A DNA stretch of 64,000 nucleotides, taken from positions 1 to 64,000 of the forward strand of contig JAEOSZ010000095.1 of assembly GCA_016840095.1 (NCBI GenBank). The letters are read 5' to 3'. Below the pieces are notes generated by a model. It was not told the DNA's origin and ran no database searches. It was given only the letters and a program-made list of their open reading frames with translations. Below, in pieces: positions 1 through 64,000 of the stretch. Position 1 is the stretch's first letter. Each line of letters opens with the position of its first letter. The DNA is from Candidatus Heimdallarchaeota archaeon. GTDB taxonomy: Archaea > Asgardarchaeota > Heimdallarchaeia > Heimdallarchaeales > Heimdallarchaeaceae. The position numbers and the translations under genes were made by a program.

Positions 1-1
1 A

Positions 2-637
2 AATTATTATCTTCAAGATATACTCTACTTATCAGTTTCTATTGCAGGAATTATACTGTTGGTAAGACCCATAGCTCAAGCAATACTATCTCCAATAGGT
101 GGTAGGTTATCTGATAAAATAGAACATAGAACTATAACGACTATTGGGATTGCTACAGGTTTAGTTGGGTTAACAATGCTAGCTTTTGTAAATCAGAACA
201 CACATATTATCTTAGTAATTTTTGGTCTTATTTTCGGTGGGATAGGCTTTGGACTGTTTTCATCACCAAATGCAAATTCTATTATGAGTTCTGTACCTAA
301 GAAAATGTATGGAATGGCATCAGCATTAGTAGGAACCATGAGAACTGTTGGTCAATCAATTAGTTTAGGTTTTGCAACGCTCATGTTTTCTGTGATTTTA
401 GGACCAGAAATCTCTTCAACAAGTCTGCAATTAAAAACAGAACTTCTTAATCCACATATACCCTTGAATATATCAATTGCACAACATACTCCTCTCTTAT
501 TATTGAGTATCAGGATTGCATTTTTTGTGTCGTTAGGAATGTGTGTAATAGCTCTCTTTGCTTCTTATTTGAGAGGTAAGATTAATTTTAGAAATAATAA
601 CTTTTTGAGCCAGACTGAAGATTCTGCACCGAACTAA
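2..637 (+). CDS. MFS transporter, C-terminal part (truncated by window edge)
   Basis: The reading frame is already open at base 2, so the gene begins upstream of the window and only its C-terminal half is visible. The residues form several hydrophobic helices. A conserved MFS loop motif (GGRLSDKIEHR) follows the first visible helix, and an NSIMSS-like segment as found in DHA2/EmrB-type drug exporters comes later. The product is probably a proton-driven multidrug or metabolite exporter of the cytoplasmic membrane; the substrate cannot be read. The TTG at 59 is an internal Leu codon, not a start. The gene is convergent with the next MFS gene and the two stop codons overlap by four bases. Confidence 0.8.
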   Translation, partial: NYYLQDILYLSVSIAGIILLVRPIAQAILSPIGGRLSDKIEHRTITTIGIATGLVGLTMLAFVNQNTHIILVIFGLIFGGIGFGLFSSPNANSIMSSVPKKMYGMASALVGTMRTVGQSISLGFATLMFSVILGPEISSTSLQLKTELLNPHIPLNISIAQHTPLLLLSIRIAFFVSLGMCVIALFASYLRGKINFRNNNFLSQTEDSAPN

Positions 638-2067
638 ATGGGAGGTCCTTTTTCTAGTTTTCTTCTGATTTGTCTTGCTACTTCTCCCCAACTTGATGGA
701 AAAGGTTTCACTTCTTTCAGAGTCAAGAATAAGAAACTTGTTACAAATCTCCCAACAGCTACAACTGCAAATGAAATGATTACTGCGAGTCTTAAAGTAT
801 CTTTTGTAACAACTTGGCCTATAATGTTGTGAGTAGATATGTTAAAAGATGTACTAACTGCTAAAATGTTGGTATTTACTAGGTAAGATAAACTTTCAGA
901 ATTCAACATCATCTCACTCATTTGTGTTAGATATCCTCCTGTTAAAGCTCCTAAGAACAAAGCAATACCTGTTAACATATTATATATACCAAAATACATT
1001 CCACCTTCTTTTTGTGGAATTATGTCCAATAAATACGCTTGTATGCTTGGTGTTCCAATAAACATGAAAAGAGCAACTATATAATGAATTAAGTAAAGAT
1101 GCCATACTTCAGTTGCAAAAATATAAGCAACAGGAAAAATAGCTAGAATTAGTTTATTAGAAAACATCAATTTAGTTCTCCCAAATCGATCACTTAGTTT
1201 TGCTCCAAATCGAATAACTATTAGAATTGTAACACTGAATGATATTGAAAGAATTGCTACTTCTAAAGCATTAGCACCTAGAACATTAACCTGGAATATG
1301 CTGAAAAGAGGCCAAGCAAATGAGAAGAAAAGAGACTGAATAACAGAGATTAAAGTGAATTTTCTAAAAGCCTGGTTTTCAAAAGCAATCTTGAAACTTT
1401 CTGTTAATTTGTGAGGAATTGGTTGTTCTTCCTTATCCAAATTTTGAAGTGGTTCTTCTACTTTTTTGAAAGGTAAAACTCCTAGGATTGAAAGTAAAAC
1501 ACCAATAAAAACAGGAATTAGAATGTAGGTATGATAATCTTCATCTTTGAATATACTAGATAATATTATCCCTGTGAGAATTGTTGCTAAAGCGCTTCCA
1601 ATTGCATCAAACCAGAATATTCTTCCAGTTAATTTTCCTCTAACTTCTCTTGGAAAAAGCTCATTTTGAAGTGCAGTCCAAGCAGGGAGTCCAAGGCTTA
1701 ACAGTAGATTAACTAAAGCTACAACAACAACAATGGTCCATGAAAAATCAGGTTTAATAAAATACAGGAAAGCATAGGGAATACCCCAAGCAATTGTTGA
1801 AATAATTATGAATGGTTTTCTTTTCTTTACGATATCGGAAAGTCTTCCGAAAAAAGGACTTAGAAATGTGCTAAGAAGGTTAGAAATACTTTGTATCCAT
1901 CCAAGCAAACCTGAACTTGCTCCCATAGTGAGAGCAATCATTGAGACAAAAGGTTGCACTAGTCCCCTAGAGGTACTCATGGCAATTGTTCGAGAATAAA
2001 GAGCAAGTTTCTCACTTTTCTTAATATCTCGAGTCTTATGTTTGTCTAGAAAAACCTTATCACTCAT
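634..2067 (-). CDS. MFS transporter
   Basis: This 477-residue protein has about twelve hydrophobic helices. The signature loop between helices 2 and 3 is present (FFGRLSDIVKKRKP), and its counterpart in the second half is GAKLSDRFGRTK. That is the duplicated 6+6 layout of the major facilitator superfamily. The N terminus (about 20 residues) is short, charged and cytoplasmic, and a cytoplasmic loop with many Glu and Lys residues lies near residues 205-225. It does not look like a close paralogue of the truncated MFS gene at the window edge. The substrate is unknown. The ATG start fits the N-terminal extent of the family. Confidence 0.85.
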   Translation of the reverse strand: MSDKVFLDKHKTRDIKKSEKLALYSRTIAMSTSRGLVQPFVSMIALTMGASSGLLGWIQSISNLLSTFLSPFFGRLSDIVKKRKPFIIISTIAWGIPYAFLYFIKPDFSWTIVVVVALVNLLLSLGLPAWTALQNELFPREVRGKLTGRIFWFDAIGSALATILTGIILSSIFKDEDYHTYILIPVFIGVLLSILGVLPFKKVEEPLQNLDKEEQPIPHKLTESFKIAFENQAFRKFTLISVIQSLFFSFAWPLFSIFQVNVLGANALEVAILSISFSVTILIVIRFGAKLSDRFGRTKLMFSNKLILAIFPVAYIFATEVWHLYLIHYIVALFMFIGTPSIQAYLLDIIPQKEGGMYFGIYNMLTGIALFLGALTGGYLTQMSEMMLNSESLSYLVNTNILAVSTSFNISTHNIIGQVVTKDTLRLAVIISFAVVAVGRFVTSFLFLTLKEVKPFPSSWGEVARQIRRKLEKGPPI

Positions 2068-2107
2068 GTATAGACTTCGAGTTAAAAAATAGTAGAAAAA
2101 CTTTCTG

Positions 2108-2998
2108 CTATGCAGTAGGATGAATGAGATCTTTTATTTCATCATCTCGTTCTTTCTTGTAAAGTTTCTCTAGGGAATATCTGACATCATCATTATCAAG
2201 TAAGACTAATCTTCTTACAATTTCCCTTCTAATTTCTCTATTCACTTCTTTAAGCATATAAAGAGATAATTCAACAGCAACATCCTCATCATTTGCTTTT
2301 TGTAACAGATAAAATAGAAGAAGTTTTCTTGTTTCATTATCAGGTTTTAATTTGAGCAAATGGAAAAATGTATCTTGGATATTCTTATCATCAATTTGAT
2401 CACTTAAAGATCGAATCATCCATAATTTAACTCGTTTAAACCTTTCGAAGTATTTTAGCTTTTTAATGAAAATTTCTTGAACTTCTGAATCGTGCACCAT
2501 GGTTCTTAATCCCCAAACTGCCCATAACCTAACTTTTGGAGAACTATCATCAAGTTTCTGAATTAATAATCTCTTAATATCTGGTACTTCTACTCTATCG
2601 GCAAGCAAGGAAACAGCTTTTGCCCTACAAAGTGCATAAGAATCTCTAGTTGCTATTTCTTTTAGTAATTCTTCTAATAAACCATTAGGAAGGAGTGCAG
2701 CTACTTTATCAATTATTCCAATCTTATCCTTGTTTTTGCTTGAGCTATTATAGTCATAAATAATCTCTTGAATTTCCTTTGAAGAAGTTACCTCTAGAAT
2801 TTCCTTTTCTACTACATCTTCCGATTGTATAATTTTTGATTCAACCGTTTTGTAAGAGTCGAAGATATCTGTGTCTTTGATGTCTAAATCTTTCTTTTCA
2901 TAATCACTAGATTTGAAAAATTCTTCAGAATTAGTATCTAATTCCTCAACAATGATATCTATTTCTTCCTCTTCAGAATCTAGATTTGGTGAAGTCAA
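2108..2998 (-). CDS. HEAT-repeat-like protein with acidic N terminus
   Basis: The first 100 residues of this 296-residue protein are very acidic and look disordered. From about residue 110 the sequence becomes a run of paired amphipathic helices of about 30 residues each, with the Asp-x-x-(Ile/Val)-(Lys/Arg) turns and the SSPKVRLWAVWGL segment typical of HEAT or PBS-lyase HEAT-like repeats. Such domains usually act as protein-binding scaffolds. No catalytic motif is visible. The start is TTG at 2998 with no clear ribosome-binding site, so it is uncertain. The gene is divergent from the metallo-hydrolase next door. Confidence 0.65.
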   Translation of the reverse strand: MTSPNLDSEEEEIDIIVEELDTNSEEFFKSSDYEKKDLDIKDTDIFDSYKTVESKIIQSEDVVEKEILEVTSSKEIQEIIYDYNSSSKNKDKIGIIDKVAALLPNGLLEELLKEIATRDSYALCRAKAVSLLADRVEVPDIKRLLIQKLDDSSPKVRLWAVWGLRTMVHDSEVQEIFIKKLKYFERFKRVKLWMIRSLSDQIDDKNIQDTFFHLLKLKPDNETRKLLLFYLLQKANDEDVAVELSLYMLKEVNREIRREIVRRLVLLDNDDVRYSLEKLYKKERDDEIKDLIHPTA

Positions 2999-3086
2999 TT
3001 TATTTCATGAAACAAATAACTCGGTGATTAAAAAAGCTATCATTATATGACGAAGAGCTTAAAAAATAGAGGAGAATAAGCAATTC

Positions 3087-3728
3087 ATGAGTGAATTTGA
3101 GATAATATCCAAAGAAACTGGACCAATAAAAACTAACTGTTATCTTCTTTATGATAAAGAAAGAAAGGAAGCAGCTTTGATTGATGTTGGAGGAGAAATC
3201 AAAGAACTTCTAGATATCATTGAACAAGAGGATTTAGTAGTTAAGTACATCTTTTGTACTCACCTGCATTTTGATCATGTTCTAGAAGTAGGTGAAATCA
3301 GAGAGGTTTTTCCTAATGCAAAATTAGTTTATCATAAAGCTGAAGAAAAAACACTCCGCAGTTTAGGACCATTCGCAAGAATGTTTGGCTTTAAACCGGG
3401 AACACTTGGAGAATGTGATATTTATGCAAAAGATGGAGAAAAATTCAAAATTGGTTATATAGAGATTAAAACCATCTTGTCACCAGGGCATACAAAGGGA
3501 AGTCTCTGTTATTATTTCAAAGGACATTTATTTTCAGGAGATGTACTTTTCAAAAATGGAATCGGAAGAACTGATTTACCTGGTGGAAAATATGAAATCT
3601 TACTCAATTCAATAAAGAATTTATACAATTTACCAGATGAAACACAAGTTTATCCAGGACATGGACCCACAACAACAATTGGTGAAGAAAAAGTTGGAAA
3701 TCCCTTTATTTCTGTTGAGGATTTCTAA
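3087..3728 (+). CDS. Metallo-beta-lactamase-fold hydrolase (glyoxalase II-like)
   Basis: The protein is 213 residues long, the usual size of small MBL-fold hydrolases. The metal-binding motif THLHFDH is at residues 58-64. Further metal ligands are the His in LSPGHTKGS, the Asp in LFSGDVLF and the His in VYPGHGPTT. This set matches the glyoxalase II/YcbL-like branch, which hydrolyses thioesters such as S-lactoylglutathione analogues. The natural substrate in archaea is generally unknown. A GGAG ribosome-binding site lies about ten bases before the ATG. The gene is convergent with the HAD phosphatase gene. Confidence 0.85.
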   Translation: MSEFEIISKETGPIKTNCYLLYDKERKEAALIDVGGEIKELLDIIEQEDLVVKYIFCTHLHFDHVLEVGEIREVFPNAKLVYHKAEEKTLRSLGPFARMFGFKPGTLGECDIYAKDGEKFKIGYIEIKTILSPGHTKGSLCYYFKGHLFSGDVLFKNGIGRTDLPGGKYEILLNSIKNLYNLPDETQVYPGHGPTTTIGEEKVGNPFISVEDF

Positions 3729-3731
3729 AAT

Positions 3732-4388
3732 TTACATGCTAATCAATTCTTCAAGAAATTTTTGAATTTCTACAAAGTTTGAAAATTCTATTAAGCGAGA
3801 ATCTGATTTTAGTTTCAATGCTAAATCTTCATTCTTTCTAGCGAATATGTAGTCTGCTAGTTCTCTAGCTGGTAAGATATCTGACAGACCATCACCAATA
3901 TAAACTACCTTGTCGAAGTTATCCTTGATGTTTAATACATGAGAATGTTTACAATTTGCACAATCATGTTCACAGCTATTAGTTTGGAATCTCAGACTAA
4001 TTTTATTATTTATTAACCTCATATCATTGGATTTGATTTCAATTTCAGATGACTTAATGCTGTGTTTTTCAAGAATCCTCTTGATATAGTTTTTGAATCC
4101 ATCAGAGAGAATAACGAAGTATATATTATTCTTCAAGATCCAATTGTAGAAATCAATGAAAGTTGGATCAATCTCTATAGTATCTACAATTGAAAATATC
4201 TCTTCCATAGTTGTATGTTCGATCATTCCCCATTGTTCTATCAATGCTGCTCTGGTTCCAATTTCTCCTTTAATAACTAATTGGTCAATAGATCGCCAGT
4301 CTTTATCTGTTAATGAGTCAAGTAATTCCTTTCCTGTATCGGTTAAAGTAATGGTTCCATCAAAATCGCAACATATAGCTAGGCTCAT
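3732..4388 (-). CDS. HAD-superfamily phosphatase (MtnX/SerB-like)
   Basis: Motif I is CDFDGTITLTD near the N terminus, motif II is the Ser in VILSDGF, and motif III/IV is YIGDGLSDILPA. This is the layout of the MtnX/phosphoserine-phosphatase-like branch. A Cys cluster before motif IV (CEHDCANCKH) resembles the CxxCK segment of PhoE/MtnX-type phosphatases. The enzyme should dephosphorylate a small phosphomonoester; whether that is a methionine-salvage intermediate cannot be told. The frame is open to a TTG at 4406, but I prefer ATG 4388, which puts motif I close to the N terminus as in the family. Confidence 0.75.
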   Translation of the reverse strand: MSLAICCDFDGTITLTDTGKELLDSLTDKDWRSIDQLVIKGEIGTRAALIEQWGMIEHTTMEEIFSIVDTIEIDPTFIDFYNWILKNNIYFVILSDGFKNYIKRILEKHSIKSSEIEIKSNDMRLINNKISLRFQTNSCEHDCANCKHSHVLNIKDNFDKVVYIGDGLSDILPARELADYIFARKNEDLALKLKSDSRLIEFSNFVEIQKFLEELISM

Positions 4389-4455
4389 TAGGCATATTTC
4401 CATCAAGGAACAGAAAAATCTTCCTATATCTAGCTAGAATATGCTATTTGGTTAG

Positions 4456-4466
4456 CTATATATATG
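4456..4466 (+). promoter_or_regulatory. TATA box of the tldD-tldE operon
   Basis: CTATATATATG lies about 25-35 bases before the GTG start of tldD. That would place the transcription start at or next to the start codon, which suggests a leaderless or nearly leaderless mRNA. No GGTGA-type ribosome-binding site is present at this start, which is consistent. Confidence 0.5.
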
Positions 4467-4490
4467 TTAAAGCTATGAATTTGCATAAGG

Positions 4491-5867
4491 GTGAAACTAA
4501 TCGAAACTCTTGATTCACTTATTGACACTGCTATAAAGCAAGGTACTTCGTATACAGATATACGCTATGGTAAAGAAGTCAAAAAGAACATAATTGCTCA
4601 GAATGGAAAAATTGTAAATGAGAGCAATTGCATAAATTCTGGCTATGGAATTAGGATGCTCTCGGAAGGGATTGTTACTTTCACTTCAACTCCAAGAATT
4701 TCCTTAGCAGAGAAAGAAATCAAGAAAGCAATTAGTGTATCAAAATTATTAACTAACTGGAAAAAAGGCATTTCAGAACTAGTAGAAGCCCCAGTCACTG
4801 ATTCATCAGTTACAAAGAAACCTAAAATAGATTGGTTAGATTTAGCAAATGAGGAATTTGAAGAAAAAATAAGTGATTTGGATCACTTTATCAATGAATT
4901 TCTTAAAGTAGAATGCAATATCGAAACCGATATCCAACTGATAAAATGGTCAGAGAATTTTGGAAATTCTGAGGGGACAAAGATTTACCAGGAATATCCT
5001 TATGTAATTCTCACTTTAACTGGGAGATTGTCTAAGAATGGAAACCAAATCAAATACTACAAGTCTTATGGAGGTATGGGTGGGCTCGAAATTCTTCCTT
5101 TTGATAAAATGGAAGAAACTTTAGATTTTATTGAAGTAATTAATAATCTGCCTGAAGCAAGAAGTGTGAATCAAGGAATCTATAACTCAGTACTTAGTGA
5201 AGATATGGCTTGGACATTGAATCATGAGGTATTTGGTCATTCTTTAGAAGCTGATAATGTCCTATCTGGTCGTTCCTTTAGCAGCGGTTTGCTAGGTATG
5301 AAAGTTGCACCTTCAGTTGTTAGTGTTATTGATGATCCCTATATTGAATCATTAGGATATTATGAGTACGATTCTGAAGGAGTTAAAGGAAGAGGGAATC
5401 TCCTTGTTGATGAAGGAATACTTACTGATTTCCTCCATAGTAGATTATCTGCTGCTGCTATGGGAACAGAATCCTCTTCAAATTATAGGGCAAGCAATTT
5501 TGAATTTTTACCACAAGTTAGAATGAGTAATTTCTTCTTTGAACCTAAGGATTTCTCTGAGGAAGAATTGTTCGAACATGTTCAGAATGGACTTTACATA
5601 GGAGATGGCTTAGGGGGTTCATCAGAACCTCAAACAGGAGAATACAACTTAGATGCTCAATTTGGAAGAGTAATTAAAAATGGAGAACTTGGTGATTACA
5701 TACTTCAGTTTCAAGTAAGTGGAAGTATGCTAGATACTCTTTCAAAAATAGAACTGATAAGCGATAAAATGATAGCACAACCTGGTAGTTGTGTTAAGAA
5801 TAATCAACGAGTTTTTGTTGGTTCTATTGGTCCGAAAATTACAATTTCAGAGGTGAGAGTGAGCTAA
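4491..5867 (+). CDS. tldD: TldD family metalloprotease
   Basis: The 458-residue protein carries the TldD zinc-protease motif HEVFGHSLEAD at residues 245-255 (HExxxH). The C-terminal Cys ligand is probably in the AQPGSCVKNNQ segment. TldD forms a heterodimer with TldE and degrades unfolded peptides; in bacteria the pair processes microcin B17 and CcdA. The subunit with the active site is therefore this one. The start is GTG. The last base of its stop codon region overlaps the ATG of the following gene (taatg), so the two are translationally coupled. Confidence 0.93.
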   Translation: MKLIETLDSLIDTAIKQGTSYTDIRYGKEVKKNIIAQNGKIVNESNCINSGYGIRMLSEGIVTFTSTPRISLAEKEIKKAISVSKLLTNWKKGISELVEAPVTDSSVTKKPKIDWLDLANEEFEEKISDLDHFINEFLKVECNIETDIQLIKWSENFGNSEGTKIYQEYPYVILTLTGRLSKNGNQIKYYKSYGGMGGLEILPFDKMEETLDFIEVINNLPEARSVNQGIYNSVLSEDMAWTLNHEVFGHSLEADNVLSGRSFSSGLLGMKVAPSVVSVIDDPYIESLGYYEYDSEGVKGRGNLLVDEGILTDFLHSRLSAAAMGTESSSNYRASNFEFLPQVRMSNFFFEPKDFSEEELFEHVQNGLYIGDGLGGSSEPQTGEYNLDAQFGRVIKNGELGDYILQFQVSGSMLDTLSKIELISDKMIAQPGSCVKNNQRVFVGSIGPKITISEVRVS

Positions 5868-7222
5868 TGTACACTGATGAAGAACTTAAGGAATTAAGCA
5901 CCAAAGTGTTGCTTAAACTCGAACAGAAATTTAATTTCAAGGAAGCTGAAGTATATGTTCAATCACTAGCTCATATGATGGGAGGAAATGAGTATAGGAC
6001 ACCTAAAGTATTTCAATCGATAAACAGAGAAGGGTGTGCAATTCGTTTCTTTAGTGATAATAAACTCTATTTTGCATGCTTTCCGCTTAAATCAGTTCTA
6101 TCTGATATAGAGAAAATTAAATCCATTGTTTCCTTTCCAATAGAATCTCACAAATTTGAGTTTCCTGAGATTAAGAAATCTCAAGTTGAAATCGATAAGA
6201 TTTATGACAAAAGAATTGCTGCAATGACAGAAGAAGAAATCTATTCATTATCCTATTCTATGAGTGATTTGGAGAACAAAATGAAAGATATCATTTTGGA
6301 TGGTTCAATTAGATTCTCCTTAGAAAGAAAAGTAATAGCTAACTCAACTCAATCAATTGCTTTCGAGAAGAGTACATGGAGTGATATTGATTTAAGAGCA
6401 ATCTATCGTGGCTTCAACTTAATATCTAGTTCTGAGAAGCATCTAACAAGTCGTCAAATTCCTAGTTCTGTAACCAGTATTGTAGAAGATTTGGTACAAG
6501 AAACTATTCAAAGGTCAACTCTAGATGAAAAAGCTATTAATCCAGAAGTTCCTGTAATCTTCTCTCCAATGGCATTATCACAGATTTTCTCTTTTACAGT
6601 TATTCCACACTTAAGAGATTGTTCTTCCAAAAAATTAGTTGGACAAGAATTTTCAGCTGATTTTAATCTAATTGATGATGGCACTGTTCCAGGACTCCCA
6701 AATTCAACAGCGTTTGATGATGAAGGTATTAGTCAGTCTCGAACATTGATCATAAGAAATGGAATGTTTAAAACCGCATTGAATAATATACAATCTTCAA
6801 ATAATCAAGTTGAAAAAACAGGTAATTCCTTCAGGGTGAAAATGTTTGAGGTATTTCCAAGAAACTTTCAAGCCTATCCAGAGATTTATCCTTCTAACTT
6901 ACTCATCAGTGAAGGTACTTCATCTCTTGAGAGTGTATTTGAGGAAACTAAAGAATGTATCTTGATCAATTCAACCCAAGGATATATGACAGCTGATCAT
7001 CATTCGGGAACTTTCAAGATTTCAGCAAATGATGCATATAGAATAGAAAACGGAACAATAAGTGGAGCATTACCAACTTTTGATGTGATAGGAAATATGT
7101 TTGAAATTCTTTCTAAAGAACCTTTATTCATCAAAGAAAGAAAAGTAGTAAGACCAACAAATACACCGTTCAGTATTCTTGCACCATATCTTTCTACAAA
7201 TATTGTTGAACTATTTCTGTAA
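5867..7222 (+). CDS. tldE: TldE/PmbA family protein
   Basis: This 451-residue protein is the partner of TldD. It shares the overall PmbA/TldD fold but has no HExxxH motif, as expected for the non-catalytic TldE subunit. Family-like segments include IVEDLVQETIQRS, the VPVIFSPMALSQIFSF region and STQGYMTADHHSGTFKISA near the C terminus. It starts directly on the stop codon of tldD. Together the two should form a cytoplasmic peptidase. A peptidase of this type sometimes matures ribosomal peptides, which makes the distant peptide/radical SAM pair at 46.6 kb worth remembering, but no linkage is shown. Confidence 0.9.
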   Translation: MYTDEELKELSTKVLLKLEQKFNFKEAEVYVQSLAHMMGGNEYRTPKVFQSINREGCAIRFFSDNKLYFACFPLKSVLSDIEKIKSIVSFPIESHKFEFPEIKKSQVEIDKIYDKRIAAMTEEEIYSLSYSMSDLENKMKDIILDGSIRFSLERKVIANSTQSIAFEKSTWSDIDLRAIYRGFNLISSSEKHLTSRQIPSSVTSIVEDLVQETIQRSTLDEKAINPEVPVIFSPMALSQIFSFTVIPHLRDCSSKKLVGQEFSADFNLIDDGTVPGLPNSTAFDDEGISQSRTLIIRNGMFKTALNNIQSSNNQVEKTGNSFRVKMFEVFPRNFQAYPEIYPSNLLISEGTSSLESVFEETKECILINSTQGYMTADHHSGTFKISANDAYRIENGTISGALPTFDVIGNMFEILSKEPLFIKERKVVRPTNTPFSILAPYLSTNIVELFL

Positions 7223-7325
7223 GTGATTCTAGATTTATTGATAAAATCAAGTTCGAAAAAGTTTAAAAATGCGGATGATTTCCGAAACCTAATAAGAATA
7301 GCCTAATTAATCGGTGATTTCATTC

Positions 7326-8807
7326 ATGAAAAAAAGAACTATCATACCTTTGGTACTATTAACTCTAATGTTTAGTATGAGTTTAACAACAATTACTAAA
7401 AGTCAACCAAACGATTTTCAAGACTCGCTCCCAAAAATATCTGCGACATTACCTGTATTCCAAGGAACAGATGGCAACGCTACTTTGGTTTATGCACAGA
7501 ATATTCCCCAACGTCGTGGAGCAATTTATACAACTTTATTGTATAATAATGTAACAATATGGTATTCATATGCAGGAGGAGATAACTCATCAGCTCCGCT
7601 ATTATTCGGTGATGATGGTTTAGGAAATCTTGATTGGGATATTGGAGAATTGATGACTTATGATGATGAGAGAACTACTTTAGAGAGTGATGGTTCTGCT
7701 TATTATAATTATACATTTTTTGTTCAATCAAATTTCATTAAATTCGTTGTAAGATATGGATATTATGAAAATGAATACAAAGTCCCCCATTTAATAACAA
7801 TAGGACCATATATATTCTCGGAAAGCTATCCTATTACTTTTACACAACTCACTGATATTGAATTCAATGTAACAATGGATGATTTTAATATAACTGAATA
7901 CGGTTTAAGGTATCGGGAAGTAACTCCAGATCACGATTCTGAGTTTCAAAATGTGACAATTCCTTTAGTTGCTAATGGCTTAACAAGAACCAGTTATAAT
8001 GCATCATTTGCACATCTGTTTGAAGCTGGAACACAAATTGAAGTAAGAAGTTTCATGGTTCATTTTGATAATATGACACTAATAGATAGGATTCTGGAAG
8101 AGTGTACAGCCCATTTAGTAGCAATTGTTGATGCTTCTCCTCAATTATCTATAACTGCAGATTCATTTGTAAATGATCTAAATTTTAGCTTATTATATTC
8201 TGCTTCAGCTCCTTTTTCAAACATAACATCAGTAGATATTGACTGGGATGACTTATCAGGAATACAAACAATAGTAAATGATTCTTTTGAAGTGGTTTAT
8301 CATCTCTATGATAGCACTGGAGAGTACAATATCTCCATAACAGCTTATTCTGACATTTTATCTGTAACTAAAAACTTCTTAGTCTTAATTGAACAAGAAG
8401 CTCCTACTGGAATCATCAAAGTATTGGTTGATGGTAATTTAGTTCAACCATCCATTGGAGAATTAGTTCCTATTGAAGTTGATATTAAAAGTGCGACTTT
8501 TCAAGTTTCTGCAAACGATACTGGAGGAAGTGGTGTTTGGAAAATTACTGTAGAAACAGACGAAGGAAACTTAGCCACTCTAGAAGGTGATAATGGTGAG
8601 ATTACTTTGTTGTTCTTAGAATATGGAGAACATGATATCTTAATGACTGTTTATGATAATTCTGAAAACACATACACATTTACATTCTCAGTAGATTTAA
8701 TACCAGTTAGTATGAGAACTGATAACCCAGTACCTTTCCCATTTGGTATAACTACTATAGTTGGTTTAGTTGCAATAGCTGCAATTTACTTAAAAAAGAA
8801 GAAATAA
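7326..8807 (+). CDS. Secreted surface protein with PKD-like region and C-terminal membrane anchor
   Basis: The protein begins with MKKRTIIPLVLLTLMFSMS, a clear signal peptide. It then runs through about 430 extracellular residues with many Asn-x-Ser/Thr sites. A PKD-like beta-sandwich segment is centred near residues 290-350 (SVDIDWDDLSG, EYNISITAYSD). The C terminus has a single hydrophobic helix followed by KKKK, so the protein is anchored with a short cytoplasmic tail. The frame opens at a GTG at 7314, but that GTG belongs to a GGTGA ribosome-binding site, and ATG 7326 is the better start. The function is unknown; it is probably part of the cell envelope. Confidence 0.75.
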   Translation: MKKRTIIPLVLLTLMFSMSLTTITKSQPNDFQDSLPKISATLPVFQGTDGNATLVYAQNIPQRRGAIYTTLLYNNVTIWYSYAGGDNSSAPLLFGDDGLGNLDWDIGELMTYDDERTTLESDGSAYYNYTFFVQSNFIKFVVRYGYYENEYKVPHLITIGPYIFSESYPITFTQLTDIEFNVTMDDFNITEYGLRYREVTPDHDSEFQNVTIPLVANGLTRTSYNASFAHLFEAGTQIEVRSFMVHFDNMTLIDRILEECTAHLVAIVDASPQLSITADSFVNDLNFSLLYSASAPFSNITSVDIDWDDLSGIQTIVNDSFEVVYHLYDSTGEYNISITAYSDILSVTKNFLVLIEQEAPTGIIKVLVDGNLVQPSIGELVPIEVDIKSATFQVSANDTGGSGVWKITVETDEGNLATLEGDNGEITLLFLEYGEHDILMTVYDNSENTYTFTFSVDLIPVSMRTDNPVPFPFGITTIVGLVAIAAIYLKKKK

Positions 8808-8808
8808 C

Positions 8809-8840
8809 AGTTTTTTCTTCTTATATTCTGTTTTTTCTTA
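8809..8840 (+). terminator. T-rich transcription terminator
   Basis: Directly after the stop codon of the surface-protein gene there are two runs of six T (agttttttc and gttttttc) about 17 bases apart. Pyrimidine-rich T tracts of this type act as intrinsic terminators in archaea. No stable hairpin is needed or visible. Confidence 0.5.
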
Positions 8841-8906
8841 ATTCACTCATACTAACTAATTAATTTTCATGACTAAAAATGAAAAAATGAAAAAAAGAAA
8901 AAGAAT

Positions 8907-9293
8907 TTAATCTTTCCAAGCTGTTGCTGATATTTCAACATCAACATCTAGTGGTAATCTCTGAGCTTCAAATGCAACTCTAGCTGGAGGACTGTCACCA
9001 AAATACTTAGCAAAAATCTCATTCATATCAGAAAATTCATTCATGTCTTTGAGATAGACTCTACATCTGACAACATCTTGTAGAGTATAACCTGCTTCTT
9101 CAACAATAGCTTTGATATTTTCACAAACCTGCTTTGTAGCAACTTTGATATCACCACGGTAGATTTCACCTGTTTCAGCATTTGCTGGTATCTGACCTGC
9201 TACGTAAAGGAAATTTCCTGCTTCAACAGCTTGAGAATAAGGTCCCACTGGAGCAGGAGCTTTATCTGTTAAAATTATCTTCTTGGGAGACAT
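8907..9293 (-). CDS. ridA: RidA family enamine/imine deaminase
   Basis: At 128 residues it has the standard RidA length and the family hallmarks GPYSQAV near the N terminus, LYVAGQIP, the [11 protein letters not shown] segment and the catalytic-site Arg in [13 protein letters not shown]. RidA hydrolyses reactive 2-aminoacrylate-type enamines made by PLP enzymes to keto acids and ammonia. It normally works as a cytoplasmic trimer. Its neighbour on the same strand is an arginase-family hydrolase 45 bases upstream, so the two may be cotranscribed. Confidence 0.92.
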
Positions 9294-9338
9294 GAGATAA
9301 TCTTAGTGTTTATAGAAATAAGTTTTCTTCTCTGTAGT

Positions 9339-10232
9339 TTAGCTTTCCCACAATTCTAGAATCTTAAATATTAATCCAACTCCAAAATTCAATGCTGCTT
9401 TGTTGAATAAAGTATGTCTAAATTCAACGACATCTACATATTGGGTTTTTGGTAACACAATTTGAAGTATTTCGACTACTTGATGTGGTGTTAACCCAAA
9501 GGGCTCCATTGTTGCATGTGTAGGAACATAAGCTTGATCAAATGCATCAGAATCCACACTAACATATATTCTATCAAATTTAGAAACAAATTCTGTGACT
9601 ATTTTTAGTATCTCTTTTTTATTTGAGTGAACTTCTTGAGCTGGAATATGAATTATTTCAGTTTCATCTTGAATTTTATTGTGCTCATCTATTGTTTGAG
9701 TATATGCATGCCCCCCTATGAACAACATTTGGTTTTTATTTAGTTGAAGTTTTTCTTTAAGATTAGCAAAAACAGTTCCATGAGATTGAAAAATTCCAGG
9801 AGGATATTCATCAGCAAGATCTGCATGAGCATCAAACCAAATTAAAGCTGTCTTTTCATCCCATGGAGCTTTTGAAAGAGCATCGAAGGTTATGCTGTGA
9901 TCTCCACCTAAAACTAGTAGTTTGCAGTTCTTCTTTATAGCACTATTCCAGATCTCTTGGATTTTTTCTTTTTCTTTAACTGGGTTGTAATCACCAATAT
10001 CATAATAATTTGTGTTGTTTTGAGATATGTTAAAGGTTGTTGAAATCCCACTAAACTCTAAAGATTTCTTCCTTAAGGCTTTAGGAGCTTTTCTCGAACC
10101 TCTTTTATTTGCCTTGATTCTTTCGTATGGTAATCCAAATAGAATAAGAGTGTTATTTTCCTCAAAACTATTTAAAGAGTCATAAGATTTCTTGAAGAAT
10201 CCTAAGAATGTCCTTTTCATTTTCTTCTTCAA
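9339..10232 (-). CDS. Arginase/agmatinase family ureohydrolase, divergent
   Basis: The 297-residue protein has the manganese-binding motifs of the ureohydrolase fold: LVLGGDHSITFDAL, LIWFDAHADLAD and the third motif YVSVDSDAFDQAY. In arginases and agmatinases the third motif is normally SxDxDxxDP followed by a Gly-rich stretch. Here the Pro is Gln and the following segment reads THATMEPFGLT, so the substrate pocket is altered. It could be an agmatinase, formimidoylglutamase or another guanidino-hydrolase; the substrate cannot be assigned. The metal ligands are kept, so I expect it to be active. Confidence 0.8.
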   Translation of the reverse strand: MKKKMKRTFLGFFKKSYDSLNSFEENNTLILFGLPYERIKANKRGSRKAPKALRKKSLEFSGISTTFNISQNNTNYYDIGDYNPVKEKEKIQEIWNSAIKKNCKLLVLGGDHSITFDALSKAPWDEKTALIWFDAHADLADEYPPGIFQSHGTVFANLKEKLQLNKNQMLFIGGHAYTQTIDEHNKIQDETEIIHIPAQEVHSNKKEILKIVTEFVSKFDRIYVSVDSDAFDQAYVPTHATMEPFGLTPHQVVEILQIVLPKTQYVDVVEFRHTLFNKAALNFGVGLIFKILELWES

Positions 10233-10263
10233 ATTATTTTTAGGAAATAAAATTATTTTGTTA

Positions 10264-12894
10264 TCACTGTTCCTTAAGATAATAGTCTGGAGAAGTTACA
10301 AATCTGCTATCATCATCTGCATCTCCAACTTCAATATCTGTAATAATCTCATCCATAATCTCTTCATCACTTATATCTGCAAGAATCTTACGTTTATCAA
10401 CAGAGATAATTCTACTCAATTCAATAGTTTTAGGCTTGAATTTCTCCATGGTTTCTTCCATTTGAATAAGATTCTTAATTTTCCCAATGAGATTCATAAA
10501 GGTCATTACAATATCTGGTCTAAGAGCAACTTGAGGGGCTATACTTAGTTGTTTACCAATAGAAATTGCCAAATTATCAATGAAATTCTGATCTTTTTCA
10601 AATAATGAAGCTGGATATTCACTAATAAATGAAGCAATTAGAAGTAGATCAATTGAAGTCCAAAGATAAAGGAATGGTTTTTCTGTTAACTGTAAATTGT
10701 AAACAACTCCTATCTCAGTTCCTTTAACATTTTCAACTACTTTCCCTTCTAAATCAAATACATCATTTAATTCAAAAGATGGTGATCCATAACTTACTTG
10801 AATCATATTTCCTATTTGTCTAACATTGCCCATTGAAAATAAGAGGAATCTAGAATTTTCAACTTTTTCAGGAAGGAATCCAGTATTTTTCTCTATAAGA
10901 ATTCTTTTCAACATATCAATATCGTCTATTTCATCTTCAGTTCTTGAATACTCCTCTGCAAAATCCTCTAGTACTTTTTTCTTCTTCTCTGAAAGAGATA
11001 ATTTTGTTCTTGAAATAAGTGGTTGGTTGTGAACATCATGAAGGAAATCATAAATTATACCAAAAAATTCACTTGAAGCTTTTTTCTTCTCTACAACAAG
11101 GAAGTAGCCCTTCATTGGATGGTAAATAACAGAGTGGGCTCTTCCTAAAGGCTTACCAAAAACATTTCTAGCAGCTATATTCTCCTCTTCTGTAATTCTA
11201 TCATTTATCAAATTACTTTCAGCTGGATTGAAATATGGAAGAACATCTCCATTTTGGATGATATCTTGGCTCTTAATTCTTATTTCTCTTGCAGTTTTAT
11301 CCAGTTTTTCCAAAGATACAAAAAGGTAATTGTGAGGTTGGAGTATAATTTCTATAATTTCTTCAGTTAGTGGTATATCTTTAATTTTGCAATATTCAAC
11401 GATTGCTTCAGGAATCAGATATGTGAAAGGTAATTGTGGAATATTTCTCGGAAGTTCATTGAGTAAGAATTCTTTCTTTTCTCTTTCATTACTTAATTCA
11501 GGTTCTTTACTTATTGGTAAAACAATGTTATCATAGATTCTTCTGACCATAGAAAGAGATAATTCTTGTTGTTGTCGAATTATAATTCCAAACTTTTCAT
11601 TTAATTGTCCGGGTCCTACGACAAAACCCACCAAATCTTTTTGTTCATCTACAACAGGTTTTCCGGAATATCTCCAAAGAGCTTTCAGTTCTGATAATAG
11701 TTGATAATCTATCTCTCGACTTGCAGCACTAGTTGCAACAGTTAGTTGATTTCTGAATTGAAGAGCACTGATTATTTCACTATATTTTTGAATGCGATTT
11801 TCTGTATCAAGTGTTAGATCCTTGAAATAAGGTGTTATAATCTCTTGAAATTGGAGATGTTCTCCATAGATAACATCCAACGCATCAAGATCTTTGGCAT
11901 AATCATTAATATCTTCATCTAAGAGTTCTTCATAGATTTCGAGTTGTTTGATTTTTCTAGCTAACTCATCACTTTGAATAGAGGGAATTCTTCCTTCATT
12001 GTTCTCCATAAATATTCTGAACTTTTCCCTTTCCTGTTGAATAATTACTTTCCATTTTAAGGTATCTTGAGCTGCTTTTCTAAGGATTGGTCTGTGTCTT
12101 AGCACTCTTTCGTTTATATCATAGATTATACCTTTCAATTCCTTTTTATCAGTAACAAGTCTTCTCAATCTGTTGATATTTTCACTCAATTCGTTGTTAA
12201 ATAAGAGAAAATTATTGTGAGTGTTTTTATATAAATGATCTTGGCTGACAGAAAATAGCAGCTCTGATAATTTGTAAAAGTGCTGAAAGATTTTATGCTG
12301 TTTGGCTTCAACTTCATTCTTCTTTCCCATGTATTCTTGATCATCGATTTTGCTGGACATATAATCTTGTTCGAGATCCATTTCTTCTTCGAAAGTCTTA
12401 GTTGCTGCTTTAATAGCCATATTCATTACATAACGAATCTTTAATTCTTCTATTTCAATAGGAGGAATTTCTTCTAACTCAATTATAGGCAGTTCTATTT
12501 CCTCAGATATTTCAGGTTTAGGAGGAAGAACAACTACTTCTTTAGCTTCTTCTTTTACCTCTTCTTTTACCTCTTCTTTAATTTCCTCTACTTCTTTTTC
12601 TACCATAATAGGAGATGTATCAGACTCCAATTCAATAGGAGTAGTTAACTCTCCTTTTTGAATCTGATGAAAATCTAGTTCAACTTCAGGTAATTTCTGT
12701 TTTGTTTCTTCCAGTTCTTTTTCTTCAATCTCAGCATCAATAGTTTTAGGAAGATTAGCTAGAAGCTCTTTATACTTATTTTTCAAAGTTTGATAGGTTC
12801 TTCTATCAATTGAACCTCGTATGTAACGTAAATCTAAATCTCGAATAAAACGGAGAATTCGTCTTCGTTTAACGCTTACCTCATCGTCTAACAT
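10264..12894 (-). CDS. Large coiled-coil protein with PRC-barrel-like segments
   Basis: This 876-residue protein has a basic helical N terminus (residues 1-45), an acidic low-complexity stretch with a repeated KEEVKEE pattern (about 115-135), and long coiled-coil helices (about 155-400). Three segments follow, each reading like a PRC-barrel strand pattern: GKPVVDEQKDLVGFVVG, GKPLGRAHSVIYHPMKGYF and LEGKVVENVKGTEIGVVY. A PRC-barrel plus coiled coil is the layout of archaeal CdvA, but I do not see enough to call CdvA. No enzyme motif or membrane helix is seen. It shares its upstream region with the probable profilin gene. Confidence 0.5.
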   Translation of the reverse strand: MLDDEVSVKRRRILRFIRDLDLRYIRGSIDRRTYQTLKNKYKELLANLPKTIDAEIEEKELEETKQKLPEVELDFHQIQKGELTTPIELESDTSPIMVEKEVEEIKEEVKEEVKEEAKEVVVLPPKPEISEEIELPIIELEEIPPIEIEELKIRYVMNMAIKAATKTFEEEMDLEQDYMSSKIDDQEYMGKKNEVEAKQHKIFQHFYKLSELLFSVSQDHLYKNTHNNFLLFNNELSENINRLRRLVTDKKELKGIIYDINERVLRHRPILRKAAQDTLKWKVIIQQEREKFRIFMENNEGRIPSIQSDELARKIKQLEIYEELLDEDINDYAKDLDALDVIYGEHLQFQEIITPYFKDLTLDTENRIQKYSEIISALQFRNQLTVATSAASREIDYQLLSELKALWRYSGKPVVDEQKDLVGFVVGPGQLNEKFGIIIRQQQELSLSMVRRIYDNIVLPISKEPELSNEREKKEFLLNELPRNIPQLPFTYLIPEAIVEYCKIKDIPLTEEIIEIILQPHNYLFVSLEKLDKTAREIRIKSQDIIQNGDVLPYFNPAESNLINDRITEEENIAARNVFGKPLGRAHSVIYHPMKGYFLVVEKKKASSEFFGIIYDFLHDVHNQPLISRTKLSLSEKKKKVLEDFAEEYSRTEDEIDDIDMLKRILIEKNTGFLPEKVENSRFLLFSMGNVRQIGNMIQVSYGSPSFELNDVFDLEGKVVENVKGTEIGVVYNLQLTEKPFLYLWTSIDLLLIASFISEYPASLFEKDQNFIDNLAISIGKQLSIAPQVALRPDIVMTFMNLIGKIKNLIQMEETMEKFKPKTIELSRIISVDKRKILADISDEEIMDEIITDIEVGDADDDSRFVTSPDYYLKEQ

Positions 12895-12942
12895 TATTAA
12901 TAGAAAATAATATGGTACCTATTCAAATATGTTCCTAAATTG

Positions 12943-12990
12943 CCCATTTTAAAAAATATATAAGGTACTAGAAAAATGGGATATTACCCA
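12943..12990 (+). promoter_or_regulatory. Profilin-gene promoter with inverted repeats flanking the TATA box
   Basis: An AT-rich TATA element (AAAAAATATATAAG, 12951-12964) is enclosed by a perfect 8-base inverted repeat, CCCATTTT at 12943-12950 and AAAATGGG at 12973-12980. The right arm also pairs with a CCCA at 12987-12990 (TGGG-ATATTA-CCCA). The spacing puts the right arm close to the expected transcription start, a usual place for an archaeal repressor site. The binding protein is unknown. Confidence 0.45.
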
Positions 12991-13035
12991 AAGAAAAACG
13001 TTTAATAGATTATTGGGGAAAATACATTAAGAAAT

Positions 13036-13040
13036 GGTGA
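13036..13040 (+). promoter_or_regulatory. GGTGA ribosome-binding site of the profilin-like gene
   Basis: GGTGA stands seven bases before ATG 13048 and matches the archaeal 16S rRNA anti-Shine-Dalgarno sequence. The mRNA therefore has a leader of roughly 55-60 bases when measured from the TATA box. Confidence 0.6.
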
Positions 13041-13047
13041 AATTATC

Positions 13048-13407
13048 ATGAGTTTTCAAGACGATGTTGCAGTAGCAGCTCAAGAAGGTACCGTTGGAGT
13101 AGTATGGTTGATTGGGGATGATTTGAAATGTTATTATCAATATGGCGATTGGGCTGTAGACCCTACTATACCGTTTAATGCATGGAAAAATCAGACTCAA
13201 AATGTTGACTTTGGTGGGGGATTAAAATTTACAGTTATTACAATGACACCAGAAAGATTGTGCACTACAAATCTGGGTGGTCAAGGACATATAATGGTTG
13301 CTCGTTGTCCACACTGGGCAGGATGTGTTATTACTTGGTCTCCATCTACAGTAGAGAATAGAATTGCTTATGCGACTGCAGCTAAACTTGCTGCTAAAGT
13401 AGCCTGA
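13048..13407 (+). CDS. Probable Asgard profilin
   Basis: The 119-residue protein has the size and strand/helix order of profilin. There is a short N-terminal helix (SFQDDVAVAAQEG), a first strand pair (VGVVWLIGDDLKCYYQYG), a helix near FNAWKNQ, and a strand group GGLKFTVITMTPERLCTTN. A glycine turn and strand follow (LGGQGHIMVARC), then a C-terminal helix (AYATAAKLAAKVA). Profilins bind actin monomers, and Asgard profilins are known to act on eukaryotic actin. The related roadblock/longin fold is the main alternative. No actin gene is in the window. The start is supported by GGTGA, and T-runs follow the stop. Confidence 0.55.
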   Translation: MSFQDDVAVAAQEGTVGVVWLIGDDLKCYYQYGDWAVDPTIPFNAWKNQTQNVDFGGGLKFTVITMTPERLCTTNLGGQGHIMVARCPHWAGCVITWSPSTVENRIAYATAAKLAAKVA

Positions 13408-13411
13408 TCTA

Positions 13412-13430
13412 GATTTTTTGGTGTTTTTTT
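13412..13430 (+). terminator. T-rich stretch after the profilin-like gene
   Basis: Two T-runs (gattttttgg and gtttttttg) follow the stop codon of the profilin-like gene. They probably terminate much of its transcription. They also run into the TTG start of the following DUF167 gene, so some read-through may feed that gene. Confidence 0.4.
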
Positions 13431-13731
13431 GATTTCACATCCCTCTATTGAAATTAGGAACGATGAAATCTTTTTATCAATTAGAGCTCACCCAAACTCG
13501 TCAACCAACAAGATAGAAGTTACAGAATTTTCAATAGATATTTATGTAAAAGAATCTGCAAACAAAGGGAAGGCAAACAAATCTATTCTAGCACTAATAT
13601 CTAAAACTTATAAGATTCCATCTACTTCACTCTCAATTTCTCGAGGATTAAAATCAAGAAATAAAATTATAGTTTTAAAGAATCAAGAAAAAGATTTGTT
13701 TTTAGAGAAAGTATTTGGTAAGGACATTTAG
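13429..13731 (+). CDS. DUF167 (YggU) family protein
   Basis: This 100-residue protein matches the small DUF167/YggU family. It has the start of the domain (LSIRAHPNSSTNKI), the central ESANKGKANKSIL motif and the final SRGLKSRNKIIVL segment. The family is widespread in all domains and its biochemical role is not established. The start is TTG; no ATG lies near the domain start. It follows the profilin-like gene by about 20 bases and is convergent with the helical protein gene, overlapping it by four bases. Confidence 0.85.
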   Translation: MISHPSIEIRNDEIFLSIRAHPNSSTNKIEVTEFSIDIYVKESANKGKANKSILALISKTYKIPSTSLSISRGLKSRNKIIVLKNQEKDLFLEKVFGKDI

Positions 13732-14294
13732 AGTTTCATTTTTTCAAATGCTCTAATAAGTTCATTTCTTTCGATAAATCTATTATGAACGCTACTACTC
13801 AAATTCATTAAAGTTGCTATACTTGTTTCTACAGTATCTAGCATCATTTCTTCCAGCTTTACTTTAACATCTAGTATTTTATCCTTAAGTTCCTCAGCAT
13901 TATCAAGTATGTCTATTTCTAGTAGGTAAAGAATTGAAAGATCAATTCCATGTTCTCCTTCTACGTCCTTTACATCAAAAAATGTACTGTATTTATAATC
14001 CGTCTTTGAAGCTTCTTTTCTCATATCTGAGATGGTTTTCATAACAATTCCTGCTGGACCCCAGCTTGTTAACAGTTGTGAATGAATTAGAAGTTCATGA
14101 ACTTGGCTCATCATATCGCCTGTGTTCCTCATTATGGTAAGTAATCTTGTTCTGAATGCAATATCAGAATCTCTTCTATGCTCTAAATCTTTGTACCCAT
14201 GGTAGTTTTCAATGTTAGAATTAAGAATTTTGAGTGCCTCACTAGGTCTTTTTGAAACTTCTTTTTCAGTCATATCCTTTTTCTTACCAAACAT
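13728..14294 (-). CDS. Helical protein of unknown function
   Basis: I do not recognise this 188-residue protein. It starts with a basic MFGKKKDMTEKE segment and continues with several amphipathic helices. The only aromatic break is near residues 95-110 (DYKYSTFFDVKD). It has no transmembrane segment, Cys cluster or nucleotide-binding motif. The basic start followed by helices recalls ESCRT-III/CdvB proteins, but the strong charge asymmetry of that family is not evident. It lies 22 bases downstream of the DNA ligase gene on the same strand, so it may be cotranscribed with it. Confidence 0.5.
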   Translation of the reverse strand: MFGKKKDMTEKEVSKRPSEALKILNSNIENYHGYKDLEHRRDSDIAFRTRLLTIMRNTGDMMSQVHELLIHSQLLTSWGPAGIVMKTISDMRKEASKTDYKYSTFFDVKDVEGEHGIDLSILYLLEIDILDNAEELKDKILDVKVKLEEMMLDTVETSIATLMNLSSSVHNRFIERNELIRAFEKMKL

Positions 14295-14316
14295 ATGCTT
14301 TCACAATTAAATTATT

Positions 14317-16089
14317 TTATTGATTTAAATAGATTGTGCGTATTTCGTCGTTTGTAGTAGCTTGCTCAGGTGCTTTATCGTCAACTATTTTACCTGTAAA
14401 TCTTGGAAATCGCAGTGCTAATCCTTCTAAATCACTTTCCATTAAGCCTCTTGAACAAGTATGTAGTTGACTCCTGGTAATTTCATCTCCAGTTACTTCA
14501 ATAACTATCTTAGGATTAAACCAAATACTGCTCTCAATATCGCTTTGAAACTCTTTTGGTTTATCTCTCTCGAAAGGTTTGAGTTCCTTAAAGAAGAAAT
14601 CAAGATCTTCATCTGAAAATCCTGTACCTATTTTAGTAAAGGTTTGATATACACCTTCAATCTCATCATAACAACCTAAGAGAAAAGCACCATATTTTCC
14701 GGCTCTTTTTCCCTTACCATATTCTGCCCCCATAATAACTAAATCAAAGGAATCAGAAAGTTGGGCATCATATCCAGCTTTGTACTTTACCCAATTCCAA
14801 CCTCTTGCACCAGCTTGATAAACAGAATCTTTTCCAACACTTTTACCCATTATCCCCTCACAACTGTCTTTAATTGCTTGATGAAAGAAATCATCAATTT
14901 CATCTGCGTTTTCTGCAATTGTTTGATGTGAAAATTTTATTTCCTTAGATTCTTCGATTATTTCTTTTAGATTTTCTCTTCTTTCAAGATAAGGAGAATC
15001 TAATTTGGATTTGGAGTCACTATATAGAACATCAAAAAGATAAACCCTAACGGGGACTTCAGCTATCTTCTGATCAATATCATGCTTTCTTTTTCTTTGA
15101 GATACATGTTGAAAAGGTAATATGGATTCTTTATCATGATCAAAAGCAACAATTTCTCCTTCAATAATAAATTCGTCATCTAACGAAGAATCATTGATAA
15201 ACTCAATCACATCAGGAAATTGATTAGTTATGTTTTCGGTACTTCTAGAGAATAATTTTACATCCTTATTCTTCTTATGGATTTGAACTCTTAACCCATC
15301 ATACTTGTACTCTAGGGCGCATGTTCCTTTAAATCTTTCAAGTAATTCTTCTGAACTAGAAACCCTTTGAGCAAGCATAACCTTAATTGGACTAAACAAT
15401 TTTACTTCAACTTGCTTAACTGCTTCAAGACCTTTAGCAAATAAGGTGGTTGAAACATATTCAATATCTGAGCATCTATTATAAGCTCTTTCCAGAAACT
15501 CTTTATTTTCTCTGTTACCAGTTTTAGCTTTTGATAGTGCTTCAAGTAATAACTGTGCAGCTACACCTGTTCGCAAGTTTCCAGCTATTAGTCTAGAAAT
15601 ATATCTTGCTTCCAAAGATGTTACCTTTGATAGTAATCCAGACAGGAATCTTATTTTCTTATCTGATGAACCTTCTCCAGTGGTTTTAGCTATATTATCA
15701 AGTATTCCCCAAATTTCTTGAACTTCATACTGCTCTATTTCTTGTTGATTCGTAAAAGCAAGCAAAGTTGACTGTGTTTTATTTTCTAAAAGCTTATGTG
15801 CAGCCTTTCCTAAGTCTCCTGTCTCATCTAATAAGTTTTGAACAGATTTTTCACTTTTACCTGTTGCTAATGCTAAAGCCTTGGTAGCCATTTTCTCAGC
15901 TAACATTAGTTCAATTCCTACAAAATCAGGGTACAGTTTACCAAGAGTTAAAAGGGAGATTTTTCCTATTTCCTTTTCATTTGCCTTTGCTAGAGTTTCA
16001 GCTAAGATGTCAACCATTTCTAGCTTCTTCTGAGTATTCTCTAATCTAAAATAGCACTGACACAAATCCTTAAACTTCACCTTAATCAA
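14317..16089 (-). CDS. lig: ATP-dependent DNA ligase (archaeal type)
   Basis: The 590-residue protein has the archaeal/eukaryotic ligase I layout. An alpha-helical DNA-binding domain occupies about residues 1-220. The adenylation domain carries the nucleotidyl-transfer motif EYKYDGLRVQIH with catalytic Lys262, followed by the Arg motif LFSRSTENIT, the IEGEIVAFD motif and EGIMGKS. The C-terminal OB fold contains the final WVKYKAGYD motif and PRFTGKIVDDK near the end. The enzyme seals nicks, including those between Okazaki fragments. It follows the GIFT-domain protein by a few bases and probably shares its transcript. Confidence 0.95.
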   Translation of the reverse strand: MIKVKFKDLCQCYFRLENTQKKLEMVDILAETLAKANEKEIGKISLLTLGKLYPDFVGIELMLAEKMATKALALATGKSEKSVQNLLDETGDLGKAAHKLLENKTQSTLLAFTNQQEIEQYEVQEIWGILDNIAKTTGEGSSDKKIRFLSGLLSKVTSLEARYISRLIAGNLRTGVAAQLLLEALSKAKTGNRENKEFLERAYNRCSDIEYVSTTLFAKGLEAVKQVEVKLFSPIKVMLAQRVSSSEELLERFKGTCALEYKYDGLRVQIHKKNKDVKLFSRSTENITNQFPDVIEFINDSSLDDEFIIEGEIVAFDHDKESILPFQHVSQRKRKHDIDQKIAEVPVRVYLFDVLYSDSKSKLDSPYLERRENLKEIIEESKEIKFSHQTIAENADEIDDFFHQAIKDSCEGIMGKSVGKDSVYQAGARGWNWVKYKAGYDAQLSDSFDLVIMGAEYGKGKRAGKYGAFLLGCYDEIEGVYQTFTKIGTGFSDEDLDFFFKELKPFERDKPKEFQSDIESSIWFNPKIVIEVTGDEITRSQLHTCSRGLMESDLEGLALRFPRFTGKIVDDKAPEQATTNDEIRTIYLNQ

Positions 16090-16095
16090 ACCTTA

Positions 16096-17490
16096 TTATC
16101 TTTTCTTACCTCGTTGTTCCTTCATTTCAAGAACTATTTCACTTATAAGATGAATGAGATTTGCACTTAACACATCGAGACTATTTTTAAGCTCTCGCAC
16201 TGCTTGAGTTAGACTCTCTATTTGCTGTGATTGAATAGCTGGTTGAGCCACTGGTTGAACATCAGGTTCTACCTGTAATTCCTGGTCAAAAAGCATGATA
16301 TCCTTTTCAAATTGATCCATTTCTGGAGTTCTAGGTTCAGGTATTGATGTTATATCACCTTTAACGGCACCCTTTACAGATTCTTTACGTTTTTGTTTCT
16401 TCTTCTTATCTCGGTCTTCTTTCTCACGAATTCTTTCTAAATATGGCAGTATTTGTGCATAATCAATTCCTTCTCTTCTGGCCATATCAGTCAGAAGGAT
16501 ATCTCTATATCCAGGGTCTTCAATTTTAAGTTCATCAATATCTTTTTCTAATTCTTGAATAATAGCAATTGATTCATAGACATTTTTTACAGGAGCTTTA
16601 ATCTCTTCTTCCTTTTCAACACTCTTAGTTGCTCTGACTTCGTCTTTAAGAGTCTTCATGGCTTTCATAACTTCTGCTTTTACTGTATCAGTTTCACCTT
16701 TGTTCAAAGCTTCCTTAACCATATCAATTTTACTTACAGATTCGAAAGGTTCTTCTCTAGCTTGTTCTTTTACTTGAATTGTTTCTTCTATCTCTTCATC
16801 CAACTCTTCTTCTTGCTTAGTAAACATCGGAGGTGCAGCTATATGCTGAAACAGACTCTTAGCAAATTTAGCATTATCTCGCAAATCTATACCTGACTTT
16901 GAATCAGACAACATTGAGTAAGAACCACAAGCAAAAACTGTTCCTAGACCATACGAGGTTATCCCCATGATTGCTGAACTTGGGGGATCACTAGTGCTCT
17001 TAGTTCTTGCTAGCTCTTCTACTCCTTCTTGAAGATGTAGAGAACAGCTTGAAACAATTGTTAATTCTTTAATACTTTTGGTAATTGGGTGGTCGTAAAA
17101 TTTTGATACAATTACATTGCTTTCCAATTCTAAATCAAAGTTTTGATAATCAAAGATTTGATTTGCTAAAATCTCTATATTGAAATGTTTGAGTAGAGTA
17201 TTCAAATTTGTGTTTAATCCTTTATCTCCACCTGCATTAGTAAAAATTGCTAATGATCCTCCCTCATCAACAAATCTTAGCAAGGACTTAACCTCATGCC
17301 CCATAATCTTTGATCCATCTGGGCATAAGAATACAAATATATCATACTTTGATATGTTAGTGTATTTTATTGGATAGGAGTCATGTTTGCTAATTTCATG
17401 ACCTTCTTCTTCAAGAATACTTGCTAGTTTCTGAAAATTCTCAAAAATCTTTCCTCTCTCTTTTTGAGTTTCATCGAATAATATCTTCAT
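16096..17490 (-). CDS. GIFT-domain (IFT52/GldG-like) protein with charged C-terminal region
   Basis: The first 220 residues form an alpha/beta domain. Its order matches the GIFT domain shared by intraflagellar transport protein IFT52 and GldG: an initial strand KILFDETQKE, a helix, YDIFVFLCPDG, then FVDEGGSLAIFTNAGGDKG, NTNLNTLLKHFNIEI and a late GLGTVFACGSYSML. The rest is Glu/Lys-rich and ends in a predicted coiled coil (about 425-455), which suggests a scaffold. I chose ATG 17490 because a GGGTGA ribosome-binding site precedes it; the frame is open to 17502. It lies directly upstream of the DNA ligase gene. The function is unknown. Confidence 0.6.
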   Translation of the reverse strand: MKILFDETQKERGKIFENFQKLASILEEEGHEISKHDSYPIKYTNISKYDIFVFLCPDGSKIMGHEVKSLLRFVDEGGSLAIFTNAGGDKGLNTNLNTLLKHFNIEILANQIFDYQNFDLELESNVIVSKFYDHPITKSIKELTIVSSCSLHLQEGVEELARTKSTSDPPSSAIMGITSYGLGTVFACGSYSMLSDSKSGIDLRDNAKFAKSLFQHIAAPPMFTKQEEELDEEIEETIQVKEQAREEPFESVSKIDMVKEALNKGETDTVKAEVMKAMKTLKDEVRATKSVEKEEEIKAPVKNVYESIAIIQELEKDIDELKIEDPGYRDILLTDMARREGIDYAQILPYLERIREKEDRDKKKKQKRKESVKGAVKGDITSIPEPRTPEMDQFEKDIMLFDQELQVEPDVQPVAQPAIQSQQIESLTQAVRELKNSLDVLSANLIHLISEIVLEMKEQRGKKR

Positions 17491-17537
17491 ATGTTCACCC
17501 AATTTGTGTATGTATTAGTCAATATTTTATTAAATTA

Positions 17538-17557
17538 AACTATAATTAACTATAATT
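17538..17557. repeat. Tandem 10-base repeat in a divergent intergenic region
   Basis: AACTATAATT occurs twice in direct succession between the divergent GIFT-domain and MinD-like genes. The unit is TATA-like and may be part of a promoter; with only two copies it may also be a chance product of the AT-rich context. Confidence 0.4.
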
Positions 17558-17682
17558 AATATAAATAAAAGGTTGCTGTTGTTATTTCTAAGCTAAAAAA
17601 CCTTCTTTTTCTGTGAAATTTTCCATCTTATGCAGTAAAGAATAAAAAGACTTGAAGCAGATATTATTTATCCGGTGATTAA

Positions 17683-18537
17683 TTGTCTAGTATAGATTTT
17701 GGAAAATTACAAGAAATGGCTTCTGCTAGATTAGATATAATAATACTTCATTCTCAAAAAGGTGGTCCTGGTAAGACAACTCTATCCTGCAACATTGCAC
17801 ATGAATTAGCTAAGAGAGGAAATAAAACCGTTTTAATTGATTTGGATATAGCACAACCTACAATTCAACATATTTTCAGAATACCTGATAAGAAGATTAA
17901 GCATACTATAAATGACGTTCTTATGGGCAAGAAAAAGGTTAGTGAAGAAGTACTTCTTGAGACAAATAATCAAAACCTACAACTAATTGTTGCAAAAGAG
18001 AATGTTGAATATGGTGAAGGATTGCTTTCACTTCTTGAAGATATTCAACAATATTCTTTCTTCGCCCTTCACGAAATGACTAAGTTTTTGCAGAGGATGG
18101 GGTACAGATATGTTGTATATGATTTAGCTCCAGGTTACAGAATGGAATCAGTTAATGCTGCAGCTATAGCAGATGCTCGAATCTTCGTAATTAGACCATC
18201 AACATTCAGCTTTGAAGGAGCGAAGCAAATGCTGAGAGATATTTACAAGAAACTAGAAATAAGATCTCTTAGTTTTTTTGTGTTTAACCAGCTACCTCCT
18301 AAGTTAAAAGCAGAAAATCAAAAATTGCTTGAAGATTGGAAAGAAGATTTGATAAACCTCTACAAACCTGATAAAATTACCTTTCTTGATTTCTTACCAA
18401 TATCCTTTGATGTAATGGAACAAGGTATTAGAGGAGAGTATATCTTTCCTGATGACTCAGTTCTTTACGAAAAACTAACTCAGATAGTAGATAAAGTAAT
18501 TCAAGATATTGATGAAATGAAGAAAAGCAAAGAATAA
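17683..18537 (+). CDS. ParA/MinD-type ATPase
   Basis: The deviant Walker A motif KGGPGKTT is at residues 26-33, with the signature Lys at its first position. The switch/Walker B segment is YVVYDLAPGYRMESVN, and VLIDLDIAQPT corresponds to the A-prime strand. Such ATPases dimerise on ATP and position proteins, plasmids or membrane complexes. At 284 residues it is typical of MinD/ParA. The start is TTG, supported by GGTGATT just upstream. It is followed by two zinc-ribbon membrane proteins that could be its membrane partners. No ParB is present, so a plasmid-partition role is unlikely. Confidence 0.85.
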   Translation: MSSIDFGKLQEMASARLDIIILHSQKGGPGKTTLSCNIAHELAKRGNKTVLIDLDIAQPTIQHIFRIPDKKIKHTINDVLMGKKKVSEEVLLETNNQNLQLIVAKENVEYGEGLLSLLEDIQQYSFFALHEMTKFLQRMGYRYVVYDLAPGYRMESVNAAAIADARIFVIRPSTFSFEGAKQMLRDIYKKLEIRSLSFFVFNQLPPKLKAENQKLLEDWKEDLINLYKPDKITFLDFLPISFDVMEQGIRGEYIFPDDSVLYEKLTQIVDKVIQDIDEMKKSKE

Positions 18538-18609
18538 ACCTAGCTTTTTCCTCAATTTTCATGAAAATTATATGAAATTTTATATTAGCTATGGTAAACT
18601 GTAGTACTA

Positions 18610-19593
18610 ATGAGCCTAGTTAAGAAATTTCAATGTCCTCATTGTAATGCTCCAATGGATGTGAATCCAGAGGATGCAATTTTCAATTGTGTTTCTTGCG
18701 GTCAAGCATATTTAGCTGATGGTTCTAAATTTGATAATCATTACATCTTAAGAAATACGCTTAATCAGAAGAAAATACATGATATTGTAAAGGAGTTTAT
18801 TAGGAAAAAAGGATTCATGAGGGGGATTAAAGGTTATAAGATTACTAACATTATCCCAACTTTGATGCCTTTTTGGGTTGTAACTTCTGATGCGTATACT
18901 CATTTTGTGGGTTACCTCAGATACACTGAAACAAGAACTAGAACAGTAGGAACTGGAAAAAATAGACGAACAGTAACAGAACATGTTACGGTATACCGAC
19001 CAATAGATAGAGAAATAAAAGAAAAGAGAGCAGATGTCTTACTTGGTAGGAGGGGAAGTTCAATTTTCGGTTATGATCGTGTAAAAGATATTGTAAGAGC
19101 AGAATTTACAAATGCTGTAGAATTTAATCATGACCAACTACAAGCAGATGAGAAAGAATTCATTTATCTTTCATCAGAAATCACAATAGATGCAGCAAAT
19201 CAGTTAGGCAAAACTTTGGTCTTTGATACTCATAGAGCTCAAGCTGAAAAAGCTTGTACAAAAGTGTTTGATTGTGCTACTCAACTAACTTTTGAAGGGA
19301 CTTACTTTGTACATGCTCCAGTCTGGCAAATCGAATATGAATTCAAAGGAGAAACTTACAGAATGGCAATTCTAGGAAGTAGTGGCAGAATAATAATTGG
19401 AGAGATTCCTGTTACAACAAGTTTCAGAATTATGTTCTTGTCATTAACTATATTACTTCTAGGAGGAGCTGGTGTAGCAAGCTACTTCTTTAGAGATTTA
19501 GTATATGTTCCAATAATTGCTGGAATAGTTGCAGCTGTGATAGGATTCTTCACGCTTAAGAATACCTTCAAACCAAAATCGGTGGTGGACTAA
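18610..19593 (+). CDS. Zinc-ribbon protein with two C-terminal membrane helices
   Basis: The N terminus carries a zinc ribbon with Cys9, Cys12, Cys27 and Cys30 (CPHC and CVSC). A soluble domain of about 220 residues follows. Two hydrophobic helices close the protein (about 275-297 and 300-320), so the ribbon should face the cytoplasm. I do not recognise the middle domain. The next gene encodes a paralogue with the same plan and begins directly after this stop codon. It lies 70 bases downstream of the MinD-like ATPase gene and may act with that ATPase at the membrane. Confidence 0.65.
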   Translation: MSLVKKFQCPHCNAPMDVNPEDAIFNCVSCGQAYLADGSKFDNHYILRNTLNQKKIHDIVKEFIRKKGFMRGIKGYKITNIIPTLMPFWVVTSDAYTHFVGYLRYTETRTRTVGTGKNRRTVTEHVTVYRPIDREIKEKRADVLLGRRGSSIFGYDRVKDIVRAEFTNAVEFNHDQLQADEKEFIYLSSEITIDAANQLGKTLVFDTHRAQAEKACTKVFDCATQLTFEGTYFVHAPVWQIEYEFKGETYRMAILGSSGRIIIGEIPVTTSFRIMFLSLTILLLGGAGVASYFFRDLVYVPIIAGIVAAVIGFFTLKNTFKPKSVVD

Positions 19594-20583
19594 ATGAGTG
19601 TAAGATCAATAATGTGCCCAAATTGTGCTGCTCCTTTAGAACTAGAAGCAACACAATCACATGTTACTTGTCCATATTGTTCAGTAACTAGTGAACTTGC
19701 AAAAGTATCAGAGCTAATAGAACACTATATGTTGCCTGTTGACTACAATGTTGAACAAATAAGAACAGAATTAGTAGGAGATATACTTAAACATCCTGGT
19801 GTTCCTGAAGATCTTCATAAATCTTTAAAGGTAACAAAGTTAGACTTGAAATTCTATCCTTATTACATTGTAACTGTTCATCTGAGAACAGAATACAAGG
19901 GAAATGGAGAATATGCAACTTTTAGTAATAGATACAAGTCAGGATATAGACATATTAGCATCCATTTGAAACCTGAGCAAGGAGTTTTTGATGATACTAG
20001 AGAATTCATTATTTATGCAGCTGAAGAAATAAATAATGAGCTGCTCAACTTTGAGATATCGACAAGGGGTAAGAGATACTTCCAAGCACTTGAAGCAGAA
20101 AAAGTAAAAGCTGATGTGGTTCCAAGCATATTTGACTTAGATCAAGCAAAAAATGAAGCAATTGATCAAATGAGAGAGATTCATAAGGGATTGATGCTAA
20201 AAGAATTAGCTCAAATCCTTGAGGTTAGAGATCAGCCAGATGTAGAAAGTGTTTATCTACTTCATATCCCATTCTACATAATCGAATTCGAAGCAGCTGG
20301 AAAGAAGCATAACGCAATTTTAGATGGAGCAACAGGAAGAACAGTAGTTACTGATGTTCCAAGAGAAACATCATATTGGATGCAAGTTGGAATACTAACA
20401 ACACTATTTGCTGGGATCGGAATTGCTGGAATTTTCTTTGCTATACAGAGTACACTTTTTAATTTCCAATACTTCGGTATTTTTGGTGCAATTGCAGGTC
20501 TAATATTAGCTGGAAGAACTTTACAACTTGGGTTAAAATCTAGATATCGTGAAACTCAGAGATCACGGAAGAGAAGAAGATGA
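19594..20583 (+). CDS. Zinc-ribbon protein with two C-terminal membrane helices (paralogue)
   Basis: This is the tandem paralogue of the preceding gene, with the same order: a zinc ribbon (Cys8, Cys11, Cys26, Cys29), a soluble middle domain, and two membrane helices near residues 265-288 and 292-312. It ends with an unusually basic tail (YRETQRSRKRRR). The pair is immediately adjacent, so the proteins may form a hetero-oligomer. Sequence identity is modest, which points to an old duplication. A T-rich stretch follows the stop. The function is unknown. Confidence 0.65.
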   Translation: MSVRSIMCPNCAAPLELEATQSHVTCPYCSVTSELAKVSELIEHYMLPVDYNVEQIRTELVGDILKHPGVPEDLHKSLKVTKLDLKFYPYYIVTVHLRTEYKGNGEYATFSNRYKSGYRHISIHLKPEQGVFDDTREFIIYAAEEINNELLNFEISTRGKRYFQALEAEKVKADVVPSIFDLDQAKNEAIDQMREIHKGLMLKELAQILEVRDQPDVESVYLLHIPFYIIEFEAAGKKHNAILDGATGRTVVTDVPRETSYWMQVGILTTLFAGIGIAGIFFAIQSTLFNFQYFGIFGAIAGLILAGRTLQLGLKSRYRETQRSRKRRR

Positions 20584-20608
20584 TTTTTCTCTTTTACCTT
20601 TTTATTTA
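20584..20608 (+). terminator. T-rich terminator after the zinc-ribbon pair
   Basis: The 25 bases after the stop codon are mostly T and C with three T-runs (atttttctc, cttttacc, ctttttat). They separate the zinc-ribbon pair from the HAD gene. Confidence 0.4.
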
Positions 20609-20635
20609 AAAAGAGTATGAACATTTCAAATCTAT

Positions 20636-21376
20636 ATGAGTGACTCTATCCCAATTTTTTTTGATTTTGGTGGAACATTAGTTGATACTTTAGAAGTTAC
20701 AAGAAGAGTATTCAAAGAAGCTTTAGGTAAAGATTTTCCCAGTTCTAAAATCAAACAAATGTACAAAGATACTTCTTCTAAAGGTCAAAGTATGTCAATG
20801 TTCTTCAAGTATCCTGTAAATCCTGTAAAACTTTTAGTCAAGAGAAACAAACTAGTTAGTCTTCAAAGAGAAATTTTTATGGAGGTTGTTGAACTCTATC
20901 CTCAAATACAAGAAACTCTGGAAAAGATAAAAAAATTGGATAAGAACATTTTACTGATAATGGTCACTCAAAATCCAATGATGGAGAACAAAGAAGATTC
21001 ATTAAAACTTATGAAAAGACTTTTTGGTGACAATAATCCTTTTGATCAAATTCTTGCAGGAGAAGACAAACTTGAGCTTATAGTTCACAATTTTGATCCT
21101 GATGATATCGCTAGAGGTGTTTTTGTTGGAGATTTACCAAATGATGTATATGTTTCTGAAATGCTAAGGATTCCATGTTTTGGTGTTACTTGGGGATATT
21201 CCGATCCTGGAGAATTAGCTACACCATTTATCGTTGATGAGATTCCCGAGCTAGTAGAAATGATAAAAGATCATCTTGAAGATTTAGAAGAAGATACATC
21301 AGAGGAAATTGGTGAAATTGAATTTGAAGAAATAGAATTTGATGATTCAGATGATTTTGAACTAATATCAGAATAA
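20636..21376 (+). CDS. HAD-like hydrolase with altered motif I
   Basis: The protein has HAD features: IFFDFGGTLVDT at the N terminus, LIMVTQNP as motif II (Thr), and VFVGDLPNDVYVSEML as motif IV. Motif I reads D-F-G-G-T, so the second Asp of the phosphatase DxD motif is Gly. HAD members without that Asp tend to be dehalogenases, phosphonatases or inactive homologues, so an ordinary phosphatase role is doubtful. The last 30 residues are highly acidic (SEEIGEIEFEE, then FDDSDDFEL). It is convergent with the ATP synthase subunit H gene. Confidence 0.65.
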   Translation: MSDSIPIFFDFGGTLVDTLEVTRRVFKEALGKDFPSSKIKQMYKDTSSKGQSMSMFFKYPVNPVKLLVKRNKLVSLQREIFMEVVELYPQIQETLEKIKKLDKNILLIMVTQNPMMENKEDSLKLMKRLFGDNNPFDQILAGEDKLELIVHNFDPDDIARGVFVGDLPNDVYVSEMLRIPCFGVTWGYSDPGELATPFIVDEIPELVEMIKDHLEDLEEDTSEEIGEIEFEEIEFDDSDDFELISE

Positions 21377-21387
21377 GTAGGAACAAA

Positions 21388-21711
21388 TTATCCATCTATA
21401 TCAAGTATAAATTCTGCAACTTCTTTTGCTACACTTGAAATCTTGTCTTCCTTTTTCTTGACTAATTCTGCAGAATCTTTCTCAGCTTCAGTAACTAAAT
21501 GCGCATATTGCTTTGTGTCTCTAGCCTCGGTAATTTTCAGTTTTAAGATTTCTCTTGCTTCTGATTTTGCGTTTTCTAGCCTTCTTACTCTATCGCTTTG
21601 TGCTTTTTCGATTAAAATACTAGATTCATTTTTTGCTTTTTCAATAATTTCTTCAGCTTGTTTTTCAGCAATCTTTATTTGTTCTATAATCTCTTGTTCT
21701 TTAGATGGCAA
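21388..21711 (-). CDS. atpH: A-type ATP synthase subunit H (peripheral stalk)
   Basis: This short protein of about 107 residues is almost entirely one charged coiled coil (AEKQAEEIIEKAKNESS, ARDTKQYAHLV) and ends with VAEFILDIDG. That is the profile of AhaH, which pairs with subunit E in the peripheral stalk. The frame opens at a GTG at 21720, but that GTG is part of GGTGA. The TTG five bases further on (21711) has the right spacing and is the better start. The gene starts head-to-head with subunit C and overlaps its first codons, so the two are on opposite strands. Confidence 0.75.
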   Translation of the reverse strand: MPSKEQEIIEQIKIAEKQAEEIIEKAKNESSILIEKAQSDRVRRLENAKSEAREILKLKITEARDTKQYAHLVTEAEKDSAELVKKKEDKISSVAKEVAEFILDIDG

Positions 21712-22760
21712 ATATTTCACCAGACATCTCTTTTCTTACAAGTTATGTAAGAGGACAGCATGCAAAGCTTCTTTCTAATGAAGACTTTGAAAACTTAATA
21801 AATAAACCTTATGAAGAATTCATTAATGATTTGACTTCATTCGAAATTGGTGAAAGTTTACGAATGCAATCAACTTATCAATCCCATGAGATAGAAAGAA
21901 TACTAACAAGAAAATTGCTAGATCAGTACGATTTTATTCTAAAAAATATGCCTAAATGGGGAAAGGAGTTCTTTGAAGCTTATATGATTAAATTTGAGGT
22001 TATGAACCTTCAAAGAATAATAAGATATCTATATTCAAAAGCTACAGTTGATTTACGAGAGGTTATCAACTTAAAAGCTCAAGAAATGCTTGGAAGAACT
22101 TCCTTTATTGCGAAACTAATTCAAAGTAATGATCTAGGTGTTTTTCTAGAAAGTATGAAACAAACTGAATACAAATATGTTATTGAGATTTCAGAAAAAA
22201 TCTATAGTAAAGTTGGTGATATTTGGCCAATTGAATTTGCATTGAACGTTCATTATTTGGATCTAATGCTGAAACAAGCTCAAAAACTAAGAGGAGCTCA
22301 GAAAAAAGGAGCACTTAAGTTTGTTTATCAGGAACTATTAACAAACGTGGTACTAGTAAAATTAAAAGCAGATTTTGTTGAAGTTGATGTTGAAGATGCT
22401 CTTCAGCTTATTACCTTGCCAAAAGAGATTCCCTATAAGAGACAAATTGTTTCTTTAATGGAAGAACAATTTTTGAAAAACGATTTAGAGATTCTAAAAT
22501 CACTTAATATTGAGAAACTGACACAAGGAATTGAGCGATATGAAGATGATCAGATGTTTTTGCACATAGAAATAGCTTTGAGAGCAAGAGAGTTGGAAGT
22601 ACTTAGAAAAGCCTTCTATATAGATTTCGGAATTTTAAGCATTCTTAGCTATCTTAAGCAATATGAATCGCAAATTCAGGATTTGAATAAATTGTTATAC
22701 CTCAAGGAGTATAAGTTCCCTGTTGAAAAAACCAGGGAATTAATAGTTAACCTAGTGTAA
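21705..22760 (+). CDS. atpC: A-type ATP synthase subunit C
   Basis: The 351-residue protein matches the V/A-ATPase C (eukaryotic d) family. It starts with FLTSYVRGQHAKLLSNEDFE, continues with repeated helical units, and has the typical MNLQRIIRYLYSKA segment. Subunit C is the funnel-shaped socket that joins the central rotor stalk to the K ring. It is the only subunit of the I-K-E-D-B-A block on the plus strand. Its promoter must lie inside the coding region of atpH, and its start overlaps that of atpH. Confidence 0.88.
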   Translation: MANISPDISFLTSYVRGQHAKLLSNEDFENLINKPYEEFINDLTSFEIGESLRMQSTYQSHEIERILTRKLLDQYDFILKNMPKWGKEFFEAYMIKFEVMNLQRIIRYLYSKATVDLREVINLKAQEMLGRTSFIAKLIQSNDLGVFLESMKQTEYKYVIEISEKIYSKVGDIWPIEFALNVHYLDLMLKQAQKLRGAQKKGALKFVYQELLTNVVLVKLKADFVEVDVEDALQLITLPKEIPYKRQIVSLMEEQFLKNDLEILKSLNIEKLTQGIERYEDDQMFLHIEIALRARELEVLRKAFYIDFGILSILSYLKQYESQIQDLNKLLYLKEYKFPVEKTRELIVNLV

Positions 22761-22768
22761 TCAACTCG

Positions 22769-23248
22769 TCAAACAACGATATTCAAGAGTATAAAAGCTA
22801 TAAGTAATCCATAGATTGCTAAGGCTTCACCAAGAGCTAGATAAATCAGATTTGGTGTGAATACCTCTGAATTAGCTGTTATTGACCCTATAGCTGCTGG
22901 TTCTCCTTTCGCTAATGTTATTGCTGCTCCTAAATTGGAAACAACCATAATGAACATAGCTGCAATGTAAATCCATCCATATGTTGGAGTGAAATCTGTT
23001 AACAGATTTGTCCCATCAAGATAAGGTTGAATTTTTGTATACATTACAAATGCTATCAGTAGACCATATATCGCTAGTGCTTCTGCTAGAGCTAGATAGA
23101 TTAGTATGAAGATGTTTAATCTCTGTTTTTCTGCAACAGCTGCTGCAGCTGCTTGAACTCCTTTCGCTAAAGGGATACCTGCTCCTAATATTGTTAACAT
23201 TGTTCCAGCGATTCCCATAATACCTAATATATATCCTTCAACTGCCAT
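22769..23248 (-). CDS. atpK: A-type ATP synthase subunit K (proteolipid ring)
   Basis: The 159-residue protein has four membrane helices made of two homologous hairpins. Each second helix carries the ion-binding Glu in an almost identical motif, LALAEALAIYGLLIAF and LALGEALAIYGLLIAF. It is thus a duplicated proteolipid with an ion site in both halves, as in many archaea. Glycine-rich first helices (GIAGTMLTILGAGIP) line the ring. Whether the coupling ion is H+ or Na+ is not decided by what I can see. Its start overlaps the end of atpI by 11 bases. Confidence 0.92.
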   Translation of the reverse strand: MAVEGYILGIMGIAGTMLTILGAGIPLAKGVQAAAAAVAEKQRLNIFILIYLALAEALAIYGLLIAFVMYTKIQPYLDGTNLLTDFTPTYGWIYIAAMFIMVVSNLGAAITLAKGEPAAIGSITANSEVFTPNLIYLALGEALAIYGLLIAFILLNIVV

Positions 23249-25292
23249 ATTTACTCAAATCCATTTCTTTGTTAAACACAAAAATTGGTTTATGCTGAAT
23301 TCCACTGCCTTCATAAAACTTGCTGAAGAATTCATAAAAATGTAATCTTAATGTCTGAATAAAAACTAGTAATCCTTCTAATGCTAAAACAAAGATATTA
23401 CCAATTATCAGAATAAGGATTTTCCAGAGGATAAATCCAACTTGACCTGCTAATGCATTAATAACGCTTAAGAAAACTGCATGAGCGATTAGCATTGCAA
23501 GTATTCTTCCATAAGAAACAGTATTACTTATGAGAGAACTAAATGTTTCTAGTAAATGTAACAAACCCATCCCTACCCCTCCTAAAAAGCTTCTAAGAAT
23601 GTTTTGTCTCTTTTCTTTGAATAAAATGCTAACAATTCCTTGTCCAAAGAGTGTTAAACCTACTCCTATTATTACAGAAACTAGAGCAACTAAGATAAAT
23701 CCTTTACCTGTTGGATCTATTCCTAAATTCAAAATTCCTAAACTTGATAGGAAATAAAGTATTGCTGCATATAGAAAAACTTGAGGTGTTGTTTCTTCTA
23801 AAATTTCTGCATATTCCTTGTGTTTTATTTGATTTATTAATCGAATTGTAATCCCTAAAATTATATGAAGTGCTCCAACAATTAAAGTAAGATTGAATAT
23901 TTCTACTAAGTCCTCAACAGGACTCAAGAAAGGATATTCTGCACCAAATAGATGAACTGGTGTGTGATCTCCATGTTCTCTAATCCCTAACAACTCCACC
24001 AGATGTACACCGAAAGCTTCACCAAATATGAAACCCATTATCGATGATGTGATTCCCATCATCAAAACAAGCAGAAACATCAGTCTAACACTTCTTTTCA
24101 AACCTCGAGCTAATACTCCAGTTAAACCTATAACCAGAAAAATTAAACCATGTCCGACATCTCCAAACATAACTCCAAAGAATATACTAAATGTGAAAAT
24201 TAAGAAAATTGTTGGGTCTACTTCTTTTGCTGAAGGTAAACCATAAAGAGCAACTATGTTTTGATATGATCTCGTGAGAGGATTTGTTGCAGGTACTACT
24301 GGAATATTTTTCATCTCCTCAGAAGGTTCATCATATTCAAGTACAACCTCTGGGAAGTCTTCTAATGCTTTTTCGATATTACTTAATTCCTTCTCTGCCA
24401 CCCAACCTTGAAAAACAATGGTTTTCCTAGTTTTTCTAGCAGAAACATAAATTCGAAAGAAGTGACCGAGACTCTCAATTGACAATTTTATTGCTACAAT
24501 ATTCTGCTTATGATTTATTGCAAATTGCTTGAGCTCATTGTCAATTTTTGTTAATTCGGAGCAAATCTCAGTATATTCATTTAATACCTCTTCTTCAATT
24601 TCTGTCTTATTAAGATGAATTGGACCTTTGTGCTCATGTTGATACCATCTTACAATACTCAGATCTTTGATGAGCCTAGATATCTCTCCTTTTTTTCCAT
24701 GAGCATAGATAAAGAATTTATCTTTAACAAGAGGAATAATCTCTGTATTCGTTACATGAGAAACAAAGTTTTCTGCATCTTCAATTTTTGCAGTATTCAG
24801 AATTCCTACTAAGACTCTTTCGTCTGAATCGACTTCATATGGTCTTTCGCTTTCCAACAATCTGAATCCTTTAGCAATCAGTTCTCCATTTTCTTTCAGT
24901 TCTTGTAACCTCTCTGATTTCTTCTTAAGATTCAGAATCTCTGTTTTATATTCATTAATCTGATGTTCAAGATTAGTCTCTATTTTCTCTAAATCTTGCC
25001 AATCCTCAAATAGCGGAAGAATTGCCTTTTGCTTCTTATAAGCCCTAGCAAGCTTTTGTCCAAATTTTTCCTTAGGTTCTGGAACTTGAGAAACCAAATC
25101 ATTATATGCAGATTCTAATCTTCTTAGTTTTTCCATTTTAGATGATGGATAAAAAACCTCTAATCCTTCTATTGAGATGTTTTCTTTTACCATTAAGCTC
25201 TCAGTTTCAGCTACACTAACAACAACTTTCTCAAAGTCCTCAGAAGGTACAATTATTGTTGCTTCTAACATTTTAGCTGGAAATAATCCCAT
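23238..25292 (-). CDS. atpI: A-type ATP synthase subunit I (a-subunit)
   Basis: This is the stator membrane subunit. The N-terminal cytoplasmic half (about 340 residues) contains coiled coils (about 95-130 and 220-250). The C-terminal half has about eight helices with the family motifs FGVMFGDVGHGL, SYGRILAMLIAHAV and the final LRLHFYEFFSKFYEG. It forms the ion half-channels facing the K ring. The frame is open to 25301, but ATG 25292 is preceded by a GGTGAT ribosome-binding site that overlaps the stop codon of atpE, so the gene is coupled to atpE. Confidence 0.93.
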   Translation of the reverse strand: MGLFPAKMLEATIIVPSEDFEKVVVSVAETESLMVKENISIEGLEVFYPSSKMEKLRRLESAYNDLVSQVPEPKEKFGQKLARAYKKQKAILPLFEDWQDLEKIETNLEHQINEYKTEILNLKKKSERLQELKENGELIAKGFRLLESERPYEVDSDERVLVGILNTAKIEDAENFVSHVTNTEIIPLVKDKFFIYAHGKKGEISRLIKDLSIVRWYQHEHKGPIHLNKTEIEEEVLNEYTEICSELTKIDNELKQFAINHKQNIVAIKLSIESLGHFFRIYVSARKTRKTIVFQGWVAEKELSNIEKALEDFPEVVLEYDEPSEEMKNIPVVPATNPLTRSYQNIVALYGLPSAKEVDPTIFLIFTFSIFFGVMFGDVGHGLIFLVIGLTGVLARGLKRSVRLMFLLVLMMGITSSIMGFIFGEAFGVHLVELLGIREHGDHTPVHLFGAEYPFLSPVEDLVEIFNLTLIVGALHIILGITIRLINQIKHKEYAEILEETTPQVFLYAAILYFLSSLGILNLGIDPTGKGFILVALVSVIIGVGLTLFGQGIVSILFKEKRQNILRSFLGGVGMGLLHLLETFSSLISNTVSYGRILAMLIAHAVFLSVINALAGQVGFILWKILILIIGNIFVLALEGLLVFIQTLRLHFYEFFSKFYEGSGIQHKPIFVFNKEMDLSKYGS

Positions 25293-25301
25293 TATCATCA
25301 C

Positions 25302-25943
25302 CTATTCAAATAGAATCTCATTTATTTTGGATCTTATTTTCTCTTTACTAACCTTTAGTGTATTCTCAATAGTATAATCGATTTTTATTCTCTCATCTTC
25401 ATCTGTTATGATACAGCCACCTAATGTTTTGATAGAGGTTGTATCAATCTTGAACTGTATCCCCTTTTTTTGAGAAACAGAAGATGTAATTTTGTTTAGG
25501 ACCTCTTTATCTTTCTTATCTCCGATAATCTTCATTTTTTCAGTAGAAATATTTCGTATAGTTGAAGTAATCAGATGTTCAAGGTATGCAAGATATCTCT
25601 TATTTTCTCGGAAATTCAGAATCTCTTTTTCAACTTGCTCAAAAACCTGGTCTATTAAGTTCTCTCTTGCCTGAACCATTATTTTCTTTGCATTTTGTTG
25701 GTATTCAGTTTCTGTTCTTTTTCTGATAAAATCTAATCTTGATGTTTCTTTACTTAATTCTTCTTTTTTGATCTCTTCTGCTAATTTTCTAGTTTCTTTC
25801 TCAATCTCTTCTAGTTTTTTCTTTGTGTCTAGTTGAATCATTCTTGCTTCTTTTTCTGCTTCCTTCTCAATCTTAGAAAGTAATCTGGATAGAGCGTTTT
25901 CCTCTTCTTTTCCGTTTTTTTGATTGAGTTGTTCTTTCTTCAT
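25302..25943 (-). CDS. atpE: A-type ATP synthase subunit E (peripheral stalk)
   Basis: The N-terminal half (about residues 1-110) is a long charged helix (LSRLLSKIEKEAEKEARM). The C-terminal domain carries the family motif LGGCIITDEDERIKIDYT. Subunit E pairs with H to form the peripheral stalks that hold the catalytic head. I chose ATG 25943 because a GAGGG ribosome-binding site precedes it. The frame is open to 26000, but that extension would overlap the Usp-like gene and reads as translated leader. Confidence 0.88.
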   Translation of the reverse strand: MKKEQLNQKNGKEEENALSRLLSKIEKEAEKEARMIQLDTKKKLEEIEKETRKLAEEIKKEELSKETSRLDFIRKRTETEYQQNAKKIMVQARENLIDQVFEQVEKEILNFRENKRYLAYLEHLITSTIRNISTEKMKIIGDKKDKEVLNKITSSVSQKKGIQFKIDTTSIKTLGGCIITDEDERIKIDYTIENTLKVSKEKIRSKINEILFE

Positions 25944-25953
25944 ATTATTCCCT

Positions 25954-26382
25954 CTAGATTGGTAATAGCAAGATAGGTATGTCTGAAATTTCAATAACAT
26001 ATCTTACATAATTTTTCAGAAGTCTTTTTGTTAGACTTTCTTTTCTAGTTCCCATAACTATGAAATCAACTTTTTCTCTTTTTGATGTTTCAATTATGCT
26101 TTCTGCAACTAAACCTTGATTTGATTCAGATGTCATATACAAATGAGTATCTGAAAATTCGTGTTTTAGTTGCTCAAGAATGTTATCATATTCCATCTGA
26201 TATTGTTTTAGTAGCTCTTCAACTGTAACATTTCTATAACCTGCAACATTTTCTAAATTTTCTTTATCAATTACATTTAATAGATGAATTTCAGTAACCC
26301 AATCGCAGTAGAGATCAAGAACTTGCTTAATAAGCTTCTTTCCGCTCTCAAAGTCACCAATAGCAACTAATGCTTTTTTCAT
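25954..26382 (-). CDS. Universal stress protein (UspA-like) embedded in the ATP synthase operon
   Basis: This 142-residue protein has the UspA fold order: KKALVAIGDFESGKKLI at the N terminus, a central helix with VAESIIETSKREKVDFIVMGTR, and the last strand IPILLLPI. The ATP-binding Usp members have GxxGx9G(S/T) after the VMG strand. Here the segment reads GTRKESLTKRLLKNYVRYV, so ATP binding is unlikely. It overlaps the stop codon of atpD by four bases (ATGA) and ends ten bases before atpE. It is therefore translated as part of the ATP synthase operon. Its role there is unknown. Confidence 0.8.
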   Translation of the reverse strand: MKKALVAIGDFESGKKLIKQVLDLYCDWVTEIHLLNVIDKENLENVAGYRNVTVEELLKQYQMEYDNILEQLKHEFSDTHLYMTSESNQGLVAESIIETSKREKVDFIVMGTRKESLTKRLLKNYVRYVIEISDIPILLLPI

Positions 26383-27026
26383 CTTTTTCTCCTTCTTATT
26401 TCATTTTTTATTTCAATTTTTCTTTTGAGTTTCTTAATTGTGTAAATATTTTCAAGATCATTAGATTCCAAAACATTTTCGATATATTTTATAATATTTT
26501 CAAATCTTACACGATATATCTTATCCAGAGCATTTAAGCTTATTTGGGTTGAATTGAGAGTTCGTATTACCCTATAAGCAAAATTCTCTATTTCTGCTAA
26601 TTCAATTATAAGATCAAAAGTATCCCGAAATCTTTTGGCTGTAACCCAGAGTAAACTCGAAATACCAAAGAATCCATACGAGGGTTCTGGAAGATTAGCT
26701 AGTTTTAGATCTCTGTACTCTACCCCCATATACTCCAATGGAGTTGAGTTAATATCAACATCTTTTGGTATTGTTTCACTGAATACATTGATCATATCTT
26801 TGCCTAATTCTGATTCAGTTTTTATATATTCAATATAGGCTTCACTAAGATTCTTTTCCATAATTTCTCTCATATTGATTGCCTGAGAAGAGATTATTTG
26901 TAACTTCATCAGAAGAGCTTCATATTTCTCCTTAAGCAATTCATATGCTCTTTCAACAAGCTGAAGCTTCTTTTTATATTTCAGTAAATTATCTTTTGTG
27001 GGAGGGATTGATATTGTTTCTCTCAA
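26379..27026 (-). CDS. atpD: A-type ATP synthase subunit D (central stalk)
   Basis: The 215-residue protein has the subunit D profile: ISIPPTKDNLLKYKKKLQLV at the start, a long antiparallel coiled-coil pair at both ends, and TLNSTQISLNALDKI near residue 170. It forms the rotor shaft inside the A3B3 head. The start codon overlaps the stop of atpB (ATGA), and its own stop overlaps the start of the Usp-like gene in the same way. That makes three translationally coupled genes. Confidence 0.9.
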   Translation of the reverse strand: MRETISIPPTKDNLLKYKKKLQLVERAYELLKEKYEALLMKLQIISSQAINMREIMEKNLSEAYIEYIKTESELGKDMINVFSETIPKDVDINSTPLEYMGVEYRDLKLANLPEPSYGFFGISSLLWVTAKRFRDTFDLIIELAEIENFAYRVIRTLNSTQISLNALDKIYRVRFENIIKYIENVLESNDLENIYTIKKLKRKIEIKNEIRRRKR

Positions 27027-28417
27027 ACTGAATCTCCTCCTTCTTTGAGAATGTGTTCATCAATTAATTCTCTGGAAACCTTAGTTAATTCGGATTCTGG
27101 TAAGTTTGAAAGTAATGACCAGCCAATATTCAAGGACGATTCTATATTTCTATAAGTATCACCTTGATTAATGTAAATTTCCTCAAATTTATCTGCAAAT
27201 TCGTAGAGAATTTGATCAAGACGGTTGAGTTCTTTTCTGCCTATAACTTCAGCAAGTTTTCTTTTATCTAATCCTTCTGCATAGGAAGCATAGAGTTGAT
27301 TACTCAATGATGGATGATCCTTTCGTGTGAAACCCTCACCAATTCCATCTTTCATTAATCTAGACAAAGAACCTAAGACATCAATTGGAGGATAAATCCC
27401 TCTATTATGTAATGAACGATCTAAGATAATTTGTCCTTCTGTAATGTAACCTGTAAGATCTGCAATGGGATGGGTAATATCATCATTCGGCATTGTCAAA
27501 TTTGCAATAAGAGTTATACTTCCTTGAGAATCTTCTATTATTCCCGCTCTTTCATAAATTGCTGCAAGGTCACTGTACATATATCCTGGAAAACCTTTTC
27601 TGGAAGGGACTGTTTCCAGTGAAACAGATATTTCTCTTAATGCTTGGCAATAATTTGTAATGTCAGATAAAATAACTAGTACATGATAGTCTTTATCAAA
27701 AGCTAAGTATTCTGCTGTAGTTAATGCTACTCTAGGTGTGAGTAATCTTTCTGCAGCTGAGTCTGAAGCTAAATTTGTAAACATAACTACTTTGTTTAGT
27801 GTACCTGTCTCTTCGAATAACCTCTGGAAATAAATATAATCATCCATAGTTAATCCCATAGCACCAAATACTATTGCAAACTTTTTATTACCATCAATTT
27901 CAGCAATCCTTGCTTGCTTCACAATTTGTCCAATGAGTCGGTTGTTTGGTAATCCTGCTCCTGTGAATATTGGTAATTTCTGACCTCTAACTAAGGTATT
28001 CATGGAATCTATAGAGGATATGCCTGTTTCAATATAGTCTTTTGGATATATTCTGGAAGTTGGATTGATAGGTGATCCGTTGATATCTCTGTATTCGTCT
28101 GAATAAATACTGGGTAAACCATCTAATGGTTCTCCAAGAGAGTTGAAAATTCTACCAATCATATCTTCTGAAACAAATAATTGCATAGTTCTTCCAAAGA
28201 ATTCTGTTTCTATTTGGTCTTTATCTATTTCATATGTTCCTTGATATAACAGGATTATTACTCTCTCTTCTTCAATTGCTAGAACTCTACCTTTTCTGGA
28301 AGGTTTCCCTTTGAGTTTGACCTCTAGATACTCTCCCATTCGGATGCCAGAAACATTCTCTATAACTATTAGAGGACCACGAATTTCTGATACACCTTTA
28401 ACATTTATTCTAGCCAT
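27023..28417 (-). CDS. atpB: A-type ATP synthase subunit B
   Basis: The 464-residue protein is the regulatory/nucleotide-binding B subunit. It lacks a Walker A motif and has PIFTGAGLPNNRLIGQIVKQ in that place, as is normal for B subunits. Further family motifs are VVMFTNLASDSAAERLLTPR, VILSDITNYCQALREIS and the SVETVPSRKGFPGYMYSDL-type segment. The frame is open to 28450 but ATG 28417 has an AGGGTGT ribosome-binding site and begins four bases after the atpA stop codon. Confidence 0.95.
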   Translation of the reverse strand: MARINVKGVSEIRGPLIVIENVSGIRMGEYLEVKLKGKPSRKGRVLAIEEERVIILLYQGTYEIDKDQIETEFFGRTMQLFVSEDMIGRIFNSLGEPLDGLPSIYSDEYRDINGSPINPTSRIYPKDYIETGISSIDSMNTLVRGQKLPIFTGAGLPNNRLIGQIVKQARIAEIDGNKKFAIVFGAMGLTMDDYIYFQRLFEETGTLNKVVMFTNLASDSAAERLLTPRVALTTAEYLAFDKDYHVLVILSDITNYCQALREISVSLETVPSRKGFPGYMYSDLAAIYERAGIIEDSQGSITLIANLTMPNDDITHPIADLTGYITEGQIILDRSLHNRGIYPPIDVLGSLSRLMKDGIGEGFTRKDHPSLSNQLYASYAEGLDKRKLAEVIGRKELNRLDQILYEFADKFEEIYINQGDTYRNIESSLNIGWSLLSNLPESELTKVSRELIDEHILKEGGDSV

Positions 28418-28421
28418 TTTT

Positions 28422-30224
28422 TTACACCCTATATCCGTATTTAGATCCAAGTTCTTCCATTTCAGTATGGATGTAATCTTCGATTTTATTCATTTGCATA
28501 ATATCGTCGTTTTGAACATCCTCTTTCATTCGTTTCAGAATTTGAACCGATTTAAGAGCAAGTATGAGAGAAATTGGACATCCGTTCTTAATTAGAATCT
28601 CTGCTCTGCTGTAAAATAGCAGCATGAGCTTCATCATTTTCATTTGTTTCTCAATAGGACAAAAAGAGTCCACTGGATTGAAAGCACTTTGTTGAAGAAA
28701 ACCATCTTTGATAATATCTGCAACTAAGATTATAAGTTGCTCATCAGCAGGTAAAGCTTTTGAGCCTATCAATTCAACTATGTGTTGTAGCTCTTCATCC
28801 TTTTGGAGAACATTGAACATCTCTTGTCTATAACGTCCCCAATCCTCTAATCCTGATTCTAGAGCCCATTCTTCAATAATTTCAACATAACCAGAGTAGC
28901 TATTTAACCAATTTATAGAAGGAAAATGTTTCCTATTAGCTAATTTAGGATCCAAACCCCAGAAGGTTTTAACAAACCTCTTAGTATTGGCAGTAACTGG
29001 TTCACTGAAATCTCCTCCTGGAGGAGAAACAGCTGCGGTTATGTTAATCGATCCTTCTCTATAAGGAGAACCGATTGTAACTACTTGACCAGCTCTTTCA
29101 TAGAAATTAGCTAATCTAGCTCCAAGATAAGCTGGATATCCCTCCTCAACTGGCATTTCTTCCAATTGACCAGCAATTTCTCTAAGAGCTTCGGCCCAAC
29201 GCGATGTACTATCTGCTGTCAGAAGAACATTTAGTCCTTGATCTCTGAAATACTCAGCCATTGTAATTCCCATATAGATTGAAGCCTCTCGAGCAGCTAC
29301 AGGCATGTTAGAGACATTCGCAACCAATAGTGTTCTATCCATCAATGGATTTTGAGTATGAGGATCTATGAGTTTAGGAAATTCTCTAAGAACATCTGTC
29401 ATTTCATTTCCTCTCTCACCACAACCTATGTAGATAACAACATCAGCATCACTCCACTTTGATAATTGATGCTGGAGGACTGTCTTGCCAGTCCCGAATC
29501 CTCCTGGTATCGCTGCAGTTCCTCCTTTAGCAATTGGGAAAAACATATCGATTATTCTTTGACCTGTGACTAATGGTTCATGAACTGGTAATTTCTTCTG
29601 GAAAGGTCGTGCAACTCTAACAGGCCATTCATGCATCATTGATAATTCAGATTTCTTTTTATCAAATCCTTTAAGTTCTAAAATTGGATCAATAATTCTG
29701 AATTCACCTTTATCCTGTAATGATATCAGTTCACCATGTGTATCCGGAGGTGCAATGATTTTGCTTATAATTGTTTCTGTTTCTTTTACAAAACCTAATA
29801 CATCTCCTCCTTTCAAAATATGCCCTCTGGTTAAATCTTTATTTGGTTCAAACAACCATTTCTTTTCTCTATCAAGAGCATTAACTTGAATACCTCTTCC
29901 AATGAATGAAGAAGATGAGTTCTTCTTAATTTGCTCTAGTGGTCTTTGAATTCCATCAAAGATGTTTGCTAATAATCCTGGTCCTAATTCAGCTGAAAGA
30001 GACTTACCAGATGGATACACTGGTTCATTAATTTTTAAACCTTCGAGAGGTTCATAAACTTGAACTGTTGCAAAGTCAAATTCGATTTCTATAATCTCTC
30101 CTACAAGTCTCTCCTCACCTACATAAGTTATCTCACCCATTCTGTAAGAAGATAAGCCTTTAACTTCGACTGTAGAACCTTTAATAGATACAATCTTTGC
30201 TCTATCTTCAACTGAATTAGTCAT
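28422..30224 (-). CDS. atpA: A-type ATP synthase catalytic subunit A
   Basis: This 600-residue protein is the catalytic subunit that makes or hydrolyses ATP in the A1 head. It has the N-terminal barrel, the non-homologous insert ([13 protein letters not shown]) and the P-loop [17 protein letters not shown] with Lys247. Other family motifs are [15 protein letters not shown] and [16 protein letters not shown]. The P-loop is unusual: archaeal A subunits normally read GPFGSGKT, whereas here it is GGFGTGKT, so the Pro and Ser that shape the arched loop are replaced. It is the first gene of the minus-strand block and is divergent from atpF. Confidence 0.95.
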
Positions 30225-30285
30225 TAGGAGTAATAATATTTTTCAATAATAAATAGTTTGCTGACTAACATTAATCAAGCGTAAA

Positions 30286-30297
30286 GCTTTAAACAAG
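30286..30297 (+). promoter_or_regulatory. Possible TATA element of atpF
   Basis: GCTTTAAACAAG lies about 25 bases before the ATG of atpF in the short divergent region between atpA and atpF. It would give a very short leader. The assignment is by position and base composition only. Confidence 0.35.
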
Positions 30298-30317
30298 CAG
30301 TTCTATAGTTAATTTGG

Positions 30318-30629
30318 ATGTCTGATTCTATTACAACAAAGAAAGCATATGTTATAGGTGCACGTGAAACAGTGAGAGGATTCAATTTAATTGGTATTCC
30401 AGGAGAAGAAGTATCAACACCCGATGAAACACTTACAACCTTAGATAGAATTTTGCAAGAAGACTATTCATTGATTATGATATCTGCTTCATCAATTATA
30501 GAAATTGAAGATACTATTGAACAGATTAGATTAGAAAACTCTACTCCAATCATTGTTCTTTCTGATGCTAATATGAAACTTGATCCGAAAGATATCGAGA
30601 AAAAATTTAGAAGATTCATAGGTTATTAG
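30318..30629 (+). CDS. atpF: A-type ATP synthase subunit F (central stalk)
   Basis: The 103-residue protein matches V/A-ATPase subunit F: KAYVIGARETVRGFNLIGI at the N terminus, the middle strand YSLIMISASSII, then RLENSTPIIVLSD. Subunit F sits on the central stalk with D. Canonically it lies between C and A on the same strand. Here it stands alone on the plus strand, divergent from atpA and convergent with a GNAT gene. Confidence 0.9.
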   Translation: MSDSITTKKAYVIGARETVRGFNLIGIPGEEVSTPDETLTTLDRILQEDYSLIMISASSIIEIEDTIEQIRLENSTPIIVLSDANMKLDPKDIEKKFRRFIGY

Positions 30630-30631
30630 TA

Positions 30632-31369
30632 TTAACTTTTCTTTGTACAATCCACACCATGCACTTTTTCAGCTGTTTTAAAACCAAGCTTTTCATATAT
30701 TCGAACTGCTGGGATATTAGTTTCTTCTACCCAAAGAGTGATGTCTTCTATCCCTTTATCATAAAGAACTTCACACATTTTAGCACTTAAATCATAGCCA
30801 TAACCTTTATTTCTATAATCTCTACTAACCCAAACCCCTCTTATCAATGCAAATGAGAATCTTTCTGTCTGAACATGATGAGGTGCAAATGCACATCCTA
30901 TGAGTTCATTATTCTCAATTATTCCAACTCCTCCCATTCCTTGAGAAAAGAGTATTCTACGTTTTAAACCTAATAATCTTATCTCTTCTTTAGTAAGTTC
31001 TCGTGATAGATATTCTGTTTGTGGAGTGAAATCTTCTTTTTTCAGTTCCATACAGAGAAAAGTATTCATATTCCTATCTTTAACAGATTTATCCATTGGG
31101 ATGAAATCTTTGAAATGTTTTTGTATCAAGGTTTTCCATTCCATATCAAAAGAAAGGCTTATTTCCCCTTTAGGATAGAAATTTTCAATGATTTTCTCAT
31201 TCGGTGGTCCAAATATAGTTGTGTGAAGATCATACGAGCATCTGAAGGAATCTTCAATTTTGTCGATAATGACAATTCCAGGACAGATGTGAATATCCCA
31301 AATCATGTAACCTAATCTTGCTATTCTTGGTTCAGCTACTGTGAAAAAATCGTCAAATTCCTTCATCAT
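30632..31369 (-). CDS. GNAT family N-acetyltransferase
   Basis: The C-terminal 110 residues form a GNAT domain with the acetyl-CoA-binding motif A RDYRNKGYGYDLSAKMCEVL and the later IPAVRIYEKLGFKTAEKVHG. The N-terminal 120 residues are not familiar to me and may bind the acceptor. The substrate is unknown. The gene ends two bases after the atpF stop codon on the opposite strand. Confidence 0.82.
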   Translation of the reverse strand: MMKEFDDFFTVAEPRIARLGYMIWDIHICPGIVIIDKIEDSFRCSYDLHTTIFGPPNEKIIENFYPKGEISLSFDMEWKTLIQKHFKDFIPMDKSVKDRNMNTFLCMELKKEDFTPQTEYLSRELTKEEIRLLGLKRRILFSQGMGGVGIIENNELIGCAFAPHHVQTERFSFALIRGVWVSRDYRNKGYGYDLSAKMCEVLYDKGIEDITLWVEETNIPAVRIYEKLGFKTAEKVHGVDCTKKS

Positions 31370-31414
31370 TATGAGTAAGAAAAAAAGGAAGTATAAATTT
31401 CCTTCTAGAGATTT

Positions 31415-32356
31415 CTAGACATATTTAGGTCCATAGAGTTCTTCATCAAGTTCGTTTAAGTAATCTTTATACTCTTGTTTGTCAGAAATTTCAAAAGCTT
31501 TTTTCACTCTTACAGTTCCTTCATATCTCTGACCCATTTTGATCAAAGCTTTACCAGAAATGAAAAGAGCTTCATCATTGTTTTTTGAGAGAGTAAGTAA
31601 TTCATTACATAAGTTGAAAGCTTTTTGTATATTTCCTTCAGCTAGATATAATCTAGACAATTTATTGTAAATATCTGCATTTACAGGACGTGTTTTTTCC
31701 TCAACTTGCATTGCTTGAAGATATTTATCCTTTGCTACATCTTCATGGCCCATAAACAAGTAAAGATCACCAAGTTCTTCATAGAGCTCTTGGTTTGTAG
31801 GTTCAAGCTCAATTGCATCGTTGTATGCATCAATAGCAGAGACGAAATTTTCGAGTTCTTTGTAGCTCCTCCCCAATAATTTCCAGACTTCTATGTTTTC
31901 ACTTTTAGTTCTTAAATATGTTTCAAAACTTAGAACAGCTACTTGAAATTCTCCTCTAGCCATAGCAAGTTTTCCTCTTCCAAGCCATGATTGAGTAGCT
32001 CTAGGATTAAGAGAAGTAGATTTGAAGTAATAGTTTTCAGCTATTTCTGTCTGATTACGTATTCTATAAATCTCTCCCAGAAGCTCATATGCTTCCCAAA
32101 AATCAGAGTCATCTGCAATAACACTACTCAGTTCAGTAACTGAATCATCGAATTTACCCATAAGATAGTAAACTTTGCCTTTGAGATATTTTAAACCAAT
32201 ATCGGAATATTTTGTTATTGCTCTGTTAATAAAAGACAATGATTCCTCATATAGACCATTTTCGATTAAACTTTCAAGTAGTTCAATGTCATACTTTTTT
32301 TTGTCCTCCCCTAATTCTGACCCCAAGGAACCACCTTGAATGTATAAGCATCTCAA
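31415..32356 (-). CDS. TPR-repeat protein
   Basis: The protein consists of consecutive 34-residue TPR units, for example FWEAYELLGEIYRIRNQTEI, then AIELEPTNQELYEELGDLYL, over about 300 residues. There is no signal peptide or membrane helix, so it is a cytoplasmic scaffold. The frame opens with a TTG at 32356; another TTG at 32326 stands close after AGGTGG and may be the true start. It lies 45 bases upstream of the GNAT gene on the same strand. Confidence 0.8.
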   Translation of the reverse strand: MRCLYIQGGSLGSELGEDKKKYDIELLESLIENGLYEESLSFINRAITKYSDIGLKYLKGKVYYLMGKFDDSVTELSSVIADDSDFWEAYELLGEIYRIRNQTEIAENYYFKSTSLNPRATQSWLGRGKLAMARGEFQVAVLSFETYLRTKSENIEVWKLLGRSYKELENFVSAIDAYNDAIELEPTNQELYEELGDLYLFMGHEDVAKDKYLQAMQVEEKTRPVNADIYNKLSRLYLAEGNIQKAFNLCNELLTLSKNNDEALFISGKALIKMGQRYEGTVRVKKAFEISDKQEYKDYLNELDEELYGPKYV

Positions 32357-32400
32357 TTTAAAAAACTTTTCAGTAGTTTTCAGAAACAGATTATCACGAG

Positions 32401-34005
32401 TTAGATGTTTTTTCTGTTGATTAGTTCTCGCTTTAAAACCTTACCAGCTGCACTGAGAGGTAATGAATCTATGAATTCAAAGGATTTTGGAATTTTATAT
32501 TTTGTCATTGACTGTTTCAAACAGAACTCTTTCATTTCTTTCTCAGTAATTTTGTATCCTTCCTTTACAACTATGAAAGCTTTGCCTACCTCTCCAAAAT
32601 AATCGTCAGGAACAGGTATAACTGCTGCAAGAGATACTCCTGGGTGTTTGTAAAGATCTTCTTCAACTTCTCTGGGGTAAACATTCAATCCACCTGAGTT
32701 AATGATGTCTTTAGACCTATCAACAATGAAGTAATAGTCTTCAGAATCTTTACGTGCAAGATCTCCAGTTTTCAACCATCCATCAGAAGTGAAAACATTC
32801 GATGATTCTAATCCTTTTCCTAAATATCCTTTCATAACTTGGGGACCTAGAATGAGTATCTCTCCAATTTCTCCCTCATTAACTTCTGCAAGAGTTTCTG
32901 GATCAACTAGTTTTGCATGTGTATCAGTCAAAGGTTTTCCAATAGAGTTAACAATAGCCTTTCCATATGGGTTAATGTGAGTAACGGGAGAGCATTCTGT
33001 TAAACCATATCCCTCAGTAATAGCAATGGAAGTCTTTTGCTGAAATTCCTCATGAATTTCTTTTGGTAAAGCTGAACCTCCTGAAACACAAACTTTCAAA
33101 CTCTCAAGGTTATATTTTTCTATCTTTGAACGAAGTAGAGCAATATACATTGTTGGGACACCATAAAAGGAAGTGGCATGTAATTCTTCCATAAGTTCAA
33201 GTAAACTTTCAGGTTCAAATTTGGGGATTATAACAATCATCTCACTACGGAAAAGAGGAGCTAGAAAACTGCATTGCAAACCAAAACTGTGACACATAGG
33301 AAGAGCTGAAACTACACAACCAGTAAATTCAGAAGGGATTTCCTTAGCCCATTCATTGAACTGAAGAGCATTTGCTAGAACATTGGCATGCGTTAGCATC
33401 ACAGCCTTAGCGGTTCCAGTTGTACCTCCTGTATAGAGGAGGAAAGCTAAGTCAGAACTTTTACTTCGTATATCTGTTAATCTTTCCTTTTTTTCAAGAA
33501 TACTTGATAAGAATACTAGCTCACAATTTTGGTTTTGAGTAATTTTTTCTATATCCTTTGGACTATCTACTAAGATTTTTGCTTTAAACTGATATTGACT
33601 TACAATTTCTGCTATTTTGTCACATAAATCTGTATTAGTTATCAACACTTTTGATTCAGAATCTCTAAGTTGGAAAGAAATATCTTTTTGAGATAATCTT
33701 GGATTTATTAGAGTTACCTTTGCGCCTACCTGAAATGATGCAAATATAGAAGTTACAAGGCCAATTGAGTTTGGTAAAAGAATTGCAATAGTTTCATTTT
33801 TCTCAATTGTATTTGCATCTAGGAAATATGCTAATTTATTGGTCATTTCGATTATTTCTTTTGCTTTGTAATCTCTTGATTCTTCTTTGAAAAGAATACT
33901 ATTTTCATCTGATTTTTCAATAATTTCCAAGAAGTACTCGTAAACTGATTTGTTTGGATACTTTATTCTACTTGGAAACATATCCTTCCAGCTTGATTCA
34001 CTCAT
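32401..34005 (-). CDS. Acyl-CoA synthetase (AMP-forming), fatty-acid type
   Basis: The 534-residue enzyme has the complete ANL-superfamily motif set: the phosphate-binding loop LLYTGGTTGTAKAVMLTHAN, the YGLTECSP motif, WLKTGDLARKD, the hinge DIINSGGLNVYPREVEE and the C-terminal catalytic Lys in AAGKVLKREL. It should activate a carboxylic acid to an acyl-CoA through an acyl-AMP. The closest fold neighbours are medium/long-chain fatty acyl-CoA ligases; the chain length cannot be read. No other fatty-acid gene is adjacent. Confidence 0.9.
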   Translation of the reverse strand: MSESSWKDMFPSRIKYPNKSVYEYFLEIIEKSDENSILFKEESRDYKAKEIIEMTNKLAYFLDANTIEKNETIAILLPNSIGLVTSIFASFQVGAKVTLINPRLSQKDISFQLRDSESKVLITNTDLCDKIAEIVSQYQFKAKILVDSPKDIEKITQNQNCELVFLSSILEKKERLTDIRSKSSDLAFLLYTGGTTGTAKAVMLTHANVLANALQFNEWAKEIPSEFTGCVVSALPMCHSFGLQCSFLAPLFRSEMIVIIPKFEPESLLELMEELHATSFYGVPTMYIALLRSKIEKYNLESLKVCVSGGSALPKEIHEEFQQKTSIAITEGYGLTECSPVTHINPYGKAIVNSIGKPLTDTHAKLVDPETLAEVNEGEIGEILILGPQVMKGYLGKGLESSNVFTSDGWLKTGDLARKDSEDYYFIVDRSKDIINSGGLNVYPREVEEDLYKHPGVSLAAVIPVPDDYFGEVGKAFIVVKEGYKITEKEMKEFCLKQSMTKYKIPKSFEFIDSLPLSAAGKVLKRELINRKNI

Positions 34006-34093
34006 TTATAGCCACTAAACCACTTCTTGTAGGTCCATTAATGAACTTTGTTGCTTGTAACTTATTTTTTCTCATTTTTGGTAAAAGAAAACG

Positions 34094-36892
34094 TTGATAA
34101 ACAAACCTTTCGACACTCATATGTTAGAAGGTTCTTGTAAAATGTCTCCTAAAAGTCGCAATACTGTGAAGAAGGAAAAACTGGAAAGTGATAATAATGA
34201 AGAGCTTTCTAAGATTGCTTCCAAATTCAATGTTACTTTTGAGAATAACAAAGAGGTACTTGTTACGAATTTAGCTTTGAAGGGACAAGAAGCTCTTAAC
34301 AAAGATCAGATTGATGTTGCTCAAGAAATATGTGAAATTCTTTATGGTCTCTCTAAGAGGTGGAAGGATGATTTTATCAAAGTGAAAACTTTGCTTCTAA
34401 ATGCTCAAATTGCAAACTACAAGGGAGAATCACAACTACACCTTCTAGAAAGTGCTCTAGCTTTAGCAAAGAAAATTAAGTTTATTGATATTGAAATAGG
34501 TATAAGAGTTCAATTAGCTTATGAATACTACAGAAAACGTTTTTACAAACAAGTTCTAAAGCAAATTAAGAAAATAAAAAAATACCCAAACTTTTTCTCT
34601 GACAATGCAACAATCATTCTCGAGCTCCAATCTAGAACATATTGGGAGACTGACGAATATGTTAAAGGATTCGATTCTACTCTCAAATGGTTTGAAATAC
34701 TTAGGAAATCTCTAAATGATATTCATTCTCTATTTTTGGTGGTTGTTTACCTTCTTACAGTGATGAATTCCCTAGAACTCCCATATTCAAAGGAGAAGAA
34801 AGTAGAAATCAAGAATGATATTGCAGAACTTCTAATGAATCTGGGATCTGCTACTCATGTTTTTCCAGAAATTCTAGAAAACTTGGATGTTCTCTTTGCA
34901 AAATCTCTAATGCTTGTTGAACCTGAAACATTATACCAATTTGCAGACTTATTATTACAGACTTCAAGATGGAATGATGAAGAGAAATATCTCTTCTTGT
35001 GTCAAAAATTATCTGATGCATTTTACAATATTAACGATTTTGAAAAATCAAAAAAACTAATGCTAAATGCTCAAAAATATGCGAAAGAGAAAAAGTATAC
35101 ACAAATTGAATCCTTAATTAAATACAAAATGACTGAAATTACAAGTCTAATTTTCTATTTCATGTCATTTGATCCTTTATTTGATCCATTTAGTGCTGAA
35201 TCGATTAAAATTTCATCAAAAGATATTGATAAGGAGTTATTTCTACAAATAGTTAATCCCAAAGCGAACAATTTCCCAACAACATCTTATTCCCAGTTTC
35301 TCAGGATTATCGATAAAGCTTCTTACAGCTATATTCATGAGAATGCACTAAAGATTGAAGGATTCAGTGTTGAAGATGAACGAAGTTTCTTTGTACTTGA
35401 TTTAGAAATAGCTGAAGATAAAATTGTGCTACTTATGAAGGAAGAATTCAAAGTAGATCCAACAGAATATCAAACTTTACATTCAACCTTAACTCCTTAT
35501 TATAGCGTAATTGGCATTTTATCCGCTGAAAAAAAACCAACAATGGATGAAATAGATGACATAGAAGAAGTATTACTGAAAGTTCAAAGATCAATTAACT
35601 GCCCTGCTGCTAAAGCGATTATATATCTTCCCGAAAAAAAACCTCAATTAAATCTTTTCAAATTCTATCTACAAAAAGGCGGATTTAGAGATTTGAAGGT
35701 TAAAATCATAGATTCAGTTCAAAAATTCCAAAAAAAGTATGATTTTCTAAAAACACCCGATATTTTACAAATCTTCCAAGCTGATCCGATAACTATATTT
35801 GATTTATCTTTAAGAGATACTGAACAATTAAAATCACTAACAAATCTTATTAATCATGCATATGGAGTAAACATTTCTTCCAATACTCTCTTTAATTTCT
35901 TTGAAGATTTAATTGATGATTTCCTGAGCAGAAGTGATACTAGATTCTGGAAAGATTTTTACTTCCAATATTCTTGGTTACAAACTAAAGGGATATATCT
36001 TTCTTTATCAAATGAATTCATTGATAAGAAAGAAAAAATATGTGAGAAATTGGTTGTAATAGCTAATAATCTTGAAGAAGAAGAGAAAATTCTTGAAAGT
36101 TTATATTATAGAACATTCTTAGGATTAGTTTCGAACAATAGTGGTTTTAGTAATGATTTACTTAACTTGAAAACTCAAGCAAAAGAATATAAGAATACTA
36201 AATTCATTCTAGTTTCAGACATTTTTCAGCTAATAGACAAAAAAGAATTAGATAAGCAGGAAAATTTGATTCAAACACTGAATTTGTTTTGCGAATTATG
36301 TGAATTCAAAGACTGGGATATCTTGTTAGAGTTGTTTATTTACCTTCTAAAGGAGTTAAAAGAGATAAAACCATTGTTTGAAATGTGCAAGGAAAGAGAA
36401 GTTAAGGATAGTGGATTATATCTTTACTTACATTTAGTAAAACATCTAATAAAAATACAAAGATATGAGTCTTCAATGGATCTTCTACATTGGGTTTTAG
36501 ATACAATTAAGATTCGAAAGGATAAGTTTCATTACTCAGAACATATTTGGGACTTCATGTTTGTGACAGCAAATATGTACATGCATTCGCTAATTGATGT
36601 TGTTTCAGCTGAACTATTAGAAAAATTCGAAGTAAATCGAAGTGAAATCAACCAGAATTTGCTCGATATGAATGAATGGATTACAGATCCTCTCTTTCTT
36701 GTTGAACTTTTGAATGATAGAATTTCCGAATTACTCGATCAAACAGATTTTGCTCAAGCAGAGAAATTTTATCACTGGGTTGAGCAGTTGATGTTCTATT
36801 ATTGGGACATTTTTACTAGTGAAGACAATAAAGAATTATTGACCTCAGTTAATGAAATTAAGAAGCGAATCGAAAGCCAACATTTTATTTAA
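34094..36892 (+). CDS. Large helical protein (TPR-like) of unknown function
   Basis: This 932-residue protein is almost all amphipathic helix. The first 350 residues show loosely spaced TPR-like pairs (AQEICEILYGLSKRWKDDFI, KSKKLMLNAQKYAKEKKY). A segment near 430-600 has more strand character (SFFVLDLEIAEDKIVLLMKE, AKAIIYLPEKKPQLNLFKF). The remainder is helical again. No membrane helix, zinc site or NTPase motif is visible. The frame starts at TTG 34094; ATG 34121 or ATG 34142 could be the true start. It is followed by another very large protein gene on the same strand. Confidence 0.6.
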   Translation: MINKPFDTHMLEGSCKMSPKSRNTVKKEKLESDNNEELSKIASKFNVTFENNKEVLVTNLALKGQEALNKDQIDVAQEICEILYGLSKRWKDDFIKVKTLLLNAQIANYKGESQLHLLESALALAKKIKFIDIEIGIRVQLAYEYYRKRFYKQVLKQIKKIKKYPNFFSDNATIILELQSRTYWETDEYVKGFDSTLKWFEILRKSLNDIHSLFLVVVYLLTVMNSLELPYSKEKKVEIKNDIAELLMNLGSATHVFPEILENLDVLFAKSLMLVEPETLYQFADLLLQTSRWNDEEKYLFLCQKLSDAFYNINDFEKSKKLMLNAQKYAKEKKYTQIESLIKYKMTEITSLIFYFMSFDPLFDPFSAESIKISSKDIDKELFLQIVNPKANNFPTTSYSQFLRIIDKASYSYIHENALKIEGFSVEDERSFFVLDLEIAEDKIVLLMKEEFKVDPTEYQTLHSTLTPYYSVIGILSAEKKPTMDEIDDIEEVLLKVQRSINCPAAKAIIYLPEKKPQLNLFKFYLQKGGFRDLKVKIIDSVQKFQKKYDFLKTPDILQIFQADPITIFDLSLRDTEQLKSLTNLINHAYGVNISSNTLFNFFEDLIDDFLSRSDTRFWKDFYFQYSWLQTKGIYLSLSNEFIDKKEKICEKLVVIANNLEEEEKILESLYYRTFLGLVSNNSGFSNDLLNLKTQAKEYKNTKFILVSDIFQLIDKKELDKQENLIQTLNLFCELCEFKDWDILLELFIYLLKELKEIKPLFEMCKEREVKDSGLYLYLHLVKHLIKIQRYESSMDLLHWVLDTIKIRKDKFHYSEHIWDFMFVTANMYMHSLIDVVSAELLEKFEVNRSEINQNLLDMNEWITDPLFLVELLNDRISELLDQTDFAQAEKFYHWVEQLMFYYWDIFTSEDNKELLTSVNEIKKRIESQHFI

Positions 36893-36973
36893 TAAAGAAA
36901 CTGTTGAATAATTAAATTTACATTATTTCTTTTATGTAAGGGTGTAAACAAAATAGCATTACAGTACCTATAC

Positions 36974-36998
36974 AGATTTTTTTATCTTTATAAACAGT
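36974..36998 (+). terminator. T-run with an overlapping TATA-like element
   Basis: A run of seven T (agatttttttatc) lies about 85 bases after the stop codon of the large helical protein and is followed by CTTTATAAACAG. The T-run is a plausible terminator. The second part looks like a TATA box, but it is more than 150 bases from the next start. The interval 36893-37152 holds no other gene that I can see. Confidence 0.35.
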
Positions 36999-37101
36999 TT
37001 TGGTATTATTGCTTTACAAGCCTTCTAACTACAAAATTATGTGGGTTTTCTTACTGTAATCCATAAAAATCTTTATGAATGATGGTAAGATAAAATGTGT
37101 G

Positions 37102-37113
37102 TAATATAAATAA
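37102..37113 (+). promoter_or_regulatory. Probable TATA box of the CofD-like fusion gene
   Basis: TAATATAAATAA stands about 45 bases before ATG 37153, which would give a leader of about 20 bases. It is the best-placed AT-rich TATA-like element before this gene. Confidence 0.45.
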
Positions 37114-37152
37114 TTCAAAAATAGTTCCATATCTGTACTTGGTGTCAAATTC

Positions 37153-39723
37153 ATGTCTTCTGAACACGATATAGCTATAATTTCTGTGGGATACAGGAAC
37201 AGTCCTTTCACAGAAGAAATCCTAAAAACTGACATAATTCCCTATTCCATTATAGCTAACAACTCAAGTGATTTTCAAATTCATCACGCTGATCCCTCTA
37301 AAATTCTCTTCTATAGCCTTGAATTTACTAAGATAATTGAAACTATAGCTAAGAAGAGTATGGATTCATTAGCTGTTTTTGAAACACTAGGACAATTTTT
37401 TGAGTTTTACAATCCTTTACATCTTTCAACTCTTAACTACTTAATTTCAAAATATGCTACTAGTATAAAACCTGAAAACAAAGATTACATGCAAGCATGG
37501 AAAAATATCTCGGAAGCAATTTTTGAAGAAGAATTCATCTATCCATTATTTCAAGAAAGCAGAATCTTACACATTAAAGAAGGGGAAGTGGAAATTCCAG
37601 TTCGACAATTCCTGATGTCTTCAGAAATTGAGAAGAAGAAAGATAGTTCAAAGAATAACAACAAGGCTTTGAATCAAGTTCTTGAAGAAATTACTGGGAT
37701 TATAGATCTTGAAGAAGCTAGTAAGATGAAACTTTGCACTATTGCTATGAAGAAGATTACATCAGCTTCTGCTGTAGTGATAGTTCCCACAGACATTGTT
37801 TCTTTATTTATCCTTTTCAGTTCCAATCATTTTAAAGAAACTTTACAGAAAACTAATGGTGAGATTGCTATTATATCTCCTTTCTGGCCTGGTAATGAGT
37901 TAAATCAAGTTGAGAAAACTATACTTCAAAAAACAGAATTTGAGGCTAATCTTACCAACCTAGTAAAATTGGTAAAAGATTGTGTGGATGCTGTTATTAT
38001 TGATACTAAGAATAGTGATTTAGTTCCAACACTTAGAGAGGAAGGAATTACAGTTTTAGTAGAGGAACTTACACCCGAGAACCAAGCAACTCAAGAATTC
38101 TTAGAAACTGTATTAAAAAGCATAGACATTTCATTAGATTCTATAGCTGTAGAACCTCAAGGTTTGATTGAAGGTTTAGGAGAAAAACTTGTTAATTTGT
38201 TCAGAGTTCGAGAACCTAAACAAGAAAAAGAAGTAAAGGAAGAAAGTACAGTTCAAACACTTGAAATGTCAGTTAGTGAAGAAGATAAGGAACTTATCGA
38301 ATCCATTTTTGAAGAAGATATAGAAGTAGAGGAGCCTAAGGTTGAAACAGAAGTATCAAAAACTTCAAAGGAAGAGGAAACACTTACAGATGAGTTTGAA
38401 ATGGAAGTAATTGATACTGAAGATACCATTCAAACAATACCAGTTCCACCACCCAAAAATGGAATAACTGAAACCGATTTCTATTATCCAAAAGCTGATG
38501 GTCAATTTGCTTTACCTGGAATAGAACAAATAACTCAATTTGAGCTAGAGGAATTGGAATCCTTAGATGTGGACGAACACATAATAAATTCATTTATTGA
38601 AAGAGCAATGACTAGTAATGCAACTGGATTAGAAGTTGTTTTCTCTGATTTATTGTCTTTACAGAATAATCCTTTATTGATAGAGAAAATTTACCAAATG
38701 ATACTGAAGAGATTAATAAAAATTCGTGAGTTTAATCCTGAAGTTAAAATTGCAGATATGGTAACCTATCTTTCAGCTCATAAACCTGAATTTTACCATG
38801 AAAAACTAGAAGAATTACTAGAAGAAACACTTCATTCTGAAGAAGATAAATCATTCAATCAAAACCTAAAAACTTCAACACTTGTTGTTAAGAGCTCTTT
38901 GCTCATTGCTAGAGAAATAATTGAAAATTTCTTAAGGAAAAATATCACTAATGAAGACATCTATATTGAAGATAGATTAAAACGAATGATTAGTACCTTT
39001 GGAGGTTCTAATATTGATTTGTTACATCTTCTTTGTAGAATTCTTGTTAACATTTATGAAATTGAATTAGAAAAAGAAGAACCGAATGTAAGTGTAATCC
39101 AAAAGATTATTTCTTTCCTTACTTTATTTGATGGACTTAGTGTTTCAATGACACTTGTTACGTTAGGATCAGATACCGTATTAGAATCCATTTCGAATGC
39201 AATAAATGAAATGGTTTTGAACAATTCATTTAAGAAAATAATAACTGATGTTTTGACTGTTTTCAACGAAGGAACTTATGAAGATTTGGTTAAAGCTTTT
39301 CATGGAAGAAAATTACCAGAAAATCTTGAATTTGAAATGATGAAAAGAAAATATATCTCAAGTCTGTCCAAGGTTGGATCTATACCATTAGACTTGTTTG
39401 CAGAAAGAATTGGTATGTCTGTTGATAATGCTGAAAAACTCATCTATGACATGATTTTGAAGGAGGAAATTCCTGCTAGAATTGAATTAGTTAGTGGAAG
39501 ACTCTATATCGTTCAAGAACATGAAGAAGTAGAAGTTGTTATGGAAGAAGCAACAGAAGAAGAATCCATAGAGATTATTGAAAACCAAAAAGAAATCCAA
39601 GAAGAGCCAGATAAACCTGAAGTAGAAGAAGTTTTAGAAGACTTTGTTTGTACTCAATGTCAAAGGTCCTTTAAGACAGAAAGAGGACTGAAGATGCACA
39701 CTACTAAGGCTCATAAGGAATAG
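37153..39723 (+). CDS. Fusion of degenerate CofD-like domain, helical region, winged helix and C2H2 zinc finger
   Basis: The first 330 residues follow the order of CofD (2-phospho-L-lactate transferase). SIIANNSSDF stands where NTGDD is expected, then ADPSKILFYSLEF (PDxDTxLYTL), SAVVIVPTDIVSL, AIISPFWPG and DAVIIDTKNSDLVPTL. The N-terminal Gly-rich loop and acidic residues are lost, so catalysis is unlikely. An acidic linker (about 350-440) and a helical region follow, then a PCI-like winged helix (about 750-805). The last 26 residues are a C2H2 finger: Cys833, Cys836, His849, His854. A nucleic-acid or protein-binding role is likely. No F420 genes are nearby. Confidence 0.55.
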   Translation: MSSEHDIAIISVGYRNSPFTEEILKTDIIPYSIIANNSSDFQIHHADPSKILFYSLEFTKIIETIAKKSMDSLAVFETLGQFFEFYNPLHLSTLNYLISKYATSIKPENKDYMQAWKNISEAIFEEEFIYPLFQESRILHIKEGEVEIPVRQFLMSSEIEKKKDSSKNNNKALNQVLEEITGIIDLEEASKMKLCTIAMKKITSASAVVIVPTDIVSLFILFSSNHFKETLQKTNGEIAIISPFWPGNELNQVEKTILQKTEFEANLTNLVKLVKDCVDAVIIDTKNSDLVPTLREEGITVLVEELTPENQATQEFLETVLKSIDISLDSIAVEPQGLIEGLGEKLVNLFRVREPKQEKEVKEESTVQTLEMSVSEEDKELIESIFEEDIEVEEPKVETEVSKTSKEEETLTDEFEMEVIDTEDTIQTIPVPPPKNGITETDFYYPKADGQFALPGIEQITQFELEELESLDVDEHIINSFIERAMTSNATGLEVVFSDLLSLQNNPLLIEKIYQMILKRLIKIREFNPEVKIADMVTYLSAHKPEFYHEKLEELLEETLHSEEDKSFNQNLKTSTLVVKSSLLIAREIIENFLRKNITNEDIYIEDRLKRMISTFGGSNIDLLHLLCRILVNIYEIELEKEEPNVSVIQKIISFLTLFDGLSVSMTLVTLGSDTVLESISNAINEMVLNNSFKKIITDVLTVFNEGTYEDLVKAFHGRKLPENLEFEMMKRKYISSLSKVGSIPLDLFAERIGMSVDNAEKLIYDMILKEEIPARIELVSGRLYIVQEHEEVEVVMEEATEEESIEIIENQKEIQEEPDKPEVEEVLEDFVCTQCQRSFKTERGLKMHTTKAHKE

Positions 39724-39740
39724 TATTTCCTAGACTAACG

Positions 39741-39765
39741 CATTTTTAAGATAGACTTTTTTATC
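39741..39765 (+). terminator. T-rich stretch between the fusion gene and the LOG-family gene
   Basis: The sequence after the stop codon contains atttttaag and acttttttatc, two T-runs within 25 bases. This is a plausible archaeal terminator. The following LOG-family gene starts 20 bases later. Confidence 0.35.
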
Positions 39766-39784
39766 TGTAAAAATTTAGTTATTT

Positions 39785-40321
39785 ATGAGGAAATTTCAGA
39801 TTGCAGTAGTTGGTTCAGGGACAATTCCAGACAATTCTGAAGAATATCAATTGGCAAAAAATCTTGGTAAATGTTTAGCTGATAATGATTTCATAATTCT
39901 ATGTGGAGGATTAGGAGGGGCTATGAAAGCTGTTTGTGAAGGAGTAAAGGAATCTGAGCATTATGTTTATGGGCAGACGATAGGTATCCTTCCTGAGCTA
40001 GACAAATCTACTTCAAATGCTTTTGTTGATGTCCAAATAGCTACAGGTATGTCTAAGGCTAGAAACCAGATAATTATTGCTTCTGCTGATGCTGTAATAG
40101 CAATAAGTGGAGGTGCAGGTACATTATCCGAGCTCTCTTTTGCTTGGCAGTTGAAAAAGAAGATACTGGTTTTGGAAAATTCAGGAGGATGGTCTGAAAA
40201 GCTAGCAAATTCAAGAATAGATAATAGTAGAGATGACAAAATCATTGCAGTTTCTTCTGTGGATGAAGTGATAGATATTCTTGAGAAGATACTTGTCCTT
40301 AATGATATCAATAGACTTTAA
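39785..40321 (+). CDS. LOG-family (TIGR00725-like) Rossmann-fold protein
   Basis: The 178-residue protein has the LOG/lysine-decarboxylase-like fold. It contains IAVVGSG at the start, ILCGGLGGAMKAVCEGVKE, the family motif ISGGAGTLSELSFAWQLKK, and the SKARNQIIIASADAVIAI helix. Related proteins (LOG, YgdH) remove ribose phosphate from nucleotides, and others bind molybdopterin. The GGxGTxxE motif is present as GGAGTLSE, so a nucleotide-related activity is plausible. The substrate is unknown. It is followed after eight bases by a longin-like protein gene. Confidence 0.8.
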   Translation: MRKFQIAVVGSGTIPDNSEEYQLAKNLGKCLADNDFIILCGGLGGAMKAVCEGVKESEHYVYGQTIGILPELDKSTSNAFVDVQIATGMSKARNQIIIASADAVIAISGGAGTLSELSFAWQLKKKILVLENSGGWSEKLANSRIDNSRDDKIIAVSSVDEVIDILEKILVLNDINRL

Positions 40322-40329
40322 AGACTTGT

Positions 40330-41346
40330 GTGAGAATTGAGTTTATGCTTGTTTGCTTGTTCAGGTTAGAGGATGTAGGACCCAACTTAGTTGAAATGGT
40401 TCTAGACAAAAATGTTGAATTTGATCAAGATACAATTGATAAATTTACGTTCTCAGGAACTGTTACATACTCACTCGTTTTCCAAGGGATGGTGACATTA
40501 GATGATATGTCCTCAGAACTTTATGGGCCTTTTCCATTTGCTTTCTCTTCAGGTTTTGTTCAATATGCTTTTTCTTTTATTGCTGGGGATAAAACAATGA
40601 AGGATAAAAGGATGAAAGAAAAAACCTTTGGCTTGATAATAATGCTTGTACCAGAAATGGTATCTAAAATTGATGCATTCAGAGAAGAACTGGCAAAAGT
40701 TCTATTATATAAGTTTCACAAGGTTTACAAAATTAGTCAAGTTGATACAGCTTTTCTCAAAGACATAATCAATTCTTATAATGAAATCTTAAAGGACCTT
40801 CTAAGTTTTAAGCAAGCAGATTTATTATCTGAACAAATACTGGAATTTTTACAAGCAAAGAAGAAACCAGCAAAGAAACAACCAATAACAAAAATCGGTG
40901 TGATTTATCCTACGGAATTCACTAGTTTCATCAAAAATTACTATGCATCTTTGTTAGGTTCCTTACCTTATACTGAAACATCCTATTCTGAGGATATAGC
41001 AATTATTAGAACTGCAACACATGAGTTCAATTTCATGAATTATTTGAATGCAGATGAGAAATATGTGAATACACAGAGCGCATTGATTCTTCTAGCAGAT
41101 GTTAGAGGTAGGAAATATAATCCACTCTTTGAAATAATAGAAGGTCTAAAATCAAGACCAAAAATTGCAACTGTTGTTTCTCTTTACGAGGATATCGAAA
41201 AAGCTAGCACTGAATATGCTAAATTCTTTACAGGGCTACAAAGATATATTGGTGATCTTCCATTCTTTTCAGCGAGTTTTAATACAAATTATGAGTTTAA
41301 GACCAAAATGCTGGAAGCACTATTTTGGACATTATCCCCTGAATAA
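40330..41346 (+). CDS. Longin-like plus P-loop-less GTPase-like protein
   Basis: Residues 1-150 have alternating strands and helices with LYGPFPFAFSSGFVQYAFSF and KTFGLIIMLVPEM, which reads like a longin or roadblock-type domain. A linker with KKKPAKKQP follows. Residues 186-338 resemble a small GTPase in order. The first strand KIGVIYPTEFTSF stands where GxxxxGKT is expected, then come ALILLADVRG (strand 3 region), ATVVSLYEDIEKAS (NKxD position) and LPFFSASF (SAK position). The P-loop Gly and Lys are absent, so nucleotide binding is unlikely. The GTG start is uncertain; an internal ATG at residue 6 is possible. It may work with a real GTPase. Confidence 0.5.
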   Translation: MRIEFMLVCLFRLEDVGPNLVEMVLDKNVEFDQDTIDKFTFSGTVTYSLVFQGMVTLDDMSSELYGPFPFAFSSGFVQYAFSFIAGDKTMKDKRMKEKTFGLIIMLVPEMVSKIDAFREELAKVLLYKFHKVYKISQVDTAFLKDIINSYNEILKDLLSFKQADLLSEQILEFLQAKKKPAKKQPITKIGVIYPTEFTSFIKNYYASLLGSLPYTETSYSEDIAIIRTATHEFNFMNYLNADEKYVNTQSALILLADVRGRKYNPLFEIIEGLKSRPKIATVVSLYEDIEKASTEYAKFFTGLQRYIGDLPFFSASFNTNYEFKTKMLEALFWTLSPE

Positions 41347-41351
41347 AACAT

Positions 41352-42476
41352 TCATATTACCAATTTTTTGATTGATTTTTGCTTGATTATTTCTTCTTTT
41401 ATTTCTACACCCAATCCTGGTCCATTGCGAGGAAGAGAGAGAGTTCCATCAGAATTTAACTCAAAAATTGGTTCTATAATATAGTCTGTATAATATCTGG
41501 CACTTTCACTTATATCATTAGGAAGAGTAAAAGAACTTAAACAAGAAACTGCGACATTTTTTGCTCTACCTATTCCAGTCTCTAGCATCCCACCACACCA
41601 CAGTGGGATTTCTGTATCTAATGCTAGTTCATGGATTTTAAGAGTTTCAGAAATACCTCCAACACGAGCAGGTTTAACATTAATTATCCTTGTAGCATCT
41701 AGTTCTATGGCAACTCGTGCGTCATCAACGCTTTTAATCGATTCATCCAAACATATAGGGGTGGAGATTTTCTTTTGTAATTTAGCATGGTCAATAATAT
41801 CATAGTATTGAAGTGGTTGTTCTATCATCATTAAATCAAAACGATCCATTTTGACAAAGATATCTGCATCTTTGATTCTGTATGCTGAATTTGCATCAAC
41901 CATTAATTTAATTTCAGGAAAATGATCTCTTACTTGTTTGAGCACGTTATTATCCATTCCTGGTTCAATTTTTAGTTTTATTCTTTGATACTTCTTATCA
42001 AGTGCTTCTTCTATTTTTTTGACAAGAGTTGTAGTGTCATCTTGAATACCCAATGATATTCCAGCTGGAATTTTGATCTTTTCTCCTCCAATAAGTTCAC
42101 TGATTGACTTATTGGTTAATTTTCCATACAAATCCCATAATGCATCTTCTACACAAGCTTTTGACATTTGGTTACCTCGAATAGGTTTAACTAAGTTAGG
42201 AAACTCATTAGGATGCTCTAAATCAGTTTTCATCAACCAAGGACCAATATAATTTGTGATCAAATGTACACTAGAGTTTATTGTCTCTCCTGAATACCAT
42301 GGACCTTCACGTGCTACACACTCTCCCCATCCAGTTTTATCACCTGTTTTCAAACTAACTAGCAAAATAGTTGCATCTTGTTCAACACCAAAACTTGTTC
42401 GAAATGGATTCCTCAACTGCATCCTTGTTAAAAACAGATTAATACTATCGATCTTCATTGTTTCAAATCGACTCAT
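41352..42476 (-). CDS. menC: o-Succinylbenzoate synthase / N-succinylamino-acid racemase (enolase superfamily)
   Basis: The 374-residue enzyme keeps all catalytic and metal residues of the MenC/NSAR group: the KxK pair in RIKLKIEPG, metal ligands in LMVDANSAY (Asp), MMIEQPLQ (Glu) and CLDESIKS (Asp), and the second Lys in IINVKPARVGG. Family members make o-succinylbenzoate for menaquinone or racemise N-succinyl amino acids, and many do both. No other menaquinone genes are near. A COG3375-type GNAT lies just upstream on the same strand, which favours the racemase role. The start could be shortened by a few residues. Confidence 0.85.
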   Translation of the reverse strand: MSRFETMKIDSINLFLTRMQLRNPFRTSFGVEQDATILLVSLKTGDKTGWGECVAREGPWYSGETINSSVHLITNYIGPWLMKTDLEHPNEFPNLVKPIRGNQMSKACVEDALWDLYGKLTNKSISELIGGEKIKIPAGISLGIQDDTTTLVKKIEEALDKKYQRIKLKIEPGMDNNVLKQVRDHFPEIKLMVDANSAYRIKDADIFVKMDRFDLMMIEQPLQYYDIIDHAKLQKKISTPICLDESIKSVDDARVAIELDATRIINVKPARVGGISETLKIHELALDTEIPLWCGGMLETGIGRAKNVAVSCLSSFTLPNDISESARYYTDYIIEPIFELNSDGTLSLPRNGPGLGVEIKEEIIKQKSIKKLVI

Positions 42477-42526
42477 AAATCCTAATATTTAGAGGTTTCT
42501 CTCATCTTCTGAGTAAAACTGAATAA

Positions 42527-43369
42527 CTACTGCTTTTCAAGAATATAAAAACAATTCAGAGATTCTTTTTCTTTCTGCAAAGCAAAATCAATGATTGTGT
42601 AACCTTTGTTGAAATAATTCCTAAAAGCAGTTCTAGATTTGTTTCTCCAATCAATTGCAAGTGTTTTGTTATTTTCCATATATCTAGCTATGTTACTTGG
42701 TATTTCTATTGCAAGAATGGATTCATCCATCTCAAGCTTAACATCCATAATTTGTATGTAATTTCCTTTTTCTATAGTTTTCATTACTAGATGATTCTCA
42801 TTATCAACAATATCGGTAAAATCTCTATACTTCTTTATAAGATAATTTTTAACATGAGAAGAATCTAAATTCCAGTTGCAATACAGTCGGTCAGTTTCCA
42901 TCCCAACATTGAGTGCATCTATCATCTCCCCCCAATATCTAATATAATAGGTGTTACAAGTAGCTCCAAGTTTATGTAGATTCAAATAAGCATTCTTTGA
43001 TTGCAAGGGGTCAAAAGTCCAATTAATAAGCTCATAACCTTGTTTAAGGGCCCATTTTCTCTGTTCTAGTTTAAGTTGGAAACCAATACCTAAGTTACGG
43101 TATTTTTCTCTAACAGCATTGTGATGCGAGTAAATAAAAATACCAAAAGGTTCCTTGTTTCCTATCCATCCCCAAGTATATCCAATAATTTTATCCTCTA
43201 AGTAAGCTCCTATAACAACTCCTCCGCTTTTTCGTGTAGCATATATTAACCTCTTTGGGACGAGTTCACTATCAGGCATTTTCCAGGCATCACGTTGAAT
43301 GTCCTCTAATATAGAATATTCTGCAAAATCAACAATTTCTCTATATTGAATATCTTCTATCATATTCAT
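42527..43369 (-). CDS. COG3375-type GNAT, probable amino-acid N-succinyltransferase
   Basis: The 280-residue protein belongs to the large GNAT group found next to NSAR/OSBS enzymes. It has the acyl-CoA loop REKYRNLGIGFQLKLEQRKW, the signature WTFDPLQSKNAYLNLHKLGA, and a later YYIRYWGEMIDALNVGMETDR. In characterised bacterial pathways the partner GNAT puts succinyl-CoA on a D-amino acid, NSAR racemises it, and a desuccinylase releases the L-amino acid. The gene is 50 bases upstream of menC on the same strand. No M20 desuccinylase is in this window. Confidence 0.78.
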   Translation of the reverse strand: MNMIEDIQYREIVDFAEYSILEDIQRDAWKMPDSELVPKRLIYATRKSGGVVIGAYLEDKIIGYTWGWIGNKEPFGIFIYSHHNAVREKYRNLGIGFQLKLEQRKWALKQGYELINWTFDPLQSKNAYLNLHKLGATCNTYYIRYWGEMIDALNVGMETDRLYCNWNLDSSHVKNYLIKKYRDFTDIVDNENHLVMKTIEKGNYIQIMDVKLEMDESILAIEIPSNIARYMENNKTLAIDWRNKSRTAFRNYFNKGYTIIDFALQKEKESLNCFYILEKQ

Positions 43370-43371
43370 CC

Positions 43372-44664
43372 CTACTTACTCTCTAAGGATAGTGATTGAA
43401 CAGTAGGATTAGAAAGCGCCTCAAATAGTATAACAGCAAAAGCATTACCAAGATTACTCGGGGTGAATCTCTCTCCTTTTGTTAATCTACGGATTTTAAA
43501 TTGCAATTGCTGAATAATTGTATCTTTATTCTCATCAATGTAATTGTGAGGATCTGTTACAAATTTAGCGTATTGACGTATGTCTATGATTGGGAGAGCC
43601 ATTTGAGGATATTCCTCAAAAATACTGAACCATGTGTCGAGTAAGTACTGCATGTACTTCTGTTGATCAGATATATCTTGAACCCCGAATTCTTCAATTG
43701 CCATCCTTTTCAATGCTATTTCGATGTTTTTCTCAAGATTTTGACGTTTTGTTTCTGTCAATTCTCTCTGGAGTTTCAATGTTTCAAATAATGTTTGTTC
43801 GATAGCTGCTAGTATCTGTTCAATTCTACCCTGGTCTACTTTTATTTGATCAAGCTTTTGGTACTCTTTTTTCACTATTGCATATTTTTCTTCAAGCTCT
43901 GATTGTCTTCGATTTATCATAGTTTTGTATGTATCTTTTACTTCTTGATAATATGGTTGAATTAAACTGAGATGTATTAAATCAAAAAGAATGTCTTCTT
44001 TGCCACTTAAAGGATAATAGGAAATAATATTCTGGTAAATTCTTCCTGCAGATTTTGGAATTTTATCAAAGTTTTCTTCTTGCAGTATTTTTTCTAGTGC
44101 ATGTGCAAAGATCGAAGCTATAAATCGTAAGTCAATTGAAAATTCACCAACTTCAAAATAGAGATAAGCTTCTGTAAGAGCTTCCACAAAGTTCCGTGAA
44201 ATCAAAATAGATTGGATGATATTATCCTCAACGTTTAAACTACATAATTCGATGAAATGATGAATTATATGCTTTGAAGAATTCATGACCGCTTTGATGC
44301 AATTCACAAAAGATGCTAGTAAGCCTACAAATTCATCATCTGTACAACTCATTTTCTTATCAGTTGCTTCTAGTAAAGCTGAAATGTCTTCTGCATAGGA
44401 CAGGGGTTTGTATTTCTTGATTAAGTCATCAGTTATTATAATACCATAAATAGCTAAAGCCATATCTTTCTTCTGCGGTGATAAAAATCCTATTTCTGTC
44501 TTCAATTCTTTCCTTAATTCATTCAAGAATGTAGGTTGAGTCTGAATGAAATGACGCATTTTTGATTCAAGATTTGAATAGAGTGCTCTAAAATCATTTA
44601 CAATTTCAACAACATCCCTTGATGTATAGCTTAGTTCTTCTGTATTGAAAATTTCTCCAGCCAT
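43372..44664 (-). CDS. Helical protein of unknown function (downstream partner of 44665-45861)
   Basis: I do not recognise this 430-residue protein. It is helical throughout, with a clear coiled coil around residues 250-305 (EEKYAIVKKEYQKLDQIKVD), and without membrane helices, Cys clusters or NTPase motifs. Its ATG is directly adjacent to the stop codon of the upstream gene, so the two are probably translated together. It ends two bases before the GNAT gene. The small GTPase gene lies a short distance upstream on the same strand, so it may be a GTPase effector, but nothing in the sequence proves this. Confidence 0.55.
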   Translation of the reverse strand: MAGEIFNTEELSYTSRDVVEIVNDFRALYSNLESKMRHFIQTQPTFLNELRKELKTEIGFLSPQKKDMALAIYGIIITDDLIKKYKPLSYAEDISALLEATDKKMSCTDDEFVGLLASFVNCIKAVMNSSKHIIHHFIELCSLNVEDNIIQSILISRNFVEALTEAYLYFEVGEFSIDLRFIASIFAHALEKILQEENFDKIPKSAGRIYQNIISYYPLSGKEDILFDLIHLSLIQPYYQEVKDTYKTMINRRQSELEEKYAIVKKEYQKLDQIKVDQGRIEQILAAIEQTLFETLKLQRELTETKRQNLEKNIEIALKRMAIEEFGVQDISDQQKYMQYLLDTWFSIFEEYPQMALPIIDIRQYAKFVTDPHNYIDENKDTIIQQLQFKIRRLTKGERFTPSNLGNAFAVILFEALSNPTVQSLSLESK

Positions 44665-45861
44665 TTATCCCATTCCTCCAAAAATAGAGAAGATTCTCTC
44701 CAAAGAATCTAGATTCTCTAGTTCTCTAACCTTTGTAAAAGGTGTAACATTCCAGTCTCTTAGTTCAGTTCTGCGAACTACATCCTCAGGGGTAAATTCT
44801 CCAGATATACTGCTTTTAACATCTCTCAAAATCATTGGTAAGGAAACAGCAGAAACTAAATCAGTAGATCTGTACCTTGTATCGGTTATACACGCAAAAA
44901 TGATTATATCATCTTTAGAGTTGAAATGGTATTCAAAGAATACTCTAACTTCATCATTTGTATCTTTTATATTGTAGTGCGCTAAAGAGGGAATTGCAAC
45001 TTTTTTGCTTAACTTTAGTTCCGAGATTTGGTTTAAGAGAAGAACAAGTCTTTTAGGTAGAAATGAATTTTGCACAAATTCCAGAATTCTTTTTGGGGAT
45101 ACTTCCTCTTTTGAAACCACAATTTCTGTAAGATTCTTAGGATAGATGAAAGATACATTTTCTACTCTTGTGACTGGTGGGGCTAGTACTATCTCTCCTC
45201 CACAGTCACACTTCACTACATCTTCTTCTACACCTTCGGAATATATCTTTCCACAGTTTCCATCACAAATCTCCAAGTCATCTAAAATTGAAGCTTTCAT
45301 TAGCAAAGCTGAAGTAATAACTGGAGTGATATTTGATTGTTCTGTTCCTCCACGTAGACTTGCCTCCTGGCACACTTGCCAGTGATAGAATTTACCTAAT
45401 ATTTCGAGATTTTCTTCTAAAACATTTAAAGGACTACTTTGCGATCTAAAACCTTCCTTTATCTGATAATCTATTCTCCTATAGACTCCTTGTAAAGAAT
45501 TCAGCATTTGTTTAATTTCAGGTGAAGTTTTTGACAAATTAATATCTCCGAAATTAGAAAAAAACAAGTTTAAAAAGAAGATACTGTCTTTCAGTTTTAA
45601 TAAAGTTATATTGGTACCTGGATTAGTCAAATCATCAATTGGTATTGAAGAGAGTTTCAAACCTTCTAGGGCAATATCCTTCTCATTGAAAATTTCATCT
45701 ATATTGACATTTTTAAAAAGCTGATTTAGTTGTCTCTTCATATTAACTGAAGTTTTAGCTTCTTCTGTTTCTAGGACTTTAAAAAAATGAATAGGATATC
45801 CTAGTTCCTCATCTAAATATTCACATCCAAGAATATTGTAAATATCTTTTACTTCATCCAT
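44665..45861 (-). CDS. Unknown protein with a Cys-rich possible zinc site
   Basis: I do not recognise this 398-residue protein. The first 170 residues are helical. A short insert has CDGNCGKIYSEG followed by VVKCDCGGEI, five Cys residues in about 25, which looks like a zinc ribbon. The C-terminal half alternates strands and helices (RVFFEYHFNSKDDIIIFACI). There is no signal peptide or membrane helix. It is the first gene of a tight two-gene unit with the helical protein at 43372-44664. Confidence 0.55.
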   Translation of the reverse strand: MDEVKDIYNILGCEYLDEELGYPIHFFKVLETEEAKTSVNMKRQLNQLFKNVNIDEIFNEKDIALEGLKLSSIPIDDLTNPGTNITLLKLKDSIFFLNLFFSNFGDINLSKTSPEIKQMLNSLQGVYRRIDYQIKEGFRSQSSPLNVLEENLEILGKFYHWQVCQEASLRGGTEQSNITPVITSALLMKASILDDLEICDGNCGKIYSEGVEEDVVKCDCGGEIVLAPPVTRVENVSFIYPKNLTEIVVSKEEVSPKRILEFVQNSFLPKRLVLLLNQISELKLSKKVAIPSLAHYNIKDTNDEVRVFFEYHFNSKDDIIIFACITDTRYRSTDLVSAVSLPMILRDVKSSISGEFTPEDVVRRTELRDWNVTPFTKVRELENLDSLERIFSIFGGMG

Positions 45862-46000
45862 ACTAAATTCTCCTGATTTTACCAGAAATCTAAATTTACT
45901 GAATTTTCTTAACCAAGTAGAGTATACTTAACTACTTGTAAATAGTTTTTCAACTTTTATATAATTTCTTGTGATTTTTGGTTAAACTCAGCATAAAATT

Positions 46001-46519
46001 CTATGAAATTTCATTGTTTTCCATAGCAATTGATACTATTTTCTTGAAAGCAGTAAAAAGGTTAATCTTTGCCTTTGCTGAAACCTCAAAATAGATTGTG
46101 TTTAATTTCTCTGCATACTTTTCTGCTTCCTCTTTTGTAACTTCTCTAGATTCTTCTAAATCTAATTTGTTGCCAATAACAATGACAGGAATGTCTCCTA
46201 CTGTTTGAATTAGTAAATCATGCCAGAAATCTAGTTTGCTAAAGCTCTCTTTTTTAGTGATGTCAAAAACAAGTGCTGCAACAACTGAACCCATGAAATA
46301 TGTAGGTAGAACTGGTAGAAACTTCTCTTGAGAACCTGAATCACCTATAATTAATCGAATATCTTTACCATCTATCATAGTGTTCCAGATTAGAAAATTT
46401 GCTCCTAAAGTAGGTTGATGAGTTATTGGGAATGAATCCTGAGCCTGTCTTAAAGCAATGGATGTTTTCCCAACACCTGGTTCTCCACATAATGAAACCT
46501 TATAGCTAATATCAGTCAT
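46001..46519 (-). CDS. Ras/Rab-like small GTPase
   Basis: This 172-residue protein has a full small-GTPase layout. G1 is CGEPGVGKTS (Lys18), the G2 Thr is at 37 in HQPTLGANF, G4 is GNKLD (117-120) and G5 is EVSAKA (147-149). G3 reads DSGSQEKF instead of DTAGQE, so the invariant Gly of DxxG is replaced by Ser while the catalytic Gln stays. No C-terminal Cys is present, so it is not prenylated. Ras-family GTPases of this type are abundant in Asgard archaea. It is divergent from the peptide/radical SAM genes. Confidence 0.88.
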   Translation of the reverse strand: MTDISYKVSLCGEPGVGKTSIALRQAQDSFPITHQPTLGANFLIWNTMIDGKDIRLIIGDSGSQEKFLPVLPTYFMGSVVAALVFDITKKESFSKLDFWHDLLIQTVGDIPVIVIGNKLDLEESREVTKEEAEKYAEKLNTIYFEVSAKAKINLFTAFKKIVSIAMENNEIS

Positions 46520-46585
46520 TGTTTCTTTACTTCTCTATTTACTGCTTTAAAGCATTATTATAATCCTAAAGTGATAAAAGAAAAT

Positions 46586-46616
46586 GATTTAAACAATAAA
46601 CTAAAACAGAGGATGA
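46586..46616 (+). promoter_or_regulatory. TATA-like element and ribosome-binding site before the 61-residue peptide
   Basis: GATTTAAACA (about 46586-46595) stands before the gene as a possible TATA box, and AGAGGATGA ends a few bases before ATG 46623 as a ribosome-binding site. The small ORF therefore has real expression signals. The radical SAM gene behind it has no comparable signals of its own. Confidence 0.45.
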
Positions 46617-46622
46617 CAAAGC

Positions 46623-46808
46623 ATGTCAGAAAGAGAACAATGTGGAGATTTTGAAATCTATCAAGATGAAGAAGATTGGTGGGTAGTTAAGAATACTATA
46701 ACCAAAGTGATTATTGGAAAATTCTTGAAAAAAGATGATGCTTTAGAGAAGATTGCAGCTTTTCTGCAAAGTGATGATGAAACTGCTGAAAGTGAATCTG
46801 TTTGCTGA
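46623..46808 (+). CDS. 61-residue peptide, candidate precursor of the adjacent radical SAM/SPASM enzyme
   Basis: The small protein has an N-terminal strand-rich part (FEIYQDEEDWWVVKN, then VIIGKF), a helix (KKDDALEKIAAFLQS) and an acidic tail ending in Cys (DDETAESESVC). Its stop codon lies five bases before the ATG of the radical SAM gene, and it has its own ribosome-binding site. Position, size and the leader-plus-tail shape fit a RiPP precursor with Cys61 in the core. The alternative is a small DUF2188-like strand/helix protein serving as a partner or chaperone. No similarity to known precursor families is recognised. Confidence 0.55.
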   Translation: MSEREQCGDFEIYQDEEDWWVVKNTITKVIIGKFLKKDDALEKIAAFLQSDDETAESESVC

Positions 46809-46813
46809 GTAAG

Positions 46814-48253
46814 ATGGAAGCTAAAGATCAAGTTCTTCAGATATTTTTAAAAGAAAATAAGTATATTCTACTAGATAGTTCTACAAGATTGTTTTGGGTT
46901 CTTGAACCAACTAAGATTATACAAGAATTAGCTTCAAAGAAGTTGAGTTTTCGTTCTTTAATTGAGTTACTTGCTAAGAATGACGATTTATATTCAAAGG
47001 ATTTGTATCAGAAACTAATAAAACTCAGAAAGTTTCACTTTTTTAGCTATACAGAAAATAACATTCAAACCCCTCCAAGCACTACACAAACTGATATCAA
47101 TCACATCTACATAAATCCCTCTTCGGATTGCAATCTAGATTGTTGGTTTTGTTATGCCGACAATTTAAGGAAGAGAAAATTACCTAGGCTAGATATTGAA
47201 AACATATTGAAACTAATTCAGTCTGTATTAGATTACAAAGAAAGGATAAATTCAACTACAGCTTTAGGTGTTTCTATTGGTTTTACTGAAGAACTGAACC
47301 TGAATTTTACGATTTTTTTGGAAGTTTCTAAATTTATTGAAAAGATGAAAATTAATTATAATCATCCAATTTTTCTTTTTATTCCTTCATCAAATTTGTT
47401 GGATGTTTCTGATGAATTTATTGAATTTACAAACAATTATAAATTTTTAACAGTCTCCGTTGATATTGATAATGAAATACAAATTAGTCAAGTTATCAAA
47501 AATCTTGGGGAATTCAATAGCGACGTTAAGAAACATCTAATAATACCTTTTCATTCTAGAACAACCAACCTTGTAAAGCTGTATTCTAGATTTTCTGAAC
47601 ATTTCAACTTAATCTCTTTAAGACCAGTTAGAGTTAGTATAGATTCAAAACATCCTTGGAGTCAAGAAAACTTTGAGAATTTTAAAGAAGTAATCTCAAG
47701 ATTCTATCATGATCTCCAAATGCTGAATGATGAAAATCTTCTCTCAATATTTTCTCTTCTTGGTCCTGTAGATTATTTCTATCGTTATTTTAAGCGAATC
47801 ATTGAAAGACAAAAACTTAGTGAAAGATGCACAGCTGGAAAGACAGCTTTTGCCATAAATTCTTTGCTTGAAGTTTCTCCGTGCTCAAGTTTATTTAGTT
47901 GTGAAAAATTGAATGTAAAAATCCATGACTTTCAAGTGGAAAAAGCACTTCAAAGCTTAACGAAAAGATTACCAAATTATAAAGAAACTGAATGTTCAAC
48001 TTGCTACATATCAAGTTTCTGTGGGGGGCCTTGTATGGATTGGCTTGTAAAACAAGAAAATCAAAGGATATCAAATCCGAGCAAAATAGAATGTGATTTC
48101 AATAAGTATATTGTTGAGGAATCTTTGTCTTTCATAACTAATTTATCAGTGAATAGGCAAGCTGTTTTTGAAAAAATTGTAAAAAAAAGAGAACTTAGGA
48201 ATAGGTTGAACTATCCTCTTTCATTCAATAGTTTTTCTGAGTTTTTTAGTTAA
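46814..48253 (+). CDS. Radical SAM protein with SPASM domain, candidate peptide maturase
   Basis: The 479-residue protein carries the radical SAM cluster motif CNLDCWFCYAD (CxxxCxxC, near residues 106-113). Its C-terminal SPASM set includes CTAGKTAFAIN, SPCSSLF, then CSTCYISSFCGGPC (CX2CX5CX3C) and a last Cys in ECDFNKY. The first 80 residues look like a PqqD/RRE-like domain (YILLDSSTRLFWVLEPTKII), as found in many peptide maturases. SPASM enzymes install thioether, C-C or ether crosslinks on peptides. The frame opens at TTG 46802, but ATG 46814 is preferred. The enzyme is coupled to the 61-residue peptide. Confidence 0.78.
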   Translation: MEAKDQVLQIFLKENKYILLDSSTRLFWVLEPTKIIQELASKKLSFRSLIELLAKNDDLYSKDLYQKLIKLRKFHFFSYTENNIQTPPSTTQTDINHIYINPSSDCNLDCWFCYADNLRKRKLPRLDIENILKLIQSVLDYKERINSTTALGVSIGFTEELNLNFTIFLEVSKFIEKMKINYNHPIFLFIPSSNLLDVSDEFIEFTNNYKFLTVSVDIDNEIQISQVIKNLGEFNSDVKKHLIIPFHSRTTNLVKLYSRFSEHFNLISLRPVRVSIDSKHPWSQENFENFKEVISRFYHDLQMLNDENLLSIFSLLGPVDYFYRYFKRIIERQKLSERCTAGKTAFAINSLLEVSPCSSLFSCEKLNVKIHDFQVEKALQSLTKRLPNYKETECSTCYISSFCGGPCMDWLVKQENQRISNPSKIECDFNKYIVEESLSFITNLSVNRQAVFEKIVKKRELRNRLNYPLSFNSFSEFFS

Positions 48254-48254
48254 A

Positions 48255-48671
48255 CTAGGTTAAAGGCCAATCTAATAATGTTGGAAAATCATTTGGAGAG
48301 AATTCTAACCAACCAGCAGCTCTGAATATGATTAGCAAAAGCCAACTGAATGTAAACCAGATTAGCATTGCCCCAAATGTAGCATAAATTGCTCTTCTCT
48401 CTGAAATTCCTCCTCCTATTACCCATAAAATCAAGCATATGAAGAAGATTATTATTCCAAAGGTGATTAGATCTGCAGACCCGAAGAAATCTAAATAACC
48501 TCTAAAAACCCAAACACATGCTGCTACAACACCTAAGATTAAGTTTAACCAAGCCCATTTTCTTACTTCTCTTCTAAACATTATTGTGCACATTATTGCT
48601 GAAGCAAAATAGAAGAGGAGTGTATTGAAAACTATAGCTAGAATTATATGTACAGTAGGATCTAGTGCCAT
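48255..48671 (-). CDS. Four-helix membrane protein of unknown function
   Basis: The 138-residue protein has four hydrophobic helices at about residues 8-30, 42-60, 66-88 and 97-118. A short charged loop (MFRREVRKWAW) lies between the first two, and an aromatic tail closes the protein (FSPNDFPTLLDWPL). No family is recognised. It is convergent with the radical SAM gene, one base apart, and may or may not be connected with it, for instance as an exporter. Confidence 0.6.
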   Translation of the reverse strand: MALDPTVHIILAIVFNTLLFYFASAIMCTIMFRREVRKWAWLNLILGVVAACVWVFRGYLDFFGSADLITFGIIIFFICLILWVIGGGISERRAIYATFGAMLIWFTFSWLLLIIFRAAGWLEFSPNDFPTLLDWPLT

Positions 48672-48756
48672 GCTCCATGTAAAAACAGCTTACTAAATAA
48701 GTTTTATTCTAATATGCGTTAAACTTAACAGTTTGCTTTCAATTGTATATTAACAG

Positions 48757-49890
48757 ATGTTTGTTCCACCAAGAAAGCACTTCCATCAGCAATTATGCAA
48801 CATATGCAATCAAGAGAAGACTCTATCTTCTTCACTAGGTATTTGCAAAACATGTCTCATAGAATACGAAATAGATTCAGAGAATTCAGTGATACAAACA
48901 CATGCTCATTCAAGAGAGAAATTTGTACTCCCAATTAATCCACCAAAAGGTGATTCTTTTTCCTGTGATCTTTGCAACCACAATTGCAGTTTTTCTAGCA
49001 ATGACCTTAGTTTTTGTGGTTTAAGATATACAAAGGATGATAAATTTATATCTAGGTCTTCAAAGAACTCTGCAACTCTGGATTTCTACTTTGACCCATT
49101 ACCATGTAATTGTTGTGCAGCTTGGTTTTGCCCAGCTGGTACTGGTAAAGGGTATCCAGAGTATGCTTACAAAGAAGGAAAAGAAACTGGCTATTATAAC
49201 CTTTCAGTCTTCTTCTATGGTTGCTCTTTTAATTGTTTATTCTGCCAAAATAAAAGTCATAAGAATGTAAGGATTGCTTCTAAAGTATCAGTAGAAAGAC
49301 TTAGTACATCTTTTAAAAACAATAAGAAAGTTTCTTGCGTTTGTTTCTTTGGTGGATCTCCTGAACCACAATTCGTTTATGCTTTAGAAGTGTCAAAGAG
49401 AATTCTAGAAATTGCAAAACAGGAGAAAAGAATAGTTAGAATCTGCTGGGAATGGAATGGTTTTGGCAATCAAAAATATATAGAAAAAGCTGTTCAAATA
49501 TCTTTGCAATCAGGTGGCAACATTAAATTTGATTTGAAAGCATGGTCTCCTCAAATTCACAAAGCACTAACAGGTGTAAATAATAAGAAGGTACTTGAAA
49601 ATTTTGAATATGTAGCTAAGAATTTTTTTGAAAAACGTCCTGAACTACCCGTTCTTAATGCAACTACACTTCTGGTTCCAGGATATATTGATGAGTATGA
49701 AGTGGAAAAAATAGCTTCTTTCATTGCAGAACTTGATCCAAATATTCCATACTCACTTCTAGGTTTTTACCCTCATTTCGAGTTTTCGGATTTACCATTA
49801 ACTACTCGAGCTATAGCAGAAAGATCTTTAGAAATTGCATCTAGTTATTTGAACAATGTCAATATTGGAAATAAACATCTACTTCTTTAG
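48757..49890 (+). CDS. PflA-like radical SAM protein with N-terminal Cys clusters
   Basis: The 377-residue protein has the cluster motif GCSFNCLFCQN (CxxxCxxC) and the glycine-rich FFGGSPEPQ. Later segments are GGNIKFDLKAWSPQIHKALTG and TTLLVPGYIDEYEVEKIASFI, both typical of pyruvate formate-lyase activating enzyme-like proteins (COG1180/COG1313). The first 150 residues contain several CxxC pairs (LCNICNQ, CKTC, CDLCNHNC, CNCC), probably a zinc ribbon and further cluster ligands. The target is unknown. It is separate from the SPASM enzyme upstream, although the two lie within 0.5 kb. Confidence 0.8.
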   Translation: MFVPPRKHFHQQLCNICNQEKTLSSSLGICKTCLIEYEIDSENSVIQTHAHSREKFVLPINPPKGDSFSCDLCNHNCSFSSNDLSFCGLRYTKDDKFISRSSKNSATLDFYFDPLPCNCCAAWFCPAGTGKGYPEYAYKEGKETGYYNLSVFFYGCSFNCLFCQNKSHKNVRIASKVSVERLSTSFKNNKKVSCVCFFGGSPEPQFVYALEVSKRILEIAKQEKRIVRICWEWNGFGNQKYIEKAVQISLQSGGNIKFDLKAWSPQIHKALTGVNNKKVLENFEYVAKNFFEKRPELPVLNATTLLVPGYIDEYEVEKIASFIAELDPNIPYSLLGFYPHFEFSDLPLTTRAIAERSLEIASSYLNNVNIGNKHLLL

Positions 49891-49933
49891 CTAAAAATTG
49901 GAATTCTTTTTATACTTAGAACCATTAAGAATA

Positions 49934-50599
49934 ATGATGAAATTTTCATTGAAATTTTGTTTCTTCTTAATTTCAATATTCTTGTTCATCTCTGCGTCTC
50001 AAATTCAATCCTCTTTACCAGAAATTAAAGAAGTTGATATAATTCAAACTAGAATTACCGAAATAAGCTGGCCCTTTGAATCAGAAGTAGAAAGTGATTG
50101 GACTATATTTAGTTGTGACATAACTTTTGAAATTATGAATAATAACTCTGGATTTTATGTCCACGTTGGAGGATTGCCATACTTCATTCCTAGAATAAAC
50201 GCTAGTTTCGTAGAAACATCATTAGATGTTGGTATAAGTTACGTCTTCGTTACAATCTCTACAGATATTCTGATTAAGGAAGGCATAGAGAAGAGGAAAA
50301 CTGGTTTGTCTTTTTATATCTTCAACTATAGAAACTCCACACTAGCATTGGGTAACTATACAATATGGTATGGTGTTAGAAGTGAACCATTTGATTTTGA
50401 GTTGGATCCTTTTTATACTATAATAAATGTAACAGAGAATAAAGTGTTAATAACTCATCAAGGTACAAACGAAACTGTTACTTATCCAGAGGAAGAAACT
50501 CCAAGTACGACAAGTAGCTTTCTATCATTCTCGTCGCTTCTTTTATTAAATTGTTTAGTGATTTTTAGGAAGAGAAACAAATCTAGAAATTTAACTTAA
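49934..50599 (+). CDS. Secreted protein with C-terminal membrane anchor
   Basis: The protein begins with a signal peptide (MKFSLKFCFFLISIFLFISA). A beta-rich extracellular domain of about 160 residues follows, with several Asn-x-Ser/Thr sites. The C terminus has a Thr/Ser-rich spacer (TPSTTSSFLSF), one membrane helix and a basic RKRNKSR tail, a plan that resembles sorting signals of surface proteins. The frame starts at TTG 49898, but that would add a non-signal extension; ATG 49934 is preferred. The last 17 bases overlap the DUF123 gene on the other strand. Confidence 0.65.
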   Translation: MMKFSLKFCFFLISIFLFISASQIQSSLPEIKEVDIIQTRITEISWPFESEVESDWTIFSCDITFEIMNNNSGFYVHVGGLPYFIPRINASFVETSLDVGISYVFVTISTDILIKEGIEKRKTGLSFYIFNYRNSTLALGNYTIWYGVRSEPFDFELDPFYTIINVTENKVLITHQGTNETVTYPEEETPSTTSSFLSFSSLLLLNCLVIFRKRNKSRNLT

Positions 50600-50984
50600 G
50601 AAAATGACTTTCGCAATGACTCATACAGTCACTGTTTCCGAAATCTATTACAGGAGATGTATCAACTAATTTACTCAGCACTTTGTAAATTTCACATTCT
50701 GTTTTCTTGTTAATAGAAATAGCAATTCCAATAATTTCACAGGATTGATGCATAGTAATTTGATCAATATGCCAGTGTTTTTTCTTTAGTCTTCTTAGAT
50801 GACGATGAATTCGTGAGGATAACCCTCCAGCTCCAAAAGCACTACCTACATAGAAGTAGAATCCTTTATTTAAAGTTTTTAATTCACTATGTATATTGAT
50901 AGTAATTTCTTCAGAGGTGTATAGAAAGAGAATATATGTACCCTTTAAATCTTGAGTAAACTCTATCAGGGGTCCTGTGAAAAT
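50583..50984 (-). CDS. DUF123 GIY-YIG family nuclease-like protein, no standard start codon
   Basis: Reading the minus strand gives an open frame of 133 codons ending with TAG at 50583. It contains KGTYILFLYT, GFYFYVGSAFGAGGLSSRIH, HLRRLKKKHWHID and a final DFGNSDCMSHCESHF. This is the DUF123 (COG1833) pattern, a GIY-YIG relative often linked to endonuclease III. The frame contains no ATG, GTG or TTG before the conserved KGTYIL segment. ATT at 50984, about ten bases after an AGAGGG site, and CTG at 50969 are the candidate starts. It begins just after the TPR gene on the same strand. A broken start is possible. Confidence 0.75.
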   Translation of the reverse strand: MFTGPLIEFTQDLKGTYILFLYTSEEITINIHSELKTLNKGFYFYVGSAFGAGGLSSRIHRHLRRLKKKHWHIDQITMHQSCEIIGIAISINKKTECEIYKVLSKLVDTSPVIDFGNSDCMSHCESHFLKLNF

Positions 50985-50986
50985 AC

Positions 50987-52021
50987 TTATCCCTCTTCCA
51001 AATCTGTTGCTTTTTCCCAGTATTCAAGTGTTTTTTCTTCATCTCCAAGATCTTCAGAAATATCTCCAAGCATTCTATAGATTCTTGCTTCATTCTTATT
51101 ATGTCGTAATGCATCTTCTAGATATAAGATAGCCTTATCATAGTCTTTTGAAGCCCATGATAGAGATGCAAGTGACACTGATGCTTCAAGGAAAGCAGGA
51201 TCTCTACTCAAACACTCCTCATAGTATCTAATAGCTTCTTCGATATTTGCTATGGAAGCATAAATATTTGCCAAATTGAAGAATCCTAGAACATTATCTG
51301 GATCAAGTTCAATCACTTTTGAAAACGCATCTATTGCTTGGATGAAATCTTGTTTTGCTTCCTGGGTTTTTCCAAGATAAAACCATGCTTGAAGATTCTC
51401 ATCATTAATCTTTGAAACGGTTTGGAAATAATCTTCAGCTCTATCATAGTTATCTAGTTCGAGATAAGTTTCTCCTATTTGCATGAGAATTTTTTCATTT
51501 GTTGGATCAAGTTGTTCTGCTTTCATTAAATTATTCCAACTCTCAATTTCATTTCCCATTTTCTTGAAAATAACAGATAATAGACTGTAAACCTCTATAT
51601 TTTCTTCATATTCAATGAAATTTGAGAAAGCTCTAGTAGCACCAGCATACTCTCCAATCTCATAATATAAATGACCTATCTTATTCCATAGAAGGTATTT
51701 CTTAGGATCTAACTCACATACTTTCTTCCAGGAAATTAGTGCTTGATTCCAGTTCTTTAAGTTATGATAAACGTCTCCTAGAAGTTCCAATGTTTCAAGA
51801 TTTTCAGAGTCAATTTCAATTGATTTATTAAGATAATTAAGTGCTAAATCTGGTTTATGTATTAAATAGTAGATTTTAGCAATAAAATTTAGAAAAGTAA
51901 TCTCATTTTCATAATACTGTACTTGTTTCTCTAAAAGGTCTATAGCTTCCTCTATTTTGCTTTCTTCTATCAAACGTTCTGCTTCTGTTAGTATTGCAGA
52001 TAAATCATTTTCTTCAAACAT
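50987..52021 (-). CDS. TPR-repeat protein
   Basis: The 344-residue protein is a string of about nine to ten TPR units, such as DNVLGFFNLANIYASIANIE and ENLETLELLGDVYHNLKNWN, and no other domain. It is probably a cytoplasmic assembly scaffold. It shows the same style as the TPR protein at 31415-32356 but is not an obvious close copy. The DUF123 frame begins within the region of its stop codon, so the two may be cotranscribed. Confidence 0.85.
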   Translation of the reverse strand: MFEENDLSAILTEAERLIEESKIEEAIDLLEKQVQYYENEITFLNFIAKIYYLIHKPDLALNYLNKSIEIDSENLETLELLGDVYHNLKNWNQALISWKKVCELDPKKYLLWNKIGHLYYEIGEYAGATRAFSNFIEYEENIEVYSLLSVIFKKMGNEIESWNNLMKAEQLDPTNEKILMQIGETYLELDNYDRAEDYFQTVSKINDENLQAWFYLGKTQEAKQDFIQAIDAFSKVIELDPDNVLGFFNLANIYASIANIEEAIRYYEECLSRDPAFLEASVSLASLSWASKDYDKAILYLEDALRHNKNEARIYRMLGDISEDLGDEEKTLEYWEKATDLEEG

Positions 52022-52125
52022 TAATATCCAAACAGAAATCTTTCCTTAAGAACATTACGAAATAATGTTAATTCTAAAGGAAAGTAAAGAAAATTTTAAG
52101 TTAAACGTTAGAATTAGTATAGTAG

Positions 52126-53022
52126 ATGTTTCAGGTTATTGTAAGAAGAGATGATAAATTTGGATATCAAATCTTAAAATCAGATGTTCCTAAAGAACTA
52201 TCAAAAGATTCAATTGTCTACATGCCTGAATTATCTACAAAACAGCAACCCCATATAAAATATAGCTCTAAATATACTCATACAACTGGGCACGTAATAA
52301 TAAAACTAGTTAGAAGTGATGGTGATGATCCATTTGGAAGACCAAAATCACTAGCTCATAGTTTAGTAATACCTTCTGAAGAATATAACTTGAATTCTCT
52401 TCTGTATTATACTTCTCCACTATACCAGACACAATTATTCGATAATATTGAAGTAGATCAAGAAATGTTATCTCAGAATATTTTTAAGAGCAGCGAAAAC
52501 GAAATTCTTGAAAAAGTTGGTATATCTCAACTCAGAGAGATAATTGTGGCTGCAATGACAGAACAAAAAGTCACTATATTGCCAAATTTAGATGAAAAAG
52601 GGATTTTTGAGCTTTTCAGCTTAATTGATAAGTCAATACCTTTTGAAGCATCATATGATTTTTCTCTTATTAGTTACTCTGATAGAAGTTGCAACAAATT
52701 CCTTGTTCATAACATTGTTTACTTATTGGGAAAAGAACAAAAAATAAGGAGTATTGTAAGTTTAAAGAATGTAAGTACTAAAGTTCGAAAAATAGCTAAA
52801 GAAGAAGCGACATATTTAGACAACTTCATTGAAATGATTGTTCAAGAAAATTACGAAGAACTACTAGAAGAACACGCAAAATGGATAATAGGAAAGTATC
52901 ATAACGATCATAAAGATTTACAAAAGATGTTTACAAGAAGATATCAATTAGATATGCCTTTTTCAAGAAGAAACAAATTTCATGCACGACTTGTTCAATC
53001 TTTATCCAGTTATGAAAACTAA
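52126..53022 (+). CDS. GAP1-N-like domain protein (tentative)
   Basis: The 298-residue protein opens with FQVIVRRDDKFGYQILKSDV. It later has GHVIIKLVRSDGDDPFGRPK and SLAHSLVIPSEEYNLNSLLY. This order (Gly-Tyr strand near the start, Asp-x-x-GRP-x-x-x-aHsL in the middle) resembles the N-terminal domain of GTPase-associated protein 1 (GAP1-N), known from bacterial GTPase-centred conflict systems. The C-terminal half is helical (residues 215-290). No other parts of such a system are adjacent, so the assignment rests on the pattern alone. Confidence 0.4.
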   Translation: MFQVIVRRDDKFGYQILKSDVPKELSKDSIVYMPELSTKQQPHIKYSSKYTHTTGHVIIKLVRSDGDDPFGRPKSLAHSLVIPSEEYNLNSLLYYTSPLYQTQLFDNIEVDQEMLSQNIFKSSENEILEKVGISQLREIIVAAMTEQKVTILPNLDEKGIFELFSLIDKSIPFEASYDFSLISYSDRSCNKFLVHNIVYLLGKEQKIRSIVSLKNVSTKVRKIAKEEATYLDNFIEMIVQENYEELLEEHAKWIIGKYHNDHKDLQKMFTRRYQLDMPFSRRNKFHARLVQSLSSYEN

Positions 53023-53084
53023 CAAATATAAAATAAAAGAAAAAGTCAAGAATTTGATTCTAACAGTTAGTAGATTTTGATTTA

Positions 53085-53501
53085 TCAACTTGAATACTTG
53101 GCACGTACTACTTCAAATACTTCCTTGCATTTTTCTTCAGTTAAGTTAGAAATTGCACATTCCATATTCTCAGAAATTCTATTTATGAGTTCTTTTAGTT
53201 TAGTTTTGAGCTCTTCAACTGATAAACTTGAATATAGGTATTTGAAACCACCTCTTTCAAGATTTATTTTTGTTTTTCTGACAATCCCAATTCCAATTAA
53301 TCTTTGAATTGATCTTGAAATTGTAGCTCTATCCTTCGGAATAATATCAGTTATTGTTTTGATATCAGCGGGTTGCATGTTTTTTATACACATCATGATT
53401 TCAATTTCATTTTCAGAGAGTGCATAAGCTGCTTTTATGATATCAAAGCAAGTGACATCTTTAGAATCAAAAGAAGAAAGAGGAAAGGACATTTTAATCA
53501 A
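53085..53501 (-). CDS. MarR/TrmB-type winged-helix transcription regulator
   Basis: The 138-residue protein carries a winged helix. The helix-turn-helix core is IKTITDIIPKDRATISRSIQ, and the wing is IVRKTKINLERGGFKYLYSS. A C-terminal helix (VEELKTKLKELINRISENME) probably mediates dimerisation. It is the last gene of the sulfur-relay operon and starts two bases after the upstream DsrE gene stop. It is the likely regulator of that operon and may bind the inverted repeats before its promoter. Confidence 0.8.
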   Translation of the reverse strand: MIKMSFPLSSFDSKDVTCFDIIKAAYALSENEIEIMMCIKNMQPADIKTITDIIPKDRATISRSIQRLIGIGIVRKTKINLERGGFKYLYSSLSVEELKTKLKELINRISENMECAISNLTEEKCKEVFEVVRAKYSS

Positions 53502-53502
53502 C

Positions 53503-53871
53503 TCAGAAACAGTAGTTTAAGTCGGCCTCTAAAGACTCTGTAATAGCGTACATTCCACCAACTATGTCGTCGACTTCATCTATGAAATCTTCACGTGTTA
53601 ATCCATATCTTTCCAGAGTAGGACTACAGACAAAAATCTTAACTCCAAATTCCTTTACTTCTTGAATCATCTCTAAGAATGATTTCTTACCTACACCAGG
53701 TGTAATTCTTTCTGCGTTTCCTTTTTTGAGAAGCAGACCACCCGACATGGTATAAACCATCTGAACATCAGCATCTAGTGCAGCAGATAATGTTGCTAAA
53801 TGAAGAGGGGTTTCTAACCTATCAGGATAGTCCTCTCCAAATGTTACCATTATCATGATTTTGTGTGACAT
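53503..53871 (-). CDS. DsrE family sulfur-relay protein
   Basis: The 122-residue protein has the DsrE fold pattern: KIMIMVTFGEDYPDRLETPL, the helix LATLSAALDADVQMVYTMSG, and a conserved Cys in VKIFVCSPTLERYGL. That Cys is in the position that carries persulfide in DsrE/TusD proteins. It sits between another DsrE-like gene and the regulator, so it belongs to the operon with TusA and the SQR-like enzyme. It probably accepts sulfur from TusA. Confidence 0.82.
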   Translation of the reverse strand: MSHKIMIMVTFGEDYPDRLETPLHLATLSAALDADVQMVYTMSGGLLLKKGNAERITPGVGKKSFLEMIQEVKEFGVKIFVCSPTLERYGLTREDFIDEVDDIVGGMYAITESLEADLNYCF

Positions 53872-53883
53872 GTTGAATCTCCC

Positions 53884-54357
53884 CTAGATATAGAGTGTGA
53901 TTTCTGCTTTAGATGCGAATTCTAAGAAAGTTGCTGCACCACCAGGTGTACAATCTTCAATAAGATCCTTATCTTTAATTTTCATAACTGCTTTTGTCAT
54001 TTCACAAGCTATTAGTTGTACTCCAGATTCTATGGCTATATCCATTAGCTCTTGAAGAGTAGCTACATTTGCTTTCTTCATCCAACTCTTCATCATTTTG
54101 GTTGCCATACCTGTCATTCCAGGTAACATTCCAACGATTTGAGGGATTGGCATTGGCATTGCAGTTTCTCCAGCAGGAGTGATTTTTATTTTCTTTAATT
54201 TCTTCTTCTTCAGTAGGTTCAAACCGAAGAAAGTGAAGAAGATTCCTACTTCATAATCCATAGCTGCAGCTGTTGTAGCCAATAGTAATGGTGGATATGC
54301 TCCAGGTATATCAGCTTTTGAAGCTATTATAGCTAATCTTTTCTTTTTTTCAGACAT
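53884..54357 (-). CDS. DsrE2-type (DsrE/DsrF-like) protein
   Basis: This longer relative (157 residues) has LAIIASKADIPGAYPPLLLA, then DYEVGIFFTFFGLNLLKK and a Cys in VQLIACEMTKAVMKI. The hydrophobic stretch TTAAAMDYEVGIFFTFFG and the PxGGAAT-like end (TPGGAATFLEFAS) match the DsrE2/COG2210 group found beside TusA and SQR genes in sulfur-oxidising or sulfane-handling organisms. It may be membrane-associated. It is the second DsrE-type gene of the operon. Confidence 0.8.
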   Translation of the reverse strand: MSEKKKRLAIIASKADIPGAYPPLLLATTAAAMDYEVGIFFTFFGLNLLKKKKLKKIKITPAGETAMPMPIPQIVGMLPGMTGMATKMMKSWMKKANVATLQELMDIAIESGVQLIACEMTKAVMKIKDKDLIEDCTPGGAATFLEFASKAEITLYI

Positions 54358-54370
54358 ATTTATTCCTCGT

Positions 54371-54610
54371 TTATTTTGTTTTTTTAATTACATAACGAAA
54401 TATTCCGTTATCAACGGATTGATCCGCTAATTCGTGTCCAGTTGAATTGGTCCATGCTTTGAAATCTGCAACAGATCCTGGATCAGTAGCAACAACTTCT
54501 AGGTACTCCCCAACTGCTATTTCTCCAATTGCTTTCTTTGTTCTTAAAATTGGGAGAGGACAACTTAGATTTTTTGCGTCAAGTGTTTTTGCGATTTTTA
54601 TATCAGACAT
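54371..54610 (-). CDS. tusA: TusA family sulfurtransferase
   Basis: The 79-residue protein has the TusA signature LDAKNLSCPLPILRTKKAI, with the sulfur-carrying Cys in the CPxP motif, and the second-half motif VVATDPGSVADFKAWTNSTGH. The frame opens with a GTG at 54619, but that is part of a GGTGA ribosome-binding site; ATG 54610 is the start. It lies between the SQR-like gene and DsrE2, in the classic order of sulfur-relay operons. Confidence 0.9.
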   Translation of the reverse strand: MSDIKIAKTLDAKNLSCPLPILRTKKAIGEIAVGEYLEVVATDPGSVADFKAWTNSTGHELADQSVDNGIFRYVIKKTK

Positions 54611-54620
54611 TTTTTTCACC

Positions 54621-55763
54621 TTACAAATAGCCCTTAATTAGAGCCTTGAAATAAACAATTTTGAATGCTTTCTTGAATAATCCATATAGAAATAAGTTGT
54701 GTAAACCAAATTTTCTAGGAGCATAGTTATAACTAAATACCAATAACATTGATCTGCGGAATGAAGTGACTACAAAACAAACAGTAAAACCTCCGTATTT
54801 CTTAGTAGGTTCCTTTCCTTTCATTTCAAGTAGAATGTTTTTTATCAGCGCAGGAGCTGAAAAATGAGCAGCTGCTCCAGATTTTGAAATTGGCATATCA
54901 GTGCAATCACCTATTGCATACATACTTTTCTGATCTTTTACTTTTAGTGTAAACTTATCAGTACGAACAAATCCTTCGCGATCTCCTATACCTGCATCGA
55001 AAATTACTTTGTGCCCAACATGAGGTGGAATTAAGACTAATAAATCGTATTCTATCTCTTCTCCTTCTAGAGAAATAATTTTTTGATTTTCTTTATCAAC
55101 TTCTTCATAGTTGAAGAATTCAACAAATTCTATCCCTCGTTTGTCAAAGAGTTTTTGAACTTTTTCAGAGACTCTTGCTTCTGGATATGGTCGCATTAGT
55201 GGATAGAGATATTTAATTGTGGTCTTATCACGTAGTTTGATCTTCCTTAGGTAAGTGTCAAGTAAAAAGGTAAATTCAGCAGGTGCGGGAGGGCATTTGT
55301 ATGGTACTGTTGATGGAGAAATTACAATAGTTCCACCTTTGAAGTTCTTAAGTGCATCTTGGAATTTCTTTGTAGCATCAGCTAGATAGAAATGATGAAT
55401 TTTATCATCTTCATAAGAATCAACTTGCTCTTCATCCATTTTAGCTCCTGTTGCTAAGACTAAGTAGTCATAAAGTAGGGTTTCTCCATTAGATAAGGCA
55501 ATCTGTTTCTTTTCAGAATCAATATTTGTTGCAACTGTTCTCAGCCAAGTAGCTTTACCACTAAGGACTTTGTTCATTGGTTTAGTAAACTTAGATTGAG
55601 GATATTTCTTAAAACCCCAAAAAACGTATTGAGGTTCATAAATGTTGAATTCGTTGGGTTCAATTAAGATTACTTTGGCATCTTTTCTACGTAGTTTCCT
55701 AGCTAATTTATTAGCTACTGTAATTCCTGCAAAACCTCCACCAACAATGACTATATTTTTCAT
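54621..55763 (-). CDS. SQR-family FAD-dependent oxidoreductase
   Basis: The 380-residue flavoprotein begins with the FAD-binding motif KNIVIVGGGFAGITVANKLA. It continues with LVLATGAKMDEEQVDSY, the Cys motif VPYKCPPAPAEFTFLLD, and YAIGDCTDMPISKSGAAAHF. A second Cys lies near the C terminus in GFTVCFVVTSFRRSMLL. Both Cys positions are kept as in sulfide:quinone and flavocytochrome c sulfide dehydrogenase-type enzymes, and the C-terminal hydrophobic, basic segment can attach to the membrane. It should oxidise sulfide or a sulfane carrier. It lies between two tusA-type genes. Confidence 0.83.
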   Translation of the reverse strand: MKNIVIVGGGFAGITVANKLARKLRRKDAKVILIEPNEFNIYEPQYVFWGFKKYPQSKFTKPMNKVLSGKATWLRTVATNIDSEKKQIALSNGETLLYDYLVLATGAKMDEEQVDSYEDDKIHHFYLADATKKFQDALKNFKGGTIVISPSTVPYKCPPAPAEFTFLLDTYLRKIKLRDKTTIKYLYPLMRPYPEARVSEKVQKLFDKRGIEFVEFFNYEEVDKENQKIISLEGEEIEYDLLVLIPPHVGHKVIFDAGIGDREGFVRTDKFTLKVKDQKSMYAIGDCTDMPISKSGAAAHFSAPALIKNILLEMKGKEPTKKYGGFTVCFVVTSFRRSMLLVFSYNYAPRKFGLHNLFLYGLFKKAFKIVYFKALIKGYL

Positions 55764-55774
55764 AATCTAATCCT

Positions 55775-56014
55775 CTAGTGTAATTTCTTGACAATGTATT
55801 TGTCGTGATCTTCTAAGTTGATGATTTCAACTAATTCATGCTTTGCTTTCTTTATCCAAGCAGGAACATCATTACGTGTTCCTTCATCAGAACTAAGAAG
55901 AGCTAATAATTCACCAACTTCAGCTTGACGAATCATTTTAATCAATTCCATCATTGGTCCAGGACAAAAACTTCCCCTGGCATCTATTTCTATAGCGATT
56001 TCATACTCTGTCAT
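55775..56014 (-). CDS. TusA-like protein (second copy)
   Basis: The 79-residue protein has IDARGSFCPGPMMELIKMI with the CPxP-type Cys as CPGP, and LALLSSDEGTRNDVPAWIKK in the second half, a TusA fold. It differs clearly from the other copy in this operon, so the two may carry sulfur to different partners. It is the first gene of the operon, has GGTGA directly before the ATG, and stands behind the TATA box and inverted repeats at 56059-56110. Confidence 0.85.
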   Translation of the reverse strand: MTEYEIAIEIDARGSFCPGPMMELIKMIRQAEVGELLALLSSDEGTRNDVPAWIKKAKHELVEIINLEDHDKYIVKKLH

Positions 56015-56058
56015 ACATTCACCAATTGTTTCCGATTATGACATTCATCTGCACAACC

Positions 56059-56068
56059 GTTTTTAAGC
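56059..56068 (-). promoter_or_regulatory. TATA box of the sulfur-relay operon
   Basis: On the minus strand the sequence reads GCTTAAAAAC, 45-54 bases before the first codon of the operon. It predicts a leader of roughly 25 bases that contains GGTGA. Two palindromes stand immediately upstream of it. Confidence 0.5.
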
Positions 56069-56074
56069 CTTTGG

Positions 56075-56088
56075 ATTTGTATACAAAT
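56075..56088. promoter_or_regulatory. Perfect palindrome upstream of the sulfur-relay promoter
   Basis: ATTTGTATACAAAT is a perfect 14-base palindrome that ends a few bases upstream of the TATA box of the minus-strand operon. A dimeric winged-helix protein could bind it. The closest candidate is the MarR/TrmB-type gene at the end of the same operon. Confidence 0.5.
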
Positions 56089-56096
56089 ATACTATT

Positions 56097-56110
56097 GTAC
56101 TCTGGAGTAC
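56097..56110. promoter_or_regulatory. Second inverted repeat upstream of the sulfur-relay promoter
   Basis: GTACTC-TG-GAGTAC is a perfect inverted repeat with six-base arms and two central bases. It stands nine bases beyond the first palindrome. Two such repeats within 36 bases suggest a regulatory region rather than chance. Confidence 0.45.
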
Positions 56111-56182
56111 TTGTTCGTTCTACAATAAGTAAATCTGTTGAACTAGTGATATTTATTAATAGTTAGTATACTTTATTGAATA

Positions 56183-57868
56183 ATGAATAGAAAAGCTTCA
56201 GCAGTAGTTACGATTCTACTCTTTCTTAACTATCAATTTCTATCTGTTGCAATTGATGCTTCTATACCTATTAACATTAGAAAACAAGAAGCAGAACCAT
56301 ATCATTGGATTTGGGAAGAGCTTTACGGAGCTCCAGGTTCCATACCTGGAGAAGATGTTGTTTTCTGGGGAGAAAATCTAGGTCCATATCATAACTATAC
56401 TGAACTAAGTACAAGACTGTCGATACTCAATTCAACCTTCTCAGAGTTTGTTGATTTATATTCAATTGGTCAAACCTGGCATGGGAGAGAGATTTGGTGT
56501 ATTAAGTTAACTAATGAAACAGTTTCTACTCCCAAAACAGAATTCTATATTGTTGGAGCTCATCATGCTCGAGAAATGATTTCTGTTGAAAATTGCCTTT
56601 ATTTCATTGATAAGATTATATATGAGACTGGGTTTGGATTTTATGAAAATCTTCTAACTACAACTGAAATCTATGTTATACCCATGCTTAATCCAGATGG
56701 TCTCTCAATCATGCATTTCTATCCTGAACAAAGAAAAAATCTCAGACCAATTGATGATGAGGGAGATAACACAACTGACGAAAACCTGGATGGTTTCCTC
56801 GATGATGAACTAGAACGACTTTATTTCTGGAATGAAACTTCTAATGCGTCTGAAATTGTGCAAGAAGACCTTGATGGTGACTTCTCAATAGGTGAAGATT
56901 TACCTGGAGGTGTAGATCTGAATCGTAACTATGGAGCTTTTTGGAATGGAACAGGTTCTTCTCCAGATAAGATAAATCCTCTTTATCGAGGACCAGAACC
57001 ATTCAGTGAAAATGAAACACGTGCCATTAGAGATTTTATGAAACAACATTTCTTCAATTTTGCTTTAAGTATGCATAGTGGAATTGAAGCTATTATTCCT
57101 CCATGGGGTAACAATGGTTCTCTACCAACAAAAGATGAAGTTGAATATAATGCACTAATGGCTGAACTAAAGACTTTGACACTATTCCCCTTCTGGAATG
57201 AAACAGCTGGTTATTTAGCAAATGGTGTTTGGACTGATTACTGTTATCTTTTCCATGATATTGTTTGTTTTACACTAGAAGTTTATGAAACTGTATGGAA
57301 TGGTAATTATTTTGACTACTACAATCCTTCTGGAAATGGAATATTAGCTAATTGTGAGATGGTGTTTGATGCCTTAGTTTTCATGGCTGAAGGACCTCAG
57401 TTAACATACTCAAATAGTCTACCTTCAATTACAGTATTCTCACCTAGAAGTCCTAACCAAGTATTTGATAATTATACAATTGAATGGACTATGTCTGATT
57501 TGGAAGATGAGAATCTAAATTGTTCAGTCTTGGTCTCAGCTGATGGTTTTACATGGACTGTTCTTGCAGACAACCTAATTGATGAAACAAGTTATTTCTG
57601 GAATGTAACAGATGTTCAACCTGGTTCATATTACTTGAAAATTGCAGTTTCTGATGGAGATAATTGGATCACTGATATCGGAGAGATCAGATTAAATGTT
57701 AAAAGGGAAGTAGAGAGTTCTAGATTTGGTTTCTGGTTGTTAGCCATACTATTTGGTGGTTTAGCTGCAATTTTTATTTTCTTCAATATTAGAAAACAAA
57801 AAAGTGTTGGCAAAATGTGGGATGATGAAAAAATTACAGATGAAAAAACAGATACTGTAGACAACTAA
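56183..57868 (+). CDS. Secreted zinc carboxypeptidase (M14 family) with membrane anchor
   Basis: The 561-residue protein has a signal peptide and an M14 catalytic domain. The zinc ligands are His128 and Glu131 (HAREM) and His298 (SMHSG). The substrate-binding NRNY follows VDL, and the catalytic Glu is in CFTLEVYE (near 367). An insert near residues 190-240 (DDEGDNTTDENLDGFLDDE, DLDGDFSIGED) is Asp-rich and reminiscent of a calcium-binding type-3-like repeat. After the domain come a beta-sandwich region and one membrane helix, so the enzyme is probably anchored on the cell surface. It removes C-terminal amino acids from peptides. Confidence 0.87.
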   Translation: MNRKASAVVTILLFLNYQFLSVAIDASIPINIRKQEAEPYHWIWEELYGAPGSIPGEDVVFWGENLGPYHNYTELSTRLSILNSTFSEFVDLYSIGQTWHGREIWCIKLTNETVSTPKTEFYIVGAHHAREMISVENCLYFIDKIIYETGFGFYENLLTTTEIYVIPMLNPDGLSIMHFYPEQRKNLRPIDDEGDNTTDENLDGFLDDELERLYFWNETSNASEIVQEDLDGDFSIGEDLPGGVDLNRNYGAFWNGTGSSPDKINPLYRGPEPFSENETRAIRDFMKQHFFNFALSMHSGIEAIIPPWGNNGSLPTKDEVEYNALMAELKTLTLFPFWNETAGYLANGVWTDYCYLFHDIVCFTLEVYETVWNGNYFDYYNPSGNGILANCEMVFDALVFMAEGPQLTYSNSLPSITVFSPRSPNQVFDNYTIEWTMSDLEDENLNCSVLVSADGFTWTVLADNLIDETSYFWNVTDVQPGSYYLKIAVSDGDNWITDIGEIRLNVKREVESSRFGFWLLAILFGGLAAIFIFFNIRKQKSVGKMWDDEKITDEKTDTVDN

Positions 57869-57951
57869 CATAAATTGGTGAAACTAGCAAGTTTTTTAAA
57901 TCTGGTATCTAATATTATTATTATTAGTGGAAAGGATTAAGGGGTTCTAAC

Positions 57952-59094
57952 ATGCAAGCTCAATTATACATAACTCTGAAGTATGTTGTAGCTGTTGCAT
58001 TATTCTGTGGTTTTATTGTGGCTATTTTCTTTGGTAGACGAAGACAAAATCCATTCTATATCCCTTGGTCAATTTTCTTGATTTCTTTTGGTTTATTTCA
58101 ACTGATGGATGCTTTAACAAACCAATATGGAGTATTGCAAAGAATTGATGATATGCTGCCACCTGTTGGTAATGATACCATTCTTTTTCGATTGCTAAAT
58201 GTTACGCACGCTTTAGCCATGATATTTCTATTTGCATCTTGTTTAGAGCAATCCATGATTGTTCCTCCAAGAGCTAGTAGAATTATTGCTGCAAGTTTAA
58301 CACTATTAGTTCTCTATTTTATTGTTATTCCACTAGAAGCGACACTTTTCAGTTTTGGAACTCTTACCATTTCCATATATGGTAGATTGTTTACAGAGTT
58401 TTATGGTTTCATTTTTGGATTCATTGTTTTGTGTAGTGCTTTCCTACTGATTCCTGTATTCATTCGTTATCTCAAACTATCACTTATTTCAAAGAATAAC
58501 AGAATTAGATGGAAAACTATTATTACTTTTACTGTGTTCTTAATGTTACTTGGTTTAGCATTTCTTATGACTGTGAGAAGAAAAGTAACAGAGAACGGTA
58601 TGAATGAAAATACTTTTGCTATTTTTGAGATAGTTTACTCTTTCTTCATAGTATCAATAATAGCGATTTATCAGAGTCAATCTGTTTCACATGGTATTGA
58701 AACAATAATAGTTGTTGATAGGGAAGGAAATCCTCTCCTTGGTTATTCTCCTTTTAGAAGAAGAAGGATTTCATTTGAGGAAAAGATTATTGCTGCTTCT
58801 GGGTATCTATCAGGGCTTTTTCACTTCATACATGACTATGTTGCTACGACAGACAAAGAAGAATTTAAGGAGCTAAAAACCACTTCCTCTACACTTTCTT
58901 TCTATGCTGGTGAAAAGATATTTATGATTGTTCAGTCGAAAATCTCAGGGGATCGATTAGATAAAACAACAAATACAGTTCTTTCAGAATTGGACAAATA
59001 TCTTGTTGATTTTGAAGCTAATAGATTACCGTCTGAAGAACAGGTTGATGATATGATCAACTTATTGGAAAAAAATTTCTACCTAATTGCTTGA
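57952..59094 (+). CDS. Seven-helix membrane protein with longin/roadblock-like C-terminal domain
   Basis: Residues 1-245 contain seven hydrophobic helices, for example LKYVVAVALFCGFIVAIFFG and IFEIVYSFFIVSIIAIYQ. After that a soluble domain of about 130 residues begins with IETIIVVDREGNPLLGYSPF. It continues with a long helix (IAASGYLSGLFHFIHDYV) and strands (KIFMIVQSK). This strand-helix-strand plan, with a leading xxDxxGxPLxxY segment, is the usual look of longin/roadblock-type domains that act on small GTPases. The combination suggests a membrane sensor or anchor for GTPases. No known 7TM family is recognised. Confidence 0.6.
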   Translation: MQAQLYITLKYVVAVALFCGFIVAIFFGRRRQNPFYIPWSIFLISFGLFQLMDALTNQYGVLQRIDDMLPPVGNDTILFRLLNVTHALAMIFLFASCLEQSMIVPPRASRIIAASLTLLVLYFIVIPLEATLFSFGTLTISIYGRLFTEFYGFIFGFIVLCSAFLLIPVFIRYLKLSLISKNNRIRWKTIITFTVFLMLLGLAFLMTVRRKVTENGMNENTFAIFEIVYSFFIVSIIAIYQSQSVSHGIETIIVVDREGNPLLGYSPFRRRRISFEEKIIAASGYLSGLFHFIHDYVATTDKEEFKELKTTSSTLSFYAGEKIFMIVQSKISGDRLDKTTNTVLSELDKYLVDFEANRLPSEEQVDDMINLLEKNFYLIA

Positions 59095-59138
59095 CATTTG
59101 CACCAAAACTTATATCTTGAAAATAATATTTTCATTTA

Positions 59139-60455
59139 ATGCTATCTATTGCGTTTGTTCTTGGAACAAGACCAGAAATAATCAAACTAGCCCCGATTAT
59201 TTTTGAAGTTGAAAAAAGAGAAATTATACATACTATAATTCACACAGGTCAGCATTATGATGAGAATCTTTCTTCAGAAATTTTTAAATCAGTAGGTCTT
59301 CGATCTCCTGATTATAATCTTGAAGTTAAAACAAAAATACCACATAAACAGCTTAGTGAGATGATAGAGAAACTTGGAGAAGTTTACTTAGAGGTAAAAC
59401 CATCAGTAGTATTATCTGTGGGTGATACAACTAGTGTATTAGCCAGTAGTTTAGCATGTATTCAGACAGGGATTCCATATGGTCATGTTGAAGCAGGTTT
59501 AAGATCCTTTGATCTTACTATGCCAGAGGAGAGAAATAGAAGATTAGTTGACCACATGTCCTCAATTCTGTTTGCACCTTCTGAAAGAGCGGTAATTAAC
59601 CTAAATAATGAAGGAATTGAAGCAAAGAGAATTCATCAAACAGGAAATACAACAATTGATTCAATTCGTATTTTCAAAACTTTGATTCACAAAAAAGATA
59701 CAAAATCTGCTGATATCATTCTAGAACAAGTTAATGATTTCTTTGTTCTTGCTACAATTCATAGAGTTTCAAATGTAGAAAACAAAGAGAACTTAGAAGA
59801 AATTGTGAAAGCACTAGTAGAATTCAAGGATCACTCAATCGTTCTACTTATACATCCTAGAACCATGAAAAAAATAGAAGAATATGATTTGCACAAAACA
59901 ATGAAGCAAAACAAGAAACTTTATTTGTTTTCGCCAGTAGATTATCCTTCCTTACTAAAACTACTCAAACACAAGAATTGCTTATTAGTTTTGACTGATT
60001 CTGGAGGATTACAGGAAGAAGCTGCGTACTTGCAAAAACCTTGTTTAACAGTTCGTCCAAATACAGAAAGACCTGAAACAGTTGAACATGAGATCAACTT
60101 TTTAGTTGAAATAAAAGCATCTAAAATCTTGCAAAAAATATCTCTAATTTTATCTGAAGATTTTGAATATAGATTTTCTACTTTTAAAACTCCTTATGGT
60201 GAAGGTTATGCAAGTCAAGAGATATTAAATTTAATTGAATCTAACTTCAAATTACTCAGCTTCAAATCACCCAGTAATTATCGTTCTGGCTCAAAATCTT
60301 ACAACCTTTTGGAAATGGGTGTATCTATGGATAAGGAACTTATTAAGGATCAATTTAATTGTCAACTAGTATCTTCATTTGATGAAAATGGATATCCAAA
60401 GAAGCTTGAAGATAAATTGAAAAAAGGGGATAGGGTTAGGATTCTGAAAGATTGA
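59139..60455 (+). CDS. wecB: UDP-N-acetylglucosamine 2-epimerase (non-hydrolysing)
   Basis: The enzyme interconverts UDP-GlcNAc and UDP-ManNAc for surface polysaccharide or glycan synthesis. It shows LGTRPEIIKLAPII at the N terminus, IHTGQHYDENLS, HVEAGLRSFDLTMPEERNRR, VLTDSGGLQEEAAYL and NTERPETVEHE. The family is normally about 370-380 residues; this protein has 438 and carries a tail of about 65 residues (from SFKSPSNYRS to the end) that is not part of the fold and is not recognised. It has no sugar genes beside it. Confidence 0.92.
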   Translation: MLSIAFVLGTRPEIIKLAPIIFEVEKREIIHTIIHTGQHYDENLSSEIFKSVGLRSPDYNLEVKTKIPHKQLSEMIEKLGEVYLEVKPSVVLSVGDTTSVLASSLACIQTGIPYGHVEAGLRSFDLTMPEERNRRLVDHMSSILFAPSERAVINLNNEGIEAKRIHQTGNTTIDSIRIFKTLIHKKDTKSADIILEQVNDFFVLATIHRVSNVENKENLEEIVKALVEFKDHSIVLLIHPRTMKKIEEYDLHKTMKQNKKLYLFSPVDYPSLLKLLKHKNCLLVLTDSGGLQEEAAYLQKPCLTVRPNTERPETVEHEINFLVEIKASKILQKISLILSEDFEYRFSTFKTPYGEGYASQEILNLIESNFKLLSFKSPSNYRSGSKSYNLLEMGVSMDKELIKDQFNCQLVSSFDENGYPKKLEDKLKKGDRVRILKD

Positions 60456-60456
60456 T

Positions 60457-61446
60457 CTACCAATTTATAAGTCCTATTGCTTTCAAAAGAACCCTTATTG
60501 CTGCAAAAGTTGCTAAAGACCAAAATCCTACTAGAATTATCTCTGACTTTATCCTATGTAGAAACCTTGGCACTATATTTGCCGTTATAACTGTACCTGC
60601 AGCCATTAATAAGACAATATCCCACTGAATAGAAGCTCCGGTAGGTACTCCTGAACCGAATATGTCAAAAGATCTTATGAGAACTGCAAATGGTGTGGCA
60701 AACAATATTGTAAAAGTTGATGTTGCAGTTGCTACAGCTGCTGGAACACCCAAAGCCATTGTTAGGATTGGAACATAGATAACGCCACCACCAAGTCCAA
60801 GAGTTGCACCAACAAATCCTCCAAGTATTGCAATGAAAATTCCAGGGATAAGTTTAGCCCTATACTTGAATTTAACACCTCTTTTATCTTCAAAATCTCT
60901 ATAGAATGTTGTTCTTTTCCACCAAGGTCTAGCCATCTGCTCTTTATCACAATCTTCCTCTAAACACTCATCCGTTTCTGTTTCAAGACCTCTCCGTTTT
61001 TTTATCCAAGCAATGAAGATCGTAGTTAATTTGTATAATGCTATAGCAATCATCGTTGCACCAAAGATAATCTGAAAGACATCTTTATTGACCTCTTGAA
61101 CTTTTAACCATTGAGAAAATAATGCCCCAGATATTGCACCAGGAATTGCAAAAACCATAAATCTAACCGCTAAAGCATAATCGATTCTTTTCTCTCTTAT
61201 ATAAGAAATAGAACCACTCAAAGCAGTAAAAATAATAACACCAAGAGAGGTTGCAGTTGCTGTTGCACCAAGTAGTTCAGGATCTCCAACTTTATCTAAT
61301 AGCAAACCACTGAAGGCAATAAGTAGGATTGGTACATTTAGTAAACCTCCACCAATTCCAAAAGTTGGTGATACAGCTCCACTAAGAAGTCCTGCCCCAA
61401 AGAGTGCTAAATAGGTCCACCATTGAAAGTGTTCAAACATTACCAT
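60457..61446 (-). CDS. TauE/SafE family anion exporter
   Basis: The 329-residue protein has about eight membrane helices and the two repeated glycine motifs of the family (PTFGIGGGLLNVPIL and ATLGLGGGVIYVPIL), each near the start of a half. A cytoplasmic loop between the halves (about 150-190) is charged and contains two Cys. Members export sulfite, sulfoacetate or other organosulfur anions. The sulfur-relay operon lies about 5 kb away, which makes a sulfur substrate attractive but unproven. It is convergent with wecB, one base apart. Confidence 0.87.
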   Translation of the reverse strand: MVMFEHFQWWTYLALFGAGLLSGAVSPTFGIGGGLLNVPILLIAFSGLLLDKVGDPELLGATATATSLGVIIFTALSGSISYIREKRIDYALAVRFMVFAIPGAISGALFSQWLKVQEVNKDVFQIIFGATMIAIALYKLTTIFIAWIKKRRGLETETDECLEEDCDKEQMARPWWKRTTFYRDFEDKRGVKFKYRAKLIPGIFIAILGGFVGATLGLGGGVIYVPILTMALGVPAAVATATSTFTILFATPFAVLIRSFDIFGSGVPTGASIQWDIVLLMAAGTVITANIVPRFLHRIKSEIILVGFWSLATFAAIRVLLKAIGLINW

Positions 61447-61560
61447 AGTAACACCATTAATATTTGAACTCTCATTGAACGTGATATTTAAAACTTTAAT
61501 GTATGAACAAAATGGGTTATAGCAGAAATGATTTTAAACTACTAAAACATAGGAGAAACA

Positions 61561-62421
61561 ATGAGTTCAAACGTCGAATTCTCCTTAGCAGAACATTTTC
61601 TTTCACTTATCGATAAGAAAACTATCTGGGAATTGGATATGATTTGTTCAATTCTTAATATTAACGTGGAGGATTTCACTAATTTCATAAACAAGTTTCC
61701 TATGGCTTATGGATTATCCGTTCAAGGTAAAAAATTATACATAACACCTGAATTGGTAGGTGATGTTGTTGATGAAATAAAGAAGTCATTTATTGAATGG
61801 TATCAAAGAATCGCTCCTGATGGATATTCTCAAGTGGTTCAAGCAACTATTTCTAGAAGAACTGAAGAGATTAGAAGTGATACTCCAGAAAGAGTTTCAC
61901 CTAAAATCAAAATTTCTGTTTATGGAAATAACTATATTGTAGAAGATGTACTAAATGATTATCTTGCAAGAGCAGGATTAAGTCCTTCTTTTAACTATAC
62001 TGGAGGGTATGAGCCAATTGATTTTCAAAAAAACATTGGGAATGAAATATACAACTGTCAATTCATGTTGATAAATTATAATAGAGATATGATTTCTTTA
62101 GCTAATCTTTTATTTGAGATGCCAGAAGCTTTCATCTTCATTTTTGATCCTCTTGACCCATTGCAAAGTGATAGGTTAGTCAAGATGATAAAAATCTTGA
62201 TTTCAAAAAGGAAAAACGATATGTTCATCACTTTTCTAGCTAATGTTAAATCCGAGATATCTCAAGATTCCCTAGAGGATGTAGCTAACACTCTTTCTTA
62301 TCTGGTAGAGTTTCTAGAAGAAAAACCTCAATTTAAGGTATCTTTTGCAATTCTTTCATCAACTGATCAAGTTGAGAGAAAAATTAACGATTTAATCCAA
62401 ACAGCTAGAATGCTATTTTGA
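61561..62421 (+). CDS. Protein with winged-helix-like start and GTPase-like fold lacking a P-loop
   Basis: Residues 1-85 form a small helical domain (TIWELDMICSILNINVEDFT and YGLSVQGKKLYITPEL) with the look of a winged helix. Residues 118-286 follow the small-GTPase order without its motifs. KISVYGNNYIVED has no Walker A, QFMLINYNRDM is in the strand-3 position, EAFIFIFDPLDPLQSD resembles the strand before an effector helix, and FITFLANVK is in the NKxD place. The protein should thus not bind GTP in the usual way. It shares this property with the protein at 40330-41346, but no close similarity is apparent. Its ribosome-binding site is weak. Confidence 0.45.
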   Translation: MSSNVEFSLAEHFLSLIDKKTIWELDMICSILNINVEDFTNFINKFPMAYGLSVQGKKLYITPELVGDVVDEIKKSFIEWYQRIAPDGYSQVVQATISRRTEEIRSDTPERVSPKIKISVYGNNYIVEDVLNDYLARAGLSPSFNYTGGYEPIDFQKNIGNEIYNCQFMLINYNRDMISLANLLFEMPEAFIFIFDPLDPLQSDRLVKMIKILISKRKNDMFITFLANVKSEISQDSLEDVANTLSYLVEFLEEKPQFKVSFAILSSTDQVERKINDLIQTARMLF

Positions 62422-63153
62422 TCTTATTTCTGTAACTTGTTTGGATTTAGTTTTCTTCTTTGGTGATTGTTTTTTGTACATCTGTTCTTCTAGATAATCA
62501 CCTAGTTCAGGAAAAGCTCTAAAAGCTAGGTATAACTGATATGTACCTATTGCAAGAGAAACAAAGAATAACCCAAATAAAACAAAACCTATTATGAGAA
62601 AAACTGTATAAATGGTTTCATTTGAAAGAATGCCTAATGCAAGAACACTTACTGTAAAAGAACTATAAGCAAGAGCTTGAATAAGATAAGCAATTGATAA
62701 AAATGGTAAAGGATTTCTCGGCATGAGTTTCTTTATATACAAAGTAACGAGATCTCTGTAAAAGAAGTAAAAGCCTATTGATATTGCTAGAAGAGAGAGA
62801 ATCTGTAATATGGCAAAAATATAGAAGAAAGCTATAGTATACACGAATTCTCCAATTATCAAACTGATTTGAGATAGGAGAAGTCCCACACTACCCCCAA
62901 AAATAAATCCTATTGTTTTTTTACTTCTCTCCCACTTTACAACAGGATCATAGGTCAGATTAAAAACGCCCCAACAAAACCCTACTAAGCCAAGAATTAT
63001 TGGAATTAAGGGAATTTGCTGAGCCTTCCATCCTATAAGCATAGTATCTTGAAAAAACTTTGAACTAGCTGCTACAAGTACATAGAAGAAGAAAACCAAA
63101 ACTGAACTATTGATAATAAATTTGGAATGTTGTTTGCGGTTAATTATCCTCAC
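62413..63153 (-). CDS. Membrane protein of unknown function
   Basis: The 246-residue protein has about six hydrophobic helices, a short Arg/Lys-rich N terminus (MRIINRKQHSK) and a basic C-terminal tail (KKQSPKKKTKSKQ). The family is not recognised. It overlaps the start of the previous gene on the same strand by 14 bases and the end of 61561-62421 on the other strand by nine bases. Its position after a related-looking membrane protein suggests the two form a complex. Confidence 0.6.
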   Translation of the reverse strand: MRIINRKQHSKFIINSSVLVFFFYVLVAASSKFFQDTMLIGWKAQQIPLIPIILGLVGFCWGVFNLTYDPVVKWERSKKTIGFIFGGSVGLLLSQISLIIGEFVYTIAFFYIFAILQILSLLAISIGFYFFYRDLVTLYIKKLMPRNPLPFLSIAYLIQALAYSSFTVSVLALGILSNETIYTVFLIIGFVLFGLFFVSLAIGTYQLYLAFRAFPELGDYLEEQMYKKQSPKKKTKSKQVTEIRSK

Positions 63154-63865
63154 CCTTTATCTCATTTTCAAGGAGCTCAACATCTTCAATATAATTTGCA
63201 TCATCTGAATCTAAGGAGTAATCTTCTATAGTATACTTTTCTGAATTGAACATATTCAATGTTGATGATAAACCAAAGAAACCTAAAATTATAAGAAAAG
63301 CAGCAAATAAGAAAAGTATTAGTGAAACATTTTCAATCCAGGCATATAATACTAACGGATAAATTAGCACACTATACCAGTTAATAATCGCTGGTGCTAG
63401 TAACACTATAATACCTGCTGGGATGTACCATTGTCCTTTTCTAGGTAAGTAACTATTGTTGAATAGAGAATTAATTGTATTCCTTAGAAAAATAAAGCCT
63501 ACGGCTAAAACAATAAAGTATGTAACTATAAATGAGAGTCGAACATAAATGAATGGTTTCATGTTCCAGCTAGCTTTTAAGTTGATATACGCTAATATTA
63601 ATGCTACAATATCGATAAGACTTGATGATATTAGAAAAATACTTGGAAGTTTCCATTTGATGTTCTCACTTAATGATAGGCCCAATCTTATCAAGCCTAT
63701 TGAAAAGAGTATAAGAGCAAAATCAAAAGCAGCATCAACTACTAATACAAGTTCTATTGCATATTTACCAAAAATGTAGCTTCCAGCAACCTTTAACATC
63801 TGAAGAATTGTTAATATCCACGCACTATAAACCAGATGTTTGGTAATATCGGATCTTTCGCTCAA
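63140..63865 (-). CDS. Membrane protein of unknown function
   Basis: The 241-residue protein has about six to seven hydrophobic helices and an acidic cytoplasmic tail (DSDDANYIEDVELLENEI). It resembles its downstream neighbour in size and helix number, so they may be distant paralogues. The start is TTG 63865, four bases after the stop codon of the zinc-ribbon gene at the window edge. The three genes probably form one operon. Confidence 0.6.
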   Translation of the reverse strand: MSERSDITKHLVYSAWILTILQMLKVAGSYIFGKYAIELVLVVDAAFDFALILFSIGLIRLGLSLSENIKWKLPSIFLISSSLIDIVALILAYINLKASWNMKPFIYVRLSFIVTYFIVLAVGFIFLRNTINSLFNNSYLPRKGQWYIPAGIIVLLAPAIINWYSVLIYPLVLYAWIENVSLILFLFAAFLIILGFFGLSSTLNMFNSEKYTIEDYSLDSDDANYIEDVELLENEIKGEDN

Positions 63866-63869
63866 TTTT

Positions 63870-64000
63870 CTAACCCTTTTTCAGATATGGATTAGGTTCT
63901 CCACAGTCTCCACAGAAAGCTGAATCTTCATCAAGCTCTAAACCACATTTTACGCAAAACATCTTCTTTGGAATTGATGGATCATCGATTAAGATGTCTT
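63870..64000 (-). CDS. Zinc-ribbon protein, C-terminal part (truncated by window edge)
   Basis: The minus-strand frame is open to the end of the window and stops at 63870. The visible 43 residues end in a short zinc ribbon, MFCVKCGLELDEDSAFCGDC, followed by GEPNPYLKKG. Four Cys in a CxxC...CxxC layout show a zinc-ribbon of the type common at the ends of archaeal membrane or signalling proteins. The rest of the gene lies outside the window, so its function cannot be read. Confidence 0.65.
   Translation of the reverse strand, partial: DILIDDPSIPKKMFCVKCGLELDEDSAFCGDCGEPNPYLKKG

Follow-up and report, generated by a model that had tools for sequence, protein, structure and literature searches.

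A small protein and a radical SAM/SPASM enzyme encoded as an inseparable pair in Heimdallarchaeaceae: a proposed maturation unit acting at an encoded C-terminal cysteine

What does a radical SAM/SPASM enzyme act on when the gene directly before it encodes a protein of 61 residues ending in cysteine? Peptide-modifying SPASM enzymes have been studied mostly in bacteria, and Asgard archaea are close to the eukaryote lineage. The question comes from a stretch of 64,000 nucleotides of Heimdallarchaeota DNA (the window), for which an earlier note, made from the sequence alone, had proposed that the small protein (the 61-mer) is the substrate of the enzyme. Our results indicate that the two genes belong together throughout one archaeal family, and we propose that they serve the maturation of the small protein.

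The small ORF could be confirmed in the sequence as described in the earlier note, with an acidic tail, a terminal Cys (the C-terminus reads ...DDETAESESVC) and a distance of five bases to the radical SAM ORF (Table 1). The ribosome-binding site claimed for it is present in the window as the Shine–Dalgarno-like AGAGGATGA but is not conserved upstream of the gene in relatives. In the alignment, residues M1, C7, G8, Y13, W20, G32, K33, F34, A40, A45, Q49, E56, S59 and C61 are invariant, and these include both cysteines of the protein, Cys7 and Cys61. The tail ends in E56-S-E-S59-V-C61, and in relatives the last two residues are Val/Thr-Cys. Note that Glu58 is replaced by Gly in L036 (Ca. Heimdallarchaeum endolithica). 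The protein has 60–61 residues in the family and 68, 7 more than here, in Ca. Heimdallarchaeum endolithica, where the linker is longer and the tail still reads E-T-G-S-V-C.

The small protein is conserved throughout and changes less than its enzyme: mean pairwise identity is 65% as compared to 43%, and the difference has the same direction in 188 of 190 genome pairs. Pairwise dN/dS is low, about 0.1–0.25 in most close pairs, rising to about 0.45 in a few close pairs with very small counts. The last codons vary synonymously among relatives (TGC/TGT, GTT/GTA, TCA/TCT), which means that the protein is conserved and not an overlapping signal. With 21 copies, all of them ending in Cys, and low dN/dS, the pair is far beyond chance. 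When the tail motif was searched for in ten family genomes, the small-protein gene was found in each, with otherwise 0–1 stray matches; these are at chance level only, and we rejected the idea of another protein that shares this tail. The small protein was not found in plasmids and viral contigs.

AlphaFold2, supplied with 19 homologues, predicts four strands (residues 4–7, 10–14, 20–24 and 29–34) and a helix (37–50) with block mean pLDDT of 79–91. Residues 53–61 have pLDDT below 50, and this part of the tail is probably disordered. The predicted structure is a folded beta4-alpha domain (residues 4–50) followed by a disordered acidic tail. The PDB fold search gave no match below E 0.3, and the viral-library search gave generic small beta-alpha proteins only (E at least 0.02). 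There is a likeness to DUF2188/DUF1508 domains in the pattern GWWxVK...F.xK.xAxxxA and in the beta-beta-beta-alpha fold, with weak Pfam matches in 5 of 19 members and fold matches to small phage proteins. However, the best member (E 0.005) stays under the gathering cut-off of DUF2188 (PF09954), hhalign against an Asgard DUF2188 protein gives 6.6% probability and that protein has no Cys tail; the assignment was rejected. A search with the DUF2188 family gave no match in the genus of the window organism.

The enzyme matches Pfam Radical_SAM (PF04055, 1.9e-8, above cut-off) and NCBIfam SPASM (TIGR04085, 28.3 bits, cut-off 27). Its ATG lies five bases past the 61-mer stop; starting instead at the in-frame TTG at 46802 would make the two ORFs overlap. 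The CxxxCxxC motif and the full SPASM set seen earlier were verified; specifically, C106, C110 and C113 and the SPASM cysteines C339, C357, C394-X2-C397-X5-C403-X3-C407 and C427 are all invariant in 20 relatives. The predicted model (mean pLDDT 84, pTM 0.86) runs from an N-terminal part of three strands and helices through the radical SAM barrel and SPASM region to a helical extension, which carries a conserved LNYPLxFxxFxxFF.

The N-terminal part had been called PqqD/RRE-like. The predicted topology of residues 7–73, three strands followed by helices, is RRE-like, and QhpD and ScfB-like models match weakly from near residue 11–12; Pfam PqqD, in contrast, has no match in the enzyme nor in the genome. 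About half of the relatives lack residues about 38–66 and keep the strands and the last helix. Enzymes without these roughly 30 residues may show a minimal recognition element. In CteB the leader is positioned between RRE helix alpha3 and strand beta3 (PMC8326336), so that the retained parts would be those that hold a leader.

Table 1. Features of the two-gene unit and of its surroundings, in window positions
Feature	Positions	Strand	Basis
Shine–Dalgarno-like AGAGGATGA 5' of the 61-mer ORF	46608..46616	+	sequence
61-residue small protein, proposed substrate	46623..46808	+	start to stop codon
61-mer residues 1–50, predicted folded beta-beta-beta-beta-alpha domain	46623..46772	+	AlphaFold2, alignment
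61-mer residues 51–61, acidic tail predicted disordered, proposed modification site	46773..46805	+	pLDDT, alignment
Radical SAM/SPASM enzyme of 479 residues, ATG start	46814..48253	+	Pfam, NCBIfam, CteB fold match
Enzyme residues 1–80, RRE-like by predicted topology	46814..47053	+	alignment, model
Enzyme residues about 38–66, absent in about half of relatives	46925..47011	+	
CX3CX2C for the SAM-binding [4Fe-4S] cluster, C106/C110/C113	47129..47152	+	invariant in 20 relatives
SPASM region C339–C427, seven Cys for two auxiliary clusters	47828..48094	+	alignment
C-terminal helical extension past SPASM	48104..48250	+	alignment, model
Two adjacent proteins, 430 and 398 aa	43372..45861	-	
Ras-like small GTPase gene, oriented divergently to the pair	46001..46519	-	
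Convergent membrane-protein gene	48255..48671		
Second radical SAM protein, Cys-rich N-terminal part	48757..49890	+	
Sulphur-trafficking set	53503..55763	-	
DsrE-like protein of this set	53503..53871	-	
DsrE_2-like protein of this set	53884..54357	-	
TusA of this set	54371..54619	-	
Flavoprotein of this set	54621..55763	-	

The small protein and the enzyme are a conserved, inseparable two-gene unit of Heimdallarchaeaceae. Strong matches to the enzyme were found in 21 of 23 genomes of the family, and in other Asgard families there were two weak partial matches only (E 4e-5 and 7e-4). The profile of the small protein matched in 22 of the 23, and the 205 Asgard genomes outside the family gave no match. 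The carriers are MAGs of Heimdallarchaeota, together with the closed Ca. Heimdallarchaeum endolithica chromosome, and essentially every genome of the family has one copy of the pair. Wherever upstream DNA could be read (21 copies), the small protein stands directly upstream of the enzyme, whose first ATG lies 5 bases past the small-protein stop or overlaps it; in one copy a TTG or GTG start has to be assumed. The earlier claim of a coupled pair is thus borne out as an exclusive pairing across the family. We looked for the enzyme without the small ORF among relatives and found no case where upstream DNA was readable, and the search for the small protein without the enzyme yielded a single fragment, the first 19 residues at a contig end in G008. 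G012 does not have the pair. Both genomes also lack the neighbouring membrane-protein gene and the G008 fragment sits at a contig end, so assembly gaps are the likely cause of the missing members.

Gene order around the pair is widely kept in the family, with individual neighbours dropping out. The Ras-like GTPase is absent beside the pair in L036 and in G021 (L024), and the membrane-protein gene in L030, L033 and L045. Some genomes lack these genes or the second radical SAM protein beside the pair, and we therefore rejected all three as obligate parts of the unit. The second radical SAM protein is near the pair in most relatives and is nearest to the AmmeMemoRadiSam radical SAM enzyme and to pyruvate formate-lyase activases, below the cut-offs. 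Two further observations concern more distant genes. The adjacent proteins of 430 and 398 aa, which have no Pfam assignment, are kept together upstream of the pair; the second has a Cys-rich zinc-finger-like stretch and evolves very fast (median identity 31%). The order of the sulphur-trafficking set is conserved in several relatives, and its flavoprotein has a central domain like that of flavocytochrome c sulphide dehydrogenase.

The placement of the enzyme among peptide-modifying SPASM enzymes is upheld, its closest relatives being thioether-forming maturases. CteB is the SCIFF maturase of Clostridium thermocellum. Against solved structures the enzyme-family profile gives CteB at 5e-25 and SuiB (5V1Q) at 1e-5; the fold search also places CteB first (E 2e-15, TM 0.74 on target, near full-length), followed by anSME and ChlB. 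All 20 enzyme members match the SCIFF-maturase, nif11-maturase, PapB, QhpD and CbpB models. Thioether formation from Cys is the chemistry of CteB, PapB and QhpD (PMC8326336, PMC9413430). The window enzyme nevertheless falls well short of all NCBIfam equivalog cut-offs (about 50 bits as compared to 340 or more), so the enzyme is best seen as a clade of its own near the thioether-forming enzymes, and the bond type cannot be transferred from the known families.

On balance, and with modest confidence, we favour the explanation that the pair is a dedicated maturation unit in which the enzyme modifies the tail of the 61-mer at or near Cys61 and the modified protein is the working product. The data establish the pairing, its exclusivity, the pattern of conservation and the domain architecture; the role of the 61-mer as substrate, the place and bond type of its modification and an intact product are what we infer. 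Both proteins would be translated from one message, the 61-mer first and the downstream enzyme after it. Recognition would involve the folded part (residues about 4–50), at least partly through the RRE-like N-terminal domain of the enzyme, and the flexible acidic tail, a plausible target with its terminal Cys, would reach into the active site of the radical SAM/SPASM enzyme. A radical on or near the tail could be captured by Cys61 or created at it, leaving the tail modified at or beside this residue. The product is probably a thioether at Cys61, most likely from its sulphur to Glu56, Glu58 or Ser59. In NxxcA, Cys23 is the donor to Asn20 (PMC8326336), which shows that an acceptor three residues upstream is possible; the spacing is that of Cys61 and Glu58. 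The modified protein would have a housekeeping role in Heimdallarchaeaceae, for example in redox reactions or in metal or protein binding. It is strong conservation of the whole small protein, and not of the tail alone, that points to the modified protein itself as the working product; its folded part is more conserved than the enzyme and the unit has no peptidase or exporter, which favours an intact product.

Several observations weigh against this explanation or parts of it. PapB does not accept the transposed order with the acid before Cys (PMC9413430), and this, together with Gly in place of Glu58 in L036, counts against the favoured thioether. The invariant Cys7 could be the real donor or the partner of Cys61. 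Finally, co-evolution of the small protein and the enzyme beyond the species tree, judged from distance matrices, is weak (partial r 0.33, 78 pairs), which counts against the favoured explanation and is not decisive. A bolder version of the maturation reading, which we advance as a speculation with rather little confidence, is that the pair represents a new radical SAM maturation class confined to Heimdallarchaeaceae. A folded small protein of constant sequence would acquire a cross-link, or another modification by radical chemistry, on its encoded C-terminal Cys, and the core metabolism of these archaea would then use it as a cofactor or carrier in protein form.

The main rival, which we consider unlikely and yet a serious competitor, is a cofactor-like or carrier route. 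Here the enzyme would modify the C-terminal residues, a protease encoded elsewhere would free the product from the tail and the folded part would be a reusable scaffold, after the models of mycofactocin, PQQ and single amino acids on the C-terminus of a pearlin. The proposed site at the extreme C-terminus and a sequence that is constant across the family, with no diversification, fit this route. In the mycofactocin pathway a radical SAM enzyme uses the C-terminal Val-Tyr of MftA as starting material, and a peptidase encoded outside the cluster can stand in for the cluster's own (PMC7491314). Moreover, 3-thia-amino acids are started by a C-terminal Cys on a carrier of roughly 50 residues (PMC9016710, PMC9303977). 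However, the unit contains no peptidase, dehydrogenase, glycosyltransferase, PEARL ligase or MNIO gene, Cys61 is encoded and not added, and a mere leader or scaffold is not expected to exceed the enzyme that reads it in conservation.

Less probable still, and improbable in our judgement, is that the 61-mer is a partner of the enzyme, i.e. an activator, an electron-transfer or a substrate-presenting subunit, and that the true substrate is a different protein or a metabolite. A small protein predicted to fold, strictly paired with the enzyme and more conserved than it could play such a part, and some radical SAM peptide enzymes do need a small separate binding partner, as PqqE needs PqqD (PMC8326336). 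The present enzyme, on the other hand, seems from its model to carry an RRE-like domain of its own. The tail of the 61-mer, predicted to be disordered and with an invariant Cys at its end, resembles a target, and the pair has neither another small ORF nor any further candidate substrate linked to it.

A conventional RiPP natural product, an antimicrobial or a signal with a leader and a variable core as in sactipeptides and ranthipeptides, has the following in its favour: a radical SAM/SPASM enzyme with a predicted RRE-like domain stands beside a small ORF, and its nearest solved relative is the SCIFF maturase. The earlier note had expected a conserved leader and a variable core, and this expectation failed. 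The small protein is conserved along its length and more so than the enzyme, which makes a diversified natural product very unlikely. In addition there are two cysteines only, the unit has no exporter, immunity or peptidase gene, and the occurrence as one copy per genome does not fit either. By analogy, a SCIFF-like housekeeping or signal role is possible. That two unrelated conserved genes are adjacent by the general synteny of the region, which is indeed widely kept, appears scarcely credible: other neighbours break away and the pair junction never does, including in two further genera of this family; the stop of the first gene and the start of the second are almost in contact or overlap; and both proteins are absent together outside the family.

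Ranthipeptides and sactipeptides are among the RiPP clusters that a genome-mining survey has reported from archaea, with Asgard genomes in its set (PMC12144867). The occurrence of RiPP clusters in Asgard archaea is therefore not new in general. What is new here is a defined pair family, its exclusivity and a constant, proposed substrate with a predicted fold and an encoded C-terminal Cys. Our literature search found no paper on such a small-protein/radical SAM pair in Heimdallarchaeota. The pair is minimal and fully linked, it is kept by essentially a whole Asgard family and its proposed substrate is unusual in being constant. Only two short genes are needed, which brings the chemistry within reach of tests in E. 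coli, and a sharp prediction comes from the invariant Cys at the C-terminus. A radical-modified housekeeping protein in Asgard archaea would be unexpected.

How does the pair compare with known systems? It shares with mycofactocin (MftA/MftC) and PQQ (PqqA/PqqE) a conserved precursor and a SPASM enzyme, and with mycofactocin also a C-terminal target, which for the 61-mer is proposed. In contrast to both, the locus has no MftB/D/E/F-like or Pqq-like partner genes and the tail sequence of the 61-mer is unrelated; neither MftC nor PqqE appears in the best 25 NCBIfam matches of the enzyme. Mycofactocin itself was rejected, since it needs a C-terminal Val-Tyr and MftB/C/D/E/F whereas we have a Val/Thr-Cys tail and a unit of two genes. 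A pearlin carrier peptide was rejected as well: Cys61 is not added by a ligase, and no PEARL ligase is among the flanking genes scanned.

As in SCIFF/CteB, a small ORF adjoins a radical SAM/SPASM enzyme with an N-terminal RRE (RRE-like by prediction in our case), CteB (5WGG/5WHY) is the best PDB match of the enzyme by sequence and by fold, and the precursor is widespread within one lineage, as SCIFFs are in Clostridia (PMC8326336). The differences are that the 61-mer has two Cys and the SCIFF precursor six in 45 residues, that the 61-mer has a folded domain and a proposed C-terminal Cys donor, and that the enzyme does not qualify as a SCIFF maturase (TIGR03974, 42 bits, cut-off 425). PapB, the enzyme of freyrasin, gives the best NCBIfam score of the window enzyme (2.6e-13) and also has a target with Cys and acidic residues. 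Unlike freyrasin, the 61-mer has no repeated CX3D/E motifs and its acids precede the Cys; assignment as PapB (NF047865) was rejected at 50 bits with a cut-off of 340. With QhpD the enzyme shares a similar profile, although it was rejected as QhpD with a score far below the cut-off, and no quinohemoprotein amine dehydrogenase subunits were recognised at the locus. The QHNDH gamma subunit is a constant functional protein that carries Cys-Asp/Glu thioethers, and it is this logic that we favour for the 61-mer.
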